Assembly (NCBI RefSeq): GCF_001425235.1
Contig: NZ_LMEA01000012.1
Coordinates: forward strand, 1-64,000
From: Devosia sp. Root413D1
GTDB lineage: Bacteria > Pseudomonadota > Alphaproteobacteria > Rhizobiales > Devosiaceae
Direction of reading: 5' to 3'
Length of the DNA: 64,000 nucleotides
Below are positions 1 through 64,000 of this stretch, piece after piece (within the stretch, counting starts at the first letter, position 1; every line of letters begins with the position of its first letter). The notes beneath the pieces are model-generated. The model saw only the letters and a list, made by a program, of their open reading frames with translations. It was not told the DNA's origin and searched no databases. A program made the position numbers and the translations under genes.

Positions 1-117
1 CCGCCGAAGGCGGTGGAGGGGGTAGCAAGAGTCGACGGTTGGTTTGGCTCCCCCCTCCACCAGCTTCGCTGGTCCCCCTCCCCCGCCACGCGGGGGAGGA
101 TTACGGCACCGCCGGTG
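1..117. repeat. Dispersed intergenic palindromic repeat, copy 1
   Basis: GC-rich non-coding block made of short inverted segments. Bases 1-22 are nearly the reverse complement of the start of the segment at 51-117, and the end contains the hairpin CCCCCGCCACGCGGGGG. Almost the same 67-bp unit recurs at 19484-19550, so this is a dispersed element and not a gene. The open frame running through it into the next gene from base 39 is not a likely coding extension. Confidence 0.75.
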
Positions 118-149
118 CCTCCTGTCGACACCCCACTCTGGATGACCAA

Positions 150-1184
150 ATGAGAACTACCCGCGCCATTGAAATCGTCGGCTGCCATGCCGAGGGCGAG
201 GTCGGCGATGTGATCGTCGGCGGCGTCGCGCCGCCGCCGGGCGAGACATTGTGGGAGCAGTCGCGCTTCATCGCGCGTGACCAGACGCTGCGCAACCTGG
301 TGTTGAACGAGCCACGCGGCGGGGTGTTCCGGCACGTCAACCTGCTGGTGCCACCGAAGGATCCGCGGGCGCAGATGGGCTTCATCATCATGGAGCCGGA
401 GGACACGCCGCCGATGTCCGGCTCGAACTCGATCTGCGTTTCGACCGTGCTGCTCGATACCGGCATCATCCCGATGACCGAGCCGGAAACCCGGCTGGTG
501 CTGGAAGCACCGGGCGGCATCGTCGAGGTGGTTGCCGAGTGCCGGAACGGCAAAGCCGAGCGGATCACCGTGACGAACGTCCCGAGCTTTGCCGATAAGC
601 TCGGGGCCAAGCTCGAGGTCGAGGGCATCGGCACGCTCACCGTCGATGCCGCCTATGGCGGCGACAGCTTCGTCATCGTCGATGCCGAGGCGCTGGGCTT
701 CCGCATCGCCCCGGATGAGGCGCGCGAGCTTGCCGAAACCGGCATCCGCATTACCCGCGCCGCCAACGAGCAGCTCGGCTTCACCCATCCGACCAACCCG
801 GACTGGACGCATTTCTCGTTCTGCCAGATCGCCGCGCCACTCGAGCGGCGAGACGGGATGCTGACCGCTGCCAATGCCGTGGCCATCCAGCCGGGCAAGA
901 TCGACCGCTCGCCCACCGGCACCGGCGCCTCGGCCCGCATGGCAGTGCTGCGCGCCAAAGGCGAGATGCAGGTCGGGGACCGCTACCTGGCGCGCTCGAT
1001 CATCGGTTCGGAGTTCCTCGGCCGCATCGAGGCCGACACCACGCTCGGCGGCCGACCGGCGATCATCCCCTCGATCTCCGGCCGTGCCTGGATCACCGGC
1101 ACCCGCACCGAGATGCTCGACCCCTCCGACCCCTGGCAGGGCGGCTACCGGCTCTCCGACACCTGGCCGCGGATCGGCAAGTGA
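150..1184 (+). CDS. Proline racemase-superfamily enzyme, probable trans-3-hydroxy-L-proline dehydratase
   Basis: 344 aa, normal for the proline racemase / hydroxyproline epimerase fold. The two active-site motifs are MSGSNSIC (Ser90) and DRSPTGTG (Thr256). Racemases and epimerases use a Cys at both positions. Thr at the second position is the mark of trans-3-hydroxyproline dehydratases, while Ser at the first is less usual. The next gene overlaps by 4 bp and encodes an Ldh2-type reductase, the family that reduces delta1-pyrroline-2-carboxylate, the dehydratase product, to proline. I chose ATG 150 because the upstream 111 bases are a repeat. Superfamily membership is secure; the substrate is inferred. 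Confidence 0.85.
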
Positions 1185-2188
1185 CCACTACGATCGCATA
1201 TGACGAGCTGGTCGCCCTGCTGCGTCAGGTGTTCCTGAGGCACGGCTGCTCCGAGACGGTGGCGGCCAGCCTCGCCGAGAACATGGCCGGCGCCGAGCGC
1301 GACGGGGCGCATAGCCACGGCATTTTCCGCATCAAGGGTAATCTCGCTTCGCTCGATACCGGCTGGGTGGATGGCAAGGCGGTGCCGGTGCTCGAGGATG
1401 TGGCGCCCGGCATGTTGCGGGCCGATGGCCGCAACGGCTTCTCGCTGCCGGTGCTGGAGCTGGCGCGCGAACCGCTGATGGCCAAGGCGCGGGCCAACGG
1501 CATCGCCGTGCTCAGCGTGCGCAAGGCGCACCACTTCAGCGCCGTGTGGCCGGATATCGAGCCGTTTGCGCGTCAGGGATTTCTTGCCCTCGCCATGATC
1601 AACTCGATGGCATCGGTGGTGCCGCATGGCGGCCACCGCAAAGTCTACGGCACCAACCCGTTCGGCTTTGCCGCACCGCGTGAGGGCACCGATCCGCTGG
1701 TGTTCGACCAGGCCTCGAGCGCCATGGCCAATGGCGACGTGCAGATCGCCCGGCGCGAAGGCCGGCAACTGCCGCCCGGCACCGGCGTCGACCGGCACGG
1801 CAACCCGACCACCGACCCCGCCGCCATCCTCGATGGCGGTGCGCTGCTGCCGTTCGGCGGACACAAGGGCTCGTCGATCGCCATGATGATGGAAATCATG
1901 GGCGCGGCGCTGGCCGGCGGCGACTATTCGTTCGAAATCGACTGGAGCGCCCATCCGGGCGCTGCCACGCCGCATGGCGGCCAGACCTACATCCTGATCG
2001 ACCCACAGCGCGGCGCGGTGAACAGCTTTGCCGACCGGCTCGAAGTGCTGATCGCGGAAATCCACGACGCCGGCCAATCGCGCCTTCCGGGCGACCGCCG
2101 TTACGCTACCCGCCGCAAGAGCCTCGCCAACGGCATCGCCGTGGACGAAGCGGCGCTGGAGGAAATCCGAGCGCTGGCAGCGGGCTGA
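1181..2188 (+). CDS. Ldh2/malate dehydrogenase-family NAD(P)H oxidoreductase, probable delta1-pyrroline-2-carboxylate reductase
   Basis: 335 aa, the usual length for the Ldh2 (ureidoglycolate / lactate / imine reductase) family, which has its own NAD(P) fold unlike Rossmann dehydrogenases. Seen: the N-terminal [14 protein letters not shown] helix, the AHHFSAVW segment near residue 115 and the [14 protein letters not shown] motif near residue 227. It starts at a GTG that overlaps the TGA of the preceding gene, so the two are translationally coupled. Pairing with a hydroxyproline dehydratase-like enzyme points to reduction of cyclic imino acids to proline. The exact substrate is an inference. 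Confidence 0.85.
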
Positions 2189-2199
2189 GAAGGGGTCTC

Positions 2200-2919
2200 T
2201 CAGTCCGCCGTGGCGTCGGCCGGCTGGCCTTCCACCGCCTCCGGGAGCACGGCATCGAGGTGCAGCGCCATGCCGAGCTCGGCGTCCTGCGGTTTGCCGG
2301 CGGTGATGCCGGCGAGGATCCGCTCGTGGTCGGCAATCACCTGCGCCATGCGCCCTTCCTGCGACAGGGTCAGCCGCCGGTAGCGATCGACCTGCACCTT
2401 GACCTGCAGCACCTGGCGCCAGATGCCCGGAAAGCCGCTGATCTCGGCGATCTTGGCATGGAAGGCTTCGTCGGCGCGGTGAAAGCCGCTACGGTCGTTG
2501 GCTTCCGCCGCTTCGCGCTGCTGCTCGACAATGGTGGCCAGCGCCAGCAGCTGGCTCCGCGTCGCCTTCTCTGCCGCCAGCCGCACCGAAGCTGTTTCCA
2601 GCGCTTTGCGGATCACCATGGCCTCGGGCAGGTCGTCGTACGGAATGCGGGCGACGAAGGTGCCCGACTGGGGAAAAATCTCGACCAGGCGCTCGTCGGC
2701 GAGCCGTTGAATGGCCTCCCGCACCGGGGTTCGGCTGACCCCATAGCGGGCCGCCACTTCCTTCTCGCTGATCGGGTCGCCGGGCTTCAGCCGCAGCGAC
2801 ACAATGTCCTCACGAAGGTTCTGATATACTAGTCGCCAAGCAGAGGCAGAGCCGCCGCCTGCGATGCGAGAGGGACTGGCACGCCGCCGTTGCCGGCCCG
2901 ATTCCTTGGGCAAATCCAT
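2200..2919 (-). CDS. GntR-family (FCD subfamily) transcriptional regulator
   Basis: 239 aa. The winged-helix domain spans about residues 28-95 (LKPGDPISEKEVAARYGVSR followed by TPVREAIQRL), with an all-helical FCD effector domain from about 95 to 225 carrying typical Asp/His metal-ligand positions. It is convergent with the imino acid reductase gene (11 bp apart) and divergent from the sugar-binding protein gene. It could control either flank. A near-palindrome in the intergenic promoter (see 3008-3039) suggests it represses the ABC transporter operon. Confidence 0.88.
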   Translation of the reverse strand: MDLPKESGRQRRRASPSRIAGGGSASAWRLVYQNLREDIVSLRLKPGDPISEKEVAARYGVSRTPVREAIQRLADERLVEIFPQSGTFVARIPYDDLPEAMVIRKALETASVRLAAEKATRSQLLALATIVEQQREAAEANDRSGFHRADEAFHAKIAEISGFPGIWRQVLQVKVQVDRYRRLTLSQEGRMAQVIADHERILAGITAGKPQDAELGMALHLDAVLPEAVEGQPADATAD

Positions 2920-3007
2920 ACAGCAGAACCGTTAATTTCCGGGCGTTTGAAAGCCACGAGCTGAACCTTAGCACGCGCCATCCCGTGAATACGAGATGTG
3001 AGAGCCG

Positions 3008-3039
3008 TTGACTTAGATACTAATATATCAGTAGCCTAT
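3008..3039 (+). promoter_or_regulatory. Putative promoter and GntR operator ahead of the sugar transporter
   Basis: TTGACT at 3008-3013 is a good -35 hexamer. The AT-rich stretch just after it contains ACTAATATATCAGT (3020-3033), a 12-of-14 palindrome. A weak -10 (TAGCCT) follows at 3032. A related string, CTGATATACTAGT, occurs at 2821-2833 within the 5' part of the gntR gene. An operator between -35 and -10 would fit repression by the adjacent GntR protein. The motif is seen; the regulator assignment is inference. Confidence 0.4.
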
Positions 3040-3081
3040 GCAAGAAGGTTGTGGCTGAAGCCCGATCAGGAGGAGAAGATC

Positions 3082-4338
3082 ATGAAGGCTATGAACCGAA
3101 TGGCCGTATCGGCCATGGCGCTGGTTACCGCATCGCTGATGCCGCTGGCGGCGTTCGCCGGCGAGGTCGAGTTCTGGAGCCCGTTCACCGGGCCGGACGG
3201 CAACGCCATCGACGCGCTGGTGAAAGAGTTCAACGCCGGCGCGGGGGCTGCGGCGGGCGTCAGCGTCAACCTGCTGATCATTCCGTGGGACGATTACTAC
3301 ACCAAGCTCTCGGTCTCGATGGCGTCGCGCACCGCGCCGGACCTCGCGGTGATGCACTCGCACCAGATCGCCGGCTTCGTGAAGCAGGGCGCGCTCGAGG
3401 CCTACACCCCCGAGGAGATCGCCGCTGCGGGCCTCGCCGAGGCCGATTACATCCCGCAGCTGTGGACCGCCGGGGTCGTCGCCGACAAGCGCTATGGCGT
3501 GCCGATCGACGCCTTCCCGCGCCACATCTACTACAACAAGACCTTGTTCGCTGAGGCCGGGCTCGACCCGAACAACCCGCCCAAGACCGGCGCCGAACTG
3601 CTCGATGCCGCGACCAAGCTGCAGGCGCTGGGCAATGGCGTGCAGGGGCTGTTCTTTCAGCTCAACGGCTCGGGCGCGGTGCGCAACTTCTACAGCTTCT
3701 ACTGGCAGTACCAGGACGATCTCTACAACGCCGACATGACCGACGTGGCCGACGGCTTCGCCGAGACGGCGAAGAAATCGCTGTCGACGCTGAAGGCCTT
3801 CATCGATGCCGGCGTATCGCCCAAGGAGATCATCGCCGACAGCGCCGCGCAGTTCGCCCAGAACAAGATCGGTATATCGCTGACCCAGATCACCGACTTG
3901 CCGGTCTACCAGACGGCGGCGGCCGACCAGGGGCTGAGCTTCGGCGTCGCGCCGCTGCCGACCTTCGGCGACAAGCCAGCGACCTTTGCGCTCGGGCATA
4001 ACTTCGTGATCCCGCGCGGTACCCCGCCGGAAGCCCGCACCGATGCGCTGGTGTTCGTCAAATGGATCGGCGACAACAGCCTCGCCTGGGCCAAGACCGG
4101 GAAGATGCCGGCCAAGCTGACGACGCTCAACAGCGATGAATTCAAGGCGTTGCCCGAGCAGAGCCTCATCGCCACCTCGCTCGATTATGTCCACTTCCCG
4201 CCAGCGCTCTCGGTGCAGCCGCAGGTCGACCGCGTCGTGCAGACGGCGGCCGAGGCGTTCTATGCCGGCCAGGTCGATGTCGACCAGGCGGTGACCATGA
4301 TGGTCGACGGCATCCGCCAGGAACTGGCCAAGAAGTAA
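3082..4338 (+). CDS. Sugar ABC transporter, extracellular solute-binding protein
   Basis: 418 aa, family 1 solute-binding protein (MalE/UgpB-like). ATG 3082 is preceded by AGGAGGAG at 3069-3076, a strong ribosome binding site. The first 26 residues form a Sec signal peptide ending AAFAGEV. The mature domain has typical WDDYYTKL and DLAVMHSHQ segments. It is the first gene of an operon with two permeases and a GH51-like glycosidase, which suggests an arabinose-containing oligosaccharide as ligand. No lipobox is seen, as expected for a Gram-negative periplasmic protein. The ligand is inferred only from context. Confidence 0.9.
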   Translation: MKAMNRMAVSAMALVTASLMPLAAFAGEVEFWSPFTGPDGNAIDALVKEFNAGAGAAAGVSVNLLIIPWDDYYTKLSVSMASRTAPDLAVMHSHQIAGFVKQGALEAYTPEEIAAAGLAEADYIPQLWTAGVVADKRYGVPIDAFPRHIYYNKTLFAEAGLDPNNPPKTGAELLDAATKLQALGNGVQGLFFQLNGSGAVRNFYSFYWQYQDDLYNADMTDVADGFAETAKKSLSTLKAFIDAGVSPKEIIADSAAQFAQNKIGISLTQITDLPVYQTAAADQGLSFGVAPLPTFGDKPATFALGHNFVIPRGTPPEARTDALVFVKWIGDNSLAWAKTGKMPAKLTTLNSDEFKALPEQSLIATSLDYVHFPPALSVQPQVDRVVQTAAEAFYAGQVDVDQAVTMMVDGIRQELAKK

Positions 4339-4358
4339 CGGGCCCCTCCCTGCCCGTC

Positions 4359-4386
4359 AGGGCGATCGGCCAATGCCGATCGCCCT
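4359..4386 (+). promoter_or_regulatory. Stem-loop between binding-protein and permease genes
   Basis: Perfect 12-bp stem AGGGCGATCGGC / GCCGATCGCCCT with a CAAT loop, 20 bases after the binding-protein stop. There is no T run, so it is more likely a partial terminator or 3' mRNA-stabilising structure than a full terminator. Such structures in ABC operons commonly let the binding protein be made in excess over the permeases. Confidence 0.65.
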
Positions 4387-4414
4387 AATCCCCCGACCAA
4401 CTTGAAGGGCCGTA

Positions 4415-5278
4415 ATGTCCCGCCTCCGCTCGACCCTGTTCCCATATCTGCTGGCGGGACCCTACATCGCCCTGTTCGCGGTGTTCGTCGCCTATCCGGT
4501 CGGCCGGGCGCTTTACATGAGCCTGTTCGACTGGGGCATTTTCGGCCCCAACGCCTTTGTCGGCCTCGACAATTACACCTCGCTGGTCGGCGACAGCCGG
4601 TTCTGGAGTTCGTTCTGGATCACCAGCGGTTTTGCCGCGATGTATGTGCCGATGATCACGGTGATCTCGCTGGTGCTGGCCGTGATGCTGCACCGCAAGC
4701 TCCCCGGCATCGGCATCTTCCGCACCGCCTTTTTCCTCCCCATCGTGATCAACGTCGCGGTTGCCGCCATCGCCTTCAACTGGCTGTTCGAGCCCAATAT
4801 CGGCACCATCGACAAGGTGCTGAATTTCTTCGGCCTGCCCGGCCAGAACCTCCTGCAGATCCCCGGCTGGTCGCTGTTCGTCATCAGCCTCGTGACGCTG
4901 TGGATCAATGTGGGGTTCATGGTGATCATCCTGCTCGCCGGGCTCGAGAACATTCCCGACGAGCTCTATGAGGCGGCGCGGCTCGATGGCTCCACCGCCC
5001 TGCAGGACCTGGTGCTGATCACCGTGCCGCTGCTGCGGCCGATCCTCCTGATCGTCGTCGTGCTCTCGATCGTCCAGGCGTTCCAGATCTTCGGCGAAGT
5101 GCTGATCATGACCCAGGGCGGGCCGTTCGGCTCGACCACGGTGCTCACCATGCTGCTCTACGAGGAGGGGTTCGAGCGCTTTGCGCTGGGCCGCGCGGCG
5201 GCGATCGGCGTCGTCATCACCATCATCATCGCGACGCTGAGCTTTATCCAGTTCCGCTTCTTCCGGCGGGAGGTCTGA
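4415..5278 (+). CDS. Sugar ABC transporter permease, MalF/UgpA type
   Basis: 287 aa with about six membrane segments. The first follows LFPYLLAGPYIALFAVFVAY. The cytoplasmic EAA loop, which docks the ATPase, reads EAARLDGSTALQDLVLITVP near residues 187-206. It is the second gene of the transporter operon, and the next permease starts 3 bp after its stop. No ATP-binding subunit is encoded in this operon, so a shared MsmX/UgpC-type ATPase must be supplied from elsewhere (inference). Confidence 0.92.
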   Translation: MSRLRSTLFPYLLAGPYIALFAVFVAYPVGRALYMSLFDWGIFGPNAFVGLDNYTSLVGDSRFWSSFWITSGFAAMYVPMITVISLVLAVMLHRKLPGIGIFRTAFFLPIVINVAVAAIAFNWLFEPNIGTIDKVLNFFGLPGQNLLQIPGWSLFVISLVTLWINVGFMVIILLAGLENIPDELYEAARLDGSTALQDLVLITVPLLRPILLIVVVLSIVQAFQIFGEVLIMTQGGPFGSTTVLTMLLYEEGFERFALGRAAAIGVVITIIIATLSFIQFRFFRREV

Positions 5279-5281
5279 GCC

Positions 5282-6118
5282 ATGCAGCAGCGCAAAGGCT
5301 CACAGGCCACCCGCTGGATCGTCCTCGCCGTGCTCGCGGCGCTGTGGTTCCTGCCGCTGGTTTCGCTGGTGCTGTTCTCGTTCGCGCCGGCCAGCGAAGT
5401 GCTGAAGGGGGTGTTCATCCCCACCCAGTGGACGCTCGACAACTACACCAAGGTGCTCACCGAAACGCAGCGCGGGGTGAGCGTGCCGACCGGCATATGG
5501 AACAGCACGGTGATCATGGTGCTGCAGGTGGTCGGCATCCTGCTGCTCGACGTGCCCGCCGCCTATGCCTTTGCCCGCACCAAGTTCATCGGCCGCAACG
5601 TGCTGTTCGCCCTGGTGCTGCTGTCGATGATGATGCCGGGCATCCTCGAGGTGATCTCGCTTTACGACCTGATGGCCAATATCGGGCTGGTGAACACGCT
5701 CTGGGGGGTGATCCTGCCCGGCCTGCCGCGGGTCATCGGCATCTTCATCCTGCGCCAGTTCTTCATGCAGGTGCCGCGTGAGCTGGACGAGGCGGCGCGC
5801 ATCGACGGCGCCACCGATTTTCAGGTGTTTCTGAAGATCATGGTGCCGCTGGCCATGCCCTCGATCATCACCGTCACGGTGATCACCGCGCTCTACAGCT
5901 GGAACAATTTCCTCTGGCCGCTGATCGTCACCAATACCCCCGAGGCGATGCCGGTGCCGGTGGTGATCGCCTATCTCAGCGCCGATACCAGCGCCGTGCT
6001 CAACTACACGGTGATCCTCGCCGCTGCCTTCGTCACCTCTTTGCCGATGATCCTGCTGTTCCTCGTGGGCCAGCGCTGGATCGTCAGCGGAATGCGCCCA
6101 ACCTCGGGCATCAAATAA
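5282..6118 (+). CDS. Sugar ABC transporter permease, MalG/UgpE type
   Basis: 278 aa, six predicted membrane segments starting at WIVLAVLAALWFLPLVSLVL. The EAA loop DEAARIDGATDFQVFLKIMV lies near residues 169-188. It is translated 3 bp after the first permease and ends 17 bp before the glycosidase gene, clearly within one operon. It forms the heterodimeric membrane channel with the preceding permease. Confidence 0.92.
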   Translation: MQQRKGSQATRWIVLAVLAALWFLPLVSLVLFSFAPASEVLKGVFIPTQWTLDNYTKVLTETQRGVSVPTGIWNSTVIMVLQVVGILLLDVPAAYAFARTKFIGRNVLFALVLLSMMMPGILEVISLYDLMANIGLVNTLWGVILPGLPRVIGIFILRQFFMQVPRELDEAARIDGATDFQVFLKIMVPLAMPSIITVTVITALYSWNNFLWPLIVTNTPEAMPVPVVIAYLSADTSAVLNYTVILAAAFVTSLPMILLFLVGQRWIVSGMRPTSGIK

Positions 6119-6135
6119 AGTCTCAGGAGTTCTTC

Positions 6136-7593
6136 ATGCCGACGATCAAGGTCGACCCACGGCCGCTGCACGCCATTTCACCGCGCCTCTACATGCAGTT
6201 CATGGAGCCGCTCGGCACCACCGACTCCTCGGTCGAGGCCTGCTGGGATGCGCTGACCGATCGCTGGCGCCCGGATTTCATCGAGGTGGTGCGCGATCTC
6301 GCCCCGAGCTCGATCCGCTGGGGCGGTATCCTCACCAGCTTCTGGAAATGGCGCGAAAGCGTCGGCCCGCGCGCTTCACGCCAGGACATGGTCAACTACC
6401 TGTGGGGCGGCTGGGAAAAGAATGTCGTCGGCGTCGACGAATTCCTCGAGTTCTGCGCGGCGGTATCGGCGGAGCCGATCATGGCGATCAACTTCGCCGC
6501 CGACGGCCGCCCGGAATACATCAACACCGAGCTGGGCGAACACCGCTCGGGTGATGCCACAGAGGCGGCCGATCTCGTCAGTTACTGCAACGACCCCGAT
6601 AATGCCGAGCGCATCGCCAATGGCCGCAAGGCGCCGTGGGCGATCCACACGTGGCAGATCGGCAACGAGACCTCCTACCCCAAGGCCGGCGAACGGTTCA
6701 CCAGCGCCGAAAACGCCCGCAACTATGTCGAGTTTGCCAAAGCCATGAAGGCGCGCGACCCCTCGATCCAGTTGATCGGCTGGGGCGACATGGAGCGCGA
6801 CACCGGCAAGTGGTGGGCCAATGAACTGGTGCAGGAGGGCGGCGACCTGGTCGACATGGTCGCCATTCACATGATGCACCAGAACCCCGGCACCGAACCG
6901 ACGGTGCTGCACGGCCGCGACTACCGCAAGGATTACGGCGCCACCTGGGAGGCGCTCGACGGCATGTACAAAAAGGTCGAGCAGAAGCTCCTGGGCGCCC
7001 GCGGAACGCTCAAGGACCTCGGCACGAGCGCCAAGCTCGCGATCACCGAAGGACACCTCTCGATCCAGCCGCACAACAAATCCGAGATGCTGCGCGAATG
7101 GATCTCGGGGCTCTACCACGCGCGCTGCATGGCGCTGTTCGAGCGGCATTCCGATATCATCGATATCTCGACCCTGGCCGATTTCGCCGGCACCAGCTGG
7201 ACGGTGAACGCCGTGCTGCTGGGCTCGCCGCGCGAGCAACCCTACCTGCTGCCGGTCGGCCACATCATGCGGCTGTTCCGCCGCACCTCGGGCACGCACG
7301 GGGTGGCGATCGCTTCGGACGACAAGGCAATCGAAGTGTCGGCCAGCCGCTCGGGCAACACGCTCTACGTGCACGTCGTCAACACCAGCCTCGACCATGC
7401 GGCCGACGTGAACCTCGACCTCGGCGGGGTGACACCGAAGGCGGTCCGCGCCCACCGCATCAACCCCGAACTCGACACGGCGATCGACAGCACCGCACTA
7501 GAGGTGTTCGCGGTGACCACCACCACCGAGCCGGCGGCTGGGAAACTGCACGTGCCCAAGGCCTCGGTGACGGCGTACGAGATCGAACTCTAG
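6136..7593 (+). CDS. GH51-like glycoside hydrolase, probable alpha-L-arabinofuranosidase
   Basis: 485 aa, the size of clan GH-A arabinofuranosidases. The catalytic acid/base is Glu178 in WQIGNETSY, and the likely nucleophile is Glu305 in AITEGHLS. The C-terminal part from about 385 is a beta-sandwich-like domain (LYVHVVNTSLDHAADVNLDL). There is no signal peptide, so it acts in the cytoplasm on imported oligosaccharides. AGGAG precedes ATG 6136. As last gene of the transporter operon it suggests uptake and intracellular cleavage of arabinosides. Family placement is by motif reading; specificity is not proven. Confidence 0.8.
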   Translation: MPTIKVDPRPLHAISPRLYMQFMEPLGTTDSSVEACWDALTDRWRPDFIEVVRDLAPSSIRWGGILTSFWKWRESVGPRASRQDMVNYLWGGWEKNVVGVDEFLEFCAAVSAEPIMAINFAADGRPEYINTELGEHRSGDATEAADLVSYCNDPDNAERIANGRKAPWAIHTWQIGNETSYPKAGERFTSAENARNYVEFAKAMKARDPSIQLIGWGDMERDTGKWWANELVQEGGDLVDMVAIHMMHQNPGTEPTVLHGRDYRKDYGATWEALDGMYKKVEQKLLGARGTLKDLGTSAKLAITEGHLSIQPHNKSEMLREWISGLYHARCMALFERHSDIIDISTLADFAGTSWTVNAVLLGSPREQPYLLPVGHIMRLFRRTSGTHGVAIASDDKAIEVSASRSGNTLYVHVVNTSLDHAADVNLDLGGVTPKAVRAHRINPELDTAIDSTALEVFAVTTTTEPAAGKLHVPKASVTAYEIEL

Positions 7594-7645
7594 CCGTCGT
7601 CGTTGTCGAGCCGCCGCTGGTAAAGCGGCAGCTCGACAGGGAACG

Positions 7646-7677
7646 GCGACCCGCGTCGAGGACCCGACGCGGGTCGC
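7646..7677. terminator. Bidirectional terminator-like hairpin
   Basis: Perfect 13-bp GC-rich inverted repeat (GCGACCCGCGTCG / CGACGCGGGTCGC) with a 6-base loop, placed between two convergent genes. No T tract follows on either side, so intrinsic strength is uncertain, but position and symmetry fit a shared transcription end. Confidence 0.65.
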
Positions 7678-7689
7678 TCCAGGCGGAGC

Positions 7690-8979
7690 TTACCAGCCCG
7701 GCAGAGCCAGCTGCTGCGCCTGTTTCTTCACATCCTCATCGTAGAGCGCGGCGCCGTCAGCGGCCGAGCGGATGCCGGAGCCGACTTCCACGGTGATCTG
7801 CGGCAGGTTCGGGCCCTTGACCGGCGAGAGGAACTCCAGCGCCGGCGCCGTTGCCCCATCGGTCTCGAAATAGGGCAAGAGGTCGCTGACCACCGGCGGC
7901 ACGTCGGCCGGGATGCTGCAGCCCTTGACGAGGTACGGTCCGGTCGCGCCGATCGCCGCGGTCTGGGCATCGCACCCGGCAACGCTGGCGACGAACGCGA
8001 CGAAGCGCTTGGCCTCCGCCAGATGCGGGGTGGTCGAGGTGATGTAGAGCCCGTTGGGCATCCAGGTGGTGAGCCCGTTCTTGGTCGCGTCATCGCCCGG
8101 CAAGGCGAAGAAGCCGACATCGTTGACGAGGTCCGGATAGGTCGTGGCGATGGTGCCGACGGTGATCGAGAGCATCGGATATTGCGCGCCCTCGCCTTCG
8201 GCGACCATGCGCAGCCCATCCTCGAAGATGGCCGAGGCGAAATCCTCGTTGAGATAGCCGGCTTTGAACACCTCCTCCTGGCGCTCGAAGCCCTTGAGGG
8301 CGGGAGCAGTGGCGTACTTCGCCTGGTTGGCGGTGTAGCGCTCGGCAAAATCCGGCTCGGCCGCCTGCAGGTTGTAGTAATCGCCGAGCATGAAGAGCTG
8401 CGCCGTCCACGGCGTGCCGAAGGTCTGGATGACCGCGGGGATGCCGGCTGCCTTGAGCTTTTCGTTATTGGCCATGAACTCGGCCCAGGTCTTGGGCACC
8501 GCGAGCCCCAGCTTCTCGAACACCTTGCGGTTGTAGAGCACGCCGCCGCCGAAGGCGGTGCCGATCGGTACGCCGTAGACCCGGCCTCCCTCCGTGACCA
8601 CCGACTTGAATGAATCGAGGATCGCGGCCTGGTACGGCTCGTCGGTCAGGTCGACGAAACGCTCTTTTGGGTTGAGCGCATGAAACAGCGAGCCGGCATT
8701 GTACCAGAGCAGATCCGTCATATCGCCGGTCGACAGGCGGGTCTTGACCAGGTTGTCGCCATCGCCGCCGGTGGGGATCAGCTCCACATCGATATTGATG
8801 TCGGGGTTTGCCGCCTCGAACACCTCGATGAGCTTGTTGGCCGTGGCCACTTCGTTCGGGTTGTTGAAATGGCTCAAGGTCAGGTTCACCGTCTGGGCCG
8901 AGGCCCACCCCGTTACGAGCCCAGTCAGCGCCGTCGCCAGGACAGCGGCGCGCAGATGAATTGCCGTGCGTTTGTTCAC
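7690..8979 (-). CDS. Orphan ABC transporter sugar-binding protein
   Basis: 429 aa, family 1 solute-binding protein. I chose GTG 8979 because GGGAGG lies 7 bases upstream; an upstream in-frame ATG at 9003 would put extra residues before the signal peptide. The signal peptide ends GWASAQTV. The mature protein has characteristic FNNPNEVATANKLIEVFEA and TDLLWYN segments. No permease or ATPase gene is adjacent. The divergent AraC regulator across a 170-bp gap is the likely controller. Confidence 0.87.
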   Translation of the reverse strand: MNKRTAIHLRAAVLATALTGLVTGWASAQTVNLTLSHFNNPNEVATANKLIEVFEAANPDINIDVELIPTGGDGDNLVKTRLSTGDMTDLLWYNAGSLFHALNPKERFVDLTDEPYQAAILDSFKSVVTEGGRVYGVPIGTAFGGGVLYNRKVFEKLGLAVPKTWAEFMANNEKLKAAGIPAVIQTFGTPWTAQLFMLGDYYNLQAAEPDFAERYTANQAKYATAPALKGFERQEEVFKAGYLNEDFASAIFEDGLRMVAEGEGAQYPMLSITVGTIATTYPDLVNDVGFFALPGDDATKNGLTTWMPNGLYITSTTPHLAEAKRFVAFVASVAGCDAQTAAIGATGPYLVKGCSIPADVPPVVSDLLPYFETDGATAPALEFLSPVKGPNLPQITVEVGSGIRSAADGAALYDEDVKKQAQQLALPGW

Positions 8980-9149
8980 TTTCGTTCCTCCCTCAGTTTC
9001 CACCCGTCTCCCGCTGGGCAGTCGGCTAAAGGACCACGGCGCCTCGCCACGCGTCTTGCAGCATTCAGCCGCAAAGCTTGAACGAACCCGCGATTTGCGT
9101 CCAACGAAGGGGCTTGTTGCGCTGCGGCAGGTGCGGCTAGGTTCGTTGA

Positions 9150-10049
9150 ATGAATCCCGGATCGCCGTTTGCGGCGCACTACACTATCGAGCAATCGACC
9201 GTACAGCTCTCCGCCGGCCGGCCCGTCAGGGCGCAGCGGCTGGAGGTGATCGAGGATGTGCCGCCGCACGACCACGCCTACCACGAGATCTGCATCGTCA
9301 CCTCGGGCGGCGCCACACACCGGACCAAAAACGGTCGCGCCCCGTTGGCTCGGGGCGATGTCGTCGTCGTGCCACCCGGCGAAGTGCACGCCTTCGAGCG
9401 GGTCGAGCGGATCGAGGTGATCAACGCCTATTACCTCAGCGAATGGCTGATGGGCGATCTCGGCCTGCTATGGACCGAGCCCGGCGCGGTGCCGCTGTTT
9501 CTCTCGACCACGCTGATGCGAGCGCAGATCGTCGACACCGTGCAGATGCGGCTCGATGCCGCCGATTTCGAGCTCATTGCCGCGGAACTCTCGCAGATCG
9601 AGGCTGAGGGCAACCGTGCTGCACCATCGCCGCTGTTCCTGCGCTGTGCGCTGCAGAAGGCGGTGGCGACCATGGCGAGAGCCTGGATGCGGCACGACCC
9701 GACCTCGGCCACCCTCACGTTCCGGCCCGAGGTGTGGACGGCGATGGAGGCCATCGATCGGGCTGCCGGCGCCGGCACCCCCTACTCGGTGGCCCGCAGC
9801 GCCAAGGCGGCGGGGCTTTCGGTCGACCACTTCTCGGCGCTGTTCCGCGCCTCGACCGGCTATGGGCCGACGGATTTCTTCCAGCGGCGACGCATCCACC
9901 GCTCGTGCACGCTGCTGCTCAACCCGCGCCCCAGCATCACCGAGATCGCCGCCGAGCTCGGCTATTCCGACGCCCCGCATTTCTGCCGGCTGTTCAAGCG
10001 CTACCAGGGCATGACACCCTCGGCGTATCGGACGATTTACAATGTGTGA
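9150..10049 (+). CDS. AraC-family transcriptional regulator with cupin sensor domain
   Basis: 299 aa. The N-terminal half is an AraC-type cupin (PPHDHAYHEICIVTSGGATH near residues 35-54 and VVVPPGEVHAFERV near 72-85). The C-terminal part from about 200 holds two helix-turn-helix motifs, ending in the diagnostic EIAAELGYSDAPHFCRLFKR (near 271-290). It is divergent from the orphan sugar-binding protein and probably activates it in response to a sugar. The effector is unknown. Confidence 0.88.
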   Translation: MNPGSPFAAHYTIEQSTVQLSAGRPVRAQRLEVIEDVPPHDHAYHEICIVTSGGATHRTKNGRAPLARGDVVVVPPGEVHAFERVERIEVINAYYLSEWLMGDLGLLWTEPGAVPLFLSTTLMRAQIVDTVQMRLDAADFELIAAELSQIEAEGNRAAPSPLFLRCALQKAVATMARAWMRHDPTSATLTFRPEVWTAMEAIDRAAGAGTPYSVARSAKAAGLSVDHFSALFRASTGYGPTDFFQRRRIHRSCTLLLNPRPSITEIAAELGYSDAPHFCRLFKRYQGMTPSAYRTIYNV

Positions 10050-10096
10050 GCCGGGTTCTTCACGTTGTTGGCTACAAGCCGCTCCGCAAACTCGGT

Positions 10097-10174
10097 GTCA
10101 TCCCAGCGAAAGCTGGGACCCATTTCACAGCCCGCACCAGGGGAGAGTTGGGTCCCAGCTTTCGCTGGGATGAC
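10097..10174. repeat. Palindromic intergenic repeat, type GTCATCCC, copy A
   Basis: A perfect 26-bp inverted repeat (10097-10122 against 10149-10174) begins GTCATCCCAGCGAAAGCTGG and encloses 26 bases. Related elements with the same design lie at 22349-22432 and 24046-24195. As transcribed RNA it would form a long hairpin downstream of the araC gene. Confidence 0.85.
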
Positions 10175-10256
10175 AGCCGGTGGGGAGGCGATACTGTAGT
10201 CTAGCCCACCCATAAGCGGGCACCAGAGGCGCCCTCCGCGAGTGAGGCGTACCGCT

Positions 10257-10985
10257 CTAGAGCGCACCCGCCTCCCCCAGCAGCCAATCGACCATAGCGT
10301 CCCGCAGCGGCAGCGCCTCGGCAGGATCGAACCGCCGCGGATCGGGACCGAAGATCCCGAACAGCGGGTGCGCGGGGTCATGCCGCTGCGCCCCCATCTC
10401 GTTGCCACCGGGGTCGATGCTGGGCGCTTCGGCCAGTGCCGGCAGCAGGTCGAGGCGCACGCGATCGGGCCACAGCGCACTGAGCAGTGTGGTTTCGAAG
10501 CGGGCGGCATGGTCCGGCGCGAGGGCCAGGCCGGTGGCCATGCTGACCGCCAGCGCCCGAACCCGCATGCCTCCGCCCGAGCCCGCCCATTCGGCCTCCA
10601 GCCCGCGGATCAGCTCGATCTGCTCGCCTGCAAAATGACCGCTGAGGATCACCACGGCGCCAACCTCGAATGCCGCGAGGCGCCGGAGCGTCTGCTGCAG
10701 CAATGGCCGGATCTCATCGGCGCCGGCCATAATCGTCCACGGATAGTCGCCATGCCCGCCGCCGGCGCCATAGTAGAGCGGCGGCAGCACCAGCCCGGCG
10801 CCGCGCTGCGCCGCCGCAAGGCACAGCCCATGCGCGGTGAGCCCGTCGAGACCGACCGGCAGATGCTCGCCGTGCCACTCGTAAGTCCCGAGCGGCAGAT
10901 AGACGAGCGATCGCTGCGCCAGCGCCGCGCGGATTTCGCTCGGCAGCAGCAGCTCGAACTGCACGGAGGCCGGGTCCGCGCTCAT
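10257..10985 (-). CDS. Creatininase-family amidohydrolase
   Basis: 242 aa. Seen: the metal-binding LPLGTYEWHGEHLP motif near residues 30-43, GGGHGDYPWT near 75-84 and LSGHFAGEQ near 113-121. These correspond to the creatininase / MftE-type di-metal site; the usual NGHGGN is altered to SGHFAG. I chose ATG 10985 because it overlaps the TGA of the upstream aldo/keto reductase gene in an ATGA junction. The family hydrolyses cyclic or linear amides. The substrate here is unknown. Confidence 0.8.
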   Translation of the reverse strand: MSADPASVQFELLLPSEIRAALAQRSLVYLPLGTYEWHGEHLPVGLDGLTAHGLCLAAAQRGAGLVLPPLYYGAGGGHGDYPWTIMAGADEIRPLLQQTLRRLAAFEVGAVVILSGHFAGEQIELIRGLEAEWAGSGGGMRVRALAVSMATGLALAPDHAARFETTLLSALWPDRVRLDLLPALAEAPSIDPGGNEMGAQRHDPAHPLFGIFGPDPRRFDPAEALPLRDAMVDWLLGEAGAL

Positions 10986-11956
10986 TGGTAGTAATTCCGC
11001 GGCCAACTATGGGCGGCCAGTTGCGCCAGCAACTCGTCGGGAAACGGCGCGCCATCGGCATAGGCGATGTTGATGTCCACTTCGGCCGGGCTGTGCATCC
11101 CGGGGATGACCGTCGAGACCTCCGGCGCGCTGAGGCTGAAGCGCATCGCGGCCTCGGCCAGGGTCGGGAAATACGGCGCGCAGAGCTGCTTCAGCCGTTC
11201 GACCCGCGCCAGCGTTTCAGCGAAGCGGTCACCACGGAACAGCTGGTGCGGCACCGACCCCGCAGGCCAGCCGGCATAGGTCGCGGCGGTCCAGGTGCCG
11301 GTCAGCGAGCCGGAATCGAGCGGCACCCGGGCGATGTAGGCCGGCGGATGATCCGGCGCAGCGGGAAATAACCGATCCCTCGGCCGCTGCTCGAACAGGT
11401 TGAAGATCACCTGCTGCGAGCTGACGAGACCGAGGCGCGCCAGCGCGATGCCGTCATCGGGCCGGTAATCGCGCAGCGACACCCCGATCTGGTCGAGCTT
11501 GCCCTCGAGCCTGAGGGCATTGAGCGTCTCCAGCCAATCGAGCTCGGTGACGCCATCCGCCACCCAGCAATGAAGCTGCAGCAGGTCGAGGCGCTCGACC
11601 TGCAGACGTTTGAGGGACACTTCGACCGCGGCACGCAGATGCCAGGCGGGGTAGCGACCGCGCATCGGCGGGCGCTCCTCGTCGGGGCTCGGCCAGACGG
11701 TCGGCTGCACCTTGGTCGCCACATAGATCCGGTCCTGCCGCCATTGCCGGACCGCCTGCCCCACCACCGTTTCGGAGCGGCCCTTGCCGTACATCTCGGC
11801 CGTATCGACGAAGTTGATGCCGCGCTCGAAAGCGTGGTGCAGCGTGCGGATCGAATCCGCGTCACTCGCCCCGCCCCAGTCGCCGCCGATCTGCCAGGCG
11901 CCGAAGCCGATTTCGCTGACCTGCCAGCCGGCGCCGCCGAACGCCCGGTAGCGCAT
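10982..11956 (-). CDS. Aldo/keto reductase
   Basis: 324 aa with the NADPH-dependent AKR barrel. The catalytic tetrad is visible: Asp and Tyr in NFVDTAEMYGKGRSE (near 49-63), Lys in YVATKVQP (near 80) and His in LLQLHCW (near 127). It is the middle gene of a minus-strand operon, starting 2 bp after the PhyH stop and sharing an ATGA with the creatininase gene. It probably oxidises or reduces a sugar or aldehyde intermediate of an uncharacterised pathway. Confidence 0.9.
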   Translation of the reverse strand: MRYRAFGGAGWQVSEIGFGAWQIGGDWGGASDADSIRTLHHAFERGINFVDTAEMYGKGRSETVVGQAVRQWRQDRIYVATKVQPTVWPSPDEERPPMRGRYPAWHLRAAVEVSLKRLQVERLDLLQLHCWVADGVTELDWLETLNALRLEGKLDQIGVSLRDYRPDDGIALARLGLVSSQQVIFNLFEQRPRDRLFPAAPDHPPAYIARVPLDSGSLTGTWTAATYAGWPAGSVPHQLFRGDRFAETLARVERLKQLCAPYFPTLAEAAMRFSLSAPEVSTVIPGMHSPAEVDINIAYADGAPFPDELLAQLAAHSWPRNYYQ

Positions 11957-11958
11957 CG

Positions 11959-12756
11959 CTAGCCGACCCGCGGGAACAGCTCGCTATCGAGCAGGTCGCC
12001 GGCCGCAAACCCCTGCTCGTCGGTGACGATATGCGGCTTGCCATCAAAGCGCGTGCCATCGGGCATATAGATGATGGCGAAGGCTTCGCGCGTGCCGTCG
12101 GATTTGTTGGGGCCGGCATAGTGGAAGGTCAGCCCGTTGTGAAAGGTGGCGCTCCCCGCCTTCAGCGGCCGCGGCACCGGCTTCACCGGCCTCAGGTGCG
12201 GGGCATAGTCGAACAGGTCCTGCGGATCACTCAGATCGACGGCCGGCTGCGGGCCCAGCGAATGGGTGCCCTCGACGAAGGCCATGCAGCCATTATGCGT
12301 CGTCGCATCCTTCAGCGCGATCCAGATCGTTGTCTGGTGCCAGCGATCGACATGCGGCCAGTACACCGCATCCTGATGCCAGGGCGTACGGTTGTTGCCC
12401 TTCATCGGCTCCTTGAACAGGGCCTGGTCGTGCCAGAGCCGCATAGGGCGTCCCTCAAGGCGCATCGCGATACGACCGAGCGCGGCGGACAGTGTGAAGC
12501 GGGCAACATCGGGGTGGCGTTGCCAAAGATTCACCTTTTGATTGAAGATCTTCTCATAGGTCGCCTGCGCCCCGCTCCGCGGCCGGTCAGGCGCCTCGTT
12601 GGTCTCTATCGCCACGGCATTCACCACAGCCCCCCGCATCGCATCGAGCACCGGGCCGGTGATCACGTCGTCCAGTTGAATGAACCCGTCCCGGCGATAC
12701 TGATCGATCTGCTCCTGGATGAGCGGGTAGTCGGGAACGCTGAGCGTATCGTGCAC
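11959..12756 (-). CDS. Phytanoyl-CoA dioxygenase (PhyH) family protein
   Basis: 265 aa, Fe(II)/2-oxoglutarate-dependent oxygenase fold. The metal triad is probably His and Asp of PWHQDAVYW and the His in LTFHYAGP. I chose GTG 12756 because GAGGAG lies 6-11 bases upstream; the longer reading from 12882 adds residues without family resemblance. It leads an operon with an aldo/keto reductase and a creatininase-like enzyme, a combination I do not recognise as a named pathway. It probably hydroxylates a small metabolite. Confidence 0.82.
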   Translation of the reverse strand: MHDTLSVPDYPLIQEQIDQYRRDGFIQLDDVITGPVLDAMRGAVVNAVAIETNEAPDRPRSGAQATYEKIFNQKVNLWQRHPDVARFTLSAALGRIAMRLEGRPMRLWHDQALFKEPMKGNNRTPWHQDAVYWPHVDRWHQTTIWIALKDATTHNGCMAFVEGTHSLGPQPAVDLSDPQDLFDYAPHLRPVKPVPRPLKAGSATFHNGLTFHYAGPNKSDGTREAFAIIYMPDGTRFDGKPHIVTDEQGFAAGDLLDSELFPRVG

Positions 12757-12870
12757 GGTGATCTCCTCGGGTCCGGCTCTGTGCCGTGTTGTCTGAGGGG
12801 ATAGTCGCACCGGTGGTGGGTAGTGTCTTGGATCGATCGGAGGCGGGAGTTGAATGAAGCCGGGATAGTA

Positions 12871-12887
12871 GAACTCTCGCACCTCTC
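12871..12887 (+). other. Possible degenerate attachment-site copy
   Basis: GAACTCTCG-C-ACCTCTC repeats 16 bases of the tRNA-Thr gene (17086-17101) in the same orientation, with one inserted base. It lies in the 241-bp gap beyond the far end of the DUF3800/ATPase cassette, so the pair would bracket the cassette. The match covers the variable loop and T-stem side of the tRNA and does not extend to its 3' end, so this may be chance. The rest of the gap 12757-12997 shows no gene. Confidence 0.2.
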
Positions 12888-12997
12888 GGAGAATACTTGA
12901 AACAGAGTGCAGACGTTCGGAATGCTCGATCAGGTGCCACTATCCTCGATGCGGCCAGTAGTCGGCGCGCGGTCTGTCGCCAAATTCTGGCGATGCA

Positions 12998-14089
12998 TCA
13001 ACCGCGGCGATCCTCAGATGACTGAATAATGGCCGCCAGTTGATCCACTACATCAGGACCTTCGAGTTTGCGGGGAGGTATCTGGTCAGGAAATACCAGC
13101 AACGGTGTGATGCCCTCGATCATCACGGCGGAAAGGCCTGCGAACTGTAGCTCGGTGAAGAAGGCATAGTCCGGGTTGTCTCGCGTGACCCCATGCATCT
13201 TCACGCTCAGACCGGCCAGAATGTCGCAGAACTGGACCGAAGCATTGTCCCGAGAATCCACCGGCAATGTCGACAGGACGCGCAGGGGAAAGGGCGCGTC
13301 CGTGCCGTCGCCCAAGATTTGGGATGTCTCGGCGACCTCCGAATTGGTGATGTTCTCCCACATGCGGCGGCTGCGCAGAAACACCGAAGACGCATCGTGA
13401 ACCACTGCGAAGTCGCGACTGCTCCGTTGCCGCCAACGAGAGACCATGGCGATCATAGTGCCGGTGTGAAGCTCATTGCTGGACCGAAAGTTGTCGATGT
13501 CGTTGAAGTGATTGAAGGCCTCGGCACCGGCAGCCATCTGCTCAAGGAATGGGCGCGTTTTCTCACCCGCGCTGTTTGCCATTAGCCGCAACCGGCCCTG
13601 CAACAACCGCAGGGATTGCTGGTTCGGGTCGCGGCTGAACTCCATGTAGATCGCGAGAAGGCGATCCAGCAACTCTGGTGGCTCGGTCAGGGTGAAACCA
13701 AAATACATGTAGTTGCTGTACTTCCAGCAAAAGCCGTCGGCGTAAAAGTCGTATCCGGCATGGGTGATGATTGGCTCGATCAGGAAGTCGGCCATTTTGG
13801 TCAGCACCGCCATCCGCTTCTGGATAATGTAGACGAGGGTCCGATCGCTAAGCTTCGCGGCATGTTCCGCGAACCGCAGCAGGCCCTGCCGGGCATTGGT
13901 GCGCCAGACGTTGGAAAGCTTGTACTCAGCGCCGCGGTAGCTGGGAAAACTGTCGACTAGGATCTCGCTCGCGGCTTCGGGCTCGAGATCCGTGCTAGCG
14001 ATGGCGAACACGGGTTGGGCCGAGTCGAGCAAGTTGTAGCCGGTGAAGCCTGCCTCGTCGAAGTACAGCGTCTGTGGAGCGGCCGGCAT
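12998..14089 (-). CDS. DUF3800 domain protein, predicted RNase H-fold nuclease
   Basis: 363 aa. It opens with the DUF3800 signature YFDEAGFTG (Asp11, Glu12). Further conserved acidic sites are in FAVVHDASSVF near the middle and VQFCDILAGL near residue 282. These carboxylates match the DEDD-like active site predicted for this family. It lies downstream of an SMC-like ATPase (136-bp gap) on the same strand. DUF3800 proteins recur in phage-defence and mobile cassettes; activity here is inferred. Confidence 0.8.
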   Translation of the reverse strand: MPAAPQTLYFDEAGFTGYNLLDSAQPVFAIASTDLEPEAASEILVDSFPSYRGAEYKLSNVWRTNARQGLLRFAEHAAKLSDRTLVYIIQKRMAVLTKMADFLIEPIITHAGYDFYADGFCWKYSNYMYFGFTLTEPPELLDRLLAIYMEFSRDPNQQSLRLLQGRLRLMANSAGEKTRPFLEQMAAGAEAFNHFNDIDNFRSSNELHTGTMIAMVSRWRQRSSRDFAVVHDASSVFLRSRRMWENITNSEVAETSQILGDGTDAPFPLRVLSTLPVDSRDNASVQFCDILAGLSVKMHGVTRDNPDYAFFTELQFAGLSAVMIEGITPLLVFPDQIPPRKLEGPDVVDQLAAIIQSSEDRRG

Positions 14090-14225
14090 GCGGCTGTCCT
14101 ACTTGATCGTGTGGCGTTGTAGCAAGGTGGACAGATCCATCCACACGCCTGGTCTCTAGCGTTTCGTCGCTCGCCCAATTGGCCGAGTAACCCCTGGGTA
14201 CTCATCAGGTGTTGACGCTCACCGT

Positions 14226-16682
14226 CTAGCCCTTTGGTTTGAGTTTGAGGTTGAAATGCACCTCTCCGCAGGTGCAGCGGAGCGCGTCGACTTTGCCCTC
14301 GTAGTCGGTCACATGGAACCACGAATTGCACTCCACGCATTGGAAGCACTTGAGGAGTGTTCTGAAGGCGTCGACCACCGGTTCGAAATCCTTCCTGCCG
14401 AAGTTGGCCCAAGCGTTGTGGTGAACCGCCTGATTCACTGCCCACTGCTCGTCGCCGCTCGCTCCACTAGCTGCTGAGAGCGAGGCCTTGCGGTCCATCG
14501 CCATTCTCTTTGCATCTTCGTTGCCCCAAGACTGAGCGGCGTCGACCGCCTTACCGTAGAGTTCTTTGCCGCGACGGAGAACGGCGGGTAACAGTTCGCC
14601 CAGTTCGTACTTGCCGTCTGCGTGAAAGACAGTTTGCGCGCCGAGTTCGTCCGCAAGCTGCCACGACGCATACTCCATGTGGCGGCGCAGACCTGCCGCG
14701 GCCACGTCCACCTTACCGTGCGCCAACGCGCTCTCAATGTCGTGCCAGATGTCAGTATTGGATTCTACCAAAGGTCCGGTATCGACGCTCCAGTTATAGA
14801 AGGTGAGGGTTGTCTTGGCCGAAACGAGCCCGGCGGTGCTCATCTGTCTCGCCCACAGTCGGTCATGTGTGGTGATGATGAACTGTGTGTTTGGAAAGTG
14901 CGTCTTGAGCAGCTTACAGAACTGCCGGCGGTGGTCGGCATCGACCGACATCACCACGTCGTCGAGCAGAGCGATTGTGAAGTCTGCGCCGTAGAGTCGC
15001 TTCATCAGTGCAAGATAAAGACATACTCCCATGCCATCCTGGTGACCCTCGCTGTGGAATGCTGCGGGCGGGTACATGCCACGTTCATAGAAGTTGACGG
15101 CAAGATCTAAGCTGCCTTCGGTTGGCGTGAGCTTGGCGGTGAACTCAGACTCATCGCCTTCGTTGACCAGTCGGTAATACGTGCTGAAGTCGGCCTGGAT
15201 GTCTGAATAGAGAGTGTTGAGTTCACCTTCCATCGCCGCCACGTAGGCGTCATAGCCGATCTTGGCCGCGACACTTGCCGTTCTCGCCGCCTCTTCTGCT
15301 CGCATCGCTGCGCGGTAATCCTCCAAGCGCAGTTGCGCCGTGGTCAGGAATGTCTGTGCCTCCACAGTTGCGCTCTGATCAGGCTTAGAGTTGATTGCGT
15401 CGCGAAGCGCGGCGATGCGACTGGCGAGTTCGCTTGGCAATCTATACCAGTCGCTGGCGAGCCGATGTTTGAGGCCGAGAAGGCCATCGAAGCGACCCAT
15501 TTCGGCCTTGAACTCGCCGAGTTCCCGTCCCCATGACGCAATGGAATCCATGCATGCGTTGTCACTTTCGCTTCTGGCGAGGCGGTGCACATGGCGCAAA
15601 AGCGCCAGAACGTTATCAACGTAGCCCGCGACTGTAAGCCCGCTCTTGAGCAGAGCCTGTTGGAGCGCACCAGCATCTTGTGACTTCTCCAGCTTGGTTC
15701 GGAGGTGCCCAAGTAAGTGACTTTCGTCCGGCCAAGGGTGATCGCAAAGAGGACATGATGGCCCATCGACCAACTCCAGCCCCTTCTCAACCAGTTCGCG
15801 GCTCTGAAGTGCGGCAAAGAGCTTCGGGTCGTCCTCGAGTCGCGCGAGACCGTTAACAATCGTAGCGCAGTCATGTGAAACCAGACCGGGGAGGGACGCG
15901 ACCGCTTCGGTTACTGCGTCTAATTCGCGGAGCGCCGACGGCTTGTTGAAAGCGGCCAGCTTGTTAGCATCCGTGAGGCCCAAATCGAGGCGCGTTACGG
16001 GCAGAAGCTCATCGAGCGCAGCGAGGCCAAGCACCGCCCGCTTGTCGTTCACGGCTTTCAGCAGATCTACGAGAGCGTTGGTTTCTATTTTTAGGTGACG
16101 CTGAAGTATCCCGCGATTTGATGAAACGCCCTGCCCGGCGATAGCATGCTCTCGCTGCAGCTTGTTTAGTGCGGTGCTTAGAGCTGCGCGGGTTTGGCCT
16201 ATCTCTTCAAGCTTTAGGATCGCCTGAATCTCTTCGGACCGTTTACTTGGCTCGACCAAGACAAAGCGGAGGATATCACGCCGCGCCAGTGTGATTTCCG
16301 GGTGATCGGCGATCTCATCAAGCGCAGCGATGATGTCTGGATCGGTTGGCTCGATTGTCGGCTTGTTCGGTGCCGAAAGCTTGCGCGTGATCGTCGCGGG
16401 CTTGTTGAGCGATGGAATGAAGACCCGGAGGCGCACAAATGCTGCGTCGGGGAAATTCACCTTGTCGACGTGAGGCCCATGCTCGCCAATCGTGAGTCCT
16501 TTGGTGCCACGACCCATCAGACGGCCAATCTGGCCGGTAAGCGCAAACTCGATGGCATCGATCACGCCGCTCTTTCCCGATCCGTTCGGTCCGGTCACAA
16601 CGAAGCTCGCTCTGCCGAAGTCGATGTCGAGCGAATGGATGCCGCGCACTTCCTCGATATGCGCCGCCTCAACCTTAATCAT
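14226..16682 (-). CDS. Rad50/SMC-like AAA ATPase with zinc-binding motifs
   Basis: 818 aa. Walker A is GPNGSGKS at residues 31-38, and a signature-like SEGHQDGMGVCLYLAL segment precedes Walker B TIALLDDVVMSVD near 570-582. A CPLC motif near residue 310, flanked by helical arms, resembles a Rad50 zinc hook. The C-terminus adds a zinc ribbon (CFQCVEC near 777-783 and CTCGEVHF near 802-809). Its start overlaps the stop of a 58-aa gene in an ATGA junction, and DUF3800 follows. The architecture suggests a DNA-sensing or DNA-bridging motor of an accessory defence module. Confidence 0.85.
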   Translation of the reverse strand: MIKVEAAHIEEVRGIHSLDIDFGRASFVVTGPNGSGKSGVIDAIEFALTGQIGRLMGRGTKGLTIGEHGPHVDKVNFPDAAFVRLRVFIPSLNKPATITRKLSAPNKPTIEPTDPDIIAALDEIADHPEITLARRDILRFVLVEPSKRSEEIQAILKLEEIGQTRAALSTALNKLQREHAIAGQGVSSNRGILQRHLKIETNALVDLLKAVNDKRAVLGLAALDELLPVTRLDLGLTDANKLAAFNKPSALRELDAVTEAVASLPGLVSHDCATIVNGLARLEDDPKLFAALQSRELVEKGLELVDGPSCPLCDHPWPDESHLLGHLRTKLEKSQDAGALQQALLKSGLTVAGYVDNVLALLRHVHRLARSESDNACMDSIASWGRELGEFKAEMGRFDGLLGLKHRLASDWYRLPSELASRIAALRDAINSKPDQSATVEAQTFLTTAQLRLEDYRAAMRAEEAARTASVAAKIGYDAYVAAMEGELNTLYSDIQADFSTYYRLVNEGDESEFTAKLTPTEGSLDLAVNFYERGMYPPAAFHSEGHQDGMGVCLYLALMKRLYGADFTIALLDDVVMSVDADHRRQFCKLLKTHFPNTQFIITTHDRLWARQMSTAGLVSAKTTLTFYNWSVDTGPLVESNTDIWHDIESALAHGKVDVAAAGLRRHMEYASWQLADELGAQTVFHADGKYELGELLPAVLRRGKELYGKAVDAAQSWGNEDAKRMAMDRKASLSAASGASGDEQWAVNQAVHHNAWANFGRKDFEPVVDAFRTLLKCFQCVECNSWFHVTDYEGKVDALRCTCGEVHFNLKLKPKG

Positions 16683-16855
16683 TTGACTTCGCCGCCGACG
16701 GGTCTCTTGAAAACGCTCACAAACTCTTCGGCCTTCGGTTTCTTGCCGCGCTCAAGGAGTTGGCGGAGTGCTGCAATCTTCTCGACGTCGAGATCCCCTT
16801 GTTCAGCCAATGTAGAAAGGAATTTCTCTGCGATCTTCTGCTGCAGGTTGGCCAT
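16679..16855 (-). CDS. Small helical protein, first gene of the ATPase/DUF3800 cassette
   Basis: 58 aa, starting MANLQQKIAEKFLSTL and ending KRPVGGEVK. It is charged and predicted helical. The stop TGA overlaps the ATG of the ATPase, which argues strongly for translational coupling, and GGAG precedes the start. Function unknown. As a small partner of an SMC-like ATPase it could be a regulatory subunit or a dimerisation helix (inference). Confidence 0.72.
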   Translation of the reverse strand: MANLQQKIAEKFLSTLAEQGDLDVEKIAALRQLLERGKKPKAEEFVSVFKRPVGGEVK

Positions 16856-17065
16856 AGCTCCGTAGAAGCCGGCCTTTGTACCGTAGCCGAAGCAGACATC
16901 GCAAACTTAACAAGAGCCGATTGGCGCGAAAGCCGTTCCTTCGAAGGAGGCGGAACACGAAGAGCCCCCGGCGTCATGGCCTGCCAAGCTAGCCTTGCGT
17001 TAGCGCGAGCGACAATTCGCAGGTGAAGGTACAACCGACACCTAAGCGCCCATCATGAGGAAAAG

Positions 17066-17140
<75 letters not shown>

Positions 17141-17287
17141 GAACGCATGGGCGTGGGGCGAGGCCCCCGGCGGCGTGGGGCGGTTACTGCCACAGGGCTT
17201 TGGCTGGTGCAAGCGCAAAAAGCTTGCAAACGGGCTACAGCAGCGAACGTGGCTTTGCTGCTAGGGTGAGCGCACAAATCGAGTGAC

Positions 17288-17488
17288 GTGAAGGCAAGGC
17301 TGGACGTGGCTGACGACGCGGCGAAGCGCGAGCAAAGATTGGCCGCAAAGCTTCGGGAGAACCTGAAGCGGCGGAAGGAACAGGCGCGGGCCCGGGCGGC
17401 GGGCACCGGCAAATCTCCACCCGAGACGGAAGCGAACGACACGGCCGATGGGGCCGCGTTGAAGCCGCTTGGTGACTCGGATAGCTAA
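17288..17488 (+). CDS. Small conserved basic protein upstream of murA
   Basis: 66 aa starting at GTG 17288. The core [20 protein letters not shown] followed by EQARAR is strongly basic and helical, with an acidic Thr/Asp-rich tail. Similar short proteins sit just before murA in many alphaproteobacteria, as I recall, which supports a real gene. Function unknown; the composition suggests nucleic-acid or ribosome contact. Confidence 0.6.
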
Positions 17489-17587
17489 GAGTGCTTTCAG
17501 GAAAAGTTGCAGACTTTTCCGGTTCGAAAGCGCGACAAATAGGGATTTGGAGCATTTCGCCGTTTCACGGAAACGGTGAGGTGCTCC
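17488..17587. repeat. Dispersed intergenic repeat, type GAAAAGTTGCAGACTTTTCC, copy A
   Basis: About 100 bp of nested palindromes: GGAAAAGTTGCAGACTTTTCC-like, then a second arm around TTTCGCCGTTTCACGGAAAC. The same element in reverse orientation occurs at 25031-25131. Rhizobiales genomes carry comparable short mosaic elements. It sits between the small basic protein and murA, and the open frame through it is not a murA extension. Confidence 0.8.
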
Positions 17588-17625
17588 AAGCAAGGGGCAG
17601 AACGCTCCGCAGTCGGGAAGACAAC

Positions 17626-18912
17626 ATGGATCGCATTCGTCTGGTGGGTGGCAATGAGCTCAGGGGCGAGATCCCCATCTCGGGCGCCAAGAACGCGGCG
17701 CTGCCGCTGATGATCGCCTCGCTCCTGACTAAAGACCCGCTGGTGCTGGAGAACGTGCCGCGGCTGGCGGACGTCAACCAGCTCGAAAAAATCCTCGAGA
17801 ATCACGGCGTCGATATCGCCGTGCATGGCCGCAAGGCACCGACGCTCGAGGGCCAGCGGATGACGCTGCAGGCCGCCGAGATCGTCGATACCACAGCGCC
17901 CTACGAGCTGGTCTCGACGATGCGGGCGAGCTTCTGGGTGATCGGGCCGCTGCTGGCGCGGGCGCATGAGGCGCGGGTGTCGCTGCCGGGCGGCTGCGCC
18001 ATCGGCACGCGGCCAGTGGACCTGTTCCTCGCGGGGCTGAAGGAACTGGGCGCCGAGATCGAGATCGACGAGGGCTATGTGGTGGCGCGCGCCCCCAAGG
18101 GCGGGTTGCGCGGCGCGCGCGTGGTGTTCCCCAAGGTGACAGTGGGCGCAACGCATGTGCTGCTGATGGCGGCGACGTTGGCCAAGGGCACAACGGTGCT
18201 CGAGAACGCCGCGATGGAGCCCGAGATCAGCGATGTCGCCGAGTGCCTGGTGAAAATGGGCGCGAAGATTACCGGCATCGGCACGCGCACGCTCACCATC
18301 GAGGGCGTCGATGAGCTGCATGGGGCAACCCATGCCGTGGTGGCGGACCGGATCGAGACCGGCACTTATGCCATGGCGGCGGCCATGACCGGGGGCGACG
18401 TGCTGCTGAAGCATGCGCGGGCCGAGCACCTGCAGGCAGCGCTCGATACGCTGGCGCTCGCAGGGGTAGAGATCAGCTCGGAAGCGGACGGCATTCGGGT
18501 CCGACGCAACGGCAACGGCATCCAGGCGGTGCATGCCGAGACGCAGCCGTTCCCGGGGTTCCCGACGGACCTGCAGGCGCAGTTCATGGCGCTGATGACC
18601 ATGGCCAACGGCACCTCGCAGATCCGCGAGACGATTTTTGAGAACCGCTACATGCATGTGGCCGAGCTCGCCCGCTTCGGCGCCGACATCAAGGTCGATG
18701 GCCAGGTGGCGACCGTGACCGGCGTGCCGCAGCTGAAAGGCGCGCAGGTGATGGCGACCGACCTTCGCGCCTCGGTGTCGCTGGTGATCGCCGGGCTCGC
18801 GGCGCGCGGCGAGACGGTGGTCAACCGGATCTACCACCTCGATCGCGGCTTCGAGCGGCTCGAGGACAAGCTGAGCGCGGTTGGCGCGGAGATTGAGCGG
18901 GTTACGGGGTGA
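17626..18912 (+). CDS. murA: UDP-N-acetylglucosamine 1-carboxyvinyltransferase
   Basis: 428 aa, normal for MurA, the first committed enzyme of peptidoglycan synthesis in the cytoplasm. It transfers enolpyruvate from PEP to UDP-GlcNAc. Seen: [16 protein letters not shown] near residue 19, the active-site Cys124 in [13 protein letters not shown] (the fosfomycin target) and the C-terminal [12 protein letters not shown] chose ATG 17626, since the upstream in-frame stretch from 17491 is repeat sequence. Identification is secure. Confidence 0.97.
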
Positions 18913-18934
18913 GCTGTCGGGAGTGACCATCGTC

Positions 18935-19237
18935 GTGCCCATGGCGCTTCCGCTACTTGCGGCGTTGATACCGGGTCTCCGAACCTGGCTCGCGATAACT
19001 GCGTCGTTTGGGCTGTACGTCTGGCTCACCTGGCCAAGTTGCGAGCTTGGCCACGGGGATAAATGCTCCCTTGCCTACCAACTGTCATGGCTTACTGCCC
19101 TTGTCGCCGGAGGCGCACTGCTGGCACGCGGCGGGCAGATTGCCTTTCTCCCGTCCCAGCGCTGGTGGGTACGCATTCTCGTCTGCCTGGCGGGGATGGT
19201 GATCGGCTATGTGATCTATGGCACGTTCTTTTCTTAG
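18935..19237 (+). CDS. Small multi-pass membrane protein of unknown function
   Basis: About 100 aa with three hydrophobic segments: MALPLLAALIPGLRTWLAIT, LSWLTALVAGGALLA and WVRILVCLAGMVIGYVIYG. The start is uncertain. GTG 18935 has GGGAG 12 bases upstream; ATG 18941 and GTG 18923 are alternatives. It begins shortly after murA, possibly read through from it. I do not recognise a family. Confidence 0.55.
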   Translation: MPMALPLLAALIPGLRTWLAITASFGLYVWLTWPSCELGHGDKCSLAYQLSWLTALVAGGALLARGGQIAFLPSQRWWVRILVCLAGMVIGYVIYGTFFS

Positions 19238-19644
19238 TGCCGCTGATCGCTGCTGCCGCCTTGCCCCATAGCTCGAGTCAGAGGGGTATCTCTCCCGTAC
19301 TGGGTCGCTCCCCGCTACGCTCGGAGCGCGCGTCGCTTTGCGATGCGATACCCCTCTCCGCCCTTCGGGCACCTCCGGGCGAGGGCTCCGCCCTCGTCCC
19401 GCGACCTTAAGGGGAGAAGGCACCACGCACTCCTTTATGTGCGAGGCCCCTGCCACTGCAGGAAGCGACTGAGAGTCTGGCCGCCCCCTCCACCAGCTAC
19501 GCTGGTCCCCCTCCCCCGCCACGCGGGGGAGGATCACCGCACCGCCGGTGACTCATAGCGATTGCCCCCCCGGCGCTTAGCTTGTAGATCGTCTGTCGGG
19601 CCCCCACTTGCTGGTCAATTCCACCGTTTCCGGACCCCCAACAC
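19238..19644. repeat. Gene-free 407-bp interval with palindromes and the second copy of the 67-bp repeat
   Basis: No convincing gene. AGAGGGGTATC (near 19280) and GATACCCCTCT (near 19347) form an inverted pair, followed by the hairpin GAGGGCGGAGCC-like block. The 67-bp unit at 19484-19550 repeats that at 51-117, including CCCCCGCCACGCGGGGG. The region just before 19645 must hold the promoter for the DUF2948-hisD operon, but no clear -35/-10 is visible. Confidence 0.7.
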
Positions 19645-20073
19645 ATGACCGATCTCAAGCTTCTGGCGCTTGATAGCGAAGACCTCGACGTGATTTCGGC
19701 GACCACGCAGGACGCCATCGTGCGCGTCGGCGATATGGGTTACGCCAAGGCCGACCAGCGCTTCGCCATGCTGATGAACCGCTATGCCTGGGAGGATGGC
19801 AGCAACGCCAAGGCCGGGGTGCGGAAGCGCGCGGCTTTGCACTTCGACCGGGTGACCGGGGTGAAGGTTGCGGGGATCGACACCAATTCGCTCGAGGGGG
19901 CGCTGGAACTCTTGACCATCCGCTTCACCGAGAACGCGGCGCCGAGCGGCTGGGTCGACCTGGCGTTTGCCGGCGGCGGCACGGTGCGGCTGGAAGTCGA
20001 AGTGCTGGAAGCCCGGCTGCAGGATCTGGGCGCCGCCTGGGCGGCGAAGGTCAAGCCCGAGCACGCGTCGTAA
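19645..20073 (+). CDS. DUF2948 family protein
   Basis: 142 aa. The sequence MTDLKLLALDSEDLDVISAT with FTENAAPSGWVDLAFAGGG later is the DUF2948 pattern, a family almost confined to alphaproteobacteria and usually encoded just upstream of hisD. Its stop TAA shares a base with the hisD ATG. Function unknown; the gene order suggests a link with histidine synthesis or simply a conserved operon. Confidence 0.88.
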   Translation: MTDLKLLALDSEDLDVISATTQDAIVRVGDMGYAKADQRFAMLMNRYAWEDGSNAKAGVRKRAALHFDRVTGVKVAGIDTNSLEGALELLTIRFTENAAPSGWVDLAFAGGGTVRLEVEVLEARLQDLGAAWAAKVKPEHAS

Positions 20074-21365
20074 TGCCAGTTATTCTGGACAGCCGGGATG
20101 CCGGCTTTGCCGAAGCTTTCGAGACGCTGCTGAACTCGAAGCGCGAAGCTTCGGAGGAAGTGGGCAATGCGGTGGCCACGATCCTCGCGGACGTGAAGGC
20201 GCGCGGCGACGCGGCGGTGATCGAGTACACCGAAAAATTCGACAAGCCGGCGCAGGCCGCGTGGGCGCTGCGGGTGACCGACGAAGAAATCGCCGAAGCC
20301 AGCGCCCGGACCTCGGCTGAGGTGCTGTCGGCGCTGACCGTGGCGCATGAGCGTATCCGCGCGCACCACGAAAAGCAGAAGCCGCTCGACCATGTCTACC
20401 AGGATCACCTCGGGGTGACGCTGGGGACGATCTGGACGCCGGTGGAAGCGGTGGGCATCTACGTGCCGGGCGGAACGGCCGCCTACCCTTCGTCGGTGCT
20501 GATGAACGCCGTGCCGGCCAAGGTCGCCGGCGCCAGCCGCATCGCCATGGTGGTGCCGATGCCAGGCGGCGAGGCCAACGACGCGGTGCTGGCCGCGGCC
20601 AAGATCGCCGGAGTGACCGAGATTTACCGGATCGGCGGGGCGCAGGCGATCGGCGCCTTGGCCTATGGCACGGCAACCATCGCGCCGGTCAGTAAGATCG
20701 TCGGGCCGGGCAATGCCTATGTGGCGGCGGCCAAGCGCCAGGTGTTCGGCACGGTCGGCATCGACATGATCGCCGGGCCGTCGGAAGTGCTGGTCATCGC
20801 CGACTCCTCTGCCAACCCGGCCTGGGTGGCCGCGGACCTGCTGGCGCAGGCCGAGCATGGCGGCGGGGCGCAATCGATCCTCATCACCACTGATGCGAGG
20901 CTCGCCGACCTGGTCGAGGACGAAGTGTGGCGGCAGATCGAGCTGTTGCCGCGGGCCGAGATCACCCGCGCCGGCTGGGAAGAGTTCGGCGCCATCATCA
21001 CCGTCGCCTCGATGGCGGAAGCGGTGGAGCTCGCCAACCGCATCGCGTCCGAACATGTGGAGCTGGCGATCGAGGATCCGCAGGCGCTGCTCCCCAAAAT
21101 CCGCAATGCTGGTGCCATCTTTCTCGGGCATCACACGCCCGAGGCGATCGGCGATTATGTGGGTGGTTCGAACCATGTGCTGCCGACCGCCCGCTCGGCG
21201 CGCTATGCGTCCGGCCTGGGGGTGCTCGATTTCATGAAACGGACCTCGGTACTCGGGTGCGACCCGGCCTCGCTGGCGGAGCTGGCTCCATCAGCCCGGA
21301 CGCTGGCGACAACCGAGGGGCTCGGGGCGCATGAGCGCTCGATCGCCATACGGCTCAATCGCTAG
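20073..21365 (+). CDS. hisD: Histidinol dehydrogenase
   Basis: 430 aa. It catalyses the last two steps of histidine synthesis (L-histidinol to L-histidine with 2 NAD+). Visible family signatures: IDMIAGPSEVLVIADSSANP, zinc and substrate residues in LAQAEHGGGAQS, the catalytic pair in SEHVELAIEDP, and VGGSNHVLPTARSARY. It overlaps DUF2948 by one base, and the next gene starts directly after its TAG, so the three form one operon. Confidence 0.97.
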   Translation: MPVILDSRDAGFAEAFETLLNSKREASEEVGNAVATILADVKARGDAAVIEYTEKFDKPAQAAWALRVTDEEIAEASARTSAEVLSALTVAHERIRAHHEKQKPLDHVYQDHLGVTLGTIWTPVEAVGIYVPGGTAAYPSSVLMNAVPAKVAGASRIAMVVPMPGGEANDAVLAAAKIAGVTEIYRIGGAQAIGALAYGTATIAPVSKIVGPGNAYVAAAKRQVFGTVGIDMIAGPSEVLVIADSSANPAWVAADLLAQAEHGGGAQSILITTDARLADLVEDEVWRQIELLPRAEITRAGWEEFGAIITVASMAEAVELANRIASEHVELAIEDPQALLPKIRNAGAIFLGHHTPEAIGDYVGGSNHVLPTARSARYASGLGVLDFMKRTSVLGCDPASLAELAPSARTLATTEGLGAHERSIAIRLNR

Positions 21366-22331
21366 ATGGCGCTGACGCCGCGACAGTTCGATCCGAATAG
21401 CGATCGCATCGTCGCCGTGACGCTGGACCCCAACACCATCACCTCAGTCGACCCCGACGAGGTGCATGAGTGGCGCATCGCGATTTACGACCTGGTCGAA
21501 CAGAACGTCTTCGCTCCGGCGCGGGTGAAGGCGACCGGGCCCTATGCGCTGCACGTCTCGATCATCTCGAACTACATCGTGCTCGATGTGCGCAACCCGG
21601 ACACCTATGAACCGATCGCCGCGCACTACCTGTCGCTGACGCCGTTCCGGCGGCTGATCCGCGACTATTTCCGCATCCGCGAAAGCTATTACGATGCGAT
21701 CAAGACCGGCTCGACCTACCAGATCGAAACCGTCGACATGGCGCGGCGCGGCCTCCATAACGAGGCGGCGGAGCTGCTGCGCACCCGGCTCGACAACAAG
21801 CTGGAGATGGACCTCAACACCGCAAGACGGCTGTTCACGCTGATCTGCGCCGTGCAGCCCTTCGCCAGCCGCATCGACGAGCGCGAGTCGAACCTGCCGA
21901 CCGTGCTGTTCGTCTGCTCGATGAACTCGGTGCGCTCGCCGATCGCCGCGGCGCTGGCGCGGCGGTTCTTCCCCGGGCGGCTGATCGTCCGCTCGGCCGG
22001 GGTGCGCTCGGGCAAAGCCGATGGGTTCGTCCACGAAGTGATGGAAGAAATCGGCATCGATATGAGCGTCCATACCCCGCACACCATGGACGAGCTGGTG
22101 GCCAACCATTTCGACCTGGTCATCACGCTCTCGACCGACGCGCCCGAGGCAGTCGAACGGCGCGGCCTCGAGATGGGGGCGATCGAGCACTGGCCGATGC
22201 CGGACCCCACCGAGACCGAGGGCAACCGCGAAGCGGTGCTCAGCGCCTATCGCACCCTGCGCGATACGCTGCAGCAGCGAGTGCGCGAGCGGCTCGACAA
22301 GCTGGTGGCAGCGCCGGCGAAGGTGGGGTGA
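21366..22331 (+). CDS. UPF0262 / low-molecular-weight phosphatase fusion protein
   Basis: 321 aa. Residues 1-165 match UPF0262 (DRIVAVTLDPNTI, LHVSIISNYIVLDVRNPDTY, LDNKLEMDLNTARRLFTLIC). Residues 178-315 form a complete low-molecular-weight phosphotyrosine phosphatase / arsenate reductase-type domain with the P-loop CSMNSVRS (Cys184, Arg190) and a PDPTETEG acid loop. In related bacteria these are, as far as I know, usually two adjacent genes. Here the frame is continuous with no stop or obvious internal start. The ATG abuts the hisD stop. The phosphatase target is unknown. Confidence 0.87.
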   Translation: MALTPRQFDPNSDRIVAVTLDPNTITSVDPDEVHEWRIAIYDLVEQNVFAPARVKATGPYALHVSIISNYIVLDVRNPDTYEPIAAHYLSLTPFRRLIRDYFRIRESYYDAIKTGSTYQIETVDMARRGLHNEAAELLRTRLDNKLEMDLNTARRLFTLICAVQPFASRIDERESNLPTVLFVCSMNSVRSPIAAALARRFFPGRLIVRSAGVRSGKADGFVHEVMEEIGIDMSVHTPHTMDELVANHFDLVITLSTDAPEAVERRGLEMGAIEHWPMPDPTETEGNREAVLSAYRTLRDTLQQRVRERLDKLVAAPAKVG

Positions 22332-22348
22332 GCGGCCCCATGCTCGAT

Positions 22349-22432
22349 GTCGTCCCCGCGAAAGCGGGGACCTCTGTTTGCGATGGTGCAGAAGGCCAAG
22401 AAAACAGAGGTTCCCGCTTTCGCGGGAATGAC
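22349..22432. repeat. Palindromic intergenic repeat, type GTCRTCCC, copy B
   Basis: The imperfect 31-bp inverted repeat begins GTCGTCCCCGCGAAAGCGGG at 22349, and its partner ends CGCGGGAATGAC at 22432. It is the same family as 10097-10174 and 24046-24195. It lies after the phosphatase fusion; the following 210 bases carry the infA promoter region. Confidence 0.82.
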
Positions 22433-22643
22433 CCGGTGGCTCGTTGAGAGAGACGGCCCGTCTTTCTGCTTCAGCCCGGCAAACGTCACCCACTTCTCAA
22501 ATCGTACCTCATTCCCCATATCAACAGAGCATCCCCACCCGCGGGTGGTTCACAAACCGGGCGACATCCAGTATAGGTGGCGCCCAATTCAAGCCCCCGA
22601 CATTGCCAGTAACGTGTTTCGCGGGGCCGTCTCAGGAGAGAGA

Positions 22644-22862
22644 ATGGCTAAGGAAGAAGTGCTCGAATTTCCGGGCGTGATCACGGAACTGCTGCCGAAT
22701 GCGACTTTTCGCGTGAAGCTGGAGAATGAGCACGAGATCATCGCCCATACGGCGGGCCGGCTGCGCAAGAACCGCATCCGTGTGCTGGCGGGCGACAAGG
22801 TGCTGGTCGAAATGACCCCCTACGACCTGACCAAGGGCCGGATCAACTACCGCTTCAGGTAA
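22644..22862 (+). CDS. infA: Translation initiation factor IF-1, copy 1
   Basis: 72 aa, standard IF-1 OB-fold length. IF-1 occupies the 30S A site during initiation. AGGAGAG precedes ATG 22644. It differs from the second copy 49 bp downstream at only five positions (I13V, L40M, V55C, N68T, R72K), so the pair is a recent tandem duplication or a gene-conversion pair. Both copies keep a full reading frame and a ribosome binding site. Confidence 0.95.
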
Positions 22863-22911
22863 GATCCGGAAGTGCGGCGGGTGACACTGCCGCGCTGCTG
22901 ATGGAGACAGT

Positions 22912-23130
22912 ATGGCTAAGGAAGAAGTGCTCGAATTTCCGGGAGTGGTCACCGAACTGCTGCCCAACGCGACGTTTCGGGTGAAACTGGAAAACGAGCA
23001 CGAGATCATCGCCCATACTGCCGGCCGCATGCGCAAGAATCGCATCCGTGTGTTGGCCGGTGACAAGGTGTTGTGCGAAATGACACCTTACGATCTGACC
23101 AAGGGCCGGATCACCTACCGCTTCAAATAG
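22912..23130 (+). CDS. infA: Translation initiation factor IF-1, copy 2
   Basis: 72 aa, [20 protein letters not shown] onward, intact. This is the copy in the canonical position: it is followed 8 bp later by maf and then yacG, the conserved alphaproteobacterial order. It carries Cys55 where copy 1 has Val. It is probably co-transcribed with maf. Confidence 0.95.
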
Positions 23131-23138
23131 GGCACCCA

Positions 23139-23777
23139 ATGGCCAGCCGTCCCGAGCTTATCCTCGCGTCCGCCTCGCCGCGGCGCCTCGCGCTGCTCAA
23201 CCAGATCGGCATCGAGCCGGAACATCTGGTGCCGGCGCATATCGACGAGACGCCGGAAAAGGGCGAGCTGCCACGCAAGCTCGCGCAGCGCCTCGCCGAC
23301 CAGAAGGCGATCACCGCGCAGCACAAGGCCAAGACCACCGGCATCGCGGGCAACGCGCTGGTGCTGGCGGCAGATACCGTGGTGGCCGTGGGCCGCCGCA
23401 TCCTGCCCAAGGCCGAGACGATGGAAGAAGCCTCGGAGTGCCTCAGGGTCCTCTCGGGCCGCTCACATCGGGTGTTCACCGCCGTCACCATGCTGACCCC
23501 GTCCGGCCAGATGCGCAAACGCCTGGTCGAAACCCGCATCCGCTTCAAGCGGCTCTCGGCGCGAGAGATCGAAAGCTACCTCGCCAGCGCCGAATGGCGC
23601 GACAAGGCCGGCGGCTACGCCATCCAGGGCATTGCCGGGGCGTTCGTCCTGAAGCTGCAGGGCTCCTACTCGGCCGTGGTCGGGCTGCCGCTCAACGAAA
23701 CGGTGGGCCTCCTGGCCGGTGAAGGCTATCCGGTGCACTTCAACTGGTTGAACCAGTCGAACCTCACGGCAGTCTGA
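23139..23777 (+). CDS. maf: Maf-like nucleoside triphosphate pyrophosphatase
   Basis: 212 aa. The N-terminal [18 protein letters not shown] and ADTVV (near residue 80) motifs are those of the Maf/Ham1 fold, which hydrolyses modified or non-canonical NTPs. ATG 23139 lies 8 bp after infA. Identification is firm at family level; the preferred nucleotide is not evident from sequence. Confidence 0.93.
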
Positions 23778-23801
23778 GATGATCGAGGAGATCATCAAGA
23801 G

Positions 23802-24017
23802 ATGACCGCCGAAATCATCAAGCTGAAGCCAACCCGGCCCTGCCCGATCTGCGGCAAGCCGTCGAGCCAGCAACACCATCCGTTCTGCTCGGGCCGTTGC
23901 CAGGACATCGACCTCAATCGCTGGCTCAGCGGGAGCTATGTGATCCCGGCCGAGCCGGTGGAGGTGGATGAGGAGGATGGGGTTCCCAAGGTCGATGAGG
24001 CGGAAGACGAGGAGTAG
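23802..24017 (+). CDS. yacG: DNA gyrase inhibitor YacG
   Basis: 71 aa zinc-finger protein. The four-Cys site is CPICGK ... FCSGRCQDIDLNRWLSG with the conserved Asp-Leu-Arg/Asn-Trp region, followed by an acidic tail (EVDEEDG, EAEDEE). YacG binds GyrB and blocks DNA binding. It follows maf with a 24-bp gap, the usual order. Confidence 0.93.
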   Translation: MTAEIIKLKPTRPCPICGKPSSQQHHPFCSGRCQDIDLNRWLSGSYVIPAEPVEVDEEDGVPKVDEAEDEE

Positions 24018-24045
24018 TCCGTATCGTTTGCTCTGCAACTCCTCA

Positions 24046-24195
24046 CCGGCCGTCATCCCGGCGAACGCAGGGATCCAGTGCTCATACCTCTCCTCCCATC
24101 AACCGTCCCCGACCTTGCCGTGAAAGACCGGATGGGTTCGCGTTAACCTAACCGTTCGAGCGGTGGGTCCCGGCGTTCGCCGGGATGACGGCCGG
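24046..24195. repeat. Palindromic intergenic repeat, type GTCATCCC, copy C
   Basis: CCGGCCGTCATCCCGGCGAA at 24046 pairs with the reverse complement ending GGGATGACGGCCGG at 24195. The loop (about 85 bases) is longer than in the two other copies. It lies between convergent yacG and an SDR gene, with no gene inside. Confidence 0.8.
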
Positions 24196-24235
24196 TGGGG
24201 GTATGAAAAACTGACGCCCAGCCGGGCCCCGCCCC

Positions 24236-24997
24236 TCACGGCATCAGCTGCCCGCCGTTCACGTCGATGATCTGGCCGGTGATGTAGCCGGACATCGAGT
24301 CCGAAGCCAAAAACACATAGGCGCCGACGCAATCTTCGGCCGTGCCCAGCCGCTGCATCGGGATCTGTGCGGCGGCGTTGTCCATTACCGATTGCGGGGT
24401 CTTGTCGTGGAACGGGGTGATGATGAAGCCCGGGGCGACGACGTTGACGCGGATGTGGTCGGGGGCGAACTCGCGGGCGGCGTTGCGGGTGATCGAGTGC
24501 ACGGCGGCTTTGGCCGAGGCGTAGACGGCTGAGCCACCAAAGCCGCCGAAGCGACCGGCCACCGAGCCGGTATTGATGATCGAGCCGCCGCCGGCGGCCT
24601 TCAGGTGCGCATAGGCGGCCTTGGTGACAGCCAAGACCGAGCGGACATTGAGGTTGTAGACCCGGTCGTAGGTCGCATCGTCGAAGGCGGCGTTGGTGAC
24701 GCGGTCGAGAATCGCGCCGGCATTGTTGATCAGGATATCGAGCCCACCGAGCCCGGCCACCGCATCGGCGACGATTCGGGCGGCCGAGGCCGAGTTGCTC
24801 ACGTCACCGAGCACCACCACCGCCTTGCCGCCCGCGGCGCGGATCTCGCCGGCGACGGCTTCGGCGGCTTCGGCATTCTTGTTGCCATGCACGGCAACGG
24901 CGGCGCCGAGACGCGCCAGTTCCTTGGCGACTGCGGCCCCGATGCCGGTGGACGACCCGGTGACGAGGGCGCGCTTGCCCCTGATATCCTCAAGCAT
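24236..24997 (-). CDS. SDR-family oxidoreductase
   Basis: 253 aa classical short-chain dehydrogenase. Seen: the NAD(P) glycine motif TGSSTGIG (residues 13-20), NNAG near 91 and the catalytic Ser...YASAK (Tyr and Lys near 160-164). It resembles 3-oxoacyl-ACP reductase-like and sugar dehydrogenases but gives no clue to substrate. It is a single gene, with repeats on both sides. Confidence 0.9.
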   Translation of the reverse strand: MLEDIRGKRALVTGSSTGIGAAVAKELARLGAAVAVHGNKNAEAAEAVAGEIRAAGGKAVVVLGDVSNSASAARIVADAVAGLGGLDILINNAGAILDRVTNAAFDDATYDRVYNLNVRSVLAVTKAAYAHLKAAGGGSIINTGSVAGRFGGFGGSAVYASAKAAVHSITRNAAREFAPDHIRVNVVAPGFIITPFHDKTPQSVMDNAAAQIPMQRLGTAEDCVGAYVFLASDSMSGYITGQIIDVNGGQLMP

Positions 24998-25030
24998 GGT
25001 GGCTCCTCTTTTTGAATCGGCGGCAGACTA

Positions 25031-25131
25031 GAGCGCTTCAGCGTTTCAGTGAAACGCCGAAACGCTCCAGGTCGTTGGTTTTGTCGCGCTTTCGAACCGG
25101 AAAAGTCTGCAACTTTTCCTGAAAGCGCTCT
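25031..25131. repeat. Dispersed intergenic repeat, type GAAAAGTTGCAGACTTTTCC, copy B
   Basis: Reverse-orientation copy of the element at 17488-17587: the arms read GAACCGGAAAAGTCTGCAAC then TTTTCCTGAAAGCGCTC, preceded by GCGTTTCAGTGAAACGC. It sits in the 312-bp gap between the SDR gene and tRNA-Phe. The rest of the gap holds short GC-rich palindromes but no gene. Confidence 0.8.
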
Positions 25132-25309
25132 AGCCGTGCGGCCGGCGGCAAGCCACCGGAATGGTGCAGAAACGATACCCGGGACCGGGCTTCCATGCCC
25201 GGTTTCCAGGGCGGGTTTTCCACATTGAGGAAGATGGCAAAACCCGCTTGCGCACCCCGACAATGCCCCCTATAAACCGCCCGACTTAGCGCCCTCGGGC
25301 GCCACGGTT

Positions 25310-25385
25310 GCCCGGGTAGCTCAGTTGGTAGAGCAGCGGATTGAAAATCCGCGTGTCACTGGTTCGATTCCGGTCCCGGGCACCA
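25310..25385 (+). tRNA. tRNA-Phe (anticodon GAA)
   Basis: 76 nt with encoded CCA. The acceptor stem GCCCGGG pairs with CCCGGGC, the D-arm is AGCTCAGTTGGTAGAGCA, the anticodon loop TTGAAAA sits in a CGGAT/ATCCG stem, and the T-arm is CTGGTTCGATTCCGG. It stands at the left edge of the accessory low-oxygen region, immediately before a broken phage-type regulator. Confidence 0.97.
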
Positions 25386-25651
25386 CTCCTTTCCCCTTAG
25401 ACATCAAATGCTTAAGCGTAACTGAGCTCGGAAAATCGCGAGCTCGATGTCGCGTACATGTTGCAACCAGAACCCGCGAATTTCCGGGGTTTTCCAATTG
25501 CTCCCGGCAAGTCCACGCAACATGAACCGCGACATGAAGCGCGCGTGAGCAAGTTGGACTAGCTCCAATTGGCCGACCGGAGGCGGAGGGGGTCTACCCA
25601 TCGACATGCTTCCTTGGGAGCGCCACATCATCGAGCGAGCGCGAACCCCAA
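25386..25651. other. Gene-free interval downstream of tRNA-Phe
   Basis: 266 bases with lower GC and no convincing reading frame, promoter or integrase remnant. Its position between a tRNA 3' end and a decayed phage regulator suggests leftover DNA of an integrated element. I saw no second copy of the tRNA-Phe 3' end by eye in the window. Confidence 0.5.
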
Positions 25652-25848
25652 TTGAACACCGCTTTCCGACTGATGGCCCGGTACGACGGCCGGGCGACCA
25701 TCCCCGTCGACGAGCTCGTCTGGTACTACTTCCTCCACCTCAACGTCGAGCAGCTCATCCGCAAGGCGGGGGCGGACGATATGCCCTCCCCCTCATCCGA
25801 ATCGAGGCGAGCCAGAAGGCCGCGAAGGGGGTACGGGGTTCCCCCGAA
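25652..25848 (+). pseudogene. Frameshifted pyocin activator (PrtN-like) remnant
   Basis: Reading from TTG 25652 gives NTAFRLMARYDGRATIPVDE, the start of PrtN-family activators of pyocin/tailocin genes. At about 25782 the frame breaks. One base appears lost from an Ile codon, and the neighbouring frame continues ALPLIRIEASQKAAKGV, the next conserved PrtN block. The C-terminal third is missing; homology stops just before an FNR-type box at 25849, where low-oxygen genes begin. I read it as a dead relic of a prophage or tailocin at tRNA-Phe. Confidence 0.72.
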
Positions 25849-25862
25849 TTGACCTCGATCAA
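25849..25862. promoter_or_regulatory. FNR/FixK-type box
   Basis: TTGACCTCGATCAA, a TTGA-N6-TCAA palindrome whose near edge is 53 bases before the start of the NAD(P)H oxidoreductase gene at 25916. This is the spacing expected for class II activation near -41. Confidence 0.75.
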
Positions 25863-25915
25863 TACTGGCGTCACCGGTTTGGGCAACCTGCTCGTGTCAA
25901 AACTGGTGCGATGCG

Positions 25916-26557
25916 ATGCGAATCTACCTGCTTCTTGCTCATCCTGACGCCACGAGCTTCAACCGCGCACTCGCTGACGCCTACGCCGGAGCGGCGCTCG
26001 CCGCTGGCCATGAGGTCCGTCGCCAGAACATCGGAGAACTCAAGTTCGATCCCGTCCTGTGGAAAGGCTATCGGGAGATCCAACCGCTTGAGCCCGACCT
26101 CGTCGCAGCGCAGGAGAACATTCGTTGGTGTGAGCGCTGGGTCATCTTCTACCCCGTATGGTGGGGTTCGGTGCCCGCCCTGCTCAAGGGCTTCTTCGAC
26201 CGGGTTCTCTATGCGGACTTCGCCTACAAGTATCACGAGAAGGACCCTTTCTGGGACAAGCTCCTGAAGGGGCGATCGGCACACATAGTGGCGACAAGTG
26301 ATGCGCCGGCGCTGTGGTTGTGGCTCCAGTATCGGAACAGCGACGTCAACGCGGTGCGGCGCGGCGCGCTTGAGTTCTGTGGTTTTTCGCCGGTCAGGGT
26401 TACCCGAGTAGATCGGGTAAAGTACCTGACGAGTGAGCAGCGGGCGCGGCAACTGTCGGATGAAGCCATGAGAGGCACCGCACGAGTTCGCTCGTATGCG
26501 CCGGACAGCCTAAGTACCGGCGATTGCAGGGGCATTGACGCTCAACTATGGGTCTAG
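25916..26557 (+). CDS. Flavodoxin-fold NAD(P)H-dependent oxidoreductase
   Basis: 213 aa. The N-terminus MRIYLLLAHPDATSFNRAL and the segments WVIFYPVWWGSVPALLKGFF and DRVLYADFAY mark the Flavodoxin_2 / NAD(P)H:quinone reductase (KefF, MdaB) family, which binds FMN or FAD. The C-terminal 35 residues after SDEAMRGTARV look unlike the family and may be loosely conserved. It lies downstream of an FNR-type box, so it is probably induced at low oxygen to handle quinones. Confidence 0.82.
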   Translation: MRIYLLLAHPDATSFNRALADAYAGAALAAGHEVRRQNIGELKFDPVLWKGYREIQPLEPDLVAAQENIRWCERWVIFYPVWWGSVPALLKGFFDRVLYADFAYKYHEKDPFWDKLLKGRSAHIVATSDAPALWLWLQYRNSDVNAVRRGALEFCGFSPVRVTRVDRVKYLTSEQRARQLSDEAMRGTARVRSYAPDSLSTGDCRGIDAQLWV

Positions 26558-26597
26558 CGGGCCGCGCGAGGACGTCGTCGGTGTTTGGAGGATATTG

Positions 26598-26795
26598 ATG
26601 CCGTCGTTTCGCGAGAAATGGAACAGCCCGCTGAACCAAGCCGCGCTCTGGGGTCTGCCCGTGGCGCTAGTCGCGTCGAGCGTGCTGTGGATTGTGCTCG
26701 GCCGCCCGTCATTCGCAGTGTTTCTGACGCTGGCGGTAGTCGCCTGGGGTCTCGCGATACCTAGTCTCCTCGTGATCCGGAAGCTGCAGAAATAG
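26598..26795 (+). CDS. Small membrane protein
   Basis: 65 aa from ATG 26598 with GGAGG 7 bases upstream. Two hydrophobic segments: LWGLPVALVASSVLWIVLG and FAVFLTLAVVAWGLAIPSLL. It follows the quinone reductase by 40 bp and probably shares its FNR-controlled transcript. No family recognised. Confidence 0.65.
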   Translation: MPSFREKWNSPLNQAALWGLPVALVASSVLWIVLGRPSFAVFLTLAVVAWGLAIPSLLVIRKLQK

Positions 26796-26859
26796 TCGCG
26801 CCAAGCAGCGGACCTCCGCTCGATGCACCCAAGCGAACCCACGCCTTCGCGGCGTCCGG

Positions 26860-27693
26860 TCAGTGCGACATCAGAAGCGGCAGACGGCAGTTCAGCAGAA
26901 CCGTGCGCGTAGCTCCGCCGAGAATCCATTCGCGGAAGCGATTGTGACCGTAGGCTCCCATAACAAGCAGGCCAGCGCCGCGATCGATCGCTGCCTGCTG
27001 TAACGCATCGCCGATCGAGACGCCGCCCGCTGCCACCGTCGACCGGCTCGTGTCGATTTCGTGGCCGCGTAGCAGGGACTCGGCACCGGCAACAGATATC
27101 GGATCGATGGCCTTGTCGTCGTCCACCGTTAGCAGGATGGTTCGCACGAAGAGCTTGAGCACCGGAATTGCGTCGCGCAGCGCCCTAGCAGCCGCTCGTG
27201 TGCCATCCCACGCGACAGCAGCCGTATCGAAGGATGCCGTCGTCTCTGCCGTTGGAAGAACCAGGGAGGGGCCGCCGGATCCGAACAGGACGGCCTCAAA
27301 GATGCCAAGCTGCGCATCACTCTGGCTCGTGGCGACGAGCAGTGAATAGTCGAACGTGCGACTTGCCACCGAAATCACATCCGCAGCGGCCTCGGGCCTG
27401 GACCGTACCGGCTGCAGCTCCAGGCGCAGGCCAAAACTCGCGGCCAGGCGATTGGCCTCATCGAGGAGCTCCCGTGCATTGCTGCGGCTCTTCCGCTCGG
27501 CGGCCGCCACCATGCCAGTTACGTCGATCAGCACATCGGCGAGGACGTTCTGGATCTCAGCGATGTCGACCTCGTGCACCAGAGCGGTGACATCTCCTTG
27601 AAGTTTCGACACCAGTTCAAAGGCGTAGGCCAGACCCGATTTGGGGGTGGGATCCGGGTAGCTGAGGAGCGGCAGTAGCAGTCTGCAGGACAT
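26860..27693 (-). CDS. Universal stress protein (tandem UspA domains)
   Basis: 277 aa from ATG 27693. It has two UspA-like halves; the second keeps the ATP-binding pattern GAYGHNRFREWILGGATRTV. It resembles the second Usp at 30659-31486, which shares the GATR ending. It follows the GyrI-like gene with a 17-bp gap and so lies under the box at 28391. Usp proteins of this kind are typical members of low-oxygen regulons. Confidence 0.88.
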   Translation of the reverse strand: MSCRLLLPLLSYPDPTPKSGLAYAFELVSKLQGDVTALVHEVDIAEIQNVLADVLIDVTGMVAAAERKSRSNARELLDEANRLAASFGLRLELQPVRSRPEAAADVISVASRTFDYSLLVATSQSDAQLGIFEAVLFGSGGPSLVLPTAETTASFDTAAVAWDGTRAAARALRDAIPVLKLFVRTILLTVDDDKAIDPISVAGAESLLRGHEIDTSRSTVAAGGVSIGDALQQAAIDRGAGLLVMGAYGHNRFREWILGGATRTVLLNCRLPLLMSH

Positions 27694-27710
27694 TGGGGCC
27701 TCCGCGCTGT

Positions 27711-28337
27711 CTATTGCGTCTGAATGGATGGTGCTTCGATGGTGGACGTCAGCACCACCATCGCTGGTTCCAAGGGCTGTTTGGCGCTCTGGCTGGCCAC
27801 GAGCGCGGTGTCTCTTCGCAAAGGCGCAAACAGTGGCGAGGAGGGGTGCCCACGCCACGGCCGAAAATCAGACCCCTTGAAGCCCTGCCAAGTGAAAGTG
27901 CGGTTGCGGTTCGCCTTCACCAGCGGCCCCGTGAGGCGACGTTCTGCAGCGAGCACCGATGCGAACCCCAGCCCAGTGGTCGTTGCAACCATCGGCCCAG
28001 ACGGCGCGGGCCGCGCCGCGATCTCGCCGGTCGCTTGTTCCGCGACCGACTGATCCACGGGATAGCCTACCTCGAGCGTCACTGCCCCCGGCAATCGGTT
28101 GCGGTAAATCACGATCAGCTCGCGGCCGACGGGCTCGTCGATAGATACAAGGTACCGGTCAAGCACTTCGATTGCCTGGCGAAGGGCCGCGGTCGTTGAG
28201 GCGTCTCCTTCCCCGCAGTACCGGACGACGTAGATCATGGGTCGCGGCGCGACTGTGACATGGCTGCGGCGAGAGGTGACTAAACTCACGGGGACTCGAA
28301 CGCTGTCGGCCTGAAGCTCGCTAGATCCAAGTGGCAT
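27711..28337 (-). CDS. GyrI-like / effector-binding domain protein
   Basis: 208 aa. The first 135 residues show the small-molecule-binding GyrI/AraC-effector fold (PMIYVVRYCGEGDASTTAAL, then TLEVGYPVDQSVAEQ). The last 75 residues (FTWQGFKGSDFRPWRGHPSS) are less conserved. GGGAGAT precedes ATG 28337. It is first in a two-gene unit with a Usp, 53 bases downstream of an FNR-type box. It may bind a drug-like or lipid ligand; role unknown. Confidence 0.62.
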   Translation of the reverse strand: MPLGSSELQADSVRVPVSLVTSRRSHVTVAPRPMIYVVRYCGEGDASTTAALRQAIEVLDRYLVSIDEPVGRELIVIYRNRLPGAVTLEVGYPVDQSVAEQATGEIAARPAPSGPMVATTTGLGFASVLAAERRLTGPLVKANRNRTFTWQGFKGSDFRPWRGHPSSPLFAPLRRDTALVASQSAKQPLEPAMVVLTSTIEAPSIQTQ

Positions 28338-28390
28338 TGTGCATCTCCCTGCACCATGACTTGGATTACCGCTGGCTCGCCCGCCGGTCT

Positions 28391-28404
28391 TTGACCCACA
28401 TCAA
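28391..28404. promoter_or_regulatory. FNR/FixK-type box
   Basis: TTGACCCACATCAA, 53 bases upstream of the minus-strand GyrI-like gene (start 28337), which is followed by a Usp gene. Confidence 0.75.
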
Positions 28405-28416
28405 ATTCCGGGTCGA

Positions 28417-29172
28417 TCAGCGTGCGGTGTAGCCCCCGTCCACCAAATGGTAGCTGCCTGTTATGAACGAGGCTGCGTCCGACAGCAGAAAGACCGTCAG
28501 AGCAGCGACTTCATCGGCAGTTCCAAGCCGCCCCACCGGATGCAGTCCCCGCACGAAACCCAGCGCCGCTTCATCGAGATTCCTTGAAAGAAGCGGTGTA
28601 TCGATGAAACCAGGACCGACCGTGTTGATGCGCACACCTCGCTGGGCATACTCGATCGCCGCCGACTTGGTAAGACCGACAATTCCGTGCTTTGCAGCGA
28701 CGTACGCTGGGGAGTTGGCAAATCCCACCGTTCCGAGGATCGAAGCCATATTTACAATGGCGCCGCCGCCAGATGCGAGGATCGCGGGCAGTTCGTACCG
28801 CAGCCCGAAGAACACGCTGTCCAGGTTGGTTCGGATGACCTCGTGCCAACCCTCGATTGGGTACTCTCCGGTCGGGGCGGCCGGGCCACCGATGCCCGCA
28901 TTGTTGACGGCCAGGTGAAGACCGCCGAAGAGCCGTACGGCCTCCTCGACCATAGTGTGGACCTCGTCGGCGTTGGCGACATTTGCGACATGAGCTCGAG
29001 CGACGCCCCCGTCGGTGGCGATAGCAGCTGCAACGACCTCCGCTCCGGCACCGTCAATATCGGCTACCAACACCTTGGCGCCACGACGTGCGAGCGCTTG
29101 AGCGACCGCAGCTCCAATCCCGGAGGCAGCACCGGTTACGAGGCCAATCTTGCCGTTGAAATCCATGGACAT
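28417..29172 (-). CDS. SDR-family oxidoreductase
   Basis: 251 aa classical SDR. It has TGAASGIG (residues 14-21), NNAG near 91, a Ser...YVAAK catalytic site near 156-160 and GPGFIDTPL typical of the family. It starts 18 bp after the flavodoxin-like gene and is probably co-transcribed with it under the box at 29821. A metabolic dehydrogenase induced with low oxygen; the substrate is unknown. Confidence 0.88.
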   Translation of the reverse strand: MSMDFNGKIGLVTGAASGIGAAVAQALARRGAKVLVADIDGAGAEVVAAAIATDGGVARAHVANVANADEVHTMVEEAVRLFGGLHLAVNNAGIGGPAAPTGEYPIEGWHEVIRTNLDSVFFGLRYELPAILASGGGAIVNMASILGTVGFANSPAYVAAKHGIVGLTKSAAIEYAQRGVRINTVGPGFIDTPLLSRNLDEAALGFVRGLHPVGRLGTADEVAALTVFLLSDAASFITGSYHLVDGGYTAR

Positions 29173-29190
29173 GGCTATGCTCCCACTTCC

Positions 29191-29769
29191 CTATTGTGTC
29201 CCAGAGGGCCGGGGCGTTGCTAAGTTGGCACGCTCAACTGAGCTCCGGCCAACCGCGACTGGTTGCGGCCGGATCGGCGTCACCACCGACATGCGAAACT
29301 TGAGATCATCTGCGAACTCGAGGATGAGCTCTCCCCTATCCTCGGATTTCAGTTCCTTCTTGCGGAAGACTTGCTTGGTCAGCACCCGGCAACCTGTTGC
29401 CCGCTCCATCTCGTCCAGAGCCGGCTCGGGTGGAGAGGTTGGCACGCTTCCATCACAAGTGACGAACAGGGCGATGCGTCCCGATTTTCCGCGGATGCGG
29501 AGAAGCATACTGAGTACCGGCGGAGCGGCCTTGGCTCCCCAAACCGGCGCACCGACCACGATGAGATCACGTGCATCCAGCATCGGCTCCAGCCGGATAG
29601 GAGGGTGTCCGCGAGAAATGACATCCCATGCCTGCCGCAACTTGCCGAACAGGCCATCGTATGCAGGACAGCTGGCCTCGATGAGGTCTGCCCCGAGTTG
29701 CGAAGCAAGCTCGATCGCCACCGATTTGGTCTTGCCGGTATATGAATAGTAGACCACCGCAGGTCGCAT
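29191..29769 (-). CDS. Flavodoxin-family protein
   Basis: 192 aa from ATG 29769 with GGAG upstream. The FMN-binding loop YSYTGKTKSVA (residues 8-18) and the WGAKAAPPV and FVTCDGS segments fit a flavodoxin-like fold, followed by a basic C-terminal extension of about 50 residues. It lies 51 bases downstream of an FNR-type box. It probably acts as an electron carrier or NAD(P)H-quinone type protein under low oxygen. Confidence 0.85.
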   Translation of the reverse strand: MRPAVVYYSYTGKTKSVAIELASQLGADLIEASCPAYDGLFGKLRQAWDVISRGHPPIRLEPMLDARDLIVVGAPVWGAKAAPPVLSMLLRIRGKSGRIALFVTCDGSVPTSPPEPALDEMERATGCRVLTKQVFRKKELKSEDRGELILEFADDLKFRMSVVTPIRPQPVAVGRSSVERANLATPRPSGTQ

Positions 29770-29820
29770 TGCCCGTTCTCCTTGCCCCCAACAAGAAAGC
29801 ACGCCCGGCCGTACTGCTCT

Positions 29821-29834
29821 TTGAGGCAGGTCAA
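29821..29834. promoter_or_regulatory. FNR/FixK-type box
   Basis: TTGAGGCAGGTCAA, 51 bases upstream of the flavodoxin-family start at 29769 (minus strand). Confidence 0.7.
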
Positions 29835-29885
29835 AGTCCGGCCGGTATGCTCTGAGACTGAGGTCCGAGGTTTCTCGTAGTCCGG

Positions 29886-30047
29886 TCAGACCGCGGGCAC
29901 AAAGTGCGACCCCAGGAAGTACGGCCAGATGACCAATCCCAGCAGGCCCATCAGAAAATCCAGCTTCAGATATCCGATGGTAAAGAGCCAGCCGGCAAAC
30001 CACGCCGCGCCCAGAGAGCTGTGCTGTGTAATGTGTATGCGTTCCAT
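29886..30047 (-). CDS. Small single-gene membrane protein
   Basis: 53 aa, MERIHITQHSSLGAAWFAGW onward, with a hydrophobic stretch FLMGLLGLVIWPYFLG and the end HFVPAV. AAGGAGG precedes the ATG by 6 bases, an excellent ribosome binding site. The box at 30101 lies 53 bases upstream of the start, the same spacing as in other members of this regulon. I see no named family. Confidence 0.75.
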   Translation of the reverse strand: MERIHITQHSSLGAAWFAGWLFTIGYLKLDFLMGLLGLVIWPYFLGSHFVPAV

Positions 30048-30100
30048 GACGATCCTCCTTGGAGATGTCGATACACTTGCCTGATCATCAGCCCGGGACC

Positions 30101-30114
30101 TTGATCTGCGTCAA
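30101..30114. promoter_or_regulatory. FNR/FixK-type box, divergent
   Basis: TTGATCTGCGTCAA, centred between the 53-aa membrane protein (53 bases, minus strand) and the DUF4342 gene (61 bases, plus strand). It could serve both. Confidence 0.8.
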
Positions 30115-30175
30115 AACGGCCCCGCAGAGTTGGTGAAATGCTCCTGCCGACGAACCACGCAAAGGAGCAGTAGTC

Positions 30176-30508
30176 ATGTCCGCTGAAGGTAAGAATGGCT
30201 GGGCAACGTTCACCGAGGAGATCGAGGTGACCGGCCACCAGCTCATCGACGAGATCAACCGGCTGTTGGCCGAAGGCAACATCCGGAAACTACAGATCCG
30301 GTCGGAGGCTGGCGACGTCTATCTGACAGTGCCACTGACGGCAGGTGTCGTCGCGGGAGGCGTTGTCGCCCTAACCGCGCCATGGCTGGCAGTGATCGCC
30401 GCCGTTGCGGGGCTGCTGACCAAGGTGAAACTCGAAGTGCTGCGCGAAAAGGCCCCTGACGCCGAAAAGCCGGCCGAGACGGATGGCGCGGGGCACGGGA
30501 ACGACTGA
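30176..30508 (+). CDS. DUF4342 domain protein
   Basis: 110 aa. The N-terminal TFTEEIEVTGHQLIDEINRL and GNIRKLQIRSEAGDVYLTVP are followed by a glycine/alanine-rich membrane segment (AGVVAGGVVALTAPWLAVIA), matching DUF4342. The N-terminal half resembles a small helical ubiquitin-associated-type domain. It faces an FNR-type box on the divergent side. Function unknown; the family is widespread beside stress proteins. Confidence 0.78.
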   Translation: MSAEGKNGWATFTEEIEVTGHQLIDEINRLLAEGNIRKLQIRSEAGDVYLTVPLTAGVVAGGVVALTAPWLAVIAAVAGLLTKVKLEVLREKAPDAEKPAETDGAGHGND

Positions 30509-30510
30509 CG

Positions 30511-30645
30511 TCACCTACCGTTCGAGCGCACCAGCATCAGCGTCTGGACCAAGAGCCAGATGTCGAACCCTGCGATGGTGAGGCGCTCCAGCAGAATACC
30601 CGTCAGGGGCCACCCCGCGGCGGCCCCTAGTGCGGCAAAGGCCGA
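30511..30645 (-). pseudogene. Possible start-less small membrane protein
   Basis: One minus-strand frame reads SWSAFAALGAAAGWPLTGIL then LERLTIAGFDIWLLVQTLML and VRSNGR before a stop. This is a plausible membrane-protein sequence, but no ATG, GTG or TTG follows the upstream in-frame stop. It may be a decayed gene or one using a rare start. Evidence is only composition. Confidence 0.25.
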
Positions 30646-30658
30646 CCATGAGCCGGCA

Positions 30659-31486
30659 TCAATGCGCCATCAGCACGGGCACTTCAGAGTTGAGGAGCAC
30701 CTTCCGCGTGGCACCGCCCAGCATCCATTCGCGCAACCTCGAGTGACCGTAGCCACCCATGACGATCAAGTCGGCCTGAATGGCCTTGGCCTCGTTCAGG
30801 ATCGCGGAGCCGGCATCGGACCACCCATTCACCATCCTGACCTCACCGAGGACGCCGTGCCGGCTCAGGTAGCGTCCGATGTCGGCGCCGGGCTGGTCGC
30901 CGAACCGCTCGCTCGCGCCACCCTCTTCCACCAGGCCGATGACGACCAGTTTCGCGCGTTGCAGGAAGGGTATCGCCTCGGCGACGGCCCGGGCGGCCTC
31001 GCGCGTGTTCTTCCACGCCACGAAGACCGCGTCGATCTTCCCGGAGAGCTTGGCATTCGGAGGCACGAAGATGCACCCCCGTCCCGAACTGAACAGGACA
31101 GCTTCCTCAATGTACTGCTGGCGGGCCGGATCCCCGTACGGTCGAGTTCCGATGAACAGGTCGGACGTCCTGGCCTCAGCCGCGAGCGCCCCGCCGACCT
31201 GTCCGGGAAACACGTCAAGTCGACGGAGTTCAGTGAATTCTCCAAGCTTGGCGATCTGGGGCCGAAGGGCGGCGGTGACCTTGTCGGCCGCTTTGGAGGA
31301 TTCACCGAGAAGCGCTTGCAGGAAGGCCGAGCCAGAGGGGTCGGTGATCGCTATTACGTCGGGCAACGCATGCACCTGCAGGCCGGTAACGCGGGCCTCC
31401 AGCGACTGCGCTACTGTCTGGGCGAAGGACAGCCTGACGGCGTCCTCCGGCGAGCCGGTGAGATGTACGACGATATCCTTGATCAT
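30659..31486 (-). CDS. Universal stress protein (tandem UspA domains)
   Basis: 275 aa from ATG 31486. The first half (IKDIVVHLTGSPEDAVRLSF) and second half (KIDAVFVAWKNTREAARAVA) are both UspA-like; the second ends with the ATP-binding motif GGYGHSRLREWMLGGATRKV. It is upstream of the fixLJ genes on the opposite strand, with a hybrid FNR/Dnr box 67 bases before its start. Confidence 0.9.
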   Translation of the reverse strand: MIKDIVVHLTGSPEDAVRLSFAQTVAQSLEARVTGLQVHALPDVIAITDPSGSAFLQALLGESSKAADKVTAALRPQIAKLGEFTELRRLDVFPGQVGGALAAEARTSDLFIGTRPYGDPARQQYIEEAVLFSSGRGCIFVPPNAKLSGKIDAVFVAWKNTREAARAVAEAIPFLQRAKLVVIGLVEEGGASERFGDQPGADIGRYLSRHGVLGEVRMVNGWSDAGSAILNEAKAIQADLIVMGGYGHSRLREWMLGGATRKVLLNSEVPVLMAH

Positions 31487-31553
31487 ACTGGTGCTCCTGG
31501 GCCGCGAACGTTTCGCTGCGTAGCAACACCTCCACAGACCGGTGGTGGCCATA

Positions 31554-31567
31554 TTGATCTATCGCAA
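31554..31567. promoter_or_regulatory. Hybrid FNR/Dnr-type box
   Basis: TTGATCTATCGCAA has one FNR-like half (TTGA) and one Dnr/NnrR-like half (GCAA). It lies 67 bases upstream of the Usp gene (minus strand) and 130 bases upstream of fixL on the other side. Confidence 0.6.
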
Positions 31568-31697
31568 ATTGAGCGAGGAACTCCCGGCGCCGCCATCGGC
31601 TCCGCCACATCGCGGCTAGGGATCAAATCGCCGGCCACGTCACGCTTGTACTTGCGACACTGCGCTTCCTGCGGGACGCGAGGGCACGATCCCTGCG

Positions 31698-33107
31698 ATG
31701 CTCACGCGGCCGGTTGTTGTATCCCTAGATGCCAGCGGCTACACACGATTCATGGACAGGCTGCCCTCCCGTACTACCGATCGACAGGACCTCATCGTCG
31801 CCGGCGTCGCGGCTATTTGCCTTGTCCTCGCTGCCGGCATGGCTCTTGCGCCGGAACCGGCGCTCTCACCAGGTCTGCGCACGGTCGGCTCAGTGGTATT
31901 TGCCGCTTTGGGCTTGGGCGCCATCTATTGGTTGTTGCGTTCGGTCCTCGGACTGCGCAGGACATCGCACCACACCGGGGAAACCCTCCGCGAAAAGGAG
32001 GCCCACCTCCAGTCCATCCTGGATACCGTGCTGGATGCAACGGTGGTCATCGACCCGGACGGCATCATGCTGTCGTTCAACGCTTCCGCGGTTCGGCAGT
32101 TCGGCTATTCGCCAGAGGAGGCGATCGGCCAGAACGTCAGCATGCTGATGCCGGCTCCCTATCGAGAACAGCACGACGCCTACCTCGCGAGGTATCTCGG
32201 GACTGGGGAGAAGAGGATCATCGGCATCGATCGCGTGGTGGTGGGGCGGCGCAAGGACGGATCGACGTTTCCCATGAAGCTCGCCGTCGGCGAGATGCGG
32301 CAGGGGGACCGCGTCTATTTCACCGGTTTCATCCGCGACCTCACCGAGCGTGAAGAATCGCAAGCGATGCTCGATCAGGCCCGGAGCGAGCTGGCCCGGC
32401 TGGCCCGGCTGAACGAACTCGGCGAGATGGCCTCGACGCTGGCGCACGAACTCAACCAGCCCCTGTCGGCGATCGCCAACTACGTCCAGGGATGCCGGCG
32501 CATGCTGGACAAGATCGACGAGGAATATGCCAATCGCATGCGCGGAGCTCTCGACGAGACCGCCAAGCAGGCGCTGCGGGCTGGCGACATCATTCGCCAC
32601 CTGCGCGAGTTCGTGACCCGCGGTGAGACCGACAAGGGGCCCGAGGACATCAACCATCTGGTCGAAGAGGCGGGGGCGCTGGCCCTGGTCGGGTCCCGCG
32701 AGCGTGGCATCAAGTCTGTGTTCGACTTCGGATCAGACAGCAGCATCGTGGTGGCGGATCGGGTGCAGATTCAGCAGGTCCTGATCAACCTGATGCGCAA
32801 CGCCATGGAGGCCATGCGCGACAGCCCCGAAAAGCAACTCATCGTCCGCACGCGCCACGTGTCGCCGGATTGGTTGCAGGTCGAGGTCGAAGACACCGGG
32901 CCGGGGATTGCCGACGAGGTCGCCCCTCAGCTGTTCCAGCCGTTCGTCACAACCAAAGCCAACGGCATGGGTATAGGGTTGTCGATCTCCCGTCGCATCA
33001 TCGAATCTCACGGCGGGGAACTCACGGTGGCCAAGAACGCGGCGGGCGGCGCCACATTCAGTTTTTCTCTCCCCACGTTCACGGAGGCCTCCGGTGAGTA
33101 CAGCTGA
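31698..33107 (+). CDS. fixL: Oxygen-sensing histidine kinase FixL
   Basis: 469 aa. One or two membrane segments lie in residues 31-82, then a heme PAS domain (about 100-215) and the kinase core. The heme-ligand His is His159 in [12 protein letters not shown]. The Arg equivalents of the O2 switch are Arg165 and Arg179 (GIDRVVVG); the His of the FG loop in Bradyrhizobium FixL is Arg173 here. The phospho-acceptor is His250 in LAHELNQPL, with N box [10 protein letters not shown] and G boxes DTGPGIAD and GMGIGLSI. fixJ overlaps its 3' end by 14 bp. It senses O2 and phosphorylates FixJ. Confidence 0.93.
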
Positions 33108-33711
33108 CACCGTCGTCCACATCGTCGATGACGAAGAGGCCGTACGCAACTCCCTGGCCTTCTTGCTTTCGGGGGCGGGCTTCGCAGTGCGCGTGCACGA
33201 AAGCGCCACGGCGTTCCTAGCGATCGCCCCCCAGATCACGAACGGTTGCCTGATTACCGACCTTCGGATGCCGGACATGGACGGCGTCGAGCTGCTTCGG
33301 CGCTTGCGCGATGCCGATGCGCTGCTGCCGGCGATTGTAATTACCGGTCACGGCGACGTTCAGATGGCCGTCGAGGCCATGAAGAGTGGTGCCATCGACT
33401 TCATCGAGAAGCCGTTCAGCGACGATGTGATCATCGAGTCCATTTCGAGGGCAGCAAGCCGCGCCGCCGAGCGCGTACAGAGCGGGGCCGCCCTCGAGAT
33501 CGTCAAGCAACGAGTGGCGTCATTGAGCGACCGCGAACGGCAGGTGCTGAAGGGCGTGGTTGCCGGGCAAGCCAACAAGACCATTGCCTTCGAGCTGGGC
33601 ATCAGCCCGCGGACCGTTGAGGTCTACCGCGCGGGGCTGATGGGCAAGATGCAGGCAAAGAGCCTTCCGGAGCTCGTCCGGATGATCATGGACGTGGAGA
33701 TCGAGGCCTGA
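33094..33711 (+). CDS. fixJ: Response regulator FixJ
   Basis: 205 aa. The receiver domain has an acidic pair (Asp12, Asp13), phospho-acceptor Asp56 in [13 protein letters not shown] and Lys in FIEKPF. The C-terminal LuxR-type helix-turn-helix ([20 protein letters not shown]) binds DNA. It starts at GTG 33094 inside the fixL 3' end, so it is translationally coupled. Its expected target is the fixK gene at 45070. Confidence 0.94.
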
Positions 33712-33745
33712 GGTTGCCCCAAGGTAGACAGCTGGCGTTGGCTAT

Positions 33746-33759
33746 TTGATTTACCTCAA
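33746..33759. promoter_or_regulatory. FNR/FixK-type box
   Basis: TTGATTTACCTCAA, 73 bases upstream of the FixT-like gene at 33833, in the short gap after fixJ. This would let FixK feed back onto the signalling system. Confidence 0.7.
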
Positions 33760-33832
33760 GGCGGCAGTTCGCGCGGCGGCATAGTGAGAGGCGTCTCCCT
33801 ATCGAGGCGCATTCACAAGGACCTGCCGCGTC

Positions 33833-34177
33833 ATGGCCTCCGGCCGCATTCTCGTTGTTGCACCAAACGGCGACCTTCGGGCATCGCTGGTCTTTGCGCT
33901 CGAGGCGGAGGGATACCAGGTCACGGCGAAAGAGACGCTCCCCGACTTTTCATGGGTGGCGTCCCAAGGCTTCGACTGCACCGTCCTCGACCAGAAGGCC
34001 CTCTCCGGCCCTGACTATGAGAGCATCGCCTTCTGCGTGAAAGCCTATCCGGTTGTCTTGCTGGCGGCCCGCCCGTTCCCCTGGCTGGTCGAGTGGGTTT
34101 CCCAGATCGTCGAGATGCCGGCGATCGGCAACTCGATGTCGGCCGCGGTCCGCGAAGCTATCCGCGTCCACGTCTAG
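33833..34177 (+). CDS. Stand-alone degenerate receiver protein, FixT-like
   Basis: 114 aa. It has a CheY-like fold (GRILVVAPNGDLRASLVFAL, DCTVLDQKALSG, PVVLLAARPF) with the phospho-acceptor position kept as Asp53 but without the metal-binding acidic pair (APNGD instead of DD). It contains two Cys (49 and 68) and no output domain. In Caulobacter a single-domain receiver, FixT, sits in the fix cluster and inhibits FixL. The position after fixLJ and the FNR-type box make the same role likely here, but this is inference. Confidence 0.68.
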   Translation: MASGRILVVAPNGDLRASLVFALEAEGYQVTAKETLPDFSWVASQGFDCTVLDQKALSGPDYESIAFCVKAYPVVLLAARPFPWLVEWVSQIVEMPAIGNSMSAAVREAIRVHV

Positions 34178-34214
34178 AACGGCGAACCTCGCCCATCGGG
34201 CTGGGTGGACTGGA

Positions 34215-34652
34215 CTAGTTCAAGGTGTTCCCCACGTGCAGGGCGGCCATGAGTTCCAGTTCGTGCCGCACGTGGCGGCGCAGACCTTCGAAAAAGCCGC
34301 GCAGCATGTATCCAGTCGCCTCTGGCGCCAAGACTGGTTGACCGGTCGCGATCTGCTGCAGTTCGAACTGCACTTCCTCTGCGAAGCACTCGTCCTCGAT
34401 GTGCTCTAGCCGCAAACGCTCCACGACCTGGCAGCCGTCGCCATGCAACGCAGCCAGGTGGGGAAACATCAATGCTTCTTCCGAGGCGTGCGCCCGCCTG
34501 ATCAGTGGGCAGATCAGGTTGGCGATCTGCTGGCAGTGCGGTCGGTCAAGCCGATGCGGCAGCGAGTCTGCGATGCGCTCCAGCGCGTCGCAAAGGCTCA
34601 TCTGCTGGTCAAACACATCCCGGAGCTCTGCCGAGAGTCGATCGCGAGTCAT
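34215..34652 (-). CDS. Hemerythrin-like (HHE) domain protein
   Basis: 145 aa helical protein with His/Glu ligands in DRPHCQQIANL, HASEEALMFPHL, LRLEHIEDE and RRHVRHELE, typical of a di-iron hemerythrin-like domain that binds O2 or NO or senses redox. ATG 34652 gives the compact domain; ATG 34685 is possible. It is divergent from ccoN, sharing the intergenic box at 34721, so probably co-induced at low oxygen. Confidence 0.8.
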   Translation of the reverse strand: MTRDRLSAELRDVFDQQMSLCDALERIADSLPHRLDRPHCQQIANLICPLIRRAHASEEALMFPHLAALHGDGCQVVERLRLEHIEDECFAEEVQFELQQIATGQPVLAPEATGYMLRGFFEGLRRHVRHELELMAALHVGNTLN

Positions 34653-34720
34653 CGTCCAGACACTCCACCCCCGAGACCCCGTCAAGAAGACGAGCTTCTT
34701 CGAGGACGAGCCGCGTAGTC

Positions 34721-34734
34721 TTGATCTGGATCAA
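34721..34734. promoter_or_regulatory. Perfect FNR box, divergent (ccoN / hemerythrin)
   Basis: TTGATCTGGATCAA, exact match to TTGAT-N4-ATCAA. It is 60 bases before ccoN (plus) and 68 before the hemerythrin gene (minus). Confidence 0.88.
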
Positions 34735-34794
34735 AGTTGCCGCCCTCGGTGCCCCCTAGTTTGCGACGACTGAACTGAACGCACGGGGGCGACG

Positions 34795-36411
34795 TTGCAA
34801 AATCTGCCATGGATCATCACGCTGGCGGGCGGGGCGTTCTTTACGCTCGTACTGTCCGGACTGGGACAGGACGCGGCCTTCAGCGCTCATATGGGTATCA
34901 TCGCTGCCGTCCTCGGGCTGGGCGCGGTGGTCCTGCTTCGGCAACGCGGGCCGGCACCAGCAATCTCGTCGGACGGAGCGGAATCGAACGGGTATTTCGA
35001 TGCGCCCATCCGGATCGGATCCATCCTCACCGTATTCTGGGGGTGCGTGGGCTTTCTCGTCGGCGTGGTCATTGCGCTGCAGCTGGCATGGCCCGAACTC
35101 AATTTCGGCCCCTGGTTCAACTTCGGCCGGATGCGGCCACTGCACACGTCGGCCGTGGTCTTCGCCTTCGGCGGCACGGCCCTGATGACGACGAGCTTTT
35201 ACGTGGTGCAGCGCACCTCCAGGGCCCGTCTCATCAACGACAGCCTCGCCTGGTTCGTGTTCTGGGGCTACCAGCTGTTCATCGTGATGGCAGCGACTGG
35301 CTACCTGCTCGGCATCACCGAGAGCCGCGAATATGCCGAACCCGAATGGTACACCGACATCTGGCTGACCATTGTCTGGGTCGCCTATCTGATCCTGTTC
35401 CTTGGCACGATCATCAAGCGCAAGGAGCCGCATATCTATGTGGCCAACTGGTTCTACCTCGCCTTCATCGTCACCATCGCGCTGTTGCACGTCGTCAACA
35501 ACCTGAGCATGCCGGTGAGCCTGCTTGGCTCAAAGAGCTACTCGTTGTTCTCTGGCGTGCAGGACGCGCTGACTCAGTGGTGGTACGGCCACAACGCGGT
35601 GGGCTTCTTCCTCACCGCCGGGTTCCTCGGCATGATGTACTACTTCATGCCCAAGCAGGCCGAGCGGCCGGTCTACAGCTATCGGCTGTCGATCATCCAC
35701 TTCTGGGCCCTGATCTTCCTCTACATCTGGGCCGGCCCGCATCACCTCCACTACACCGCCCTGCCCGACTGGGCGCAGACGCTCGGCATGGTGTTCTCGG
35801 TGATGCTGTGGATGCCGAGCTGGGGCGGCATGATCAACGGCCTGATGACCCTGCGCGGCGCCTGGGACAAGATGCGCACCGACCCGATCATGCGCATGAT
35901 GGTGATCGCCGTCGCCTTCTACGGTATGTCGACCTTCGAAGGTCCGGTCATGTCGATCAAGTCGGTGAACGGGCTCAGCCACTATACCGACTGGACCATC
36001 GGCCATGTGCACTCGGGTGCGCTCGGCTGGGTCGGCATGATCTCGTTCGCCGCGGTCTACTTCATGGTGCCGCGCCTGTGGGGACGCACGCAGCTCTACT
36101 CGCCGCGCATGGTCAACTGGCACTTCTGGCTCGCGACCACCGGCATCGTCGTCTACGCCGCCGTCATGTGGGTGTCGGGCGTCATGCAGGGCCTGATGTG
36201 GCGCGAGTACGATGACCAGGGCTTCCTCGTCTACTCGTTCGCCGAAACCGTGGCCGCACTCCACCCCTACTACATCGCCCGCGCCTTCGGCGGCCTGCTC
36301 TACCTCGCCGGCGGCCTGGTGATGGCCTTCAACGTCTGGATGACCATCCGTGGCCGAGTCCGCGACGAGCGTCCGATCGCAACCGCCACCGTATTGCAGC
36401 CGGCAGAATAG
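34795..36411 (+). CDS. ccoN: cbb3-type cytochrome c oxidase, subunit I
   Basis: 538 aa, about 14 membrane segments. CcoN holds heme b, heme b3 and CuB and reduces O2 to water with proton pumping at very low oxygen. Heme and copper His are visible in [60 protein letters not shown] and [11 protein letters not shown]. The best start is TTG 34795 with GGGGG upstream; no ATG fits better before the first membrane helix. First gene of ccoNOQP. Confidence 0.96.
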
Positions 36412-36422
36412 GAGCTCGCCAA

Positions 36423-37154
36423 ATGGATATTCTTGGCAAACACGGCGTCATCGAACGCAACGCCTCCCTGCTCCTCACCCTCTCGCTGGTCGTGGTGTGC
36501 ATCGGCGGCATCGTCGAAGTTGCGCCGCTGTTCTACCTGCAGAACACCATCGAGAAGGTGGAGGGGATGCGCCCCTACACGCCGCTCGAGCTCGCCGGGC
36601 GCGACATCTATGTCCGCGAGGGTTGCTATGTCTGCCATAGCCAGATGATCCGTCCGTTCCGCGACGAGGTCGAGCGCTACGGTCAGTACTCGCTGGCGGC
36701 GGAGTCGATGTACGACCACCCATTCCAGTGGGGCTCCAAGCGTACCGGCCCCGACCTTGCCCGCGTTGGCGGCCGCTACTCGGACGAGTGGCATGTCGAG
36801 CACCTCACCAACCCGCAATCGCTGGTGCCGGAATCGATCATGCCGAAATACGGCTTCCTGGCCGAAACCACCCTCGAGACCAACAACATCGCGGGCAGTC
36901 TCAAGGCCAACGCCATAGTCGGCGTGCCGTACAGCGAGGAGGCTATCCAAAGCGCCCAAGCTGACCTGATCGCACAGGCAACGCCGGATGCCGACACCTC
37001 GGGACTCCTTGCCCGCTACACCAACGTGCGGGCCGAGGATTTCGACGGCGACCCCAAGCGGATCACCGAGATGGATGCGCTCGTCGCCTATCTCCAGATG
37101 CTCGGCACGCTGGTCGACTTCACTACCTACGACGCCAAAGCCAACTATCGTTAA
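36423..37154 (+). CDS. ccoO: cbb3-type cytochrome c oxidase, mono-heme subunit II
   Basis: 243 aa. It has an N-terminal membrane anchor ([20 protein letters not shown]) and a periplasmic cytochrome c domain with heme motif CYVCH (Cys68, Cys71, His72) and a distal Met in ESIMPKYGF. It receives electrons from CcoP and passes them to CcoN. It starts 11 bp after ccoN. Confidence 0.97.
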
Positions 37155-37166
37155 GCGAGCCAGCTC

Positions 37167-37352
37167 ATGCCAACCGCACACTACGACATGCTCCGGCACT
37201 TCGCCGACAGCTGGGGCCTCCTCTACATGATGGCGATCTTCCTCGTGGTCGTGTTCTTCCTCGTGCGTCCGAGCGCCAAGGCAAACGCCATGGCGGCCGC
37301 CCGCATCCCCCTCGACGACGAGCAGCCCATGGTGCGGGAGGAACAGAAATGA
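37167..37352 (+). CDS. ccoQ: cbb3-type cytochrome oxidase subunit CcoQ
   Basis: 61 aa with a single membrane helix (LLYMMAIFLVVVFFLVRP) and a short cytoplasmic tail, typical of CcoQ/FixQ, which stabilises the oxidase. The TGA overlaps the ccoP ATG by 4 bp. Its position between ccoO and ccoP is conserved. Confidence 0.93.
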   Translation: MPTAHYDMLRHFADSWGLLYMMAIFLVVVFFLVRPSAKANAMAAARIPLDDEQPMVREEQK

Positions 37353-38215
37353 CCAACAAGGAGATCGACCAGGTCACCGGCGTTGAAACCACCGGTCACG
37401 AGTGGGACGGCATCAAAGAGCTGAACAACCCGCTGCCGCGCTGGTGGTTGTGGACCTTCTACGGCTCAATCGTCTTCGCGATCGGCTACACCATCGCCTT
37501 CCCTGCCTGGCCGATGATCTCGTCGGCCACGACCGGCGTTCTTGGCTACTCCAGCCGCGCCGACCTCGACGCCGAACTGGTCGCCGCCAAGGCGGCGCAG
37601 GGCGATCTGGTTACCAAGATCGCCGAGACCCCGGTGGCAGATATCCTCGCCAACGAGGACCTGGCCCGATTTGCCCGCGCCGGCGGGAAGTCGCTGTTCA
37701 AGGTCTACTGCTCGCAGTGCCACGGCACCGGAGCGACGGGCAGCGTCGGCTACCCGAACCTCAATGACGACGAATGGGTCTGGGGCGGCAGCATCGAGCA
37801 GATCTACGCGACGATCTCGCATGGTGCACGTTCGCCGACCGATCCGGAGACGCACTACAACGTCATGCCGAACTTCGGCACGGATGGGATGCTCGCTCCC
37901 GAGCAGATCGACCTCCTCGCAAAGCAGGTCGCATCGCTGTCCGGGATCGAGGGCGGTGCGGCTAGTCCCGAGGGCAATCAGCTGTTCGCCGATAACTGCG
38001 CGGCCTGCCACGGCGGTGGTGGCGAGGGGATGCCCGATGCCGGCGGCCCGTCGCTGAACGATCAGATCTGGCTCTATGAGGGGACGCTTGCGGCGATCAA
38101 GGCTCAGATCGAGCGGCCCCGCCATGGCGTCATGCCCGCCTGGCAACCAAGGCTAGGGGAATCTGCAGTCAAGCAACTGGCTGTCTACGTCCACGGACTC
38201 GGTGGTGGCCAGTAG
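37349..38215 (+). CDS. ccoP: cbb3-type cytochrome c oxidase, di-heme subunit III
   Basis: 288 aa. After a cytoplasmic N-terminus (EWDGIKELNNPLPRWWLWTF) and one membrane helix come two cytochrome c domains with CSQCH (Cys121-His125) and CAACH (Cys217-His221). It accepts electrons from soluble cytochrome or pseudoazurin and feeds CcoO. Last gene of the ccoNOQP operon, followed by a hairpin. Confidence 0.97.
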   Translation: MTNKEIDQVTGVETTGHEWDGIKELNNPLPRWWLWTFYGSIVFAIGYTIAFPAWPMISSATTGVLGYSSRADLDAELVAAKAAQGDLVTKIAETPVADILANEDLARFARAGGKSLFKVYCSQCHGTGATGSVGYPNLNDDEWVWGGSIEQIYATISHGARSPTDPETHYNVMPNFGTDGMLAPEQIDLLAKQVASLSGIEGGAASPEGNQLFADNCAACHGGGGEGMPDAGGPSLNDQIWLYEGTLAAIKAQIERPRHGVMPAWQPRLGESAVKQLAVYVHGLGGGQ

Positions 38216-38235
38216 GCAAAGCCATCGCCGCCGGC

Positions 38236-38267
38236 AGGAGGAGGTCGACCGCAAGCGCCCTCCTCCT
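38236..38267 (+). terminator. Hairpin after ccoP
   Basis: AGGAGGAGG and CCTCCTCCT can form a 9-bp stem with a 14-base loop, 21 bases after the ccoP stop. No T run. It probably ends or attenuates ccoNOQP transcription before the separate ccoG promoter. Confidence 0.5.
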
Positions 38268-38279
38268 CGTCCGCGGAAA

Positions 38280-38293
38280 TTGACCCAGATCAA
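38280..38293. promoter_or_regulatory. FNR/FixK-type box (ccoG operon)
   Basis: TTGACCCAGATCAA, 54 bases upstream of ccoG at 38348. Confidence 0.82.
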
Positions 38294-38347
38294 GCCGCTC
38301 GCCGGACGTCCGTGTGAGAAACGGTTGCGACCACTTGGGATACTGGA

Positions 38348-39910
38348 ATGCTTGCGGACCCACCCGATACCAACTCCTACGACGTCGAGGCGGTAAACGC
38401 CGCCAGCCGGCGGCAGCCCCTCTACGCTCCGCGCAAGAAGATCTTCCCCAAGCGGGCCAGCGGATACTTCCGGAAGTTCAAGTGGCTAGTGATGCTGGTG
38501 ACGCTCACCATCTACTACGTCACCCCGTGGCTGCGCTGGGACCGCGGGCCGTTCGCGCCCGACCAGGCCGTCCTCGTCGACCTCGCCAACAAGCGCTTCT
38601 ACTTCTTCTTCATCGAGATCTGGCCGCAAGAGTTCTACTACGTCGCCGGCATGCTGGTGATGGCCGGGATCGGCCTGTTCCTCATCACCTCGACGGTCGG
38701 CCGCGCCTGGTGTGGCTATGCCTGCCCGCAGACGGTCTGGGTCGATTTGTTTCTGGCCGTCGAACGCTTCATCGAGGGCGATCGCAACGCACGCATCAAG
38801 CTCGACGCCGCGCCGTGGAGCGCTTCGAAACTCACGAAGCGGACGATCAAGCACGTCACCTGGCTGGTGATCGGCGTGCTGACAGGCGGCGCCTGGGTAT
38901 TCTACTTCGCCGACGCCCCCACTTTGCTCGGAGACATCGCCACGCTCCAGGCGCCGCTGGTCGCCTACGCGACGATCGGGCTGCTTACCGCCACGACCTA
39001 CACCTTTGGCGGACTGATGCGGGAGCAGGTCTGCACGTACATGTGCCCCTGGCCGCGCATCCAGGGCGCGATGCTCGACGAGAACTCGCTGACCGTCACC
39101 TACAACGATTGGCGCGGCGAGCCGCGAACCCGCCACGCCAAGCGTGCCATCGCCGAAGGCAAGCCGGTCGGCGACTGTGTGGACTGCAACGCGTGCGTCG
39201 TTGTCTGCCCCATGGGCATCGACATCCGGGACGGCCAGCAGCTCGAGTGCATCACCTGTGCGCTCTGTATCGATGCGTGTGATGACGTGATGACGAGGCT
39301 CGGCAAGGAGCCCGGTCTCATCTCCTATGCGACCCTCAGCGACTACAATCAGAACATGGCCCTGGCCACCGGCAGCGGCAAGGTGATCCAGCCGACCCGA
39401 ATCCGAGACCAGATTACCGGCAAGCTGAACGACGCCATCAAGCGCACCGACTGGCGTTCGGTCATCAGGCCGCGAACCATCGTCTACCTCATCGGCTGGT
39501 CGGCCATCGGGCTCGCCATGCTCACCGCGCTGGCACTGCGCTCGCCGCTGTCGCTCAACGTGTTGCACGACCGTAATCCGCTCTATGTCGAGCTGCGGGA
39601 CGGCGCCATCCGCAACGGCTACGACGTCAAGATACTCAACATGACGCCGGCCCTGCGAACGGTCGAGCTCCGCCTCGAGGGCCTGCCCGGCGCCGAACTC
39701 TCGCTTGTTGATGGCGGCGAGGATACCGCCCAGGTGCTCAACCTCGAACTCGAGCCGGACAAGGTACTGCCGCTCCGGCTCTATGTCCGCATACCGCCCG
39801 ACGTCCGGCCAGCTTCGCAAGCGAAGTTCCACATAGTGGTCGAGACGCCCGACGGCCATGCCCGCTCGAACACCGAAACCACCTTCGAAGTCCCGGAGAA
39901 CGCGAAGTGA
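38348..39910 (+). CDS. ccoG: cbb3 oxidase assembly protein CcoG (FixG)
   Basis: 520 aa. Membrane ferredoxin-like protein with CGYACPQTVW and MCPWPR segments, then two 4Fe-4S motifs CVDCNACVVVCPMGIDI and CITCALCIDACDD (near residues 277-317), and a C-terminal immunoglobulin-like domain. CcoG reduces Cu(II) for delivery to the oxidase (known for the family). First gene of ccoGHIS; its stop overlaps ccoH. Confidence 0.95.
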   Translation: MLADPPDTNSYDVEAVNAASRRQPLYAPRKKIFPKRASGYFRKFKWLVMLVTLTIYYVTPWLRWDRGPFAPDQAVLVDLANKRFYFFFIEIWPQEFYYVAGMLVMAGIGLFLITSTVGRAWCGYACPQTVWVDLFLAVERFIEGDRNARIKLDAAPWSASKLTKRTIKHVTWLVIGVLTGGAWVFYFADAPTLLGDIATLQAPLVAYATIGLLTATTYTFGGLMREQVCTYMCPWPRIQGAMLDENSLTVTYNDWRGEPRTRHAKRAIAEGKPVGDCVDCNACVVVCPMGIDIRDGQQLECITCALCIDACDDVMTRLGKEPGLISYATLSDYNQNMALATGSGKVIQPTRIRDQITGKLNDAIKRTDWRSVIRPRTIVYLIGWSAIGLAMLTALALRSPLSLNVLHDRNPLYVELRDGAIRNGYDVKILNMTPALRTVELRLEGLPGAELSLVDGGEDTAQVLNLELEPDKVLPLRLYVRIPPDVRPASQAKFHIVVETPDGHARSNTETTFEVPENAK

Positions 39911-40398
39911 CCACGACCCGACCTGCCGATCCGCGTGCCTTCACCGGCCGCCACATGTGGCTCCTCGTCATTGGTTTCTTCGGGGTCATCATCGCCGTCA
40001 ATGTCGGGATGGCGATTGTCGCCTCGACCAGTTGGACGGGCCTGGTGGTCACCAACTCCTATGTCGCGAGCCAGGAGTTCGAGGAGAAGCGCCTCGCCCA
40101 TCAAGCCCAGAGAGCGGCCGGCTGGCAGGCAACGTTCACCTACTCGCCCGGTGTCGCCAGGCTGGTCGTCATCGATGGCGGCGGCAACCCAATCGAGCTG
40201 GGTTCCGTCACCCTCAAGGTCAATCGTCCGGTGGGCGGGCATGACGATCAGGCAGTCATGTTCCAACGTGCACCGGACGGCGGCTATGCCGCGTCGCTGC
40301 AGTTGGCCGCCGGCGTCTGGGACGCGCTGGTACAGGCAGATGAGACGGCCAAGGGTTCATTCGAACTCCATGAACGCTTCAGCGTCGAGGGAGATTGA
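39907..40398 (+). CDS. ccoH: FixH/CcoH family assembly protein
   Basis: 163 aa. The N-terminal membrane helix (WLLVIGFFGVIIAVNVGMAI) is followed by a periplasmic domain with the FixH pattern SYVASQEFEEKRLAHQAQ and PVGGHDDQAVMFQR. It is needed for cbb3 assembly or stability. GTG start overlapping the ccoG stop by 4 bp. Confidence 0.92.
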   Translation: MTTTRPADPRAFTGRHMWLLVIGFFGVIIAVNVGMAIVASTSWTGLVVTNSYVASQEFEEKRLAHQAQRAAGWQATFTYSPGVARLVVIDGGGNPIELGSVTLKVNRPVGGHDDQAVMFQRAPDGGYAASLQLAAGVWDALVQADETAKGSFELHERFSVEGD

Positions 40399-40400
40399 TC

Positions 40401-42659
40401 ATGACCTGCTGCGTCCCCGGCGAGCACGCCATCCTCGATGCACAGACCAGCAGCATCGAGGCCGACAGCGAGGCGCTGCTGGCATTAAGCCGCCGGCTCG
40501 GTGACGGGACCCGCCAGCTCGAGTTCGCCGTGCCCGACGCTCATTGCGCCGCCTGCATCAGGTCGATCGAAACAGGACTGGCGGCGCTCCCCATGGTGCA
40601 CTCTGCCCGGGTCAACCTCACCCGCCGTCGCGTCCGTATCGTCTTCGATCCGGCGCAGGGCGATGTGGCCCAACTGGCGCCCGCCATCAACCAGAGCGGC
40701 TACCACACGTATGTGCTCGACCCCAGTCAGGAGAGCGACGGCGATCCCGTGCTCCGCGAACTGGTGAAGGCTCTGGGCGTCGCAGGCTTTGCCGCCGGCA
40801 ACATCATGCTGTTTTCGGTCTCGATCTGGTCGGGTGCCAACGACGCAACCCGCGACCTCTTCCATTGGATTTCGGCGATCATCGCCCTGCCGGCAATCGC
40901 CTACTCCGGCCGGATCTTCTTCCGGTCGGCCTGGCGGGCCCTGCGTGTCGGCAAGACCAACATGGACGTGCCGATCTCCATCGGCGTCATCCTTGCCACG
41001 GCGCTGAGTCTGTTCGAAACGCTGAACTCCGGCGAACACGCCTATTTCGATGCCTCGGCAACGTTGCTCTTCTTCCTCCTCGCCGGGCGCACGCTCGACC
41101 ACCTGATGCGCGAGCGGGCTCGCAGCGCCATCACCAATCTTGCGCGGCTGCAGCCGCGTGGCGCGACACAGGTGCACGAAGATGGCCGGCGCGAGTACGT
41201 CAGACTGGATGAAATCGCCCCCGGCATGACCCTCGAGGTCCGAGGGGGGGACCGCGTACCGGTCGACAGCGTCGTTGCCACCGAAGGGGCGGTGTTCGAC
41301 TACTCCATCATCACGGGCGAGACGGCGCCACATGTCGTCGAGATCGATGGCGAGGTGGTTGCGGGCGCAAGCAATCTTGGCGGTCCGGTCCGACTGCGGG
41401 CCGCACGCGCGTCCACCGAGTCCTTCCTCGCCCGCATGGCGGCCATGATGGAAGCCGCCGAAGGCGCCAAGACCAGGCCACGGCGCATCGCCGACAGGGC
41501 GGCCGCAGTTTATGCGCCGGTGGTTCACACCATCGCCATCACCACTTTCCTCGGCTGGGGCCTGCTCAGCGGCGATTGGCACGCGGCCCTGCTCAACGCC
41601 GTGGCCGTCCTCATCATTACCTGCCCATGTGCCCTCGCCCTGGCCGTGCCCATTGTCCATGTCGTCGCGGCCGGGAAGATGTTCGAACGGGGAATCCTGA
41701 TGAAGGACGGGGCGGCGCTCGAACGGGTAGCCGAAGTCGACTCGGTCGCCTTCGACAAGACAGGCACGCTCACCATCGGACAGCCGCAACTCATCAACAG
41801 CAAGGCCGAGGACGAGCAAGCGAACGACATGGCAGCGGCGCTGGCTGGAAGCAGCAACCATCCATTGTCGAAGGCCCTGGCGGCGTATCTCGGTGCGGGG
41901 ACGGCATTCGCCAGCCAGGTCCGGGAGGAGCCAGGTCGGGGCGTCGAAGGTGTAGCCGACGGCGTCACGTGGCGCTTGGGTAGCGGGGACTGGTGTGGGA
42001 TGCCATCGGAGGCGGGCACGCCGTTCACGGAAGTCTGGCTTACCGCCAACGGCAAGGCCCGGGCCTGGTATCGCTTCAACGACATCGTGCGCCCCGGAGC
42101 CGCCGATGCGATCAAGACCCTTGCCGGCATGGGGCTGCCGTCCCGGCTGTTGTCCGGTGACCGCCAGGGACCTGTCGACGCGGTTGCCGCGGCAGTCGGG
42201 ATCGAGAAGGCATTGGGTTCGCGGCGTCCGGAGCAGAAGGTAGCTGCCGTCTCGGCGGGCCGTACTCTGATGGTGGGCGACGGGATCAATGATGCACCGG
42301 CGCTCCGGGCGGCCTACGTCTCGATGGCGCCGACCTCGGCGGCCGATATCGGGCGGAGCGCGGCGGACTTCGTGTTCACGAGCAATGATCTCGACGCCGT
42401 ACCGTTTGCCGTGCGCACTGCCCGTCGTGCTGCACGCCTTGTTGCCCAGAATCTGGTGCTTGCCATCGGGTACAACGCCATCGCGGTACCGCTGGCGATC
42501 GCAGGTCAGGTGACACCGCTGATCGCCGCTGTTGCGATGTCCTCGTCGTCGCTGATCGTCGTGGCAAACGCCCTTCGGCTGCGTTTTGACGCCAACCCGT
42601 CAAGCCACGAGAAGACGACCGGTACTAACCTAGCTGAGCTGGAGGAGAAGGCCGCATGA
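40401..42659 (+). CDS. ccoI: Copper-translocating P1B-type ATPase CcoI (FixI)
   Basis: 752 aa. It has an N-terminal HMA metal-binding domain (HCAACIRSIE), membrane CPC motif in TCPCALALAV, phosphorylation motif DKTGTLTI, SNHPLSKAL and GDGINDAPAL. CcoI exports Cu to the periplasmic side for the cbb3 CuB centre. I prefer ATG 40401 with GGGAG upstream over the TTG at 40395. The ccoS gene overlaps by 4 bp. Confidence 0.95.
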   Translation: MTCCVPGEHAILDAQTSSIEADSEALLALSRRLGDGTRQLEFAVPDAHCAACIRSIETGLAALPMVHSARVNLTRRRVRIVFDPAQGDVAQLAPAINQSGYHTYVLDPSQESDGDPVLRELVKALGVAGFAAGNIMLFSVSIWSGANDATRDLFHWISAIIALPAIAYSGRIFFRSAWRALRVGKTNMDVPISIGVILATALSLFETLNSGEHAYFDASATLLFFLLAGRTLDHLMRERARSAITNLARLQPRGATQVHEDGRREYVRLDEIAPGMTLEVRGGDRVPVDSVVATEGAVFDYSIITGETAPHVVEIDGEVVAGASNLGGPVRLRAARASTESFLARMAAMMEAAEGAKTRPRRIADRAAAVYAPVVHTIAITTFLGWGLLSGDWHAALLNAVAVLIITCPCALALAVPIVHVVAAGKMFERGILMKDGAALERVAEVDSVAFDKTGTLTIGQPQLINSKAEDEQANDMAAALAGSSNHPLSKALAAYLGAGTAFASQVREEPGRGVEGVADGVTWRLGSGDWCGMPSEAGTPFTEVWLTANGKARAWYRFNDIVRPGAADAIKTLAGMGLPSRLLSGDRQGPVDAVAAAVGIEKALGSRRPEQKVAAVSAGRTLMVGDGINDAPALRAAYVSMAPTSAADIGRSAADFVFTSNDLDAVPFAVRTARRAARLVAQNLVLAIGYNAIAVPLAIAGQVTPLIAAVAMSSSSLIVVANALRLRFDANPSSHEKTTGTNLAELEEKAA

Positions 42660-42832
42660 GTGGATTGGCGGTTCTTATCCCGATTGCCGTCGCCATGGGG
42701 CTGCTCGCGCTCACAGCATTCTTCTGGGCCTTGCGGTCGGGACAGTACGAAGACCTGGATGGGGCGAGCGAACGGATATTCGAGGACGACGAACGCGCTA
42801 GCCGGCACGGTCCTTCAAAGCGCGAAGGCTGA
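42656..42832 (+). CDS. ccoS: cbb3 oxidase maturation protein CcoS (FixS)
   Basis: 58 aa: one membrane helix (AVLIPIAVAMGLLALTAFFW) followed by ALRSGQYEDLDGASERIFED, the signature of CcoS, which is needed for heme/Cu cofactor insertion into CcoN. ATGA overlap with ccoI. Its last 35 bases overlap the 3' end of the convergent fnr gene. Confidence 0.93.
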   Translation: MSGLAVLIPIAVAMGLLALTAFFWALRSGQYEDLDGASERIFEDDERASRHGPSKREG

Positions 42833-43526
42833 GCACTTTGACATGGCGGTGGCCCGAGATCGCAATCACGCCGCTATGCCGCAGCTTGCTGACCTGGCGC
42901 GATACGGTCTCGATGGTCAGGCCCAGGAAGTCCGCCATATCGGCTCGTCCAATAGGCATGTCGAAAGTAATGCTGTCATCACTGCCGCCTCCGCTCCGTT
43001 TGGCGACCAGCAGCAGCAAGCTGGCAACCTTCTCGGCGGCGCTCTTGCGGCCCAGGGTCACCATCCACTCCCGCGCTTCGTCGAGGTCGTGAAGCGATTG
43101 ATCGAGCAGGCGCTGCTTCAGGTTCGAGCTCGAGGCAACTAGTGCCTCGAGCACGCCCCTCGGAAAGCGGCAGAGCTCGACATCTGACGCGGCCTCCGCG
43201 CTCAGGGGGCTCTCGGCTCGGAACAAGCGCCCCATCAAATCGGGAGCGAACTGCAGTCCAACCAGTTGCTGCCTGCCATCTCGCAGCACCCGGGAGAGCT
43301 TGACTGCACCGTTGGTGACATTGGCGTAGCCGTTGATCTCGCCGCTTTCGAGGGCGAGTCCCTCGCCCGCATCGTGGTGCGTGTGTCGGGCGTTGCGAGC
43401 GAGGTGCCGAAGCTCAGACGGGCTGAGGACGGCGCAGATACCCTCATGCCGAACCCGGCAGTCCTGGCAGACCGACGGCACCGGCTCCGAACTCACTCCC
43501 ACAGAAACTGGCTTTGGTCGTCGCAT
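42798..43526 (-). CDS. FNR-type oxygen-sensing regulator with 4Fe-4S cysteines (FnrN/FixK1-like)
   Basis: 242 aa. The N-terminal Cys cluster C20-X2-C23-X7-C31 plus central Cys119 (ELCRF) is the ligand set of an O2-labile 4Fe-4S FNR. It has a cyclic-nucleotide-like domain (40-160) and a C-terminal helix-turn-helix with recognition helix TIETVSRQVSKL. It is divergent from hemN, with the FNR box at 43559 between (32 bases from its own start), so it may autoregulate. It is a direct O2 sensor parallel to FixLJ-FixK. Confidence 0.9.
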   Translation of the reverse strand: MRRPKPVSVGVSSEPVPSVCQDCRVRHEGICAVLSPSELRHLARNARHTHHDAGEGLALESGEINGYANVTNGAVKLSRVLRDGRQQLVGLQFAPDLMGRLFRAESPLSAEAASDVELCRFPRGVLEALVASSSNLKQRLLDQSLHDLDEAREWMVTLGRKSAAEKVASLLLLVAKRSGGGSDDSITFDMPIGRADMADFLGLTIETVSRQVSKLRHSGVIAISGHRHVKVLSLRALKDRAG

Positions 43527-43558
43527 GACCCGTCATCGCACGCGGCGCCGACGACCAT

Positions 43559-43572
43559 TTGATCAGGATCAA
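43559..43572. promoter_or_regulatory. Perfect FNR box (hemN, possibly fnr autoregulation)
   Basis: TTGATCAGGATCAA, exact TTGAT-N4-ATCAA. It is 45 bases before hemN (plus) and 32 before the fnr start (minus). Confidence 0.88.
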
Positions 43573-43617
43573 GGAACTTGTGGCGGGGTTCTGCGACCTA
43601 TGGGGCGAGAGGTGCCA

Positions 43618-44967
43618 ATGTCCGACACGATGCTAGCCCGGTACGCGAAACCGGTCCCCCGCTACACAAGCTACCCTACCGCGCCCCATTTTCATAAGGG
43701 GGTCGACGACCTCACCTATGCCGGCTGGCTCAAGTCACTGGCGCCGGCGACAGCACTTTCGCTCTACGTGCACATTCCATTCTGCGACCGGCTGTGCTGG
43801 TTTTGTGGTTGCCATACCAAGCAGGTGCTCCGCTACGACCCGATCGCCGCGTACCTCCCTTCGGTCTTCAAGGAGATGGAAACGGTTGCCAGCCTGCTGA
43901 ATGGCCGCGGGCAAGCTGTCGCTCTGCACCTGGGCGGCGGCTCGCCTTCGATGTTGCAGCCCAGGGACCTGATCGAGCTGGCATCTCGCGTTCGACAGGG
44001 TTTCGACGTCAGCCGCGAGCTCGAATTCAGCATCGAGATCGACCCCAACGACATGACCGACGACCGCTACGACGCGTTCGCGCAAGCGGGCGTGACGCGC
44101 ATCAGCGTGGGTGTCCAGGACTTCAACCCGACGGTGCAGCGCGCCATCAACCGCATCCAGACCTACGAGCAGACCAAGGCCGTTGTGGATGGGATGCGAC
44201 AGCGCGGCGTGACGTCGGTGAACCTCGACGTCCTCTACGGCTTGCCGCACCAGACCGTTGCGAGCGTCGTGGCAACGGTCGATCAGGCCCTGTCGATGAA
44301 CCCCGACCGCCTGGCCTTGTTCGGCTATGCGCATGTCCCGTGGATGAAGACCCACCAGCGCATGATCGACGAGACTGCGCTACCCGACCCGGCCGAGCGG
44401 TTGCGCCAGTCCACCGCGGCGGCCGAGCGCATCTGCGCCGCCGGCTATGTTGCCATCGGCATCGATCACTTTGCCAAACCCTTGGACGGTTTGGCCGTCG
44501 CGTGCAAATCAGGAAAGCTCCACCGGAACTTCCAGGGCTATACGACCGACAAAGCGCCCGCCCTCATCGGGCTTGGAGCGTCTTCAATCGGCAACCTGCC
44601 CCAGGGGTATGTCCAGAACATCACCGCCACAGGCGAGTACACCCGCACCATACGCGAGCGAGGGCTCGCTATCGCAAAGGGACTGCCGCTAAGCGATGAG
44701 GACCGGATGCGTGGCTGGGTCATCGAGCGGCTGATGTGCGACTTCGCCGTTTCCGTCGATGAACTCCGGAACCGGTTCAAGCACATGGCCGCGCCGATCG
44801 TCACCGAGATGATCTACGCGGCGCAAGGCGACGAGGACGGCGTCGTCTGGTTCGATGGTCACACGTTCTCCATCACCGAACTCGGCCGGCCCTTTGTCCG
44901 GTCGGTCGCGGCGACCTTTGATACCTACCTCGCGTCTGGAGTCGGCCGGCATTCTGTGGCCGTCTAG
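43618..44967 (+). CDS. hemN: Oxygen-independent coproporphyrinogen III oxidase
   Basis: 449 aa radical SAM enzyme. The 4Fe-4S/SAM motif is C56-X3-C60-X2-C63 in PFCDRLCWFCGC, preceded by the HemN-specific PRYTSYPTAPHF and followed by LHLGGGSPS. It makes protoporphyrinogen IX for heme without O2, supplying the cbb3 oxidase. I chose ATG 43618; the long upstream open frame overlaps fnr and the FNR box. Confidence 0.95.
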   Translation: MSDTMLARYAKPVPRYTSYPTAPHFHKGVDDLTYAGWLKSLAPATALSLYVHIPFCDRLCWFCGCHTKQVLRYDPIAAYLPSVFKEMETVASLLNGRGQAVALHLGGGSPSMLQPRDLIELASRVRQGFDVSRELEFSIEIDPNDMTDDRYDAFAQAGVTRISVGVQDFNPTVQRAINRIQTYEQTKAVVDGMRQRGVTSVNLDVLYGLPHQTVASVVATVDQALSMNPDRLALFGYAHVPWMKTHQRMIDETALPDPAERLRQSTAAAERICAAGYVAIGIDHFAKPLDGLAVACKSGKLHRNFQGYTTDKAPALIGLGASSIGNLPQGYVQNITATGEYTRTIRERGLAIAKGLPLSDEDRMRGWVIERLMCDFAVSVDELRNRFKHMAAPIVTEMIYAAQGDEDGVVWFDGHTFSITELGRPFVRSVAATFDTYLASGVGRHSVAV

Positions 44968-44980
44968 CCCTCTGCATCTG

Positions 44981-45000
44981 CCCTAAGTAAACCCCCTAAG
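44981..45000 (+). promoter_or_regulatory. Possible FixJ site: CCCTAAG direct repeat upstream of fixK
   Basis: CCCTAAG occurs twice with 13-bp period (44981-44987 and 44994-45000), 70 bases before the fixK start. FixJ activates fixK promoters in rhizobia, and there is no FNR-type box here. The assignment is by position and not by a verified consensus. Confidence 0.3.
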
Positions 45001-45069
45001 ACTCGGACCGGAATTTCGTAAATCGGGGGAACGGCTACCTTCGGATCATCGCAATCAAGGGTAGCAAAA

Positions 45070-45717
45070 ATGCACATCCAGCCGACTTTCCGCGTCAACC
45101 AGCCGACCAATGCTGCGGGCGCCGGGGTCTCCGCCCTGTTGACTGCGATGCAGCCCGCGGCGATCACCTTCTATCGGGCCGATGCCGTTATCTATGCGCA
45201 GGGCGAGGCAGCCGGCCCCCTCTACCTGGTTGAGTTTGGCACTGTTCGCATCTGCCGGTTGACGGCCGATGGCCGGCGGTTGATCAGCGCCTTCCACGCG
45301 GCTGGTGAGGTTTTCGGCTTCGAGGCGGGCCCCGAGCACGAATCCTATGCCGAGAGCGTGGATGGCGCCGGCGTTCGCGTGCTCCGCACCAGCTGTAGCG
45401 AGCAGCCCACCGGCAGTATGCTGCTGCTGGCGCTCAAGAGCCTCGCTCGCACACAGAGCCACCTGATGGTGCTCGGACGCAGGACTGCGAACGAGCGCAT
45501 GGCAGCCCTCATCCTCGATCTGGCTGAACGTCAGGGCGACGAGAAACTCGTGCACCTGCCGATGCAGCGCTACGACATCGCCGACTATCTCGGCATCACC
45601 TTCGAGACGGTGTCCCGTATTCTCCGCGTCCTGAAAGACCAGGGCGTGATCCGGCTCCGCTCCATCAGCGAAATCGAGATACTCGATCTCACTGCCTTGC
45701 AGGACATGTGTGACTGA
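45070..45717 (+). CDS. fixK: Crp/Fnr-family regulator FixK
   Basis: 215 aa, Crp-like sensor domain (AVIYAQGEAAGPLYLVEFGT, VRICRLTADGRRLISAFHAA) without the N-terminal Cys cluster of FNR, and a C-terminal helix-turn-helix with recognition helix TFETVSRILRVLK. This is the FixK2-type arrangement: activity is set by synthesis under FixLJ, not by an Fe-S cluster. The recognition helix E-x2-SR predicts binding to the TTGA-N6-TCAA boxes seen around. Confidence 0.88.
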   Translation: MHIQPTFRVNQPTNAAGAGVSALLTAMQPAAITFYRADAVIYAQGEAAGPLYLVEFGTVRICRLTADGRRLISAFHAAGEVFGFEAGPEHESYAESVDGAGVRVLRTSCSEQPTGSMLLLALKSLARTQSHLMVLGRRTANERMAALILDLAERQGDEKLVHLPMQRYDIADYLGITFETVSRILRVLKDQGVIRLRSISEIEILDLTALQDMCD

Positions 45718-45762
45718 CAAAAGTCGCAGCGTTCAAACGACCTCCAACCATTCGAGAGACAA

Positions 45763-46959
45763 ATGAGTATCTTGCTTGCGGCAAAGTACCAGCTGGCTCG
45801 CTTCCGGCCGCTGCTCACTGCGGCCGGAGCGGCCGCCATAATCCTGCCTCTGGCGGCAACGCCCGCCGAGGCCCACGTCAAGTGGTTTGCGCCCTACATT
45901 GTCGGCGCAGCGCCGCAGCCGATCATGTCAACGCTGACGAACACCTGGTTCTGGCTCGCCATCGGGCTGGTGCTGGTATTCTTCATCGGAACGCGCATCG
46001 TCGAGCGCACCCGGCTCGGCGAGGCGACGCTCGCCGGCATGGACAAGGTCTCGGGACCGCTCTGGAACCGGTCGGACGATTTCGTCCGTGTGGTGATCGG
46101 CGCCTTCTTCGTGGCGATCTTCGCAGTCGGTGGCGTCTACCTCACGCCTGATCTCAAGACGCCGGCCGAGTGGGTGTCGTGGCTGCAACTGCTGATTGCG
46201 TTTGGCATCTTCTCGCGGAAGACCCAGCCCTTTTCGGCTGCGGGCATCATCCTCCTCTGGGTCCTGGCACTGCGCGACTACGACATCTTCCACTTGCTCG
46301 ACTATCTGGCGCTGGGCGTTGCCATTGCGGGCTATCTCGTTCTTGAAAGCTCGAACAATCCGGAGTGGCGGAAGCACAGGTTCGAACTGCTGCGCTGGGG
46401 TGTGGCCATCGCGTTGATGTGGTCGAGCCTCGAGAAGTTCGCCTATCCCGAATGGTTCTATCCGCTCGTCGACGAGAAGCCCTTCCTGACCTTCGGGATG
46501 TCGCGCGACGTGTTCATACCGATGGCTGGCGTCGCGGAGTTCACCATGGGCTTTGGCCTGCTCTGGACCCCATTGGTTCGTCGGCTGTCGGCGATCAGCC
46601 TGTTCGTGATCTTCAACGCCGCGGTGTATCCTTTCGGCAGAATGGACCTCGTCGGCCACGCCTTGATCATGGCAATCATCGTCATCATCGCCATCGATCC
46701 GACGCGTGAGATGCACTTCCTGCCGGCCCTCAAGAAGGGCCTGAGGAGCGTGCCGGTCGGACTGGCAGCTGCCCTGGTGGTCATCGCCGGCAGCTACTGG
46801 GGCCTCCACACGGCGATCTACGGTCCCGAGGGCCGGGCGGCTACTGAACAAATGACGACGCACAGCCCCGATCCGGACCACCCTCATGCCGACGAGGCAG
46901 CACACGCCGACGCCGCGCCGCATGATCACGCCGAGCTGGTATCGGCTTCCACTCACTAG
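45763..46959 (+). CDS. Multi-pass membrane protein with histidine-rich tail
   Basis: 398 aa. It has a signal-like first helix (ILPLAATPAEAHVKWF), then about eight to ten membrane segments, including a DoxX-like part (WGVAIALMWSSLEKFAYPEW; FTMGFGLLWTPLVRRL). The last 35 residues are periplasmic or cytoplasmic and rich in His, Asp and Ala (HSPDPDHPHADEAAHADA), a likely metal-binding tail. It follows fixK by 45 bp. The copper-handling context suggests metal transport or redox, but function is unknown. Confidence 0.7.
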   Translation: MSILLAAKYQLARFRPLLTAAGAAAIILPLAATPAEAHVKWFAPYIVGAAPQPIMSTLTNTWFWLAIGLVLVFFIGTRIVERTRLGEATLAGMDKVSGPLWNRSDDFVRVVIGAFFVAIFAVGGVYLTPDLKTPAEWVSWLQLLIAFGIFSRKTQPFSAAGIILLWVLALRDYDIFHLLDYLALGVAIAGYLVLESSNNPEWRKHRFELLRWGVAIALMWSSLEKFAYPEWFYPLVDEKPFLTFGMSRDVFIPMAGVAEFTMGFGLLWTPLVRRLSAISLFVIFNAAVYPFGRMDLVGHALIMAIIVIIAIDPTREMHFLPALKKGLRSVPVGLAAALVVIAGSYWGLHTAIYGPEGRAATEQMTTHSPDPDHPHADEAAHADAAPHDHAELVSASTH

Positions 46960-46993
46960 CAAGGCCATCGCGGGCCTGTATCAATGAACGACG

Positions 46994-47017
46994 GCGGCGA
47001 CCATTGGCGGTCGCCGC
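46994..47017 (+). terminator. Rho-independent-like hairpin
   Basis: GCGGCGACC / GGTCGCCGC, a perfect 9-bp stem with a 6-base loop followed by TTCGTTCC, 35 bases after the His-tail membrane protein stop. Probable end of the fixK downstream unit. Confidence 0.55.
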
Positions 47018-47044
47018 TTCGTTCCACCACTGGGCGACTTCGCA

Positions 47045-47659
47045 ATGCTAACATTCGAGACGCTCGCTGCGTTTGTCCTCGCGAGTCTGGTCATCGAGCT
47101 CACGCCCGGGCCGAACATGACATATCTCGCCCTGCTGGCAGCACGACATGGGAGGCGGCCGGGATACGCCGCGGTCGTTGGGGTGGCCGTGGGCCTCGGC
47201 GTCCTGGGGTTGCTTGCATCCCTCGGGCTGGCGACGCTCCTGCAGTCGTCGCCTCCGATCTACGGTGTCCTCCGCTGGGGTGGGGTCGCCTATCTCCTCT
47301 ATCTCGCCTGGGAGGCCTGGAATGAGGACCTCTCCGGGGACACCACCGCGGATGACGGACGCTATTTCACCCGGGGCCTGATTACGAACCTGCTGAATCC
47401 CAAGGCCGCCCTATTCTATGTGGCGGTCATGCCGGGCTTTTTGCCCGCCGGGGATACCGGCTGGCGCTCGACCGCCGTGCTCGCGGCGCTGTACGTCGCC
47501 GTCGCAACGGTGGTCCACGGCGGCATCGTGAGCCTTGCCGGCGCCCTCCGTCCGTTGTTTGCGAACCGAGGCCTGATTGCCGCCGTAGGCAAGCTGTTCG
47601 CGCTTGCACTGGTGGCCGTCGCTGCATGGGTTGCCTACGCGACCCGCGCCCCATTTTGA
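47045..47659 (+). CDS. LysE/RhtB-family amino acid exporter
   Basis: 204 aa, six membrane segments. The family signature is visible at the start (VIELTPGPNMTYLALLAARH) and in GLITNLLNPKAALFYVAVMP. It exports amino acids or small metabolites by proton antiport. It stands alone without an FNR-type box; substrate unknown. Confidence 0.9.
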   Translation: MLTFETLAAFVLASLVIELTPGPNMTYLALLAARHGRRPGYAAVVGVAVGLGVLGLLASLGLATLLQSSPPIYGVLRWGGVAYLLYLAWEAWNEDLSGDTTADDGRYFTRGLITNLLNPKAALFYVAVMPGFLPAGDTGWRSTAVLAALYVAVATVVHGGIVSLAGALRPLFANRGLIAAVGKLFALALVAVAAWVAYATRAPF

Positions 47660-47676
47660 TGCGCCGCGAGCCATTC

Positions 47677-47690
47677 TTGACTTCGATCAA
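47677..47690. promoter_or_regulatory. FNR/FixK-type box
   Basis: TTGACTTCGATCAA, 52 bases upstream of ATG 47743, supporting that start for the DUF6544-like gene. Confidence 0.78.
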
Positions 47691-47742
47691 TGCGGCAGCA
47701 GGTCCGGTGTTATCGATAGATACGTGCCTGGAAGCCCAAAAA

Positions 47743-48576
47743 ATGAAATGGGGTCGCGCGATGCTGCTTTTGGTGATTGTGGGCCTGGCCGGCGTGGCAG
47801 CTTACGTCTGGTTCGAGAGCCGGAACTTCGAGACCCTGATTGCCGGCTTGCGCGAGCGGGTTATCGCGGCCGGCGAGCCGGCCGCGGCTGCGATAGAACT
47901 TCCCGACATCGTGCGCGCCTATGCGATGCGGGCGGGAGGCAGCATCGGCGGGCCCGCATTCGTTCACCTCCGCCATCGCGCCACGCTGGTCACGGACCAG
48001 CGTCGACCACCCATGGATATCGGCGCGGACCAATGGCTGGCAACGCGTCGAACGGACCTCGCCTGGGTCGGTCGCGGCTCCATGTTTGGGTTACCCGTCT
48101 CTGTCATCGACAGCTTCGTTGGCGGCACGGGGCTGCTGGAAGCGCGCTTGGCAGGCGTCCTGCCTGTGGCGAAGGGCCTTGGCGCCGATTTCGACAAGGG
48201 GGAGCTACAGCGCTATCTGTCCGAGCTGCCGGTTCATCCAGATGCGATCCTCAACAATATGCAATTGAGATGGCGGCAGATCGAGGGTGGCGTGGTCGAG
48301 GTGAGCGGCACGTCCCGAACGGGGCCGGCAAGCGTTCGGCTCTTCTTCGATGCGTCGGGCGACATAGTCAGTCTGGATGCAGCGGACCGCCCTATGACGG
48401 TGGGCAGCACCACCGTGCCCACGTTGTGGAAAGGACATTTCAGCAAATACAAGCAGTTCGGACGCTATCGCATCCCGAGCTACGGCGAAGTCAGCTGGGT
48501 GCTGTCTGAGGGACCTTTCACCTACTGGAAAGGCGAGATCGTTGCGTACGAGCCGAGCAGCGACGTCAACTTCTGA
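47743..48576 (+). CDS. DUF6544-like protein with N-terminal membrane anchor
   Basis: 277 aa. A single helix (MLLLVIVGLAGVAAYVWFES) is followed by a beta-rich domain: MDIGADQWLATRRTDLAWVG, the central GELQRYLSELPVHPDAILNN, RTGPASVRLFFDASGDIVSL and GRYRIPSYGEVSWVL. This pattern fits the DUF6544 (former DUF6920) family as I know it. The box 52 bases upstream places it in the low-oxygen regulon. Function unknown. Confidence 0.7.
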   Translation: MKWGRAMLLLVIVGLAGVAAYVWFESRNFETLIAGLRERVIAAGEPAAAAIELPDIVRAYAMRAGGSIGGPAFVHLRHRATLVTDQRRPPMDIGADQWLATRRTDLAWVGRGSMFGLPVSVIDSFVGGTGLLEARLAGVLPVAKGLGADFDKGELQRYLSELPVHPDAILNNMQLRWRQIEGGVVEVSGTSRTGPASVRLFFDASGDIVSLDAADRPMTVGSTTVPTLWKGHFSKYKQFGRYRIPSYGEVSWVLSEGPFTYWKGEIVAYEPSSDVNF

Positions 48577-48647
48577 GGTCCAGGGAACATCCCAGGATCT
48601 AGGAATGAGCCTCTGCAGGCCACCTTCGCACAAGACGTCTGCAGATT

Positions 48648-48661
48648 TTGATCCTGATCAA
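48648..48661. promoter_or_regulatory. FNR box
   Basis: TTGATCCTGATCAA, exact TTGAT-N4-ATCAA, 64 bases before ATG 48726 of the carboxylesterase. The TTG of the box begins an apparent longer frame, which is therefore not the real start. Confidence 0.85.
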
Positions 48662-48725
48662 TCTGCCAGGGGAGCCGACCGGCTACGATCCCAACCATCT
48701 TGTGGGGCGCCAGATGGAGGCCGCT

Positions 48726-50303
48726 ATGAGGCGACGTCGTTTTCTGATTGGTTCTGCCGGTTCGGGACTGGCAGCGGGACTGTGGCCGGCTCCAGCGATT
48801 TCGGACGATGGCTTCCCTACCGTCGCAACTTCGAGCGGGCAGCTCCGCGGCGCGACTGTGGATGGCATCCATAACTTCAAGGGCGTCCCCTTTGCGGCGC
48901 CCCCGATCGGGCAAAACCGCCTGCGACCTCCCCGAACCTCCGAAACTTGGGATGGTATTCGAGACGCCACCGCGTTCGGCCCAAAGCCACCGCAACCGCC
49001 CTACCCGCCCATGGTCGCGGCCTTGTTGCCGCCGGAGGTGCCGGGTCCGGGCGACAACTGCCTGACGCTGAACATCTGGTCGCCGGCGCTGGGCGAGGTA
49101 GGCCTGCCTGTCATGCTCTGGATACCCGGCGGCATGTACGAGTACCATGCCACAGGCGCCTCTCCCTGGTACGACGGAACCAGCTTCGCCCGCGACGGCG
49201 TTGTCTTCGTTTCCATCAACCACCGCGTCGGTGCGGAGGGCTTCCTCTTCCTGAACGACGGGATCTCCAACCTGGGTCTGCTCGACCAGATTGCGGCTCT
49301 CGAGTGGGTTCAGCAGAACATCGCCGTGTTCGGTGGCGATCCAGGCAACGTCACGATATTCGGCGAGTCCGCCGGCGGGCTGAGCGTTGGAACTCTCCTT
49401 TCGATGCCGCGTGCCAAGGGACTCTTCCGGCGAGCGATCATAGAAAGCGGAGGCGGCCATCATGTGAGCACGCCGAGGACCGCCGAACGCATTGGTCGAC
49501 GGCTGGCTGAGCTACTTGGGACCGACGCAAGGCGCGAGGCCATCGCCGCCGTTCCAATCGAGCAGATGCTGAAGGCGCAGGAAGCCCTGCGGGGCGAGCT
49601 TCTCTCAAATCCAGACCCGGCGTTCTGGGGGGAGATCATGCTCGATGGGCTGCCGTGGGAACCAGTCATCGATGGTGACCTGATCCCGGTCCGGCCGATC
49701 GACGCGATCTCGGCCGGCATCGGTGCGGATGTCGACATACTCTCAGGATCGAACACCGAGGAGTGGCGACTGTTTCTGGTACCCGGCGGCGTAATCGACG
49801 CGATCGGTGAAGAGGCCCTTGCGGGGACAATCATGGCAACGGGGTTGCCGGTGGCAGCCACTCTTGCCGCATACAGGGACCGGTATCCCGGCGCGAGTGC
49901 GGGCGACCTGTTCGCGGCGGTGATGACGGACTGGTATTGGCGGGTTCCCGCGCTGAGACTTGCCGAGGCGCACTCGGCCCAGGGCAAGGGAAGCACCTTC
50001 ATGTACGAGTTTGCATGGCGCTCGCCTCAGTTCGACGGGCGCCTGGGTGCCGGTCATGCCGTCGAGATCCCGTTCGTGTTCGATATGCTCGGCGCCCAAA
50101 CCGAGCAGCTTCTCGGTGCTAGGCCGCCGCAACAGCTTGCGGATGAGATGCATAAGGCATGGACGCGTTTTGCCACCACCGGGGATGCCGGCTGGCCTGA
50201 ATTCGACACGGCGCGACGGGCCACAATGCACTTCGATGTGCCGTCTACCGTCGTCGAGGATCCAATGGCCGCGGAGCGACGCCTCTGGGAGGGCGTGCGC
50301 TAG
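48726..50303 (+). CDS. Carboxylesterase/lipase family protein with Tat signal
   Basis: 525 aa type-B carboxylesterase. The signal MRRRRFLIGSAGSGLAAGLW has a twin-arginine motif, so export is by Tat. Seen: GVPFAAPPIGQNRLRPP, the oxyanion segment MLWIPGGMYE and the nucleophile Ser in FGESAGGLS (near residue 220). The ATG 48726 has TGGAGG upstream. Location just after an FNR box is unusual for this family. Substrate unknown. Confidence 0.85.
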   Translation: MRRRRFLIGSAGSGLAAGLWPAPAISDDGFPTVATSSGQLRGATVDGIHNFKGVPFAAPPIGQNRLRPPRTSETWDGIRDATAFGPKPPQPPYPPMVAALLPPEVPGPGDNCLTLNIWSPALGEVGLPVMLWIPGGMYEYHATGASPWYDGTSFARDGVVFVSINHRVGAEGFLFLNDGISNLGLLDQIAALEWVQQNIAVFGGDPGNVTIFGESAGGLSVGTLLSMPRAKGLFRRAIIESGGGHHVSTPRTAERIGRRLAELLGTDARREAIAAVPIEQMLKAQEALRGELLSNPDPAFWGEIMLDGLPWEPVIDGDLIPVRPIDAISAGIGADVDILSGSNTEEWRLFLVPGGVIDAIGEEALAGTIMATGLPVAATLAAYRDRYPGASAGDLFAAVMTDWYWRVPALRLAEAHSAQGKGSTFMYEFAWRSPQFDGRLGAGHAVEIPFVFDMLGAQTEQLLGARPPQQLADEMHKAWTRFATTGDAGWPEFDTARRATMHFDVPSTVVEDPMAAERRLWEGVR

Positions 50304-50350
50304 AACCGCACAACCTCCAGGGTCACCGATGTCTTCAATGGGAGCGCGAA

Positions 50351-50803
50351 CTAGGCCGAAGCTGGGGCCAGGCCGAGGAGCGAGCGTAGCGGTCCTGGAA
50401 CGGCAACCAGATCGCCGATGGAATACTCATCCAGCACCGCCAGGAAGGCCTGTTGCGCACGCTGCAGCGCGATCTTGAGGGAACAGGCGCGGCGCAGGGG
50501 GCAATCCTCATTGTCCGGCTGAAAGCACGGCACGATGTCCATGTCCGGCTCGGTATGTCGCAGCACGGCGCCAATGACGATCTCATCGGCCGGCCTTCCC
50601 AGCCGCATGCCGCCGCCACGCCCGCGCACGGTTTCGACGTAGCCGGCCTGGCCCAGTTGGTGGGTGACCTTCATCAGGTGATTGACGGACATGCCGTAGG
50701 CTTCGGCTACTTCCGTGATGGTCGAGAGCCGTTCGGGCCGAACGGCGAGAAACATCAGCAGTCGGAGAGAATAGTCACTGTAGACCGTCAGGCGCATTGG
50801 CAC
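50351..50803 (-). CDS. nsrR: Rrf2-family regulator, NsrR-like nitric oxide sensor
   Basis: 150 aa. The N-terminal winged helix MRLTVYSDYSLRLLMFLAVR with wing RGRGGGMRLGRP, and the Fe-S ligands C93-X7-C101-X5-C107, match the Rrf2 group that includes NsrR. NsrR represses NO-stress genes until NO damages its cluster. It is upstream of pseudoazurin and NnrS on the same strand, and an NsrR-type operator precedes pseudoazurin. The ATG at 50797 is an equally good start. Confidence 0.83.
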   Translation of the reverse strand: MPMRLTVYSDYSLRLLMFLAVRPERLSTITEVAEAYGMSVNHLMKVTHQLGQAGYVETVRGRGGGMRLGRPADEIVIGAVLRHTEPDMDIVPCFQPDNEDCPLRRACSLKIALQRAQQAFLAVLDEYSIGDLVAVPGPLRSLLGLAPASA

Positions 50804-50874
50804 CGTCCTTTTCCTCGGGCCACAGGTCGGTTGGAGGCGAGGCGCCGCAAGATCACCTCGAGTCCAGGATCAGG

Positions 50875-51321
50875 CTATTGCCGCGGCGAAGTCTTGGCAA
50901 ACAGCTCCATCATCCGCGCCTGCGCCTTGGCCGGCAGGCGGACGTCCATCAGCCCGGTCAAGTTGGATTTGTCGCCGCCCACCTCGATCAGGCCGACCAT
51001 TCCCATGCCGAAATGCGGCTGGCATTTGAACCCGTAGAGGCCGGGAACCGTGAAGGTCACGGTGAACTCCTCGTTGAGGTTCCCCTTCCAGGTTTCGGCG
51101 TCGGTTGGGATCATGCCGAGGATGGTCTCTGCATTGTGACCCTTGTCCGCCGGAATGAACGTCACCGTGTCACCCGGCTCGATCTGCAGGAACGAGGGCG
51201 AAAAGCCCATGGTCTTGCCGTCGGTACCCTTGTTGAGCATCAGAACGTCGAAATTCGCCGCCTGGGCCGACCCGCTGATCGCCAACAGGGCCGCCGCGAC
51301 TAAGAGTAAACGTGACTTCAT
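50875..51321 (-). CDS. Pseudoazurin
   Basis: 148 aa periplasmic type-1 copper protein. Signal peptide to about residue 21 (ISGSAQAANF). The copper ligands are His62 (GHNAET), Cys100, His103 and Met108 in GFKCQPHFGMGMVG. It donates electrons to copper nitrite reductase and N2O reductase and may feed the cbb3 oxidase. An inverted repeat of NsrR type sits 13 bases upstream of its start. Confidence 0.93.
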   Translation of the reverse strand: MKSRLLLVAAALLAISGSAQAANFDVLMLNKGTDGKTMGFSPSFLQIEPGDTVTFIPADKGHNAETILGMIPTDAETWKGNLNEEFTVTFTVPGLYGFKCQPHFGMGMVGLIEVGGDKSNLTGLMDVRLPAKAQARMMELFAKTSPRQ

Positions 51322-51334
51322 GGAATCCTCCTAA

Positions 51335-51357
51335 AAGATGCCTTCACAATACATCTT
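51335..51357. promoter_or_regulatory. NsrR-type operator upstream of pseudoazurin
   Basis: A 23-base imperfect palindrome with half-sites AAGATGCCTTC and AATACATCTT around a central base, very like the 11-1-11 AAGATGYATTT consensus known for NsrR in enterobacteria. It lies immediately before the pseudoazurin ribosome binding site, where a bound repressor would block transcription. The candidate regulator gene is 72 bases beyond the pseudoazurin stop. Confidence 0.6.
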
Positions 51358-51423
51358 TAGAGCGATCCGTCTGGCCTGGCAATGCGTCGCAAGGCCGTGG
51401 GGCCCGGCATGCGGCCTACTGCC

Positions 51424-52644
51424 TCATCCGGCTTTCAGCCTTGGTGAAACGAGCATCGGCCCGAATTCGAGGACGAACAACCCGAATGCAATGAGCCAGC
51501 ACGCGCCGCTCAGGGAGAGCAGGAGGTGGTATTGCGATGGAATGAGCTCGGCAAATGGCCGCAGCACCGCTGAAAGCGTCAGCGCCAGGTAGGCAACCGA
51601 AGTGCGCGGGGACGCGGTGAGCGCTCGCCCGGTATGCCCGAGGCTCGCGCGGGTCATCACGGCAAATGTCATCCCTGCGATGGCTCCCACAGTCAGGACG
51701 TGAAGCGCGGAGGCATTGGCGATCCAGCCGACGGAGGCGAGAGCAACCGACAGCATCCCAAGGGGGATGAATGCGTAGCCAACGTGAAGGGCCAGCAACA
51801 GCGGCTCGTCAACCGTGCGCTGGCCGTGCCATCGGGCCAGCCGGACAGCATGGAGAATCGCAGCACCCACCGCTGCGCAGGCAGTGACGATGGTCTCGGG
51901 AAAGACCACCCACAGCACCAAGGTCACCAGCAGCCACGCCGTCGCAGCGATATCGAAGCGGCCGAACGGGGCCGGCAGTCGGGGTGAGCCTGCCTTTGCG
52001 AGCCAGTTCCTCGTGAAGCTCGGAACGATGCGGCCGCCGACGACGGCAATCAGCATCACGTAGATGGCAACACCAGCCCGGGACGCCTCAAGCGCCACGC
52101 CGTTGAACGCCACCGACACATGGAACGCGATGTTGACCAGCGAAAGGGCGCTCAGGCCGGCCAGTATCTTGAGGTTCTTCCAGTTCTCTCCCGCGATGAT
52201 CTCTGTCGCAGCTATCACAGCCATCAGCGGCAGGAAGCAGGCCTCGGCCAGCATCGACAGCGGCAGGCCAATGACGCCCGGAACGGCCATGACCAGCCGG
52301 CCCACAAGCCACACAGCAACCAACCCGAGCAAAGGCAACCCTGACACCGGCAGGCGGCCGGTCCAATTGGGAATGGCGGTCAACATGTAGCCCGCCAGCG
52401 CGGCGCTGGTGTAGCCGAACAGCATCTCGTGAGCGTGCCAGTTGAGCATGCCGTAGTCGCCGCCGATCTCCCAGCCGGCGGTCAAGGCTCCAATCCAGCC
52501 AAGCATCGCGGCGATGGCAAAGATCCCCGCCAGCAGGAAAAACGGGCGGAACCCGTAGGACAGAACCGGCGGCCCGCTTCTGGCGATGCCTCGTGGCACT
52601 GGTTTGCGAGCCTTGCTGACTACATTGCCCAAGCCGAAGTTCAT
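51424..52644 (-). CDS. nnrS: NnrS family membrane protein
   Basis: 406 aa with about 12 membrane segments. It has the NnrS signatures SYGFRPFFLLAGIFA, WHAHEMLFGYTSAALAGYML and GGRIVPSFTRNWL. NnrS is a heme-copper membrane protein that protects against NO and is part of denitrification regulons. AAAGGAGC precedes ATG 52644. A Dnr-type box lies 58 bases upstream. Confidence 0.92.
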   Translation of the reverse strand: MNFGLGNVVSKARKPVPRGIARSGPPVLSYGFRPFFLLAGIFAIAAMLGWIGALTAGWEIGGDYGMLNWHAHEMLFGYTSAALAGYMLTAIPNWTGRLPVSGLPLLGLVAVWLVGRLVMAVPGVIGLPLSMLAEACFLPLMAVIAATEIIAGENWKNLKILAGLSALSLVNIAFHVSVAFNGVALEASRAGVAIYVMLIAVVGGRIVPSFTRNWLAKAGSPRLPAPFGRFDIAATAWLLVTLVLWVVFPETIVTACAAVGAAILHAVRLARWHGQRTVDEPLLLALHVGYAFIPLGMLSVALASVGWIANASALHVLTVGAIAGMTFAVMTRASLGHTGRALTASPRTSVAYLALTLSAVLRPFAELIPSQYHLLLSLSGACWLIAFGLFVLEFGPMLVSPRLKAG

Positions 52645-52702
52645 GGTCCTGCCGCTCCTTTGGTGGCGCAGCGATGAATGCCAGTCCAAACCGCCCCGGT
52701 CT

Positions 52703-52716
52703 TTGCTATCGCGCAA
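52703..52716. promoter_or_regulatory. Dnr/NnrR-type box, divergent
   Basis: TTGCTATCGCGCAA (TTGC-N6-GCAA), 58 bases from nnrS (minus) and 57 from the DUF1858 gene (plus), an almost symmetric divergent control site. Confidence 0.68.
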
Positions 52717-52773
52717 GGAAGTCGCTCGGCGCCTGCGTAACGTTTGGTGACAGGAGAAGCCGGAGACGCCGCG

Positions 52774-53004
52774 ATGCCTAGAACCGACATTGACGACCTG
52801 AGTCTCGCAGAGATCATGTCAAAGTGGCCGTCGACCATCAGGGTGTTCCTCGACCGCCGCATGCACTGTGTGGGATGTCCGATAGCGCCGTTCCACACCT
52901 TGGTCGACGCGGCGGAGGAACACGCCCTGCTGCTGGCCGGATTGGCTGCCGACATCGAACGGGCCAGGCTCAGAGATAGCCAGGTTTCAGCCCGTCACCG
53001 ATGA
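52774..53004 (+). CDS. DUF1858 domain protein
   Basis: 76 aa. LAEIMSKWPSTIRVFLDRRM followed by HCVGCPIAPFHTL is the DUF1858 pattern with the redox-active CxxC; the domain is often linked to hybrid-cluster and denitrification genes. It is divergent from nnrS across a Dnr-type box. Its last 35 bases overlap the 3' end of the convergent dnr gene. Confidence 0.87.
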   Translation: MPRTDIDDLSLAEIMSKWPSTIRVFLDRRMHCVGCPIAPFHTLVDAAEEHALLLAGLAADIERARLRDSQVSARHR

Positions 53005-53686
53005 GGACGAGCTGGTGGGGGTCCCGTACCAGCAGCTTCTGTCGACCTCCCACCACCAGCCCGGCCGCCTCCCACGCGGTGAGGATGCGGGAGACGGTGT
53101 GCAGCGTAGTGCCGGTCATCTCGGCGATGTCCTGCTTGGAAATGGGGAAGTCGATGCGGACCCCCTTTTCCTCCTTCTTTCCCGACTGGCTCACGAGGCG
53201 GAGAACCGCGTGGGCGACGCGACGCTCGACCTCCTCGGTCGACAGTTCCCGCAGGCGCTGCTGGGCTTCGAGCAGGCGGCTGCCCATGGTCTGCATGGCA
53301 TTGACGGCCAGCGACGGGTATTGCTCCAGAAAGTCGTTCCAGAGGCTCATGGGCCACGAGAGCACGACGCTCTCCGAAACGGCGGTAGCTGTCCCCGGAT
53401 AGTCCAGCCTGCGCAGCGCCTTGGCGATGCCAAACAAGTCGCCGGGATTGACCATTCGGACCACCACCTGCTGGCCCTCGCTGGTGACCTGCGTCACCCG
53501 CAGGCGACCGTGCAGCAGCACGAAGAACTGGGCCGCTGTCTGGCCCTGCTCGAACACCACGTCCCCGGGAGCATAGCGACGACTGCTCGCCGATCTCAGC
53601 ACGTCGTCGACCTGGCCGGGCTCAAGTTGCTCAAACAGCGCCAGGCCCTGGACCGCAGCGCGGTTGATCTGCGTTTGCGTTTGCAT
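52970..53686 (-). CDS. Crp/Fnr-family regulator, Dnr/NnrR-like
   Basis: 238 aa from ATG 53686 (GAGGAAAG upstream; a TTG at 53701 is possible). The sensor domain VVFEQGQTAAQFFVLLHGRL has no Cys cluster. The helix-turn-helix TTLHTVSRILTAWE follows EMTG. This is the Dnr/NnrR class, which responds to NO, probably through heme. It is last in an apparent operon ycnI-copCD-dnr. It is the natural candidate for the GCAA-type boxes here. Confidence 0.82.
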   Translation of the reverse strand: MQTQTQINRAAVQGLALFEQLEPGQVDDVLRSASSRRYAPGDVVFEQGQTAAQFFVLLHGRLRVTQVTSEGQQVVVRMVNPGDLFGIAKALRRLDYPGTATAVSESVVLSWPMSLWNDFLEQYPSLAVNAMQTMGSRLLEAQQRLRELSTEEVERRVAHAVLRLVSQSGKKEEKGVRIDFPISKQDIAEMTGTTLHTVSRILTAWEAAGLVVGGRQKLLVRDPHQLVLIGDGLKPGYL

Positions 53687-53710
53687 GTCAGCTTTCCTCA
53701 AATCGAGCGG

Positions 53711-55270
53711 TCATTTCACGACAATCGTTCCGGGCAGGCTCACGAGGTCGAAGTCGCTTACCCTGACCTCCACCTTCACCTTCCACTTGCCCGTGATTGG
53801 TAGCGGCGGCACTTCCGCGGTCCATTTCCCTTGGCCCTGCTCGATCGCCTCGAGCTTGATGGGAGCGAGGTCCGGCACCGCAAGCGATAGTGTCACCGAC
53901 CGCGGCTCCTCGATCTGCGCCTCCATCGGGGTGAGCTGGACAGTGGCCAGACCACCGTTCCGCGGGTCGCTTATCGAGAGTTCTGCCATCAAGCCGCTCC
54001 CGTGCAGATGCGCGGTCAGCTCGATCGGTTGCGCGATCAGCACCGCTCTCGGCGGCGGCGTGAAGCGCCAGCCGGCGGCGAGGCCGAGCACGGCAAGCAC
54101 GATGACAACCTCGACGAGTACGAGCCGCCGCAGGGCGGTCTGAGCCCGCATCTCACCAGCGAGAGCTGGCGATGTAAGCCTCCAGCGGTTCCACGCCGCT
54201 ACTGCGAACAGGATTGCAACAAGGACCAGCTTCGCCGCAAGGATGGCCCCGTAGGGCCCGATCCACGCCATGCCCGGCCATCCCAGCTGGATAACTGCGA
54301 GCACGGCTCCCGAGACAAGTACGGCGCCAGCGGGCACCGGGATCATCCGGGAAAACACCGCCAGGCCGCGGGATGCATTGGCGGGGCAAAGGACCAGTTC
54401 GAAGGCCAGCCATGGAAGTGCGCCGATCCACACGGCGAAACCCACGATATGAACTGCAAGCGCCACTCGGGCGACGGCGGAGGGATCGGCCGTAGCGACG
54501 TGCCCCGACGCAGTCATCGCCGCGGCCATCGTCGCAAGCGAAAGCAGCGCGACCACGAGGCGCCACTTTCCGCGGAACGCCGCTGCGAGACCGGCGAGGC
54601 AAACGGCCAGAAGGGCCAGGCCAGCCAGGGCGCCGTAGGACGTCTGGATCGCCGCCGCCGACACTGCTGGATCGAGCACGGCCTCCATGGACCGCCCCGT
54701 CAGATCTAGGCCATGCAGAGGCACGGAGATAGCGATCATCACTGCGCCGAGCCCAAGGGGGCTCCAGGCAACGCGGCCGATGTGCCGGTTTCGCGCGACA
54801 AGCGCGATGAACACGGTTCCGCCAACTCCAAAGAACAGCCCCGCGTACATCAACGTCGTGACGATCCAGATCGCCGGCCGAACCCCATCGTTCGGTTCGG
54901 CGGCCGCCGCTCGCAGTCCACCGGGAACTCCGATGGTCAGGGGCATGGTGCCGGCGACCGGATGGCCGTCCGCCGATACAACACGCCAGCAGAGCAGATA
55001 ACTGCCCTGCCCCGCGGCGGCCGGCATGCGAACGAGGAGACGCCCGCCGTTGGCTGTCCCTTCGAGATTTTCCACGGCGCCGTCGGGTCTCACCAGTGAC
55101 AAAGCCACCGGCGAAATCGGCTCGTTGAAGGTGAGGCTGACGCTCGTGGGGATCGCGGAAAGCTGAGCGTCCGCCGGTGGGACGCTGGAAAGCAGCGACG
55201 CGTGGGCGAATGCCGGCGAGACCGCAAGCATCAGCCAGAACAACAGGATGGCTCGAAAGCACCCACGCAT
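53711..55270 (-). CDS. CopC-CopD fusion, copper binding and uptake protein
   Basis: 519 aa. Signal peptide ending SPAFAHASLL, a CopC beta-barrel whose first mature His (His23) starts the Cu site, then CopD with about eight membrane helices (145-405). A C-terminal periplasmic YtkA-like beta-domain (LTAHLHGSGLMAELSISDPR, ITGKWKVKVEVRVSDFDLVS) completes a three-part architecture. It lies between ycnI and the Dnr-type regulator. It probably brings copper in for the cbb3 oxidase, pseudoazurin or denitrification enzymes. Confidence 0.88.
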   Translation of the reverse strand: MRGCFRAILLFWLMLAVSPAFAHASLLSSVPPADAQLSAIPTSVSLTFNEPISPVALSLVRPDGAVENLEGTANGGRLLVRMPAAAGQGSYLLCWRVVSADGHPVAGTMPLTIGVPGGLRAAAAEPNDGVRPAIWIVTTLMYAGLFFGVGGTVFIALVARNRHIGRVAWSPLGLGAVMIAISVPLHGLDLTGRSMEAVLDPAVSAAAIQTSYGALAGLALLAVCLAGLAAAFRGKWRLVVALLSLATMAAAMTASGHVATADPSAVARVALAVHIVGFAVWIGALPWLAFELVLCPANASRGLAVFSRMIPVPAGAVLVSGAVLAVIQLGWPGMAWIGPYGAILAAKLVLVAILFAVAAWNRWRLTSPALAGEMRAQTALRRLVLVEVVIVLAVLGLAAGWRFTPPPRAVLIAQPIELTAHLHGSGLMAELSISDPRNGGLATVQLTPMEAQIEEPRSVTLSLAVPDLAPIKLEAIEQGQGKWTAEVPPLPITGKWKVKVEVRVSDFDLVSLPGTIVVK

Positions 55271-55283
55271 CGATCGTCAGCCT

Positions 55284-55805
55284 TCAGTGGGTGGCCTCGG
55301 CCGGGCCAAGCTCAAGGCTGGGCGCCGGCATCTCGGCATCCTCGGCCCCTGTTACATCGATCCACGCTTCCTCTGCGCCGTCGCAAAGCTGCACGGTCGG
55401 GAAGTACAATGTCGTGCCCTCGGGGACCGTCGATGCCACCGTGCCCCGGAACACGAACTCGTCGTAGTACGCATCGGGCAATTCGCCGCCGGACCAGACC
55501 ACTTCTGTGACGCCTTCGGTCAGCGGGTTGCCGTGGAGCTCGTAAGTCCCCTGGTAGGGCGACACTGCGGTCTGCAGATCCCAGCCGGCCTTTGGCATCG
55601 GCTTCACATTGATGAAGCCCTCGGGGATGCGAACCTTGATGGCTGTGGTCGCCTTGCCCTCGCAGCCGTGAGGGATGCGAAGCACTGCCTTGTAGGTCGA
55701 TCCCACAGCGGCACTCGGCACTTCCAGCGAGACATGCGCAGCGGCCGGGCCGATGCTGGCCAGACTGAGGAAGGCCAAGGCAATGGTGATCGGGGTGCGC
55801 TTCAT
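55284..55805 (-). CDS. ycnI: YcnI-family (DUF1775) copper-associated periplasmic protein
   Basis: 173 aa. The signal peptide ends SIGPAAAHVSLEVP, leaving the copper-binding His at the mature N-terminus, typical of YcnI. The core PHGCEGKATTAIKVRIPEGF and the conserved Trp in PKAGWDL follow. It is 13 bp upstream of copCD in the same operon. FNR-type box 55 bases before its start. Confidence 0.9.
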   Translation of the reverse strand: MKRTPITIALAFLSLASIGPAAAHVSLEVPSAAVGSTYKAVLRIPHGCEGKATTAIKVRIPEGFINVKPMPKAGWDLQTAVSPYQGTYELHGNPLTEGVTEVVWSGGELPDAYYDEFVFRGTVASTVPEGTTLYFPTVQLCDGAEEAWIDVTGAEDAEMPAPSLELGPAEATH

Positions 55806-55860
55806 CGACAGCTCCTGTTTGATCGGCAGCTGCAGATTGCACATCACGCACAGAGGCGAT

Positions 55861-55874
55861 TTGACGAGGATCAA
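55861..55874. promoter_or_regulatory. FNR/FixK-type box (ycnI-copCD-dnr operon)
   Basis: TTGACGAGGATCAA, 55 bases before ycnI (minus strand). It overlaps the last 4 bases of ubiV. Confidence 0.78.
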
Positions 55875-56806
55875 GCGCCGAGCGGAAGCTCGGGCATCTT
55901 CAGCAGGTGTCCCGGCAAGCCGTGGAGGAATCCGTTCGAGAACTCGGCGCCGGGGTGAATGTCGCGCAACCGCAAAAGGCTCTCGTTGGGGTCCATCCGG
56001 CCCCCGACGACCTCGCGGAACGTCTCGGCAACCCTGGCCATGTCGCAGACTTGCGGAGAGAGGCGCAGGCTTGAAACGCCAGCGGACATCAGCTCGGGCA
56101 CATCCGTTATGAGACACTGGACGGTGCTGGACATGGTTTGCACGCCGTTCAGCGCCAGGAAATGCTGGCCATCGAGCGTATCGACGGCGAGGCCATCGGG
56201 ATCTTCGCCACAGATGAACTTGCAGTTGTCCTTGGTGTTGCCTTTGACCCTTGCATGGGCACATCTCGCCGAGATCGCCAGCGGCACTCGGCCGAACGAG
56301 AAGACCTCGAAGCGGATGTCGGGTGCCCCCTCGACGATGGCCCTGATCGAGCTGGCCGGCAGTTCAGGAGGCAGACAAATGGAGGTCGCCCCTCTTGTAG
56401 CCAGCACCCTGGCTGTCGCTGCGTTGTACACGTTGACCAGCGGACTTACGGCGTGCGGTTTGCCCGCCATTGCGGCGTGAGCACTGAGTTCCGATACCTC
56501 GACTTCGAGGCTCTGCCGGGCAAGACGGTGCGACACCTGGAGTTCCCGTTCGAGCGTCACCAGAGCCAGCGAGGCCAACCTGACCTGCTTCCCGCTCGCG
56601 GCGAGGCGATCCACCACTTTACCAGTGAGCGCATCGTGGAAGTGGGAGCGCTTCGAACAGACGACCTCGCCGACGACCACCGTATCCACGTCGGCCTCAT
56701 CGGCGATGCGGTAGTAGAAGTCTCGCCACGTGGCCGGCTCCCACAGAAACAGCACGGGTCCGAGCGTGAGAGTAGGCGCGGCCCGCCCCAAAGCAGTCAT
56801 CTCCAT
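55871..56806 (-). CDS. ubiV: Oxygen-independent ubiquinone hydroxylation protein UbiV (U32 family)
   Basis: 311 aa, U32 peptidase-like fold. Four Cys in the UbiV spacing: Cys50, then Cys182-X12-Cys195-X3-Cys199 (ARCAHAR and DNCKFICGED), expected to bind 4Fe-4S. With UbiU it hydroxylates the quinone ring without O2, using prephenate as oxygen donor (family knowledge). It overlaps ubiU by 10 bp, last of ubiTUV. Confidence 0.92.
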   Translation of the reverse strand: MEMTALGRAAPTLTLGPVLFLWEPATWRDFYYRIADEADVDTVVVGEVVCSKRSHFHDALTGKVVDRLAASGKQVRLASLALVTLERELQVSHRLARQSLEVEVSELSAHAAMAGKPHAVSPLVNVYNAATARVLATRGATSICLPPELPASSIRAIVEGAPDIRFEVFSFGRVPLAISARCAHARVKGNTKDNCKFICGEDPDGLAVDTLDGQHFLALNGVQTMSSTVQCLITDVPELMSAGVSSLRLSPQVCDMARVAETFREVVGGRMDPNESLLRLRDIHPGAEFSNGFLHGLPGHLLKMPELPLGA

Positions 56807-57777
56807 CGCTTGTCGTACGACCCCGTGGTGGTGCGCTGGCCCTCGCTCAATCGGCGCAGACGCTGGCTGCCGGCTTCGGGTTCAACCCGGCCAGTTTGCT
56901 CCATCGCCTTTCGGATTTCCGAAACGACCTGGGAGACATAGGCGCGGCCGCGTTGCCGGCCCTCGATTTTCAGGGCTGCGACGCCCGCGTCCCGCAGCTC
57001 ATCGATGTGAGACAGGATGTCGAGGCTCACGGGGTCCTCGAAGATATAGCCGTCCGCCCCATCAACGACGAACCGACCTTTGCACAGGGTCGGATAGCCG
57101 GCCGGTTCGCCCTCCGGGAACCGGTTGATGGTGAAGGCTCCAAGCTCCGACACCATGTCGCCGCCGGCCTCGCGATATCGCACGTGGCTGGCAGGGGAAC
57201 ATACGCCGTGCATGTTGGGCGATTTGCTGGTTGCGTACGAAGAGAGTGAACAACGCCCCTCCTCCATTACGCACAGCCCGCCAAAGACGAACACTTCGGT
57301 TTCGCATCGGACCTTGCGTGTGATGGCCGCTACCTCGGCGATAGTCAGCACCCGCGGAAGTACCGCCCGCTTGATCCCGAACGCTGCGACCAGGAAGTCA
57401 ATGTACTCCGCGTTGCAGGCCGCGGCCTGAACCGAAAGGTGCAACCGCTGGGCTGGGTGCTTTTCGGCGGCGTACGCCAACAGTCCGAGGTCGGCCAGAA
57501 TGATGGCGTGCGCCCCTGCCCGCACCGCATCATCGACGGCCTTGATCCAGATCTCCTCAGCGCCAGCCCGCATGAAGGTGTTAATCGCCACAAGGGTCTT
57601 CACCCCTCGGATATTGGCAAGCCCGATTGCCTCGGCGAGTTCGTTTGGCGAAAAGTTCAGGCCGGGGAAATTTCTCGCGTTGGTTTCATTGCGAAAGCCG
57701 CAATAGATCGCGTCGGCGCCAGCCTCGATAGCGTCGCGAAAGGCTGCGGGTGTTCCCGCCGGACAGATCAGTTCCAC
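56797..57777 (-). CDS. ubiU: Oxygen-independent ubiquinone hydroxylation protein UbiU (U32 family)
   Basis: 326 aa. It begins MELICPAGTPAAFRDAIEAG, the U32 start. The cluster Cys are Cys169, Cys176, Cys193 and Cys232, the same positions as those reported for E. coli UbiU, which supports orthology. It forms a heterodimer with UbiV. It overlaps ubiT by 10 bp and ubiV by 10 bp, so the three are made together. Confidence 0.94.
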   Translation of the reverse strand: MELICPAGTPAAFRDAIEAGADAIYCGFRNETNARNFPGLNFSPNELAEAIGLANIRGVKTLVAINTFMRAGAEEIWIKAVDDAVRAGAHAIILADLGLLAYAAEKHPAQRLHLSVQAAACNAEYIDFLVAAFGIKRAVLPRVLTIAEVAAITRKVRCETEVFVFGGLCVMEEGRCSLSSYATSKSPNMHGVCSPASHVRYREAGGDMVSELGAFTINRFPEGEPAGYPTLCKGRFVVDGADGYIFEDPVSLDILSHIDELRDAGVAALKIEGRQRGRAYVSQVVSEIRKAMEQTGRVEPEAGSQRLRRLSEGQRTTTGSYDKRWR

Positions 57778-58274
57778 CGTCGCTCCTCCCGAGCAAGCAG
57801 GTGCGTCCGCAGGCGGTCCAGCACCGTCTGCACGGGCCCCTGCAGTGGACCACGTGCGGGCGCGAAGTCGCGAACGAAGTCCACCGCGTCGTTCTCAACG
57901 GCGTTCCGCAGCGCCAGCACGGCTTCCATGTCTCCATCGATTGAGATCTGCCGGCCGAAGAACTCAGCGTCTCCGTCGAGACGGCCCTCTGCCAGGGCGA
58001 GCAAGAGCACCACCGGACCGGAGATTTTCGCGTCGTATCGAAGGATGCCACCCCGATGCGCGGCTCTGACCCTGGCCAAGCGAGGCGTGACGGCAAACTC
58101 GAAGGGCAGATCAATAGGCGCGAAGCAGTAGGTCTTGCCGCCGAAATCTCCCAGTCGATCGAGGAGTGCCGGATGGCGATCGATGACCCGAGCAAAGGCC
58201 AGCTGGCCCGCTAGCTCCGCTACTGGAACAGGTATCGGCTTGAGCATCTTGGGAACGACAGGCGGCAAGGTCAT
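57768..58274 (-). CDS. ubiT: SCP2-domain ubiquinone accessory protein UbiT
   Basis: 168 aa with an SCP2 sterol/lipid-carrier domain (CFAPIDLPFEFAVTPRLARV, ISGPVVLLLALAEGRLDGDA, FFGRQISIDGDMEAVLALRN). UbiT binds ubiquinone intermediates and is the anaerobic counterpart of UbiJ. First gene of ubiTUV, 51 bases downstream of a Dnr-type box. Confidence 0.92.
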   Translation of the reverse strand: MTLPPVVPKMLKPIPVPVAELAGQLAFARVIDRHPALLDRLGDFGGKTYCFAPIDLPFEFAVTPRLARVRAAHRGGILRYDAKISGPVVLLLALAEGRLDGDAEFFGRQISIDGDMEAVLALRNAVENDAVDFVRDFAPARGPLQGPVQTVLDRLRTHLLAREERRWN

Positions 58275-58325
58275 TTCGGCACTCGAACTGGTGCTGCACG
58301 TTACCCGCCAGCGAGGGAGAGGATT

Positions 58326-58339
58326 TTGCGCCAGCGCAA
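58326..58339. promoter_or_regulatory. Perfect Dnr/NnrR-type box (ubiTUV)
   Basis: TTGCGCCAGCGCAA, TTGCG-N4-CGCAA, 51 bases before ubiT (minus strand). Confidence 0.75.
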
Positions 58340-58351
58340 AGACGCACTCTT

Positions 58352-58693
58352 TCAGCTGACCAACACCTCGAGCTCACGCCGTCGCCGCGGGGACAGGTCG
58401 AGCCGCAGGACGGTTGCGAGCAGCAGTTGCCGCGTCTTGCCCTGCGCGAGGCGAGCCACGCACACCAGGGTGGCTTGGTAGGCATCGAGCCATTTCGGGT
58501 GCCGACGGGAGATAGCCTCGAGACGCATCGCGCTGGCAAGGACTTGCTCGGGTTCCGGCGACGCGACATCGTCCACCAGCCCCGGGAGGCTGACCCAATC
58601 CTGTAGCTCGGATGCCGTTGGGCAGCTGGGACGCCTGGTTTCGACCACCTTGATCCCACCCCAGGAAGTGACGCTCATAGGAAGACTGCTCAT
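58352..58693 (-). CDS. Unknown 113-aa protein between ubiTUV and ubiD
   Basis: 113 aa from ATG 58693 with AGGAG 7 bases upstream. The middle part is helical (PEPEQVLASAMRLEAISRRH, DAYQATLVCVARLAQGKTRQ) and the C-terminus is basic (LSPRRRRELEVLVS). There are two Cys and no membrane segment. The hybrid box at 58745 lies 51 bases upstream, and ubiT follows 77 bp after its stop. I recognise no family. Context suggests an accessory of anaerobic quinone synthesis. Confidence 0.7.
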   Translation of the reverse strand: MSSLPMSVTSWGGIKVVETRRPSCPTASELQDWVSLPGLVDDVASPEPEQVLASAMRLEAISRRHPKWLDAYQATLVCVARLAQGKTRQLLLATVLRLDLSPRRRRELEVLVS

Positions 58694-58744
58694 CTCGACT
58701 CCTGCTCTCGTTCTTCCGGCGTATCGCAACTTGCGCCGGGAATT

Positions 58745-58758
58745 TTGAGGTAGCGCAA
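58745..58758. promoter_or_regulatory. Hybrid FNR/Dnr-type box, divergent
   Basis: TTGAGGTAGCGCAA, half FNR-like and half Dnr-like. It is 51 bases from the 113-aa gene (minus) and 53 bases from ubiD (plus), almost exactly symmetric. Confidence 0.65.
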
Positions 58759-58811
58759 AGACGAGCGGATGATGTCGCGCTAGCTCGGGACGGTGCTTCA
58801 GGGTCAACTCC

Positions 58812-60308
58812 ATGAAAACCGACCGAGATTTGGCCAGCTTCGTTTCGCGTCTCGAGTCGCTCGGTCTGCTGACGCGTATCAGTCGCCCCACTTCGGTGGT
58901 CCACGAGATCACCGAGATCCATCGCCGTGTCCTTGCCGCAGGTGGACCGGCCCTCCTCTTCGAGCGGCCCGTTTCTGCTGCCGGGCAAATCAGCAGCATT
59001 CCTGTCTTGGTCAATCTGTTTGGGACGCGGGAGCGCATAGCCCTTGGGCTTGGCGTCGGCACCGAAGGGATAGGCGAGCTGGCGGAGACGCTGGCTTTCC
59101 TGCGCAACCCGGAGCCGCCACGCGGCTTGAGTTCCGCACTGGAGAAGCTACCGGCGCTGAAGGCTGGCCTCGCGATGGGAACGAAGAAGGTGATCCGCCT
59201 CCGCTGTCAGGAACGGCGGCAGCTTGGCGACGAGGTGGATCTGCCGAGCCTGCCGATCCAGTGGTGCTGGCCCGGGGAGCCCGCACCACTAATCACCTGG
59301 CCGCTCGTGATCACCCGTTCCCCCGACGATCCTGCCGATGTGAATGTCGGCATTTACCGCATGCAGGTTCTGGATCGGGACCGATTGATCGTCCGATGGC
59401 TCGCACACCGTGGCGGCGCCCGCCACCACGCGCTGTGGAAGAGGAAAGGGCTCGACATGCCGATCGCGGTCGTCATCGGCGCGGATCCGGCAACCATACT
59501 CTCCGCCGTCATGCCCCTTCCCGACGGTATGAGCGAGCTCTCGTTTTCGGGCGTCTTGCGCGGAGAACGGCTGAGGGTTGGCACCGGACTGACCGTGGAC
59601 CTTCCCATCCCCGCGAGCGCTGAGATCGTCATCGAGGGACACATCTCGCCTGACGGTGTCGCCGAGGAGGGCCCCTACGGGGATCACACCGGCTACTACA
59701 ACTCGGTCGAGCGCTTCCCGGTGATGCGGGTCTCGGCGATCACGAGCCGCACCTCCCCCATTTATCTTTCGACCTTCACCGGCCGCCCGCCGGACGAGCC
59801 GTCAGTCCTCGGGGAAACCATGACGGAGCTCTTCCTCCCGATCGTCCGACGGCAGTTCCCCGAAATCCGGGACCTGCATCTACCGCCGGAGGCCTGTTCT
59901 TATCGAGCGATGGTCGTCTCCATCGACAAACGCTACCCCGGTCAGGCGAGACGCGTGATGATGGGGCTGTGGTCGGCCCTGCCCCAGTTCACCTACACAA
60001 AACTGATCATCGTCGTGGATCCCGACATCGATGTGCGGAACTGGCACGATGTCATCTGGGCCCTGTCGACCCGGTTCGATGCATCGCGCGACACGATGGT
60101 GGTCGACAACACTCCCATCGACTACCTCGACTTTGCCTCGCCCCAACCAGGGCTGGGAGGCAAGCTGGGCCTCGACGCAACCAACAAACTGGGGCCGGAA
60201 ACCAGCCGCGAATGGGGAAAGCCGCTCGCCATGAGGGACGACGTCATGCGGCGGGTTGACAGCTTCTGGAGCGAACTCGGCCTTGAGCCTCAAAAGGAAT
60301 CCAGATGA
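58812..60308 (+). CDS. ubiD: UbiD-family prenylated-FMN decarboxylase
   Basis: 498 aa, the length of E. coli UbiD. Seen: SFVSRLESLGLLTRI, HRGGARHHALW, EGHISPDGVAEEGPYGDHTG (catalytic Glu/Arg region near 276-295), YRMQVLDRDRLIVRWL and DATNKLGPE near the C-terminus. It decarboxylates 4-hydroxy-3-polyprenylbenzoate in ubiquinone synthesis. ubiX overlaps by 4 bp. The upstream hybrid box suggests this copy serves anaerobic conditions; other UbiD-type substrates cannot be excluded. Confidence 0.9.
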   Translation: MKTDRDLASFVSRLESLGLLTRISRPTSVVHEITEIHRRVLAAGGPALLFERPVSAAGQISSIPVLVNLFGTRERIALGLGVGTEGIGELAETLAFLRNPEPPRGLSSALEKLPALKAGLAMGTKKVIRLRCQERRQLGDEVDLPSLPIQWCWPGEPAPLITWPLVITRSPDDPADVNVGIYRMQVLDRDRLIVRWLAHRGGARHHALWKRKGLDMPIAVVIGADPATILSAVMPLPDGMSELSFSGVLRGERLRVGTGLTVDLPIPASAEIVIEGHISPDGVAEEGPYGDHTGYYNSVERFPVMRVSAITSRTSPIYLSTFTGRPPDEPSVLGETMTELFLPIVRRQFPEIRDLHLPPEACSYRAMVVSIDKRYPGQARRVMMGLWSALPQFTYTKLIIVVDPDIDVRNWHDVIWALSTRFDASRDTMVVDNTPIDYLDFASPQPGLGGKLGLDATNKLGPETSREWGKPLAMRDDVMRRVDSFWSELGLEPQKESR

Positions 60309-60907
60309 CACACCGCGTCGTAGTCGCCATTTCTGGCGCCTCGGGTGCAGCACTTGGCGTTCGCGTTCTGCAGCTCCTTGCTGCGGCCGAGGGCGTGGAG
60401 ACCCACCTGGTCGTCTCCAGGTCCGCCGAGCTAACCCTGGAGCACGAGGTCGGCCCCGAGGCGATCCACTCGCTCCGCGAACTCGCGGACGTGGTTCACC
60501 CGATCGACGCCATCGGAGCGACGATTGCGAGCGGATCGTTTCGCACCAGCGGAATGATCGTGGCCCCGTGCTCGATGCGCACCCTGGGCGCCATAGTGTC
60601 CAGCCTATCCGATAATCTGCTGGTGCGGACGGCCGACGTACACCTCAAGGAGAGGCGCCGGCTCGTCCTCCTGACGCGCGAGACCCCGCTGCACCTCGGA
60701 CACCTTCGCGCGATGCTTGCGGCGACGGAAATGGGCGCCATCATCGCACCGCCGGTCCCGGCATTCTACCGCCGGCCCCAATCCGTGGATGACATCGTAG
60801 AAGCAACGGCGGCCCGCGCGATCGATCTCCTGGGCATCGGTCTAGATGTCGATTCCGGTCGCTGGGCAGGCCTGGACACCGAACGAACCGGGCTGGAATC
60901 GTCCTAG
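60305..60907 (+). CDS. ubiX: Flavin prenyltransferase UbiX
   Basis: 200 aa. It has MTHRVVVAISGASGAALGVR at the start, then SGMIVAPCSMRTLGAIVSSL, LKERRRLVLLTRETPLHLGH and PPVPAFYRRPQSVDDIVE. It makes the prenylated FMN cofactor that UbiD needs. It is coupled to ubiD by a 4-bp ATGA overlap, so cofactor and enzyme are made together. Confidence 0.96.
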   Translation: MTHRVVVAISGASGAALGVRVLQLLAAAEGVETHLVVSRSAELTLEHEVGPEAIHSLRELADVVHPIDAIGATIASGSFRTSGMIVAPCSMRTLGAIVSSLSDNLLVRTADVHLKERRRLVLLTRETPLHLGHLRAMLAATEMGAIIAPPVPAFYRRPQSVDDIVEATAARAIDLLGIGLDVDSGRWAGLDTERTGLESS

Positions 60908-60918
60908 CTACTGCGTCC

Positions 60919-62313
60919 TCAGGGTGCGGACTTATCCCGTCGCGGCAGCTCCACCATGGCCTCGAAGCCACTGTCCCGGCCAGCGATCGGCGAGATGAGG
61001 GTCAGCCGACCACCCGCCTGTTCGAGGATGCCGCGTGCGATAGACAGGCCGAGGCCGCTGCCCTCGGCGAGCGTGTCGCCGCGAACGAACGGCTGGCCGA
61101 GCCGACTGAGGTCGTCACGCGCCAGGGCAGAGGCCTCGTTCTGGATGCGCAGGGTGCCGTCGGCGGTGACCACGATGCGGACCGGCGCAGTTGCATCACC
61201 GTGTTTCAGGCCGTTCTCAACGAGGTTCCTGACGACGATTGCCAGGGCATCGGCATCAATGGCTGCCGGCAGGCGCGAGACTTCGCCCCCCTCAAGTTCC
61301 ACTCGGTCGCGCCAGGCCGTGGTGACGTTGATATCCCGGACGAGCATCCTCAGCACCGGCAGTTGGTCGGTTTCGTCGTTGGTTCTGGCAAAACCCGCTT
61401 CGATGCGGGCGAGCTGGAGCAGCTTCTCCGAAAGCTGCGACAGGCGCTTCAGAGCACCCTCGATTTTCTGGACACGCTCGGCGCCAGGCCGGCCGGCGAG
61501 CTCGTCGGCGAGCTGTTGGGTCTGAGCCAGCGCACCGGCGATAGGGGTCCGCAGCTCGTGGGCACTGCGGGCCGCGAAGGCGCGTTCGGTATCCAGCGCG
61601 GATTTTAGCCGCTCCAGCAAAGCGGCCACGGCATCAGCAATGGGGGCCAGCTCTGCCGGGTGGCCGTCCGAGCGTAGTGGCGCGAGATTGCGGCTGTCGC
61701 GCTGCGCGATGTCGCGGCGCAGTGCCTCCAGCGGCCGAAGGGCAAGCCGCATGGAGAACCACACCCCGCCCGCGATCAGCGGGATCAGAGCGAGCAGAGG
61801 AAGGCCGAGTGCCACCACGCTGTCTTTGAGGGCAGTTAGACGGCGATCGCTCAACTCGATGATGACGATTGAATAGCCAGAGCGAGGATCATCAAGTGCG
61901 AAAGTCCGCTGCCCATTGAGCTCTCCAAAGCCCTCCTGCGACGCATCGACGTCAATAGTCTCGGGCGCGTGCTCATCACGCAGAACAAGTTGGCCAGCCT
62001 GGTCACGGATGTAGTAGGTGAAGCTCGCATCATGAGGAACGCCATCGGGGGCGTAATCGTCCTCGTCCCCGTCGCCGTCTTCTCCCTCAGCGCCAACGAC
62101 CAGACGTTTTAGCCCGTGGTCGCGCTCCCTCAGGTCATGCACGGCGAGAGGTAGCAGGCGCAGCGCACTCTGTCGCAGACTGTCGTCGTAGGCCTCGTTC
62201 AGCTCGTGCTGCATCACGGCGACGGAGATCGCGGCAGCCCCGACCCACAGCAGGGCCATGCCGGCGCTTAGCCCAAGCGCGAGCCGGACGGCGATCGAGG
62301 GGCGACGCCTCAT
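60919..62313 (-). CDS. Two-component sensor histidine kinase
   Basis: 464 aa. Two membrane helices (MALLWVGAAAISVAVMQHEL and LGLPLLALIPLIAGGVWFSM) enclose a periplasmic sensor of about 140 residues, followed by HAMP, the phospho-acceptor His in SAHELRTPIAGAL, an N box (LAIVVRNLVENGLKHG) and G box (GSGLGLSIARGIL). The periplasmic part has an acidic patch (GEDGDGDEDDY) that could bind cations. It overlaps its response regulator by 4 bp. Signal unknown. Confidence 0.92.
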   Translation of the reverse strand: MRRRPSIAVRLALGLSAGMALLWVGAAAISVAVMQHELNEAYDDSLRQSALRLLPLAVHDLRERDHGLKRLVVGAEGEDGDGDEDDYAPDGVPHDASFTYYIRDQAGQLVLRDEHAPETIDVDASQEGFGELNGQRTFALDDPRSGYSIVIIELSDRRLTALKDSVVALGLPLLALIPLIAGGVWFSMRLALRPLEALRRDIAQRDSRNLAPLRSDGHPAELAPIADAVAALLERLKSALDTERAFAARSAHELRTPIAGALAQTQQLADELAGRPGAERVQKIEGALKRLSQLSEKLLQLARIEAGFARTNDETDQLPVLRMLVRDINVTTAWRDRVELEGGEVSRLPAAIDADALAIVVRNLVENGLKHGDATAPVRIVVTADGTLRIQNEASALARDDLSRLGQPFVRGDTLAEGSGLGLSIARGILEQAGGRLTLISPIAGRDSGFEAMVELPRRDKSAP

Positions 62314-62966
62314 TTGAGAACCTGGTAGCCGAGGCCACGGACTGTCTGGACGAACTCACGCCCGAGCTTCTTCCGTAGCCGGCTGACATAGACCTCCACG
62401 GCGTTGCTTTCGATCTCGGCGCCGAATGCGTACAGCGAATTCTCGATCTCCGCCCTTGTCACGATTGCGCCCTGCCGCGACAACAGCCGTTCGACCACTG
62501 CCCATTCGCGGGCTGTGAGGCTTACGGCGTGCCCATTGGTGCTGGCGGTGCGATGAGCGAGGTCGACCGTAACGCCGGCCGAGATGACCTTGGGGCTCGG
62601 ATTGCCTCCATAGCGGCGGGCCACCGCGGCGATTCGGGCGCTCATCTCTGCCAGGTCGAAGGGTTTCACCAGGTAGTCGTCTGCACCCGCATTGAGCCCC
62701 TCGACGCGCACTGCCACTTGGTCCTGGGCTGTCGTGATGATCACCGGCACCGCACTTCCGGCTGCCCTCAGCTCGCGCAACAGGTCGAGCCCGCGGCCAT
62801 CCGGGAGGCCGAGGTCGAGCAGCACCAGTTCGTATGGGACGCCGGCCAGTGCCAGCCGCGAGTCATCGATCCGCTGCACCCAGTCGACCGCGTGGCCGGC
62901 CGACCGCACATGGTCGCGGATCGCCGCACCCAGCACGTCGTCGTCCTCCACCAACAGCACTCTCAC
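62310..62966 (-). CDS. OmpR/PhoB-family response regulator
   Basis: 218 aa from GTG 62966, with CGGAG 5 bases upstream. The receiver has EDDD and phospho-acceptor Asp in LVLLDLGLPDG; the C-terminal winged helix (SLTAREWAVVERLLSRQGAI; VEVYVSRLRKKLG) binds DNA. First gene of the kinase pair, divergent from the DUF2271 gene, which is a plausible target together with the PepSY gene. Confidence 0.93.
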   Translation of the reverse strand: MRVLLVEDDDVLGAAIRDHVRSAGHAVDWVQRIDDSRLALAGVPYELVLLDLGLPDGRGLDLLRELRAAGSAVPVIITTAQDQVAVRVEGLNAGADDYLVKPFDLAEMSARIAAVARRYGGNPSPKVISAGVTVDLAHRTASTNGHAVSLTAREWAVVERLLSRQGAIVTRAEIENSLYAFGAEIESNAVEVYVSRLRKKLGREFVQTVRGLGYQVLK

Positions 62967-63101
62967 GTCGCTCCGAGCTCCTTTAGCTAGCCCATAGGCC
63001 CTGAACCTTACGCCAGCCTGACGAAGAATCCGGCCTCGCTTCAGGCTGACGTCAGCTTGGTGTGGTGGAACCTCTGGCATCGACTGAATGGAGATTGGCA
63101 G

Positions 63102-63569
63102 ATGAAGAAACTTGCTGCGATGCTGATGTTGGCCACGGCCCTAGTGGCGCCCGGTTGGGCACTCGCCAAAGACGTGACGATCGAGGCCCAGATGGTCCGC
63201 TATTCGGGCCACGCCGCCTATCTTGCCGTCTACCTCACCGATCCGGCCGGCACGTATCATTCGACGCTCTGGGTTTCCGGCCACAAGACCAAGTACTACG
63301 GCACGTTGCGTGGCTGGGTCCAAGGCGTGTCCCAGGCTGGATCTATCAATCTCGACGGGATCACCGGAGCCAGCGTCGGCGGTGGCGAAACCCTGACCGT
63401 CCATGCCGATCTTGCCGACGCGCTCATCGATGCCGGCTATCAGATTCATGTCGATACGGCAGTCGAAAACGGCGGCGAATACGCCGACGACGCCATGATC
63501 CAGGTGACATCGACACCGGCGACGATCGACGGCAGCGGCTATGTCAGCAAGCTCTCGGTCAGCATGTAG
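63102..63569 (+). CDS. DUF2271 periplasmic protein
   Basis: 155 aa. Signal peptide to about residue 22 (ALVAPGWALAKDVTI). The domain YLAVYLTDPAGTYHSTLWVS, TKYYGTLRGWVQGVSQAG and GASVGGGETLTV matches DUF2271, usually found next to PepSY membrane reductases and two-component genes, as here. ATG 63102 has GGAG 8 bases upstream. Probably a partner in periplasmic metal or flavin redox. Confidence 0.85.
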   Translation: MKKLAAMLMLATALVAPGWALAKDVTIEAQMVRYSGHAAYLAVYLTDPAGTYHSTLWVSGHKTKYYGTLRGWVQGVSQAGSINLDGITGASVGGGETLTVHADLADALIDAGYQIHVDTAVENGGEYADDAMIQVTSTPATIDGSGYVSKLSVSM

Positions 63570-63578
63570 GTCAGTCCT

Positions 63579-64000
63579 ATGCGCCGCTTTCACGCATGGG
63601 CAGGCCTGGCCGGTCTCGCTCTCGTCGTCTTCATGGCTGTTACCGGCTGTGCGCTGTCAATCCAGCCGCTGCTCGATGCGGCAACGGCTGCTCCTGCGGG
63701 TGGCACGCTGAGCGTTGCCGACGTGGCGGGGCGCGTCGCCGAACAGGTTCCCGGCGTCCAGCGGCTCGTGCGTTCGGCGTCCGGTCAGCTCGTCGCCCAT
63801 GCGTTTGACGGGGCGACCCACAAAGCTGAAATCGTCGATCCGAATAGCGGCGAGGCCATCGGCGCCTATGCCCCTTCCCCATTCTTCATCTTCATCACCG
63901 AGCTCCATCGCTCGCTGTTCCTCGATTGGGCTGGCCACGGCGTGGCGGGCGTGGCCTCGCTCGCCATTCTCATCCTTTCGGCGAGTGGCATCGGATTGCT
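63579..64000 (+). CDS. PepSY-associated membrane protein (partial, runs off the window)
   Basis: First 140 residues only. Membrane helix WAGLAGLALVVFMAVTGCAL, a PepSY-like periplasmic domain (LSVADVAGRVAEQVPGVQRL, AEIVDPNSGEAIGAYAPSPF), then ELHRSLFLDWAGHG with conserved His and the start of another helix. This is the PepSY_TM / PiuB pattern of membrane ferric or flavin reductases. It starts 9 bp after DUF2271 and is probably cotranscribed. Confidence 0.85.
   Translation, partial: MRRFHAWAGLAGLALVVFMAVTGCALSIQPLLDAATAAPAGGTLSVADVAGRVAEQVPGVQRLVRSASGQLVAHAFDGATHKAEIVDPNSGEAIGAYAPSPFFIFITELHRSLFLDWAGHGVAGVASLAILILSASGIGL

What the first reader, a model, noticed from the sequence alone, without database searches (positions are those of the whole stretch)
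12998..16855. Three-gene SMC-like ATPase / DUF3800 cassette at tRNA-Thr: candidate defence system
A 58-aa helical protein, an 818-aa Rad50-like ATPase with a CPLC hook-like motif plus a C-terminal zinc ribbon, and a DUF3800 nuclease-like protein form one minus-strand unit directly on the 3' side of tRNA-Thr. The first two overlap by ATGA. Sensor ATPase plus small partner plus nuclease is the typical logic of anti-phage modules, and codon use looks less GC-biased than the neighbours. I could not match it confidently to a named system.
Basis: partly seen in the sequence, partly recalled or inferred. Interest (0 to 1): 0.78.

Follow-up and report, generated by a model that had tools for sequence, protein, structure and literature searches.

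The report
Small protein paired with Rad50-like ATPase
The core here is a mobile two-gene unit, a tiny helical protein encoded just ahead of a Rad50-like ATPase whose tail may be an RNA-cutting domain; relatives recur in bacteria and salt-loving archaea, some beside phage-defence genes, so it is probably an uncatalogued defence module, whereas the third gene, DUF3800, looks like a fellow passenger.

Summary
The three genes are real and lie where stated, in a 4.2-kb, 58% GC insert at the 3' end of tRNA-Thr. The closest relative with both flanks lacks the insert and carries other, defence-like cargo there. The three-gene reading fails: no DUF3800 relative in 36 other loci with the ATPase family. 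The two-gene unit is firm: in 27 of 28 family loci (window included) an intact 53-77 aa ORF overlaps the ATPase start, 23 times by 4 nt. The unit has no fixed neighbours; one copy sits inside a BREX-5 operon, distant relatives in type III R-M and DrmD-helicase operons. The ATPase has an SMC/Rad50 head, a CPxC hook, and a C-terminal helical domain with zinc ribbon. In that domain only R666-x3-E670, H754 and one Cys are invariant (20 of 20), echoing the R-x3-E...H triad of the anticodon nucleases PrrC and RloC. HEPN homology is suggestive, not significant. Best reading: a RloC-like, DNA-sensing, RNA-cleaving suicide switch with a tiny partner. It misses the AAA_13 (RloC-type) cut-off, and the small protein hits no PADLOC model. 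New variant of a known kind.

The parts
12867..17055 (.). Low-GC accessory insert at the 3' end of tRNA-Thr; carries all three genes
   Evidence: In relative L125 most of window 7647-12866 and 17056-18407 aligns (93-98%), 12867-17055 has no match and another 6.4-kb stretch lies there; GC 0.579 vs 0.644. No flanking repeat found; no integrase among the ORFs scanned
16679..16855 (-). 58-aa protein (predicted helical from sequence), gene overlaps the ATPase gene
   Evidence: an equivalent small ORF overlaps the ATPase start in 27 of 28 family loci, window included; BLASTP similarity to P0001 in 10 other loci; no PADLOC or PHROG match, no Pfam/NCBIfam match above cut-off
14226..16682 (-). 818-aa SMC/Rad50-like ABC ATPase with CPxC hook, C-terminal helical (HEPN-like) domain and zinc ribbon
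16569..16592 (-). P-loop GPNGSGKS, residues 31-38
   Evidence: G31, P32, N33, G34, G36, K37, S38 invariant in 23 of 23
15744..15755 (-). CPLC zinc-hook-like motif, residues 310-313
   Evidence: C310, P311, C313 invariant in 23 of 23
15039..15053 (-). ABC signature-like SEGHQ, residues 544-548
   Evidence: S544, E545, G546 invariant in 23 of 23
14940..14975 (-). Walker B / D-loop IALLDDVVMSVD, residues 570-581; DD where Rad50/SMC have DE (recalled)
   Evidence: D574, D575, S579, D581 invariant in 23 of 23
14349..14750 (-). C-terminal all-helical domain (residues 645-778) with R666-x3-E670 and N750/H754
   Evidence: R666, E670, H754 invariant in 20 of 20 C-termini; tail modelled alone at pLDDT 82.9, pTM 0.79
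14268..14339 (-). C-terminal zinc ribbon, Cys 782/785/803/805
   Evidence: near-invariant cysteines, C805 invariant in 20 of 20; strands in the model
12998..14089 (-). DUF3800 protein (YFDEAG motif), fellow passenger of the insert, not part of the conserved unit
   Evidence: phrog_12991 1.8e-27; no match in 36 other distinct loci of the ATPase family
17066..17140 (-). tRNA-Thr (GGU), variable insertion spot
   Evidence: other DNA on its 3' side in the related genomes fetched

Best explanation
A two-gene, horizontally mobile anti-invader module. The ATPase is predicted to dimerise through its CPxC hook and to bind DNA with its SMC/Rad50-like heads, so that an abnormal DNA state of an infection (ends, hairpins, or failure of a resident R-M/BREX system) changes the head state. 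That would release the C-terminal HEPN-like domain, which uses R666/E670/H754 to cleave RNA, possibly tRNA as PrrC and RloC do, and stops translation before phage or plasmid spreads. The 58-aa protein, encoded upstream and overlapping in every intact pair seen, is predicted to be a dedicated subunit that holds the heads or the HEPN-like domain in the resting state or tunes DNA recognition. Shown here: the pair, the gene overlap and mobility, the motifs, the accessory and partly defence-linked location. Inferred: DNA sensing, RNase activity, tRNA as target, and the role of the small protein.
For: (1) Small ORF overlapping the ATPase start in 27 of 28 loci, window included, down to 22% ATPase identity, in bacteria and archaea. 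(2) Invariant SMC/Rad50 motifs plus CPxC in 23 of 23; fold search ranks Rad50, SMC heads and chains of a Lamassu LmuACB structure first. (3) In the C-terminal domain only R666, E670, H754 and C805 are invariant in 20 of 20 sequences (19 family, 1 distant; 19-65% identity). Mutating any of R692, E696, H737 of Geobacillus RloC abolished its nuclease, and PrrC's R320/E324/H356 is the matching putative triad (PMC2610378, passages read). (4) The full-length family profile matches a profile of AAA_13 proteins (RloC-type, recalled assignment) at 99.45% probability over 688 columns, mainly through the head. (5) Three distant relatives (L043, L045, L046) read RN-x4-H at the same place, within the HEPN motif Rx4-6H (PMC3710099, passages read); 2 of 10 distant tails give sub-threshold Pfam HEPN or DUF4145 hits (0.064, 0.053); in the PDB fold search two of the four listed hits with probability above 0.6 are 1o3u (named HEPN) and 2q00 (HEPN by recall), the other two designed bundles. 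(6) Context: between pglX and pglZ of BREX-5; distant relatives behind type III Mod-Res and a DrmD-like helicase; others beside AbiE, DarT/RES/TIR, HmaC/DUF499. (7) Recent transfer: 98.9-99.8% DNA identity over 7.9 kb between a Rhizobium locus and Paracoccus and Rhizobiales loci.
Against: No single test of HEPN homology is significant: C-terminal profile against AAA_13 tails 2.3% probability, no relevant PDB sequence hit, no fold hit with E < 0.001; 1o3u and 2q00 rank 5 and 8 by E-value (0.62, 0.72), behind two designed bundles, OspC and vinculin; nothing in viral models; no HEPN family in the list for 20 tails at E <= 1. The E-to-H spacing is 80-87 in the family against 36-52 in RloC, and the Arg of the Rx4-6H motif is missing in the family. 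Two haloarchaeal members with intact small genes (L019, L020) lack the whole C-terminal domain. L005 keeps an intact ATPase although its small gene has an in-frame stop (or a sequencing error), which speaks against an essential antitoxin. Homology of all the small proteins is not proven; beyond the BLASTP hits it rests on size, position and a loose alignment. Defence linkage is moderate: 6 of 11 against 1 of 11 matched controls (p 0.03), or 3 of 11 if RelBE pairs count (p 0.19).
Confidence: 0.5

Rival explanations
1. A reduced Lamassu / ABC-3C-type system: the ATPase is a LmuB-like sensor, the 58-aa protein stands for LmuC, and the effector is fused to the ATPase's tail or supplied by the neighbourhood (here DUF3800).
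For: Best PADLOC hit is LmuB, 5.6e-19 over residues 4-610, and 23 of 23 members match LmuB models at 1e-5; chains of Lamassu LmuACB structures (LmuB by length, inferred) rank 4, 6, 9 and 13 in the fold search; many LmuB have a CPxCG-like hook (PMC10586767, passages read).
Against: mad3 also matches 23 of 23, so the LmuB hit is not specific; no PADLOC model at all hits the small or the DUF3800 protein (that PADLOC holds LmuC and LmuA models is recalled); no third gene is conserved; LmuB generally has a Walker B Glu-to-Gln change whereas this family has Asp.
Confidence: 0.2
2. The C-terminal domain is a non-catalytic docking or nucleic-acid-binding module; the pair is a DNA-scanning or regulatory component (like DndD-DndE) that serves whatever modification or restriction enzymes lie nearby.
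For: A coevolving ABC ATPase plus small partner is the core of Dnd systems (PMC10853773, passages read); two members lack the tail; several members sit in methylase-containing loci; the HEPN match is not significant.
Against: Several members have no modification gene annotated within 6 kb; no PADLOC hit for the small protein; the few invariant tail residues are R, E, H, the make-up of a metal-free RNase site.
Confidence: 0.2
3. A plasmid/island maintenance toxin-antitoxin module, small protein antitoxin, ATPase toxin, without a phage-specific role.
For: Small-first order with overlapping genes; copies on plasmids, 7 of 31 records typed conjugative; broken ATPase genes in L024 (frameshifted) and L040 (IS630-like insertion).
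Against: Small gene interrupted with intact ATPase in L005; placement inside BREX and R-M operons; chromosomal-type flanks at the window.
Confidence: 0.15
4. A true three-gene system with DUF3800 as the nuclease, as first read.
For: All three share strand, GC and insert.
Against: No relative in 36 other distinct loci; the two closest plasmid DUF3800 relatives lie elsewhere.
Confidence: 0.05

Closest known systems
RloC (and PrrC), ABC ATPase-HEPN anticodon nucleases (Pfam AAA_13, recalled assignment)
   Same: N-terminal ABC head; in RloC split by coiled coil with CxxC hook; SEG signature and DDxxxSxD Walker B as seen in the AAA_13 proteins fetched; C-terminal R-x3-E...H; sometimes R-M linked (8 of 72 in PMC2610378)
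   Different: Below the AAA_13 cut-off (13.6 vs 36 bits); E-to-H spacing 80-87 instead of 36-52; extra zinc ribbon; overlapping small partner gene, not mentioned for RloC in the passages read
Lamassu / ABC-3C (LmuB-LmuC-LmuA, DdmABC)
   Same: Rad50-like sensor ATPase, often with hook, and a small operon partner; best PADLOC model
   Different: No PADLOC match for the small or third protein, no conserved third gene, effector-like domain fused to the ATPase, Walker B Asp
DndD/CxC ATPase-DndE core of Dnd and Pbe systems
   Same: Rad50-like ATPase in a fixed pair with a small protein
   Different: Partner is 53-77 aa; DndE has two ribbon-helix-helix domains and no DndE hit was seen; no phosphorothioation genes annotated at the loci read
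MADS MAD3 ATPase
   Same: PADLOC mad3 6.2e-16
   Different: Far below NCBIfam's MAD3 cut-off (14.3 vs 420 bits); flanks of the window pair are metabolic genes by Pfam

Membership tests
RloC | Reaches the family model (Pfam AAA_13) | tested here: not met
   13.6 bits, cut-off 36
RloC | CxxC hook between the two halves of an ABC head | tested here: met
   C310/C313 in 23 of 23
RloC | C-terminal R-X3-E-X36-52-H | tested here: not met
   R-x3-E and H invariant, but E-to-H spacing 80-87 in the family, 63-87 with distant relatives
RloC | tRNA cleavage in the anticodon loop | not testable with these tools
   needs an assay
HEPN superfamily | Significant profile or fold match | tested here: inconclusive
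   1o3u (HEPN) and 2q00 (HEPN by recall) at probability 0.66, E 0.62 and 0.72; profile tests not significant
HEPN superfamily | Rx4-6H motif | tested here: not met
   NxxxH in the family without the Arg; RN-x4-H only in distant L043, L045, L046
Lamassu | LmuB-type ATPase | tested here: inconclusive
   best model LmuB 5.6e-19, but many Rad50-like families also hit
Lamassu | LmuC partner | tested here: not met
   0 PADLOC families for P0001 at E <= 1; presence of LmuC models in that library is recalled
Lamassu | LmuA effector gene | tested here: not met
   0 PADLOC families for P0003; no conserved third gene
Dnd/Pbe core | DndE partner | tested here: not met
   no DndE hit for P0001 in PADLOC, Pfam or NCBIfam
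Septu / retron PtuA | PtuA ATPase model | tested here: not met
   NCBIfam PtuA 41.8 bits, cut-off 500; PADLOC PtuA stretches lie in the head ends
MADS | MAD3 ATPase model | tested here: not met
   NCBIfam 14.3 bits, cut-off 420

The most novel reading that the evidence does not exclude
An uncatalogued family of two-gene defence modules shared by Alphaproteobacteria and haloarchaea: a sub-80-aa subunit gates a Rad50-like sensor fused to a divergent HEPN RNase, and serves as a back-up that fires when BREX, type III or DrmD-type restriction is beaten; distant relatives with the same small-first layout would make it the founder of a larger class.
Probability: 0.4. Interest if true: 0.68.

Novelty: new variant of a known kind. 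Interest (0 to 1): 0.5.

Why it matters
If right, it extends the PrrC/RloC logic (restriction backed by a translation-stopping RNase) to a separate Rad50-like family with a constant micro-subunit, present in archaea and found inside BREX, with distant relatives inside type III R-M. It would give a compact two-gene system in which to ask how an SMC/Rad50 head turns a DNA signal into RNase firing, and how a 58-aa subunit keeps it silent. It also shows how easily a hitchhiking neighbour (DUF3800) is mistaken for a system component.

Tried and rejected
Three-gene system: rejected by the census. Known PADLOC, NCBIfam, Pfam or PHROG identity for the small protein: none above cut-off. Phage records: no match at 1e-5. 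Viral contigs: no relative with the single protein; with the alignment 44 loci, of which L052 is a full-length family member and L053 a distant one, the rest weaker, mostly head matches. att repeat of the insert: none found. C-terminal domain against AAA_13 (RloC-type) tails by profile: not significant; the global alignment places R-x3-E on the RloC-type R-x3-E/D, the full-length one places H754 on the RloC-type His but not R/E. Of the seven AAA_13 proteins fetched five were whole and had CxxC, three passed the strict R-x3-E-x36-52-H pattern, others read R-x3-D. Krishnan et al. 2020 on ABC ATPase conflict systems (PMC7544218), the paper most likely to have touched this family, is not held, so novelty is claimed only against the literature searches, of which I saw listings, and passages of five papers (outline in 84).

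Selection told: the plasmid search gave 31 records, 17 were fetched. The matched control used 11 of these 17 (left out: L017, L019, L020, L024, L025, L026), and its list of defence words was settled after the test loci had been seen; TerB and exonuclease VII genes were not counted on either side. A4 (20 tails) leaves out L019 and L020 (no domain), L024 (frameshifted), near-duplicates L007, L008, L025, and L038-L040, whose tails show the same residues. A6 (23 tails) drops L017 and L022, adds L039 and four distant tails (L041, L049, L073, L093) taken after the motif had been seen, and leaves out L042 (R-x3-D), L043/L045/L046 (RN-x4-H) and L044/L048 (unclear); its 23 of 23 is therefore partly chosen, and the count to trust is the 20 of 20 of A4.
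Full report
WHAT IS THERE. Pfam sees SMC_N and AAA_23 in the 818-aa protein and DUF3800 in the 363-aa one; the 58-aa protein matches no model above cut-off.

THE INSERT. GC falls to 0.579 in 12867-17055 against 0.644 for the rest of the window (profile). Flanking genes are ordinary: PhyH, aldo/keto reductase, creatininase and a solute-binding protein on one side, EPSP synthase and histidinol dehydrogenase on the other. In genome G003, 93-98% identical in the flanks, window 7647-12866 (with one short gap) and 17056-18407 are both present, the 4.2 kb between is missing, and 6.4 kb of other DNA lies there. That DNA encodes an AbiJ-like protein (PADLOC 4.5e-21) and a helicase of a PADLOC family (9.2e-199). 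In the other five relatives fetched only the tRNA-Thr/aroA side aligns. In G014 an ORF beside the tRNA reads like a phage integrase and another like Vsr (my reading of the translations, no family search). So tRNA-Thr is a variable spot; no att repeat was found for this insert. Among 101 relatives 4 match the ATPase, two of them over its full length (the window's own genome and G074); none of the 18 other species of the genus does. In wider draws 8 of 385 genomes of the class and 3 of 299 of the phylum match at E <= 1e-20, own genome included, several only over part of the protein.

THE CONSERVED UNIT IS A PAIR. Two of the ATPase genes are broken (L024 frameshifted, L040 interrupted) and two end early (L019, L020). 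In 27 of the 28 an intact ORF of 53-77 aa overlaps the ATPase start, by 4 nt in 23 and by 11-20 nt in the four haloarchaeal loci L014, L016, L017 and L018. BLASTP shows 10 of these small proteins to be similar to P0001; for the others the case is size, position and a loose alignment (in which the L002 row had wrong coordinates). A profile of that alignment finds its own rows by construction and, beyond them, L024, L038, L040 and the right ORF of L002, but not L039, whose ORF I took by position. The 28th locus, L005, has an in-frame stop in the small gene. Of nine distant ATPase relatives seven have a 61-96 aa ORF directly upstream or overlapping; short ORFs are common and these were not tested for chance. 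One is at a contig edge (L046) and one lacks the N-terminal part (L053). The DUF3800 protein has no relative in 37 entries (28 family, of which L002 and L047 are one locus, and 9 distant; 36 distinct loci, window not included) by tblastn at 0.01; flanks are short in some, and L042 and L046 end inside or at the ATPase. Its two nearest plasmid relatives lie next to a Fic gene and among hypotheticals.

WHERE THE PAIR LIVES. On plasmids of Rhizobium, Mesorhizobium, Bradyrhizobium, Phaeobacter, Roseibium, Sphingomonas, haloarchaea and others; 7 of 31 records are typed conjugative, 2 mobilizable, 22 non-mobilizable. L006, L007 and L008 (Rhizobium, Paracoccus, a Rhizobiales bacterium) share 7.9 kb at 98.9-99.8% identity. 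In Halorhabdus tiamatea the pair is between pglX and pglZ of a BREX-5 locus. Other neighbours: DUF262 and HipA, N-6 methylase, AbiE and an abortive-infection protein, DarT, RES and TIR, HmaC/DUF499, a type ISP/IIG enzyme at L026, a DruM2-like methylase and a helicase at L005. Distant relatives: Mod-Res-small-ATPase in one type III R-M operon (L049; REase_III 1.5e-184 and MTase_III) and DrmD-like helicase-small-ATPase (L043, 3.1e-205; the helicase of L045 is similar by sequence, not scanned). As a control I took stretches of equal length elsewhere on 11 of the same plasmids: defence genes near the pair in 6 of 11 (L010, L014, L018, L021, L022, L023), in controls 1 of 11 (a restriction endonuclease), or 3 of 11 if RelBE toxin-antitoxin genes count; Fisher one-sided 0.03 and 0.19. 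One control stretch held a second copy of the same ATPase (L141). The linkage is real in kind and moderate in number.

ANATOMY OF THE ATPASE. In 23 aligned members (22-68% identity to P0002) the P-loop, CPxC, SEG signature, DDVxxSxD Walker B/D-loop and H606 are invariant. AlphaFold2 gives a medium-confidence model (pLDDT 75.3, pTM 0.50, 8 sequences); Foldseek ranks Rad50, an SMC head and a Lamassu LmuACB chain first. The tail, modelled alone, is better (pLDDT 82.9, pTM 0.79): seven helices, then a small beta ribbon. Across 20 tails (19 family and L053) at 19-65% identity only R666, E670, H754 and C805 are invariant. A second alignment with four further distant tails that show the motif has R, E, H at 23 of 23 and N750 at 22 of 23. 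RloC's motif is R-X3-E-X36-52-H, and mutating any of R692, E696, H737 of Geobacillus RloC abolished its anticodon nuclease (PMC2610378, passages); these nuclease domains are HEPN domains (PMC3710099, passages). In our family the E-to-H distance is 80-87. The general HEPN motif Rx4-6H is not kept, but appears as RN-x4-H in three distant relatives.

HOW FAR THE HEPN CLAIM GOES. Full-length profile comparison with AAA_13 proteins (seven fetched, partial ones filtered out by the script): 99.45% over 688 columns, driven by the head; tail alone: not significant. PDB by profile: no relevant hit. Fold search of the tail: nothing below E 0.001; of the 50 hits listed four have probability above 0.6, two designed bundles and the natural proteins 1o3u (named HEPN) and 2q00 (HEPN by recall), which rank 5 and 8 by E-value, behind OspC and vinculin too; viral models: nothing. 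Pfam on the 20 tails: no HEPN family listed at E <= 1; on ten distant tails: HEPN 0.064 for L073 and DUF4145 0.053 for L042, both below cut-off. I therefore call it HEPN-like and treat catalysis as inferred. The HEPN paper describes R-M-linked and Pgl-linked RloC-family proteins as possible suicide effectors, and the BREX survey finds HEPN and other RNases as back-up effectors (PMC12839542, passages and outline). This fits the placement inside BREX-5; the passages that I saw do not describe this pair.

MECHANISM. Small gene first, overlapping, then a sensor-ATPase with fused effector: this suggests that the small protein must be made with, or just before, the ATPase. I favour a resting complex in which it stabilises the silent state of the heads or tail. 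Against a strict antitoxin stands L005; against an obligatory tail stand L019 and L020, which end near residue 640 and still have the small gene. These two points are the main unexplained facts.

KNOWN OR NEW. By model tests it is not RloC (AAA_13), Septu/PtuA or MADS MAD3, and the components that would make it Lamassu or Dnd/Pbe were not found. It works most like RloC by anatomy. I found no description of the pair in the searches listed under Tried and rejected, but an important survey was not readable. Hence: new variant of a known kind, interest 0.5.

Noticed in passing
window 17488-17590: A 103-nt double hairpin (z -7.3) between tRNA-Thr and the EPSP synthase gene; at least 40 copies in the own genome (scoring limit reached), the first ~51 nt up to 98% identical. 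In relative L125 the alignment skips exactly this stretch, in L126-L128 it also breaks there, in L123 and L124 it runs through. Looks like a dispersed palindromic repeat of the kind known in Rhizobiales (recalled).
   Followed up: partly
L125:7897-14351: Alternative cargo at the same tRNA-Thr in the closest relative: AbiJ-like protein, PADLOC helicase, and a 402-aa protein with no PADLOC match.
   Followed up: partly
L016 and L141: The Halorientalis marina plasmid carries two copies of the ATPase annotated with the same accession, about 113 kb apart.
   Followed up: no
L040:6835-7800: An IS630-like transposase (recalled from its sequence) interrupts an ATPase homologue; L024 is frameshifted near its end. 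Inactivation may hint at a cost of the gene.
   Followed up: no
L019, L020: Natrialbaceae members with the small gene but an ATPase that ends near residue 640, without the tail; L020 is followed by a queuosine precursor transporter, a tRNA-modification link that may be chance.
   Followed up: no
L006:12573-14652: A GMT-wHTH protein (TcmP-like, recalled) and a DUF5131 gene travel with the pair in L006-L008; a DUF5131-like ORF (by eye) is near L026.
   Followed up: no
window 12998-14089: The DUF3800 protein matches phage family phrog_12991 over nearly its full length (1.8e-27), so it may come from a phage or prophage.
   Followed up: no
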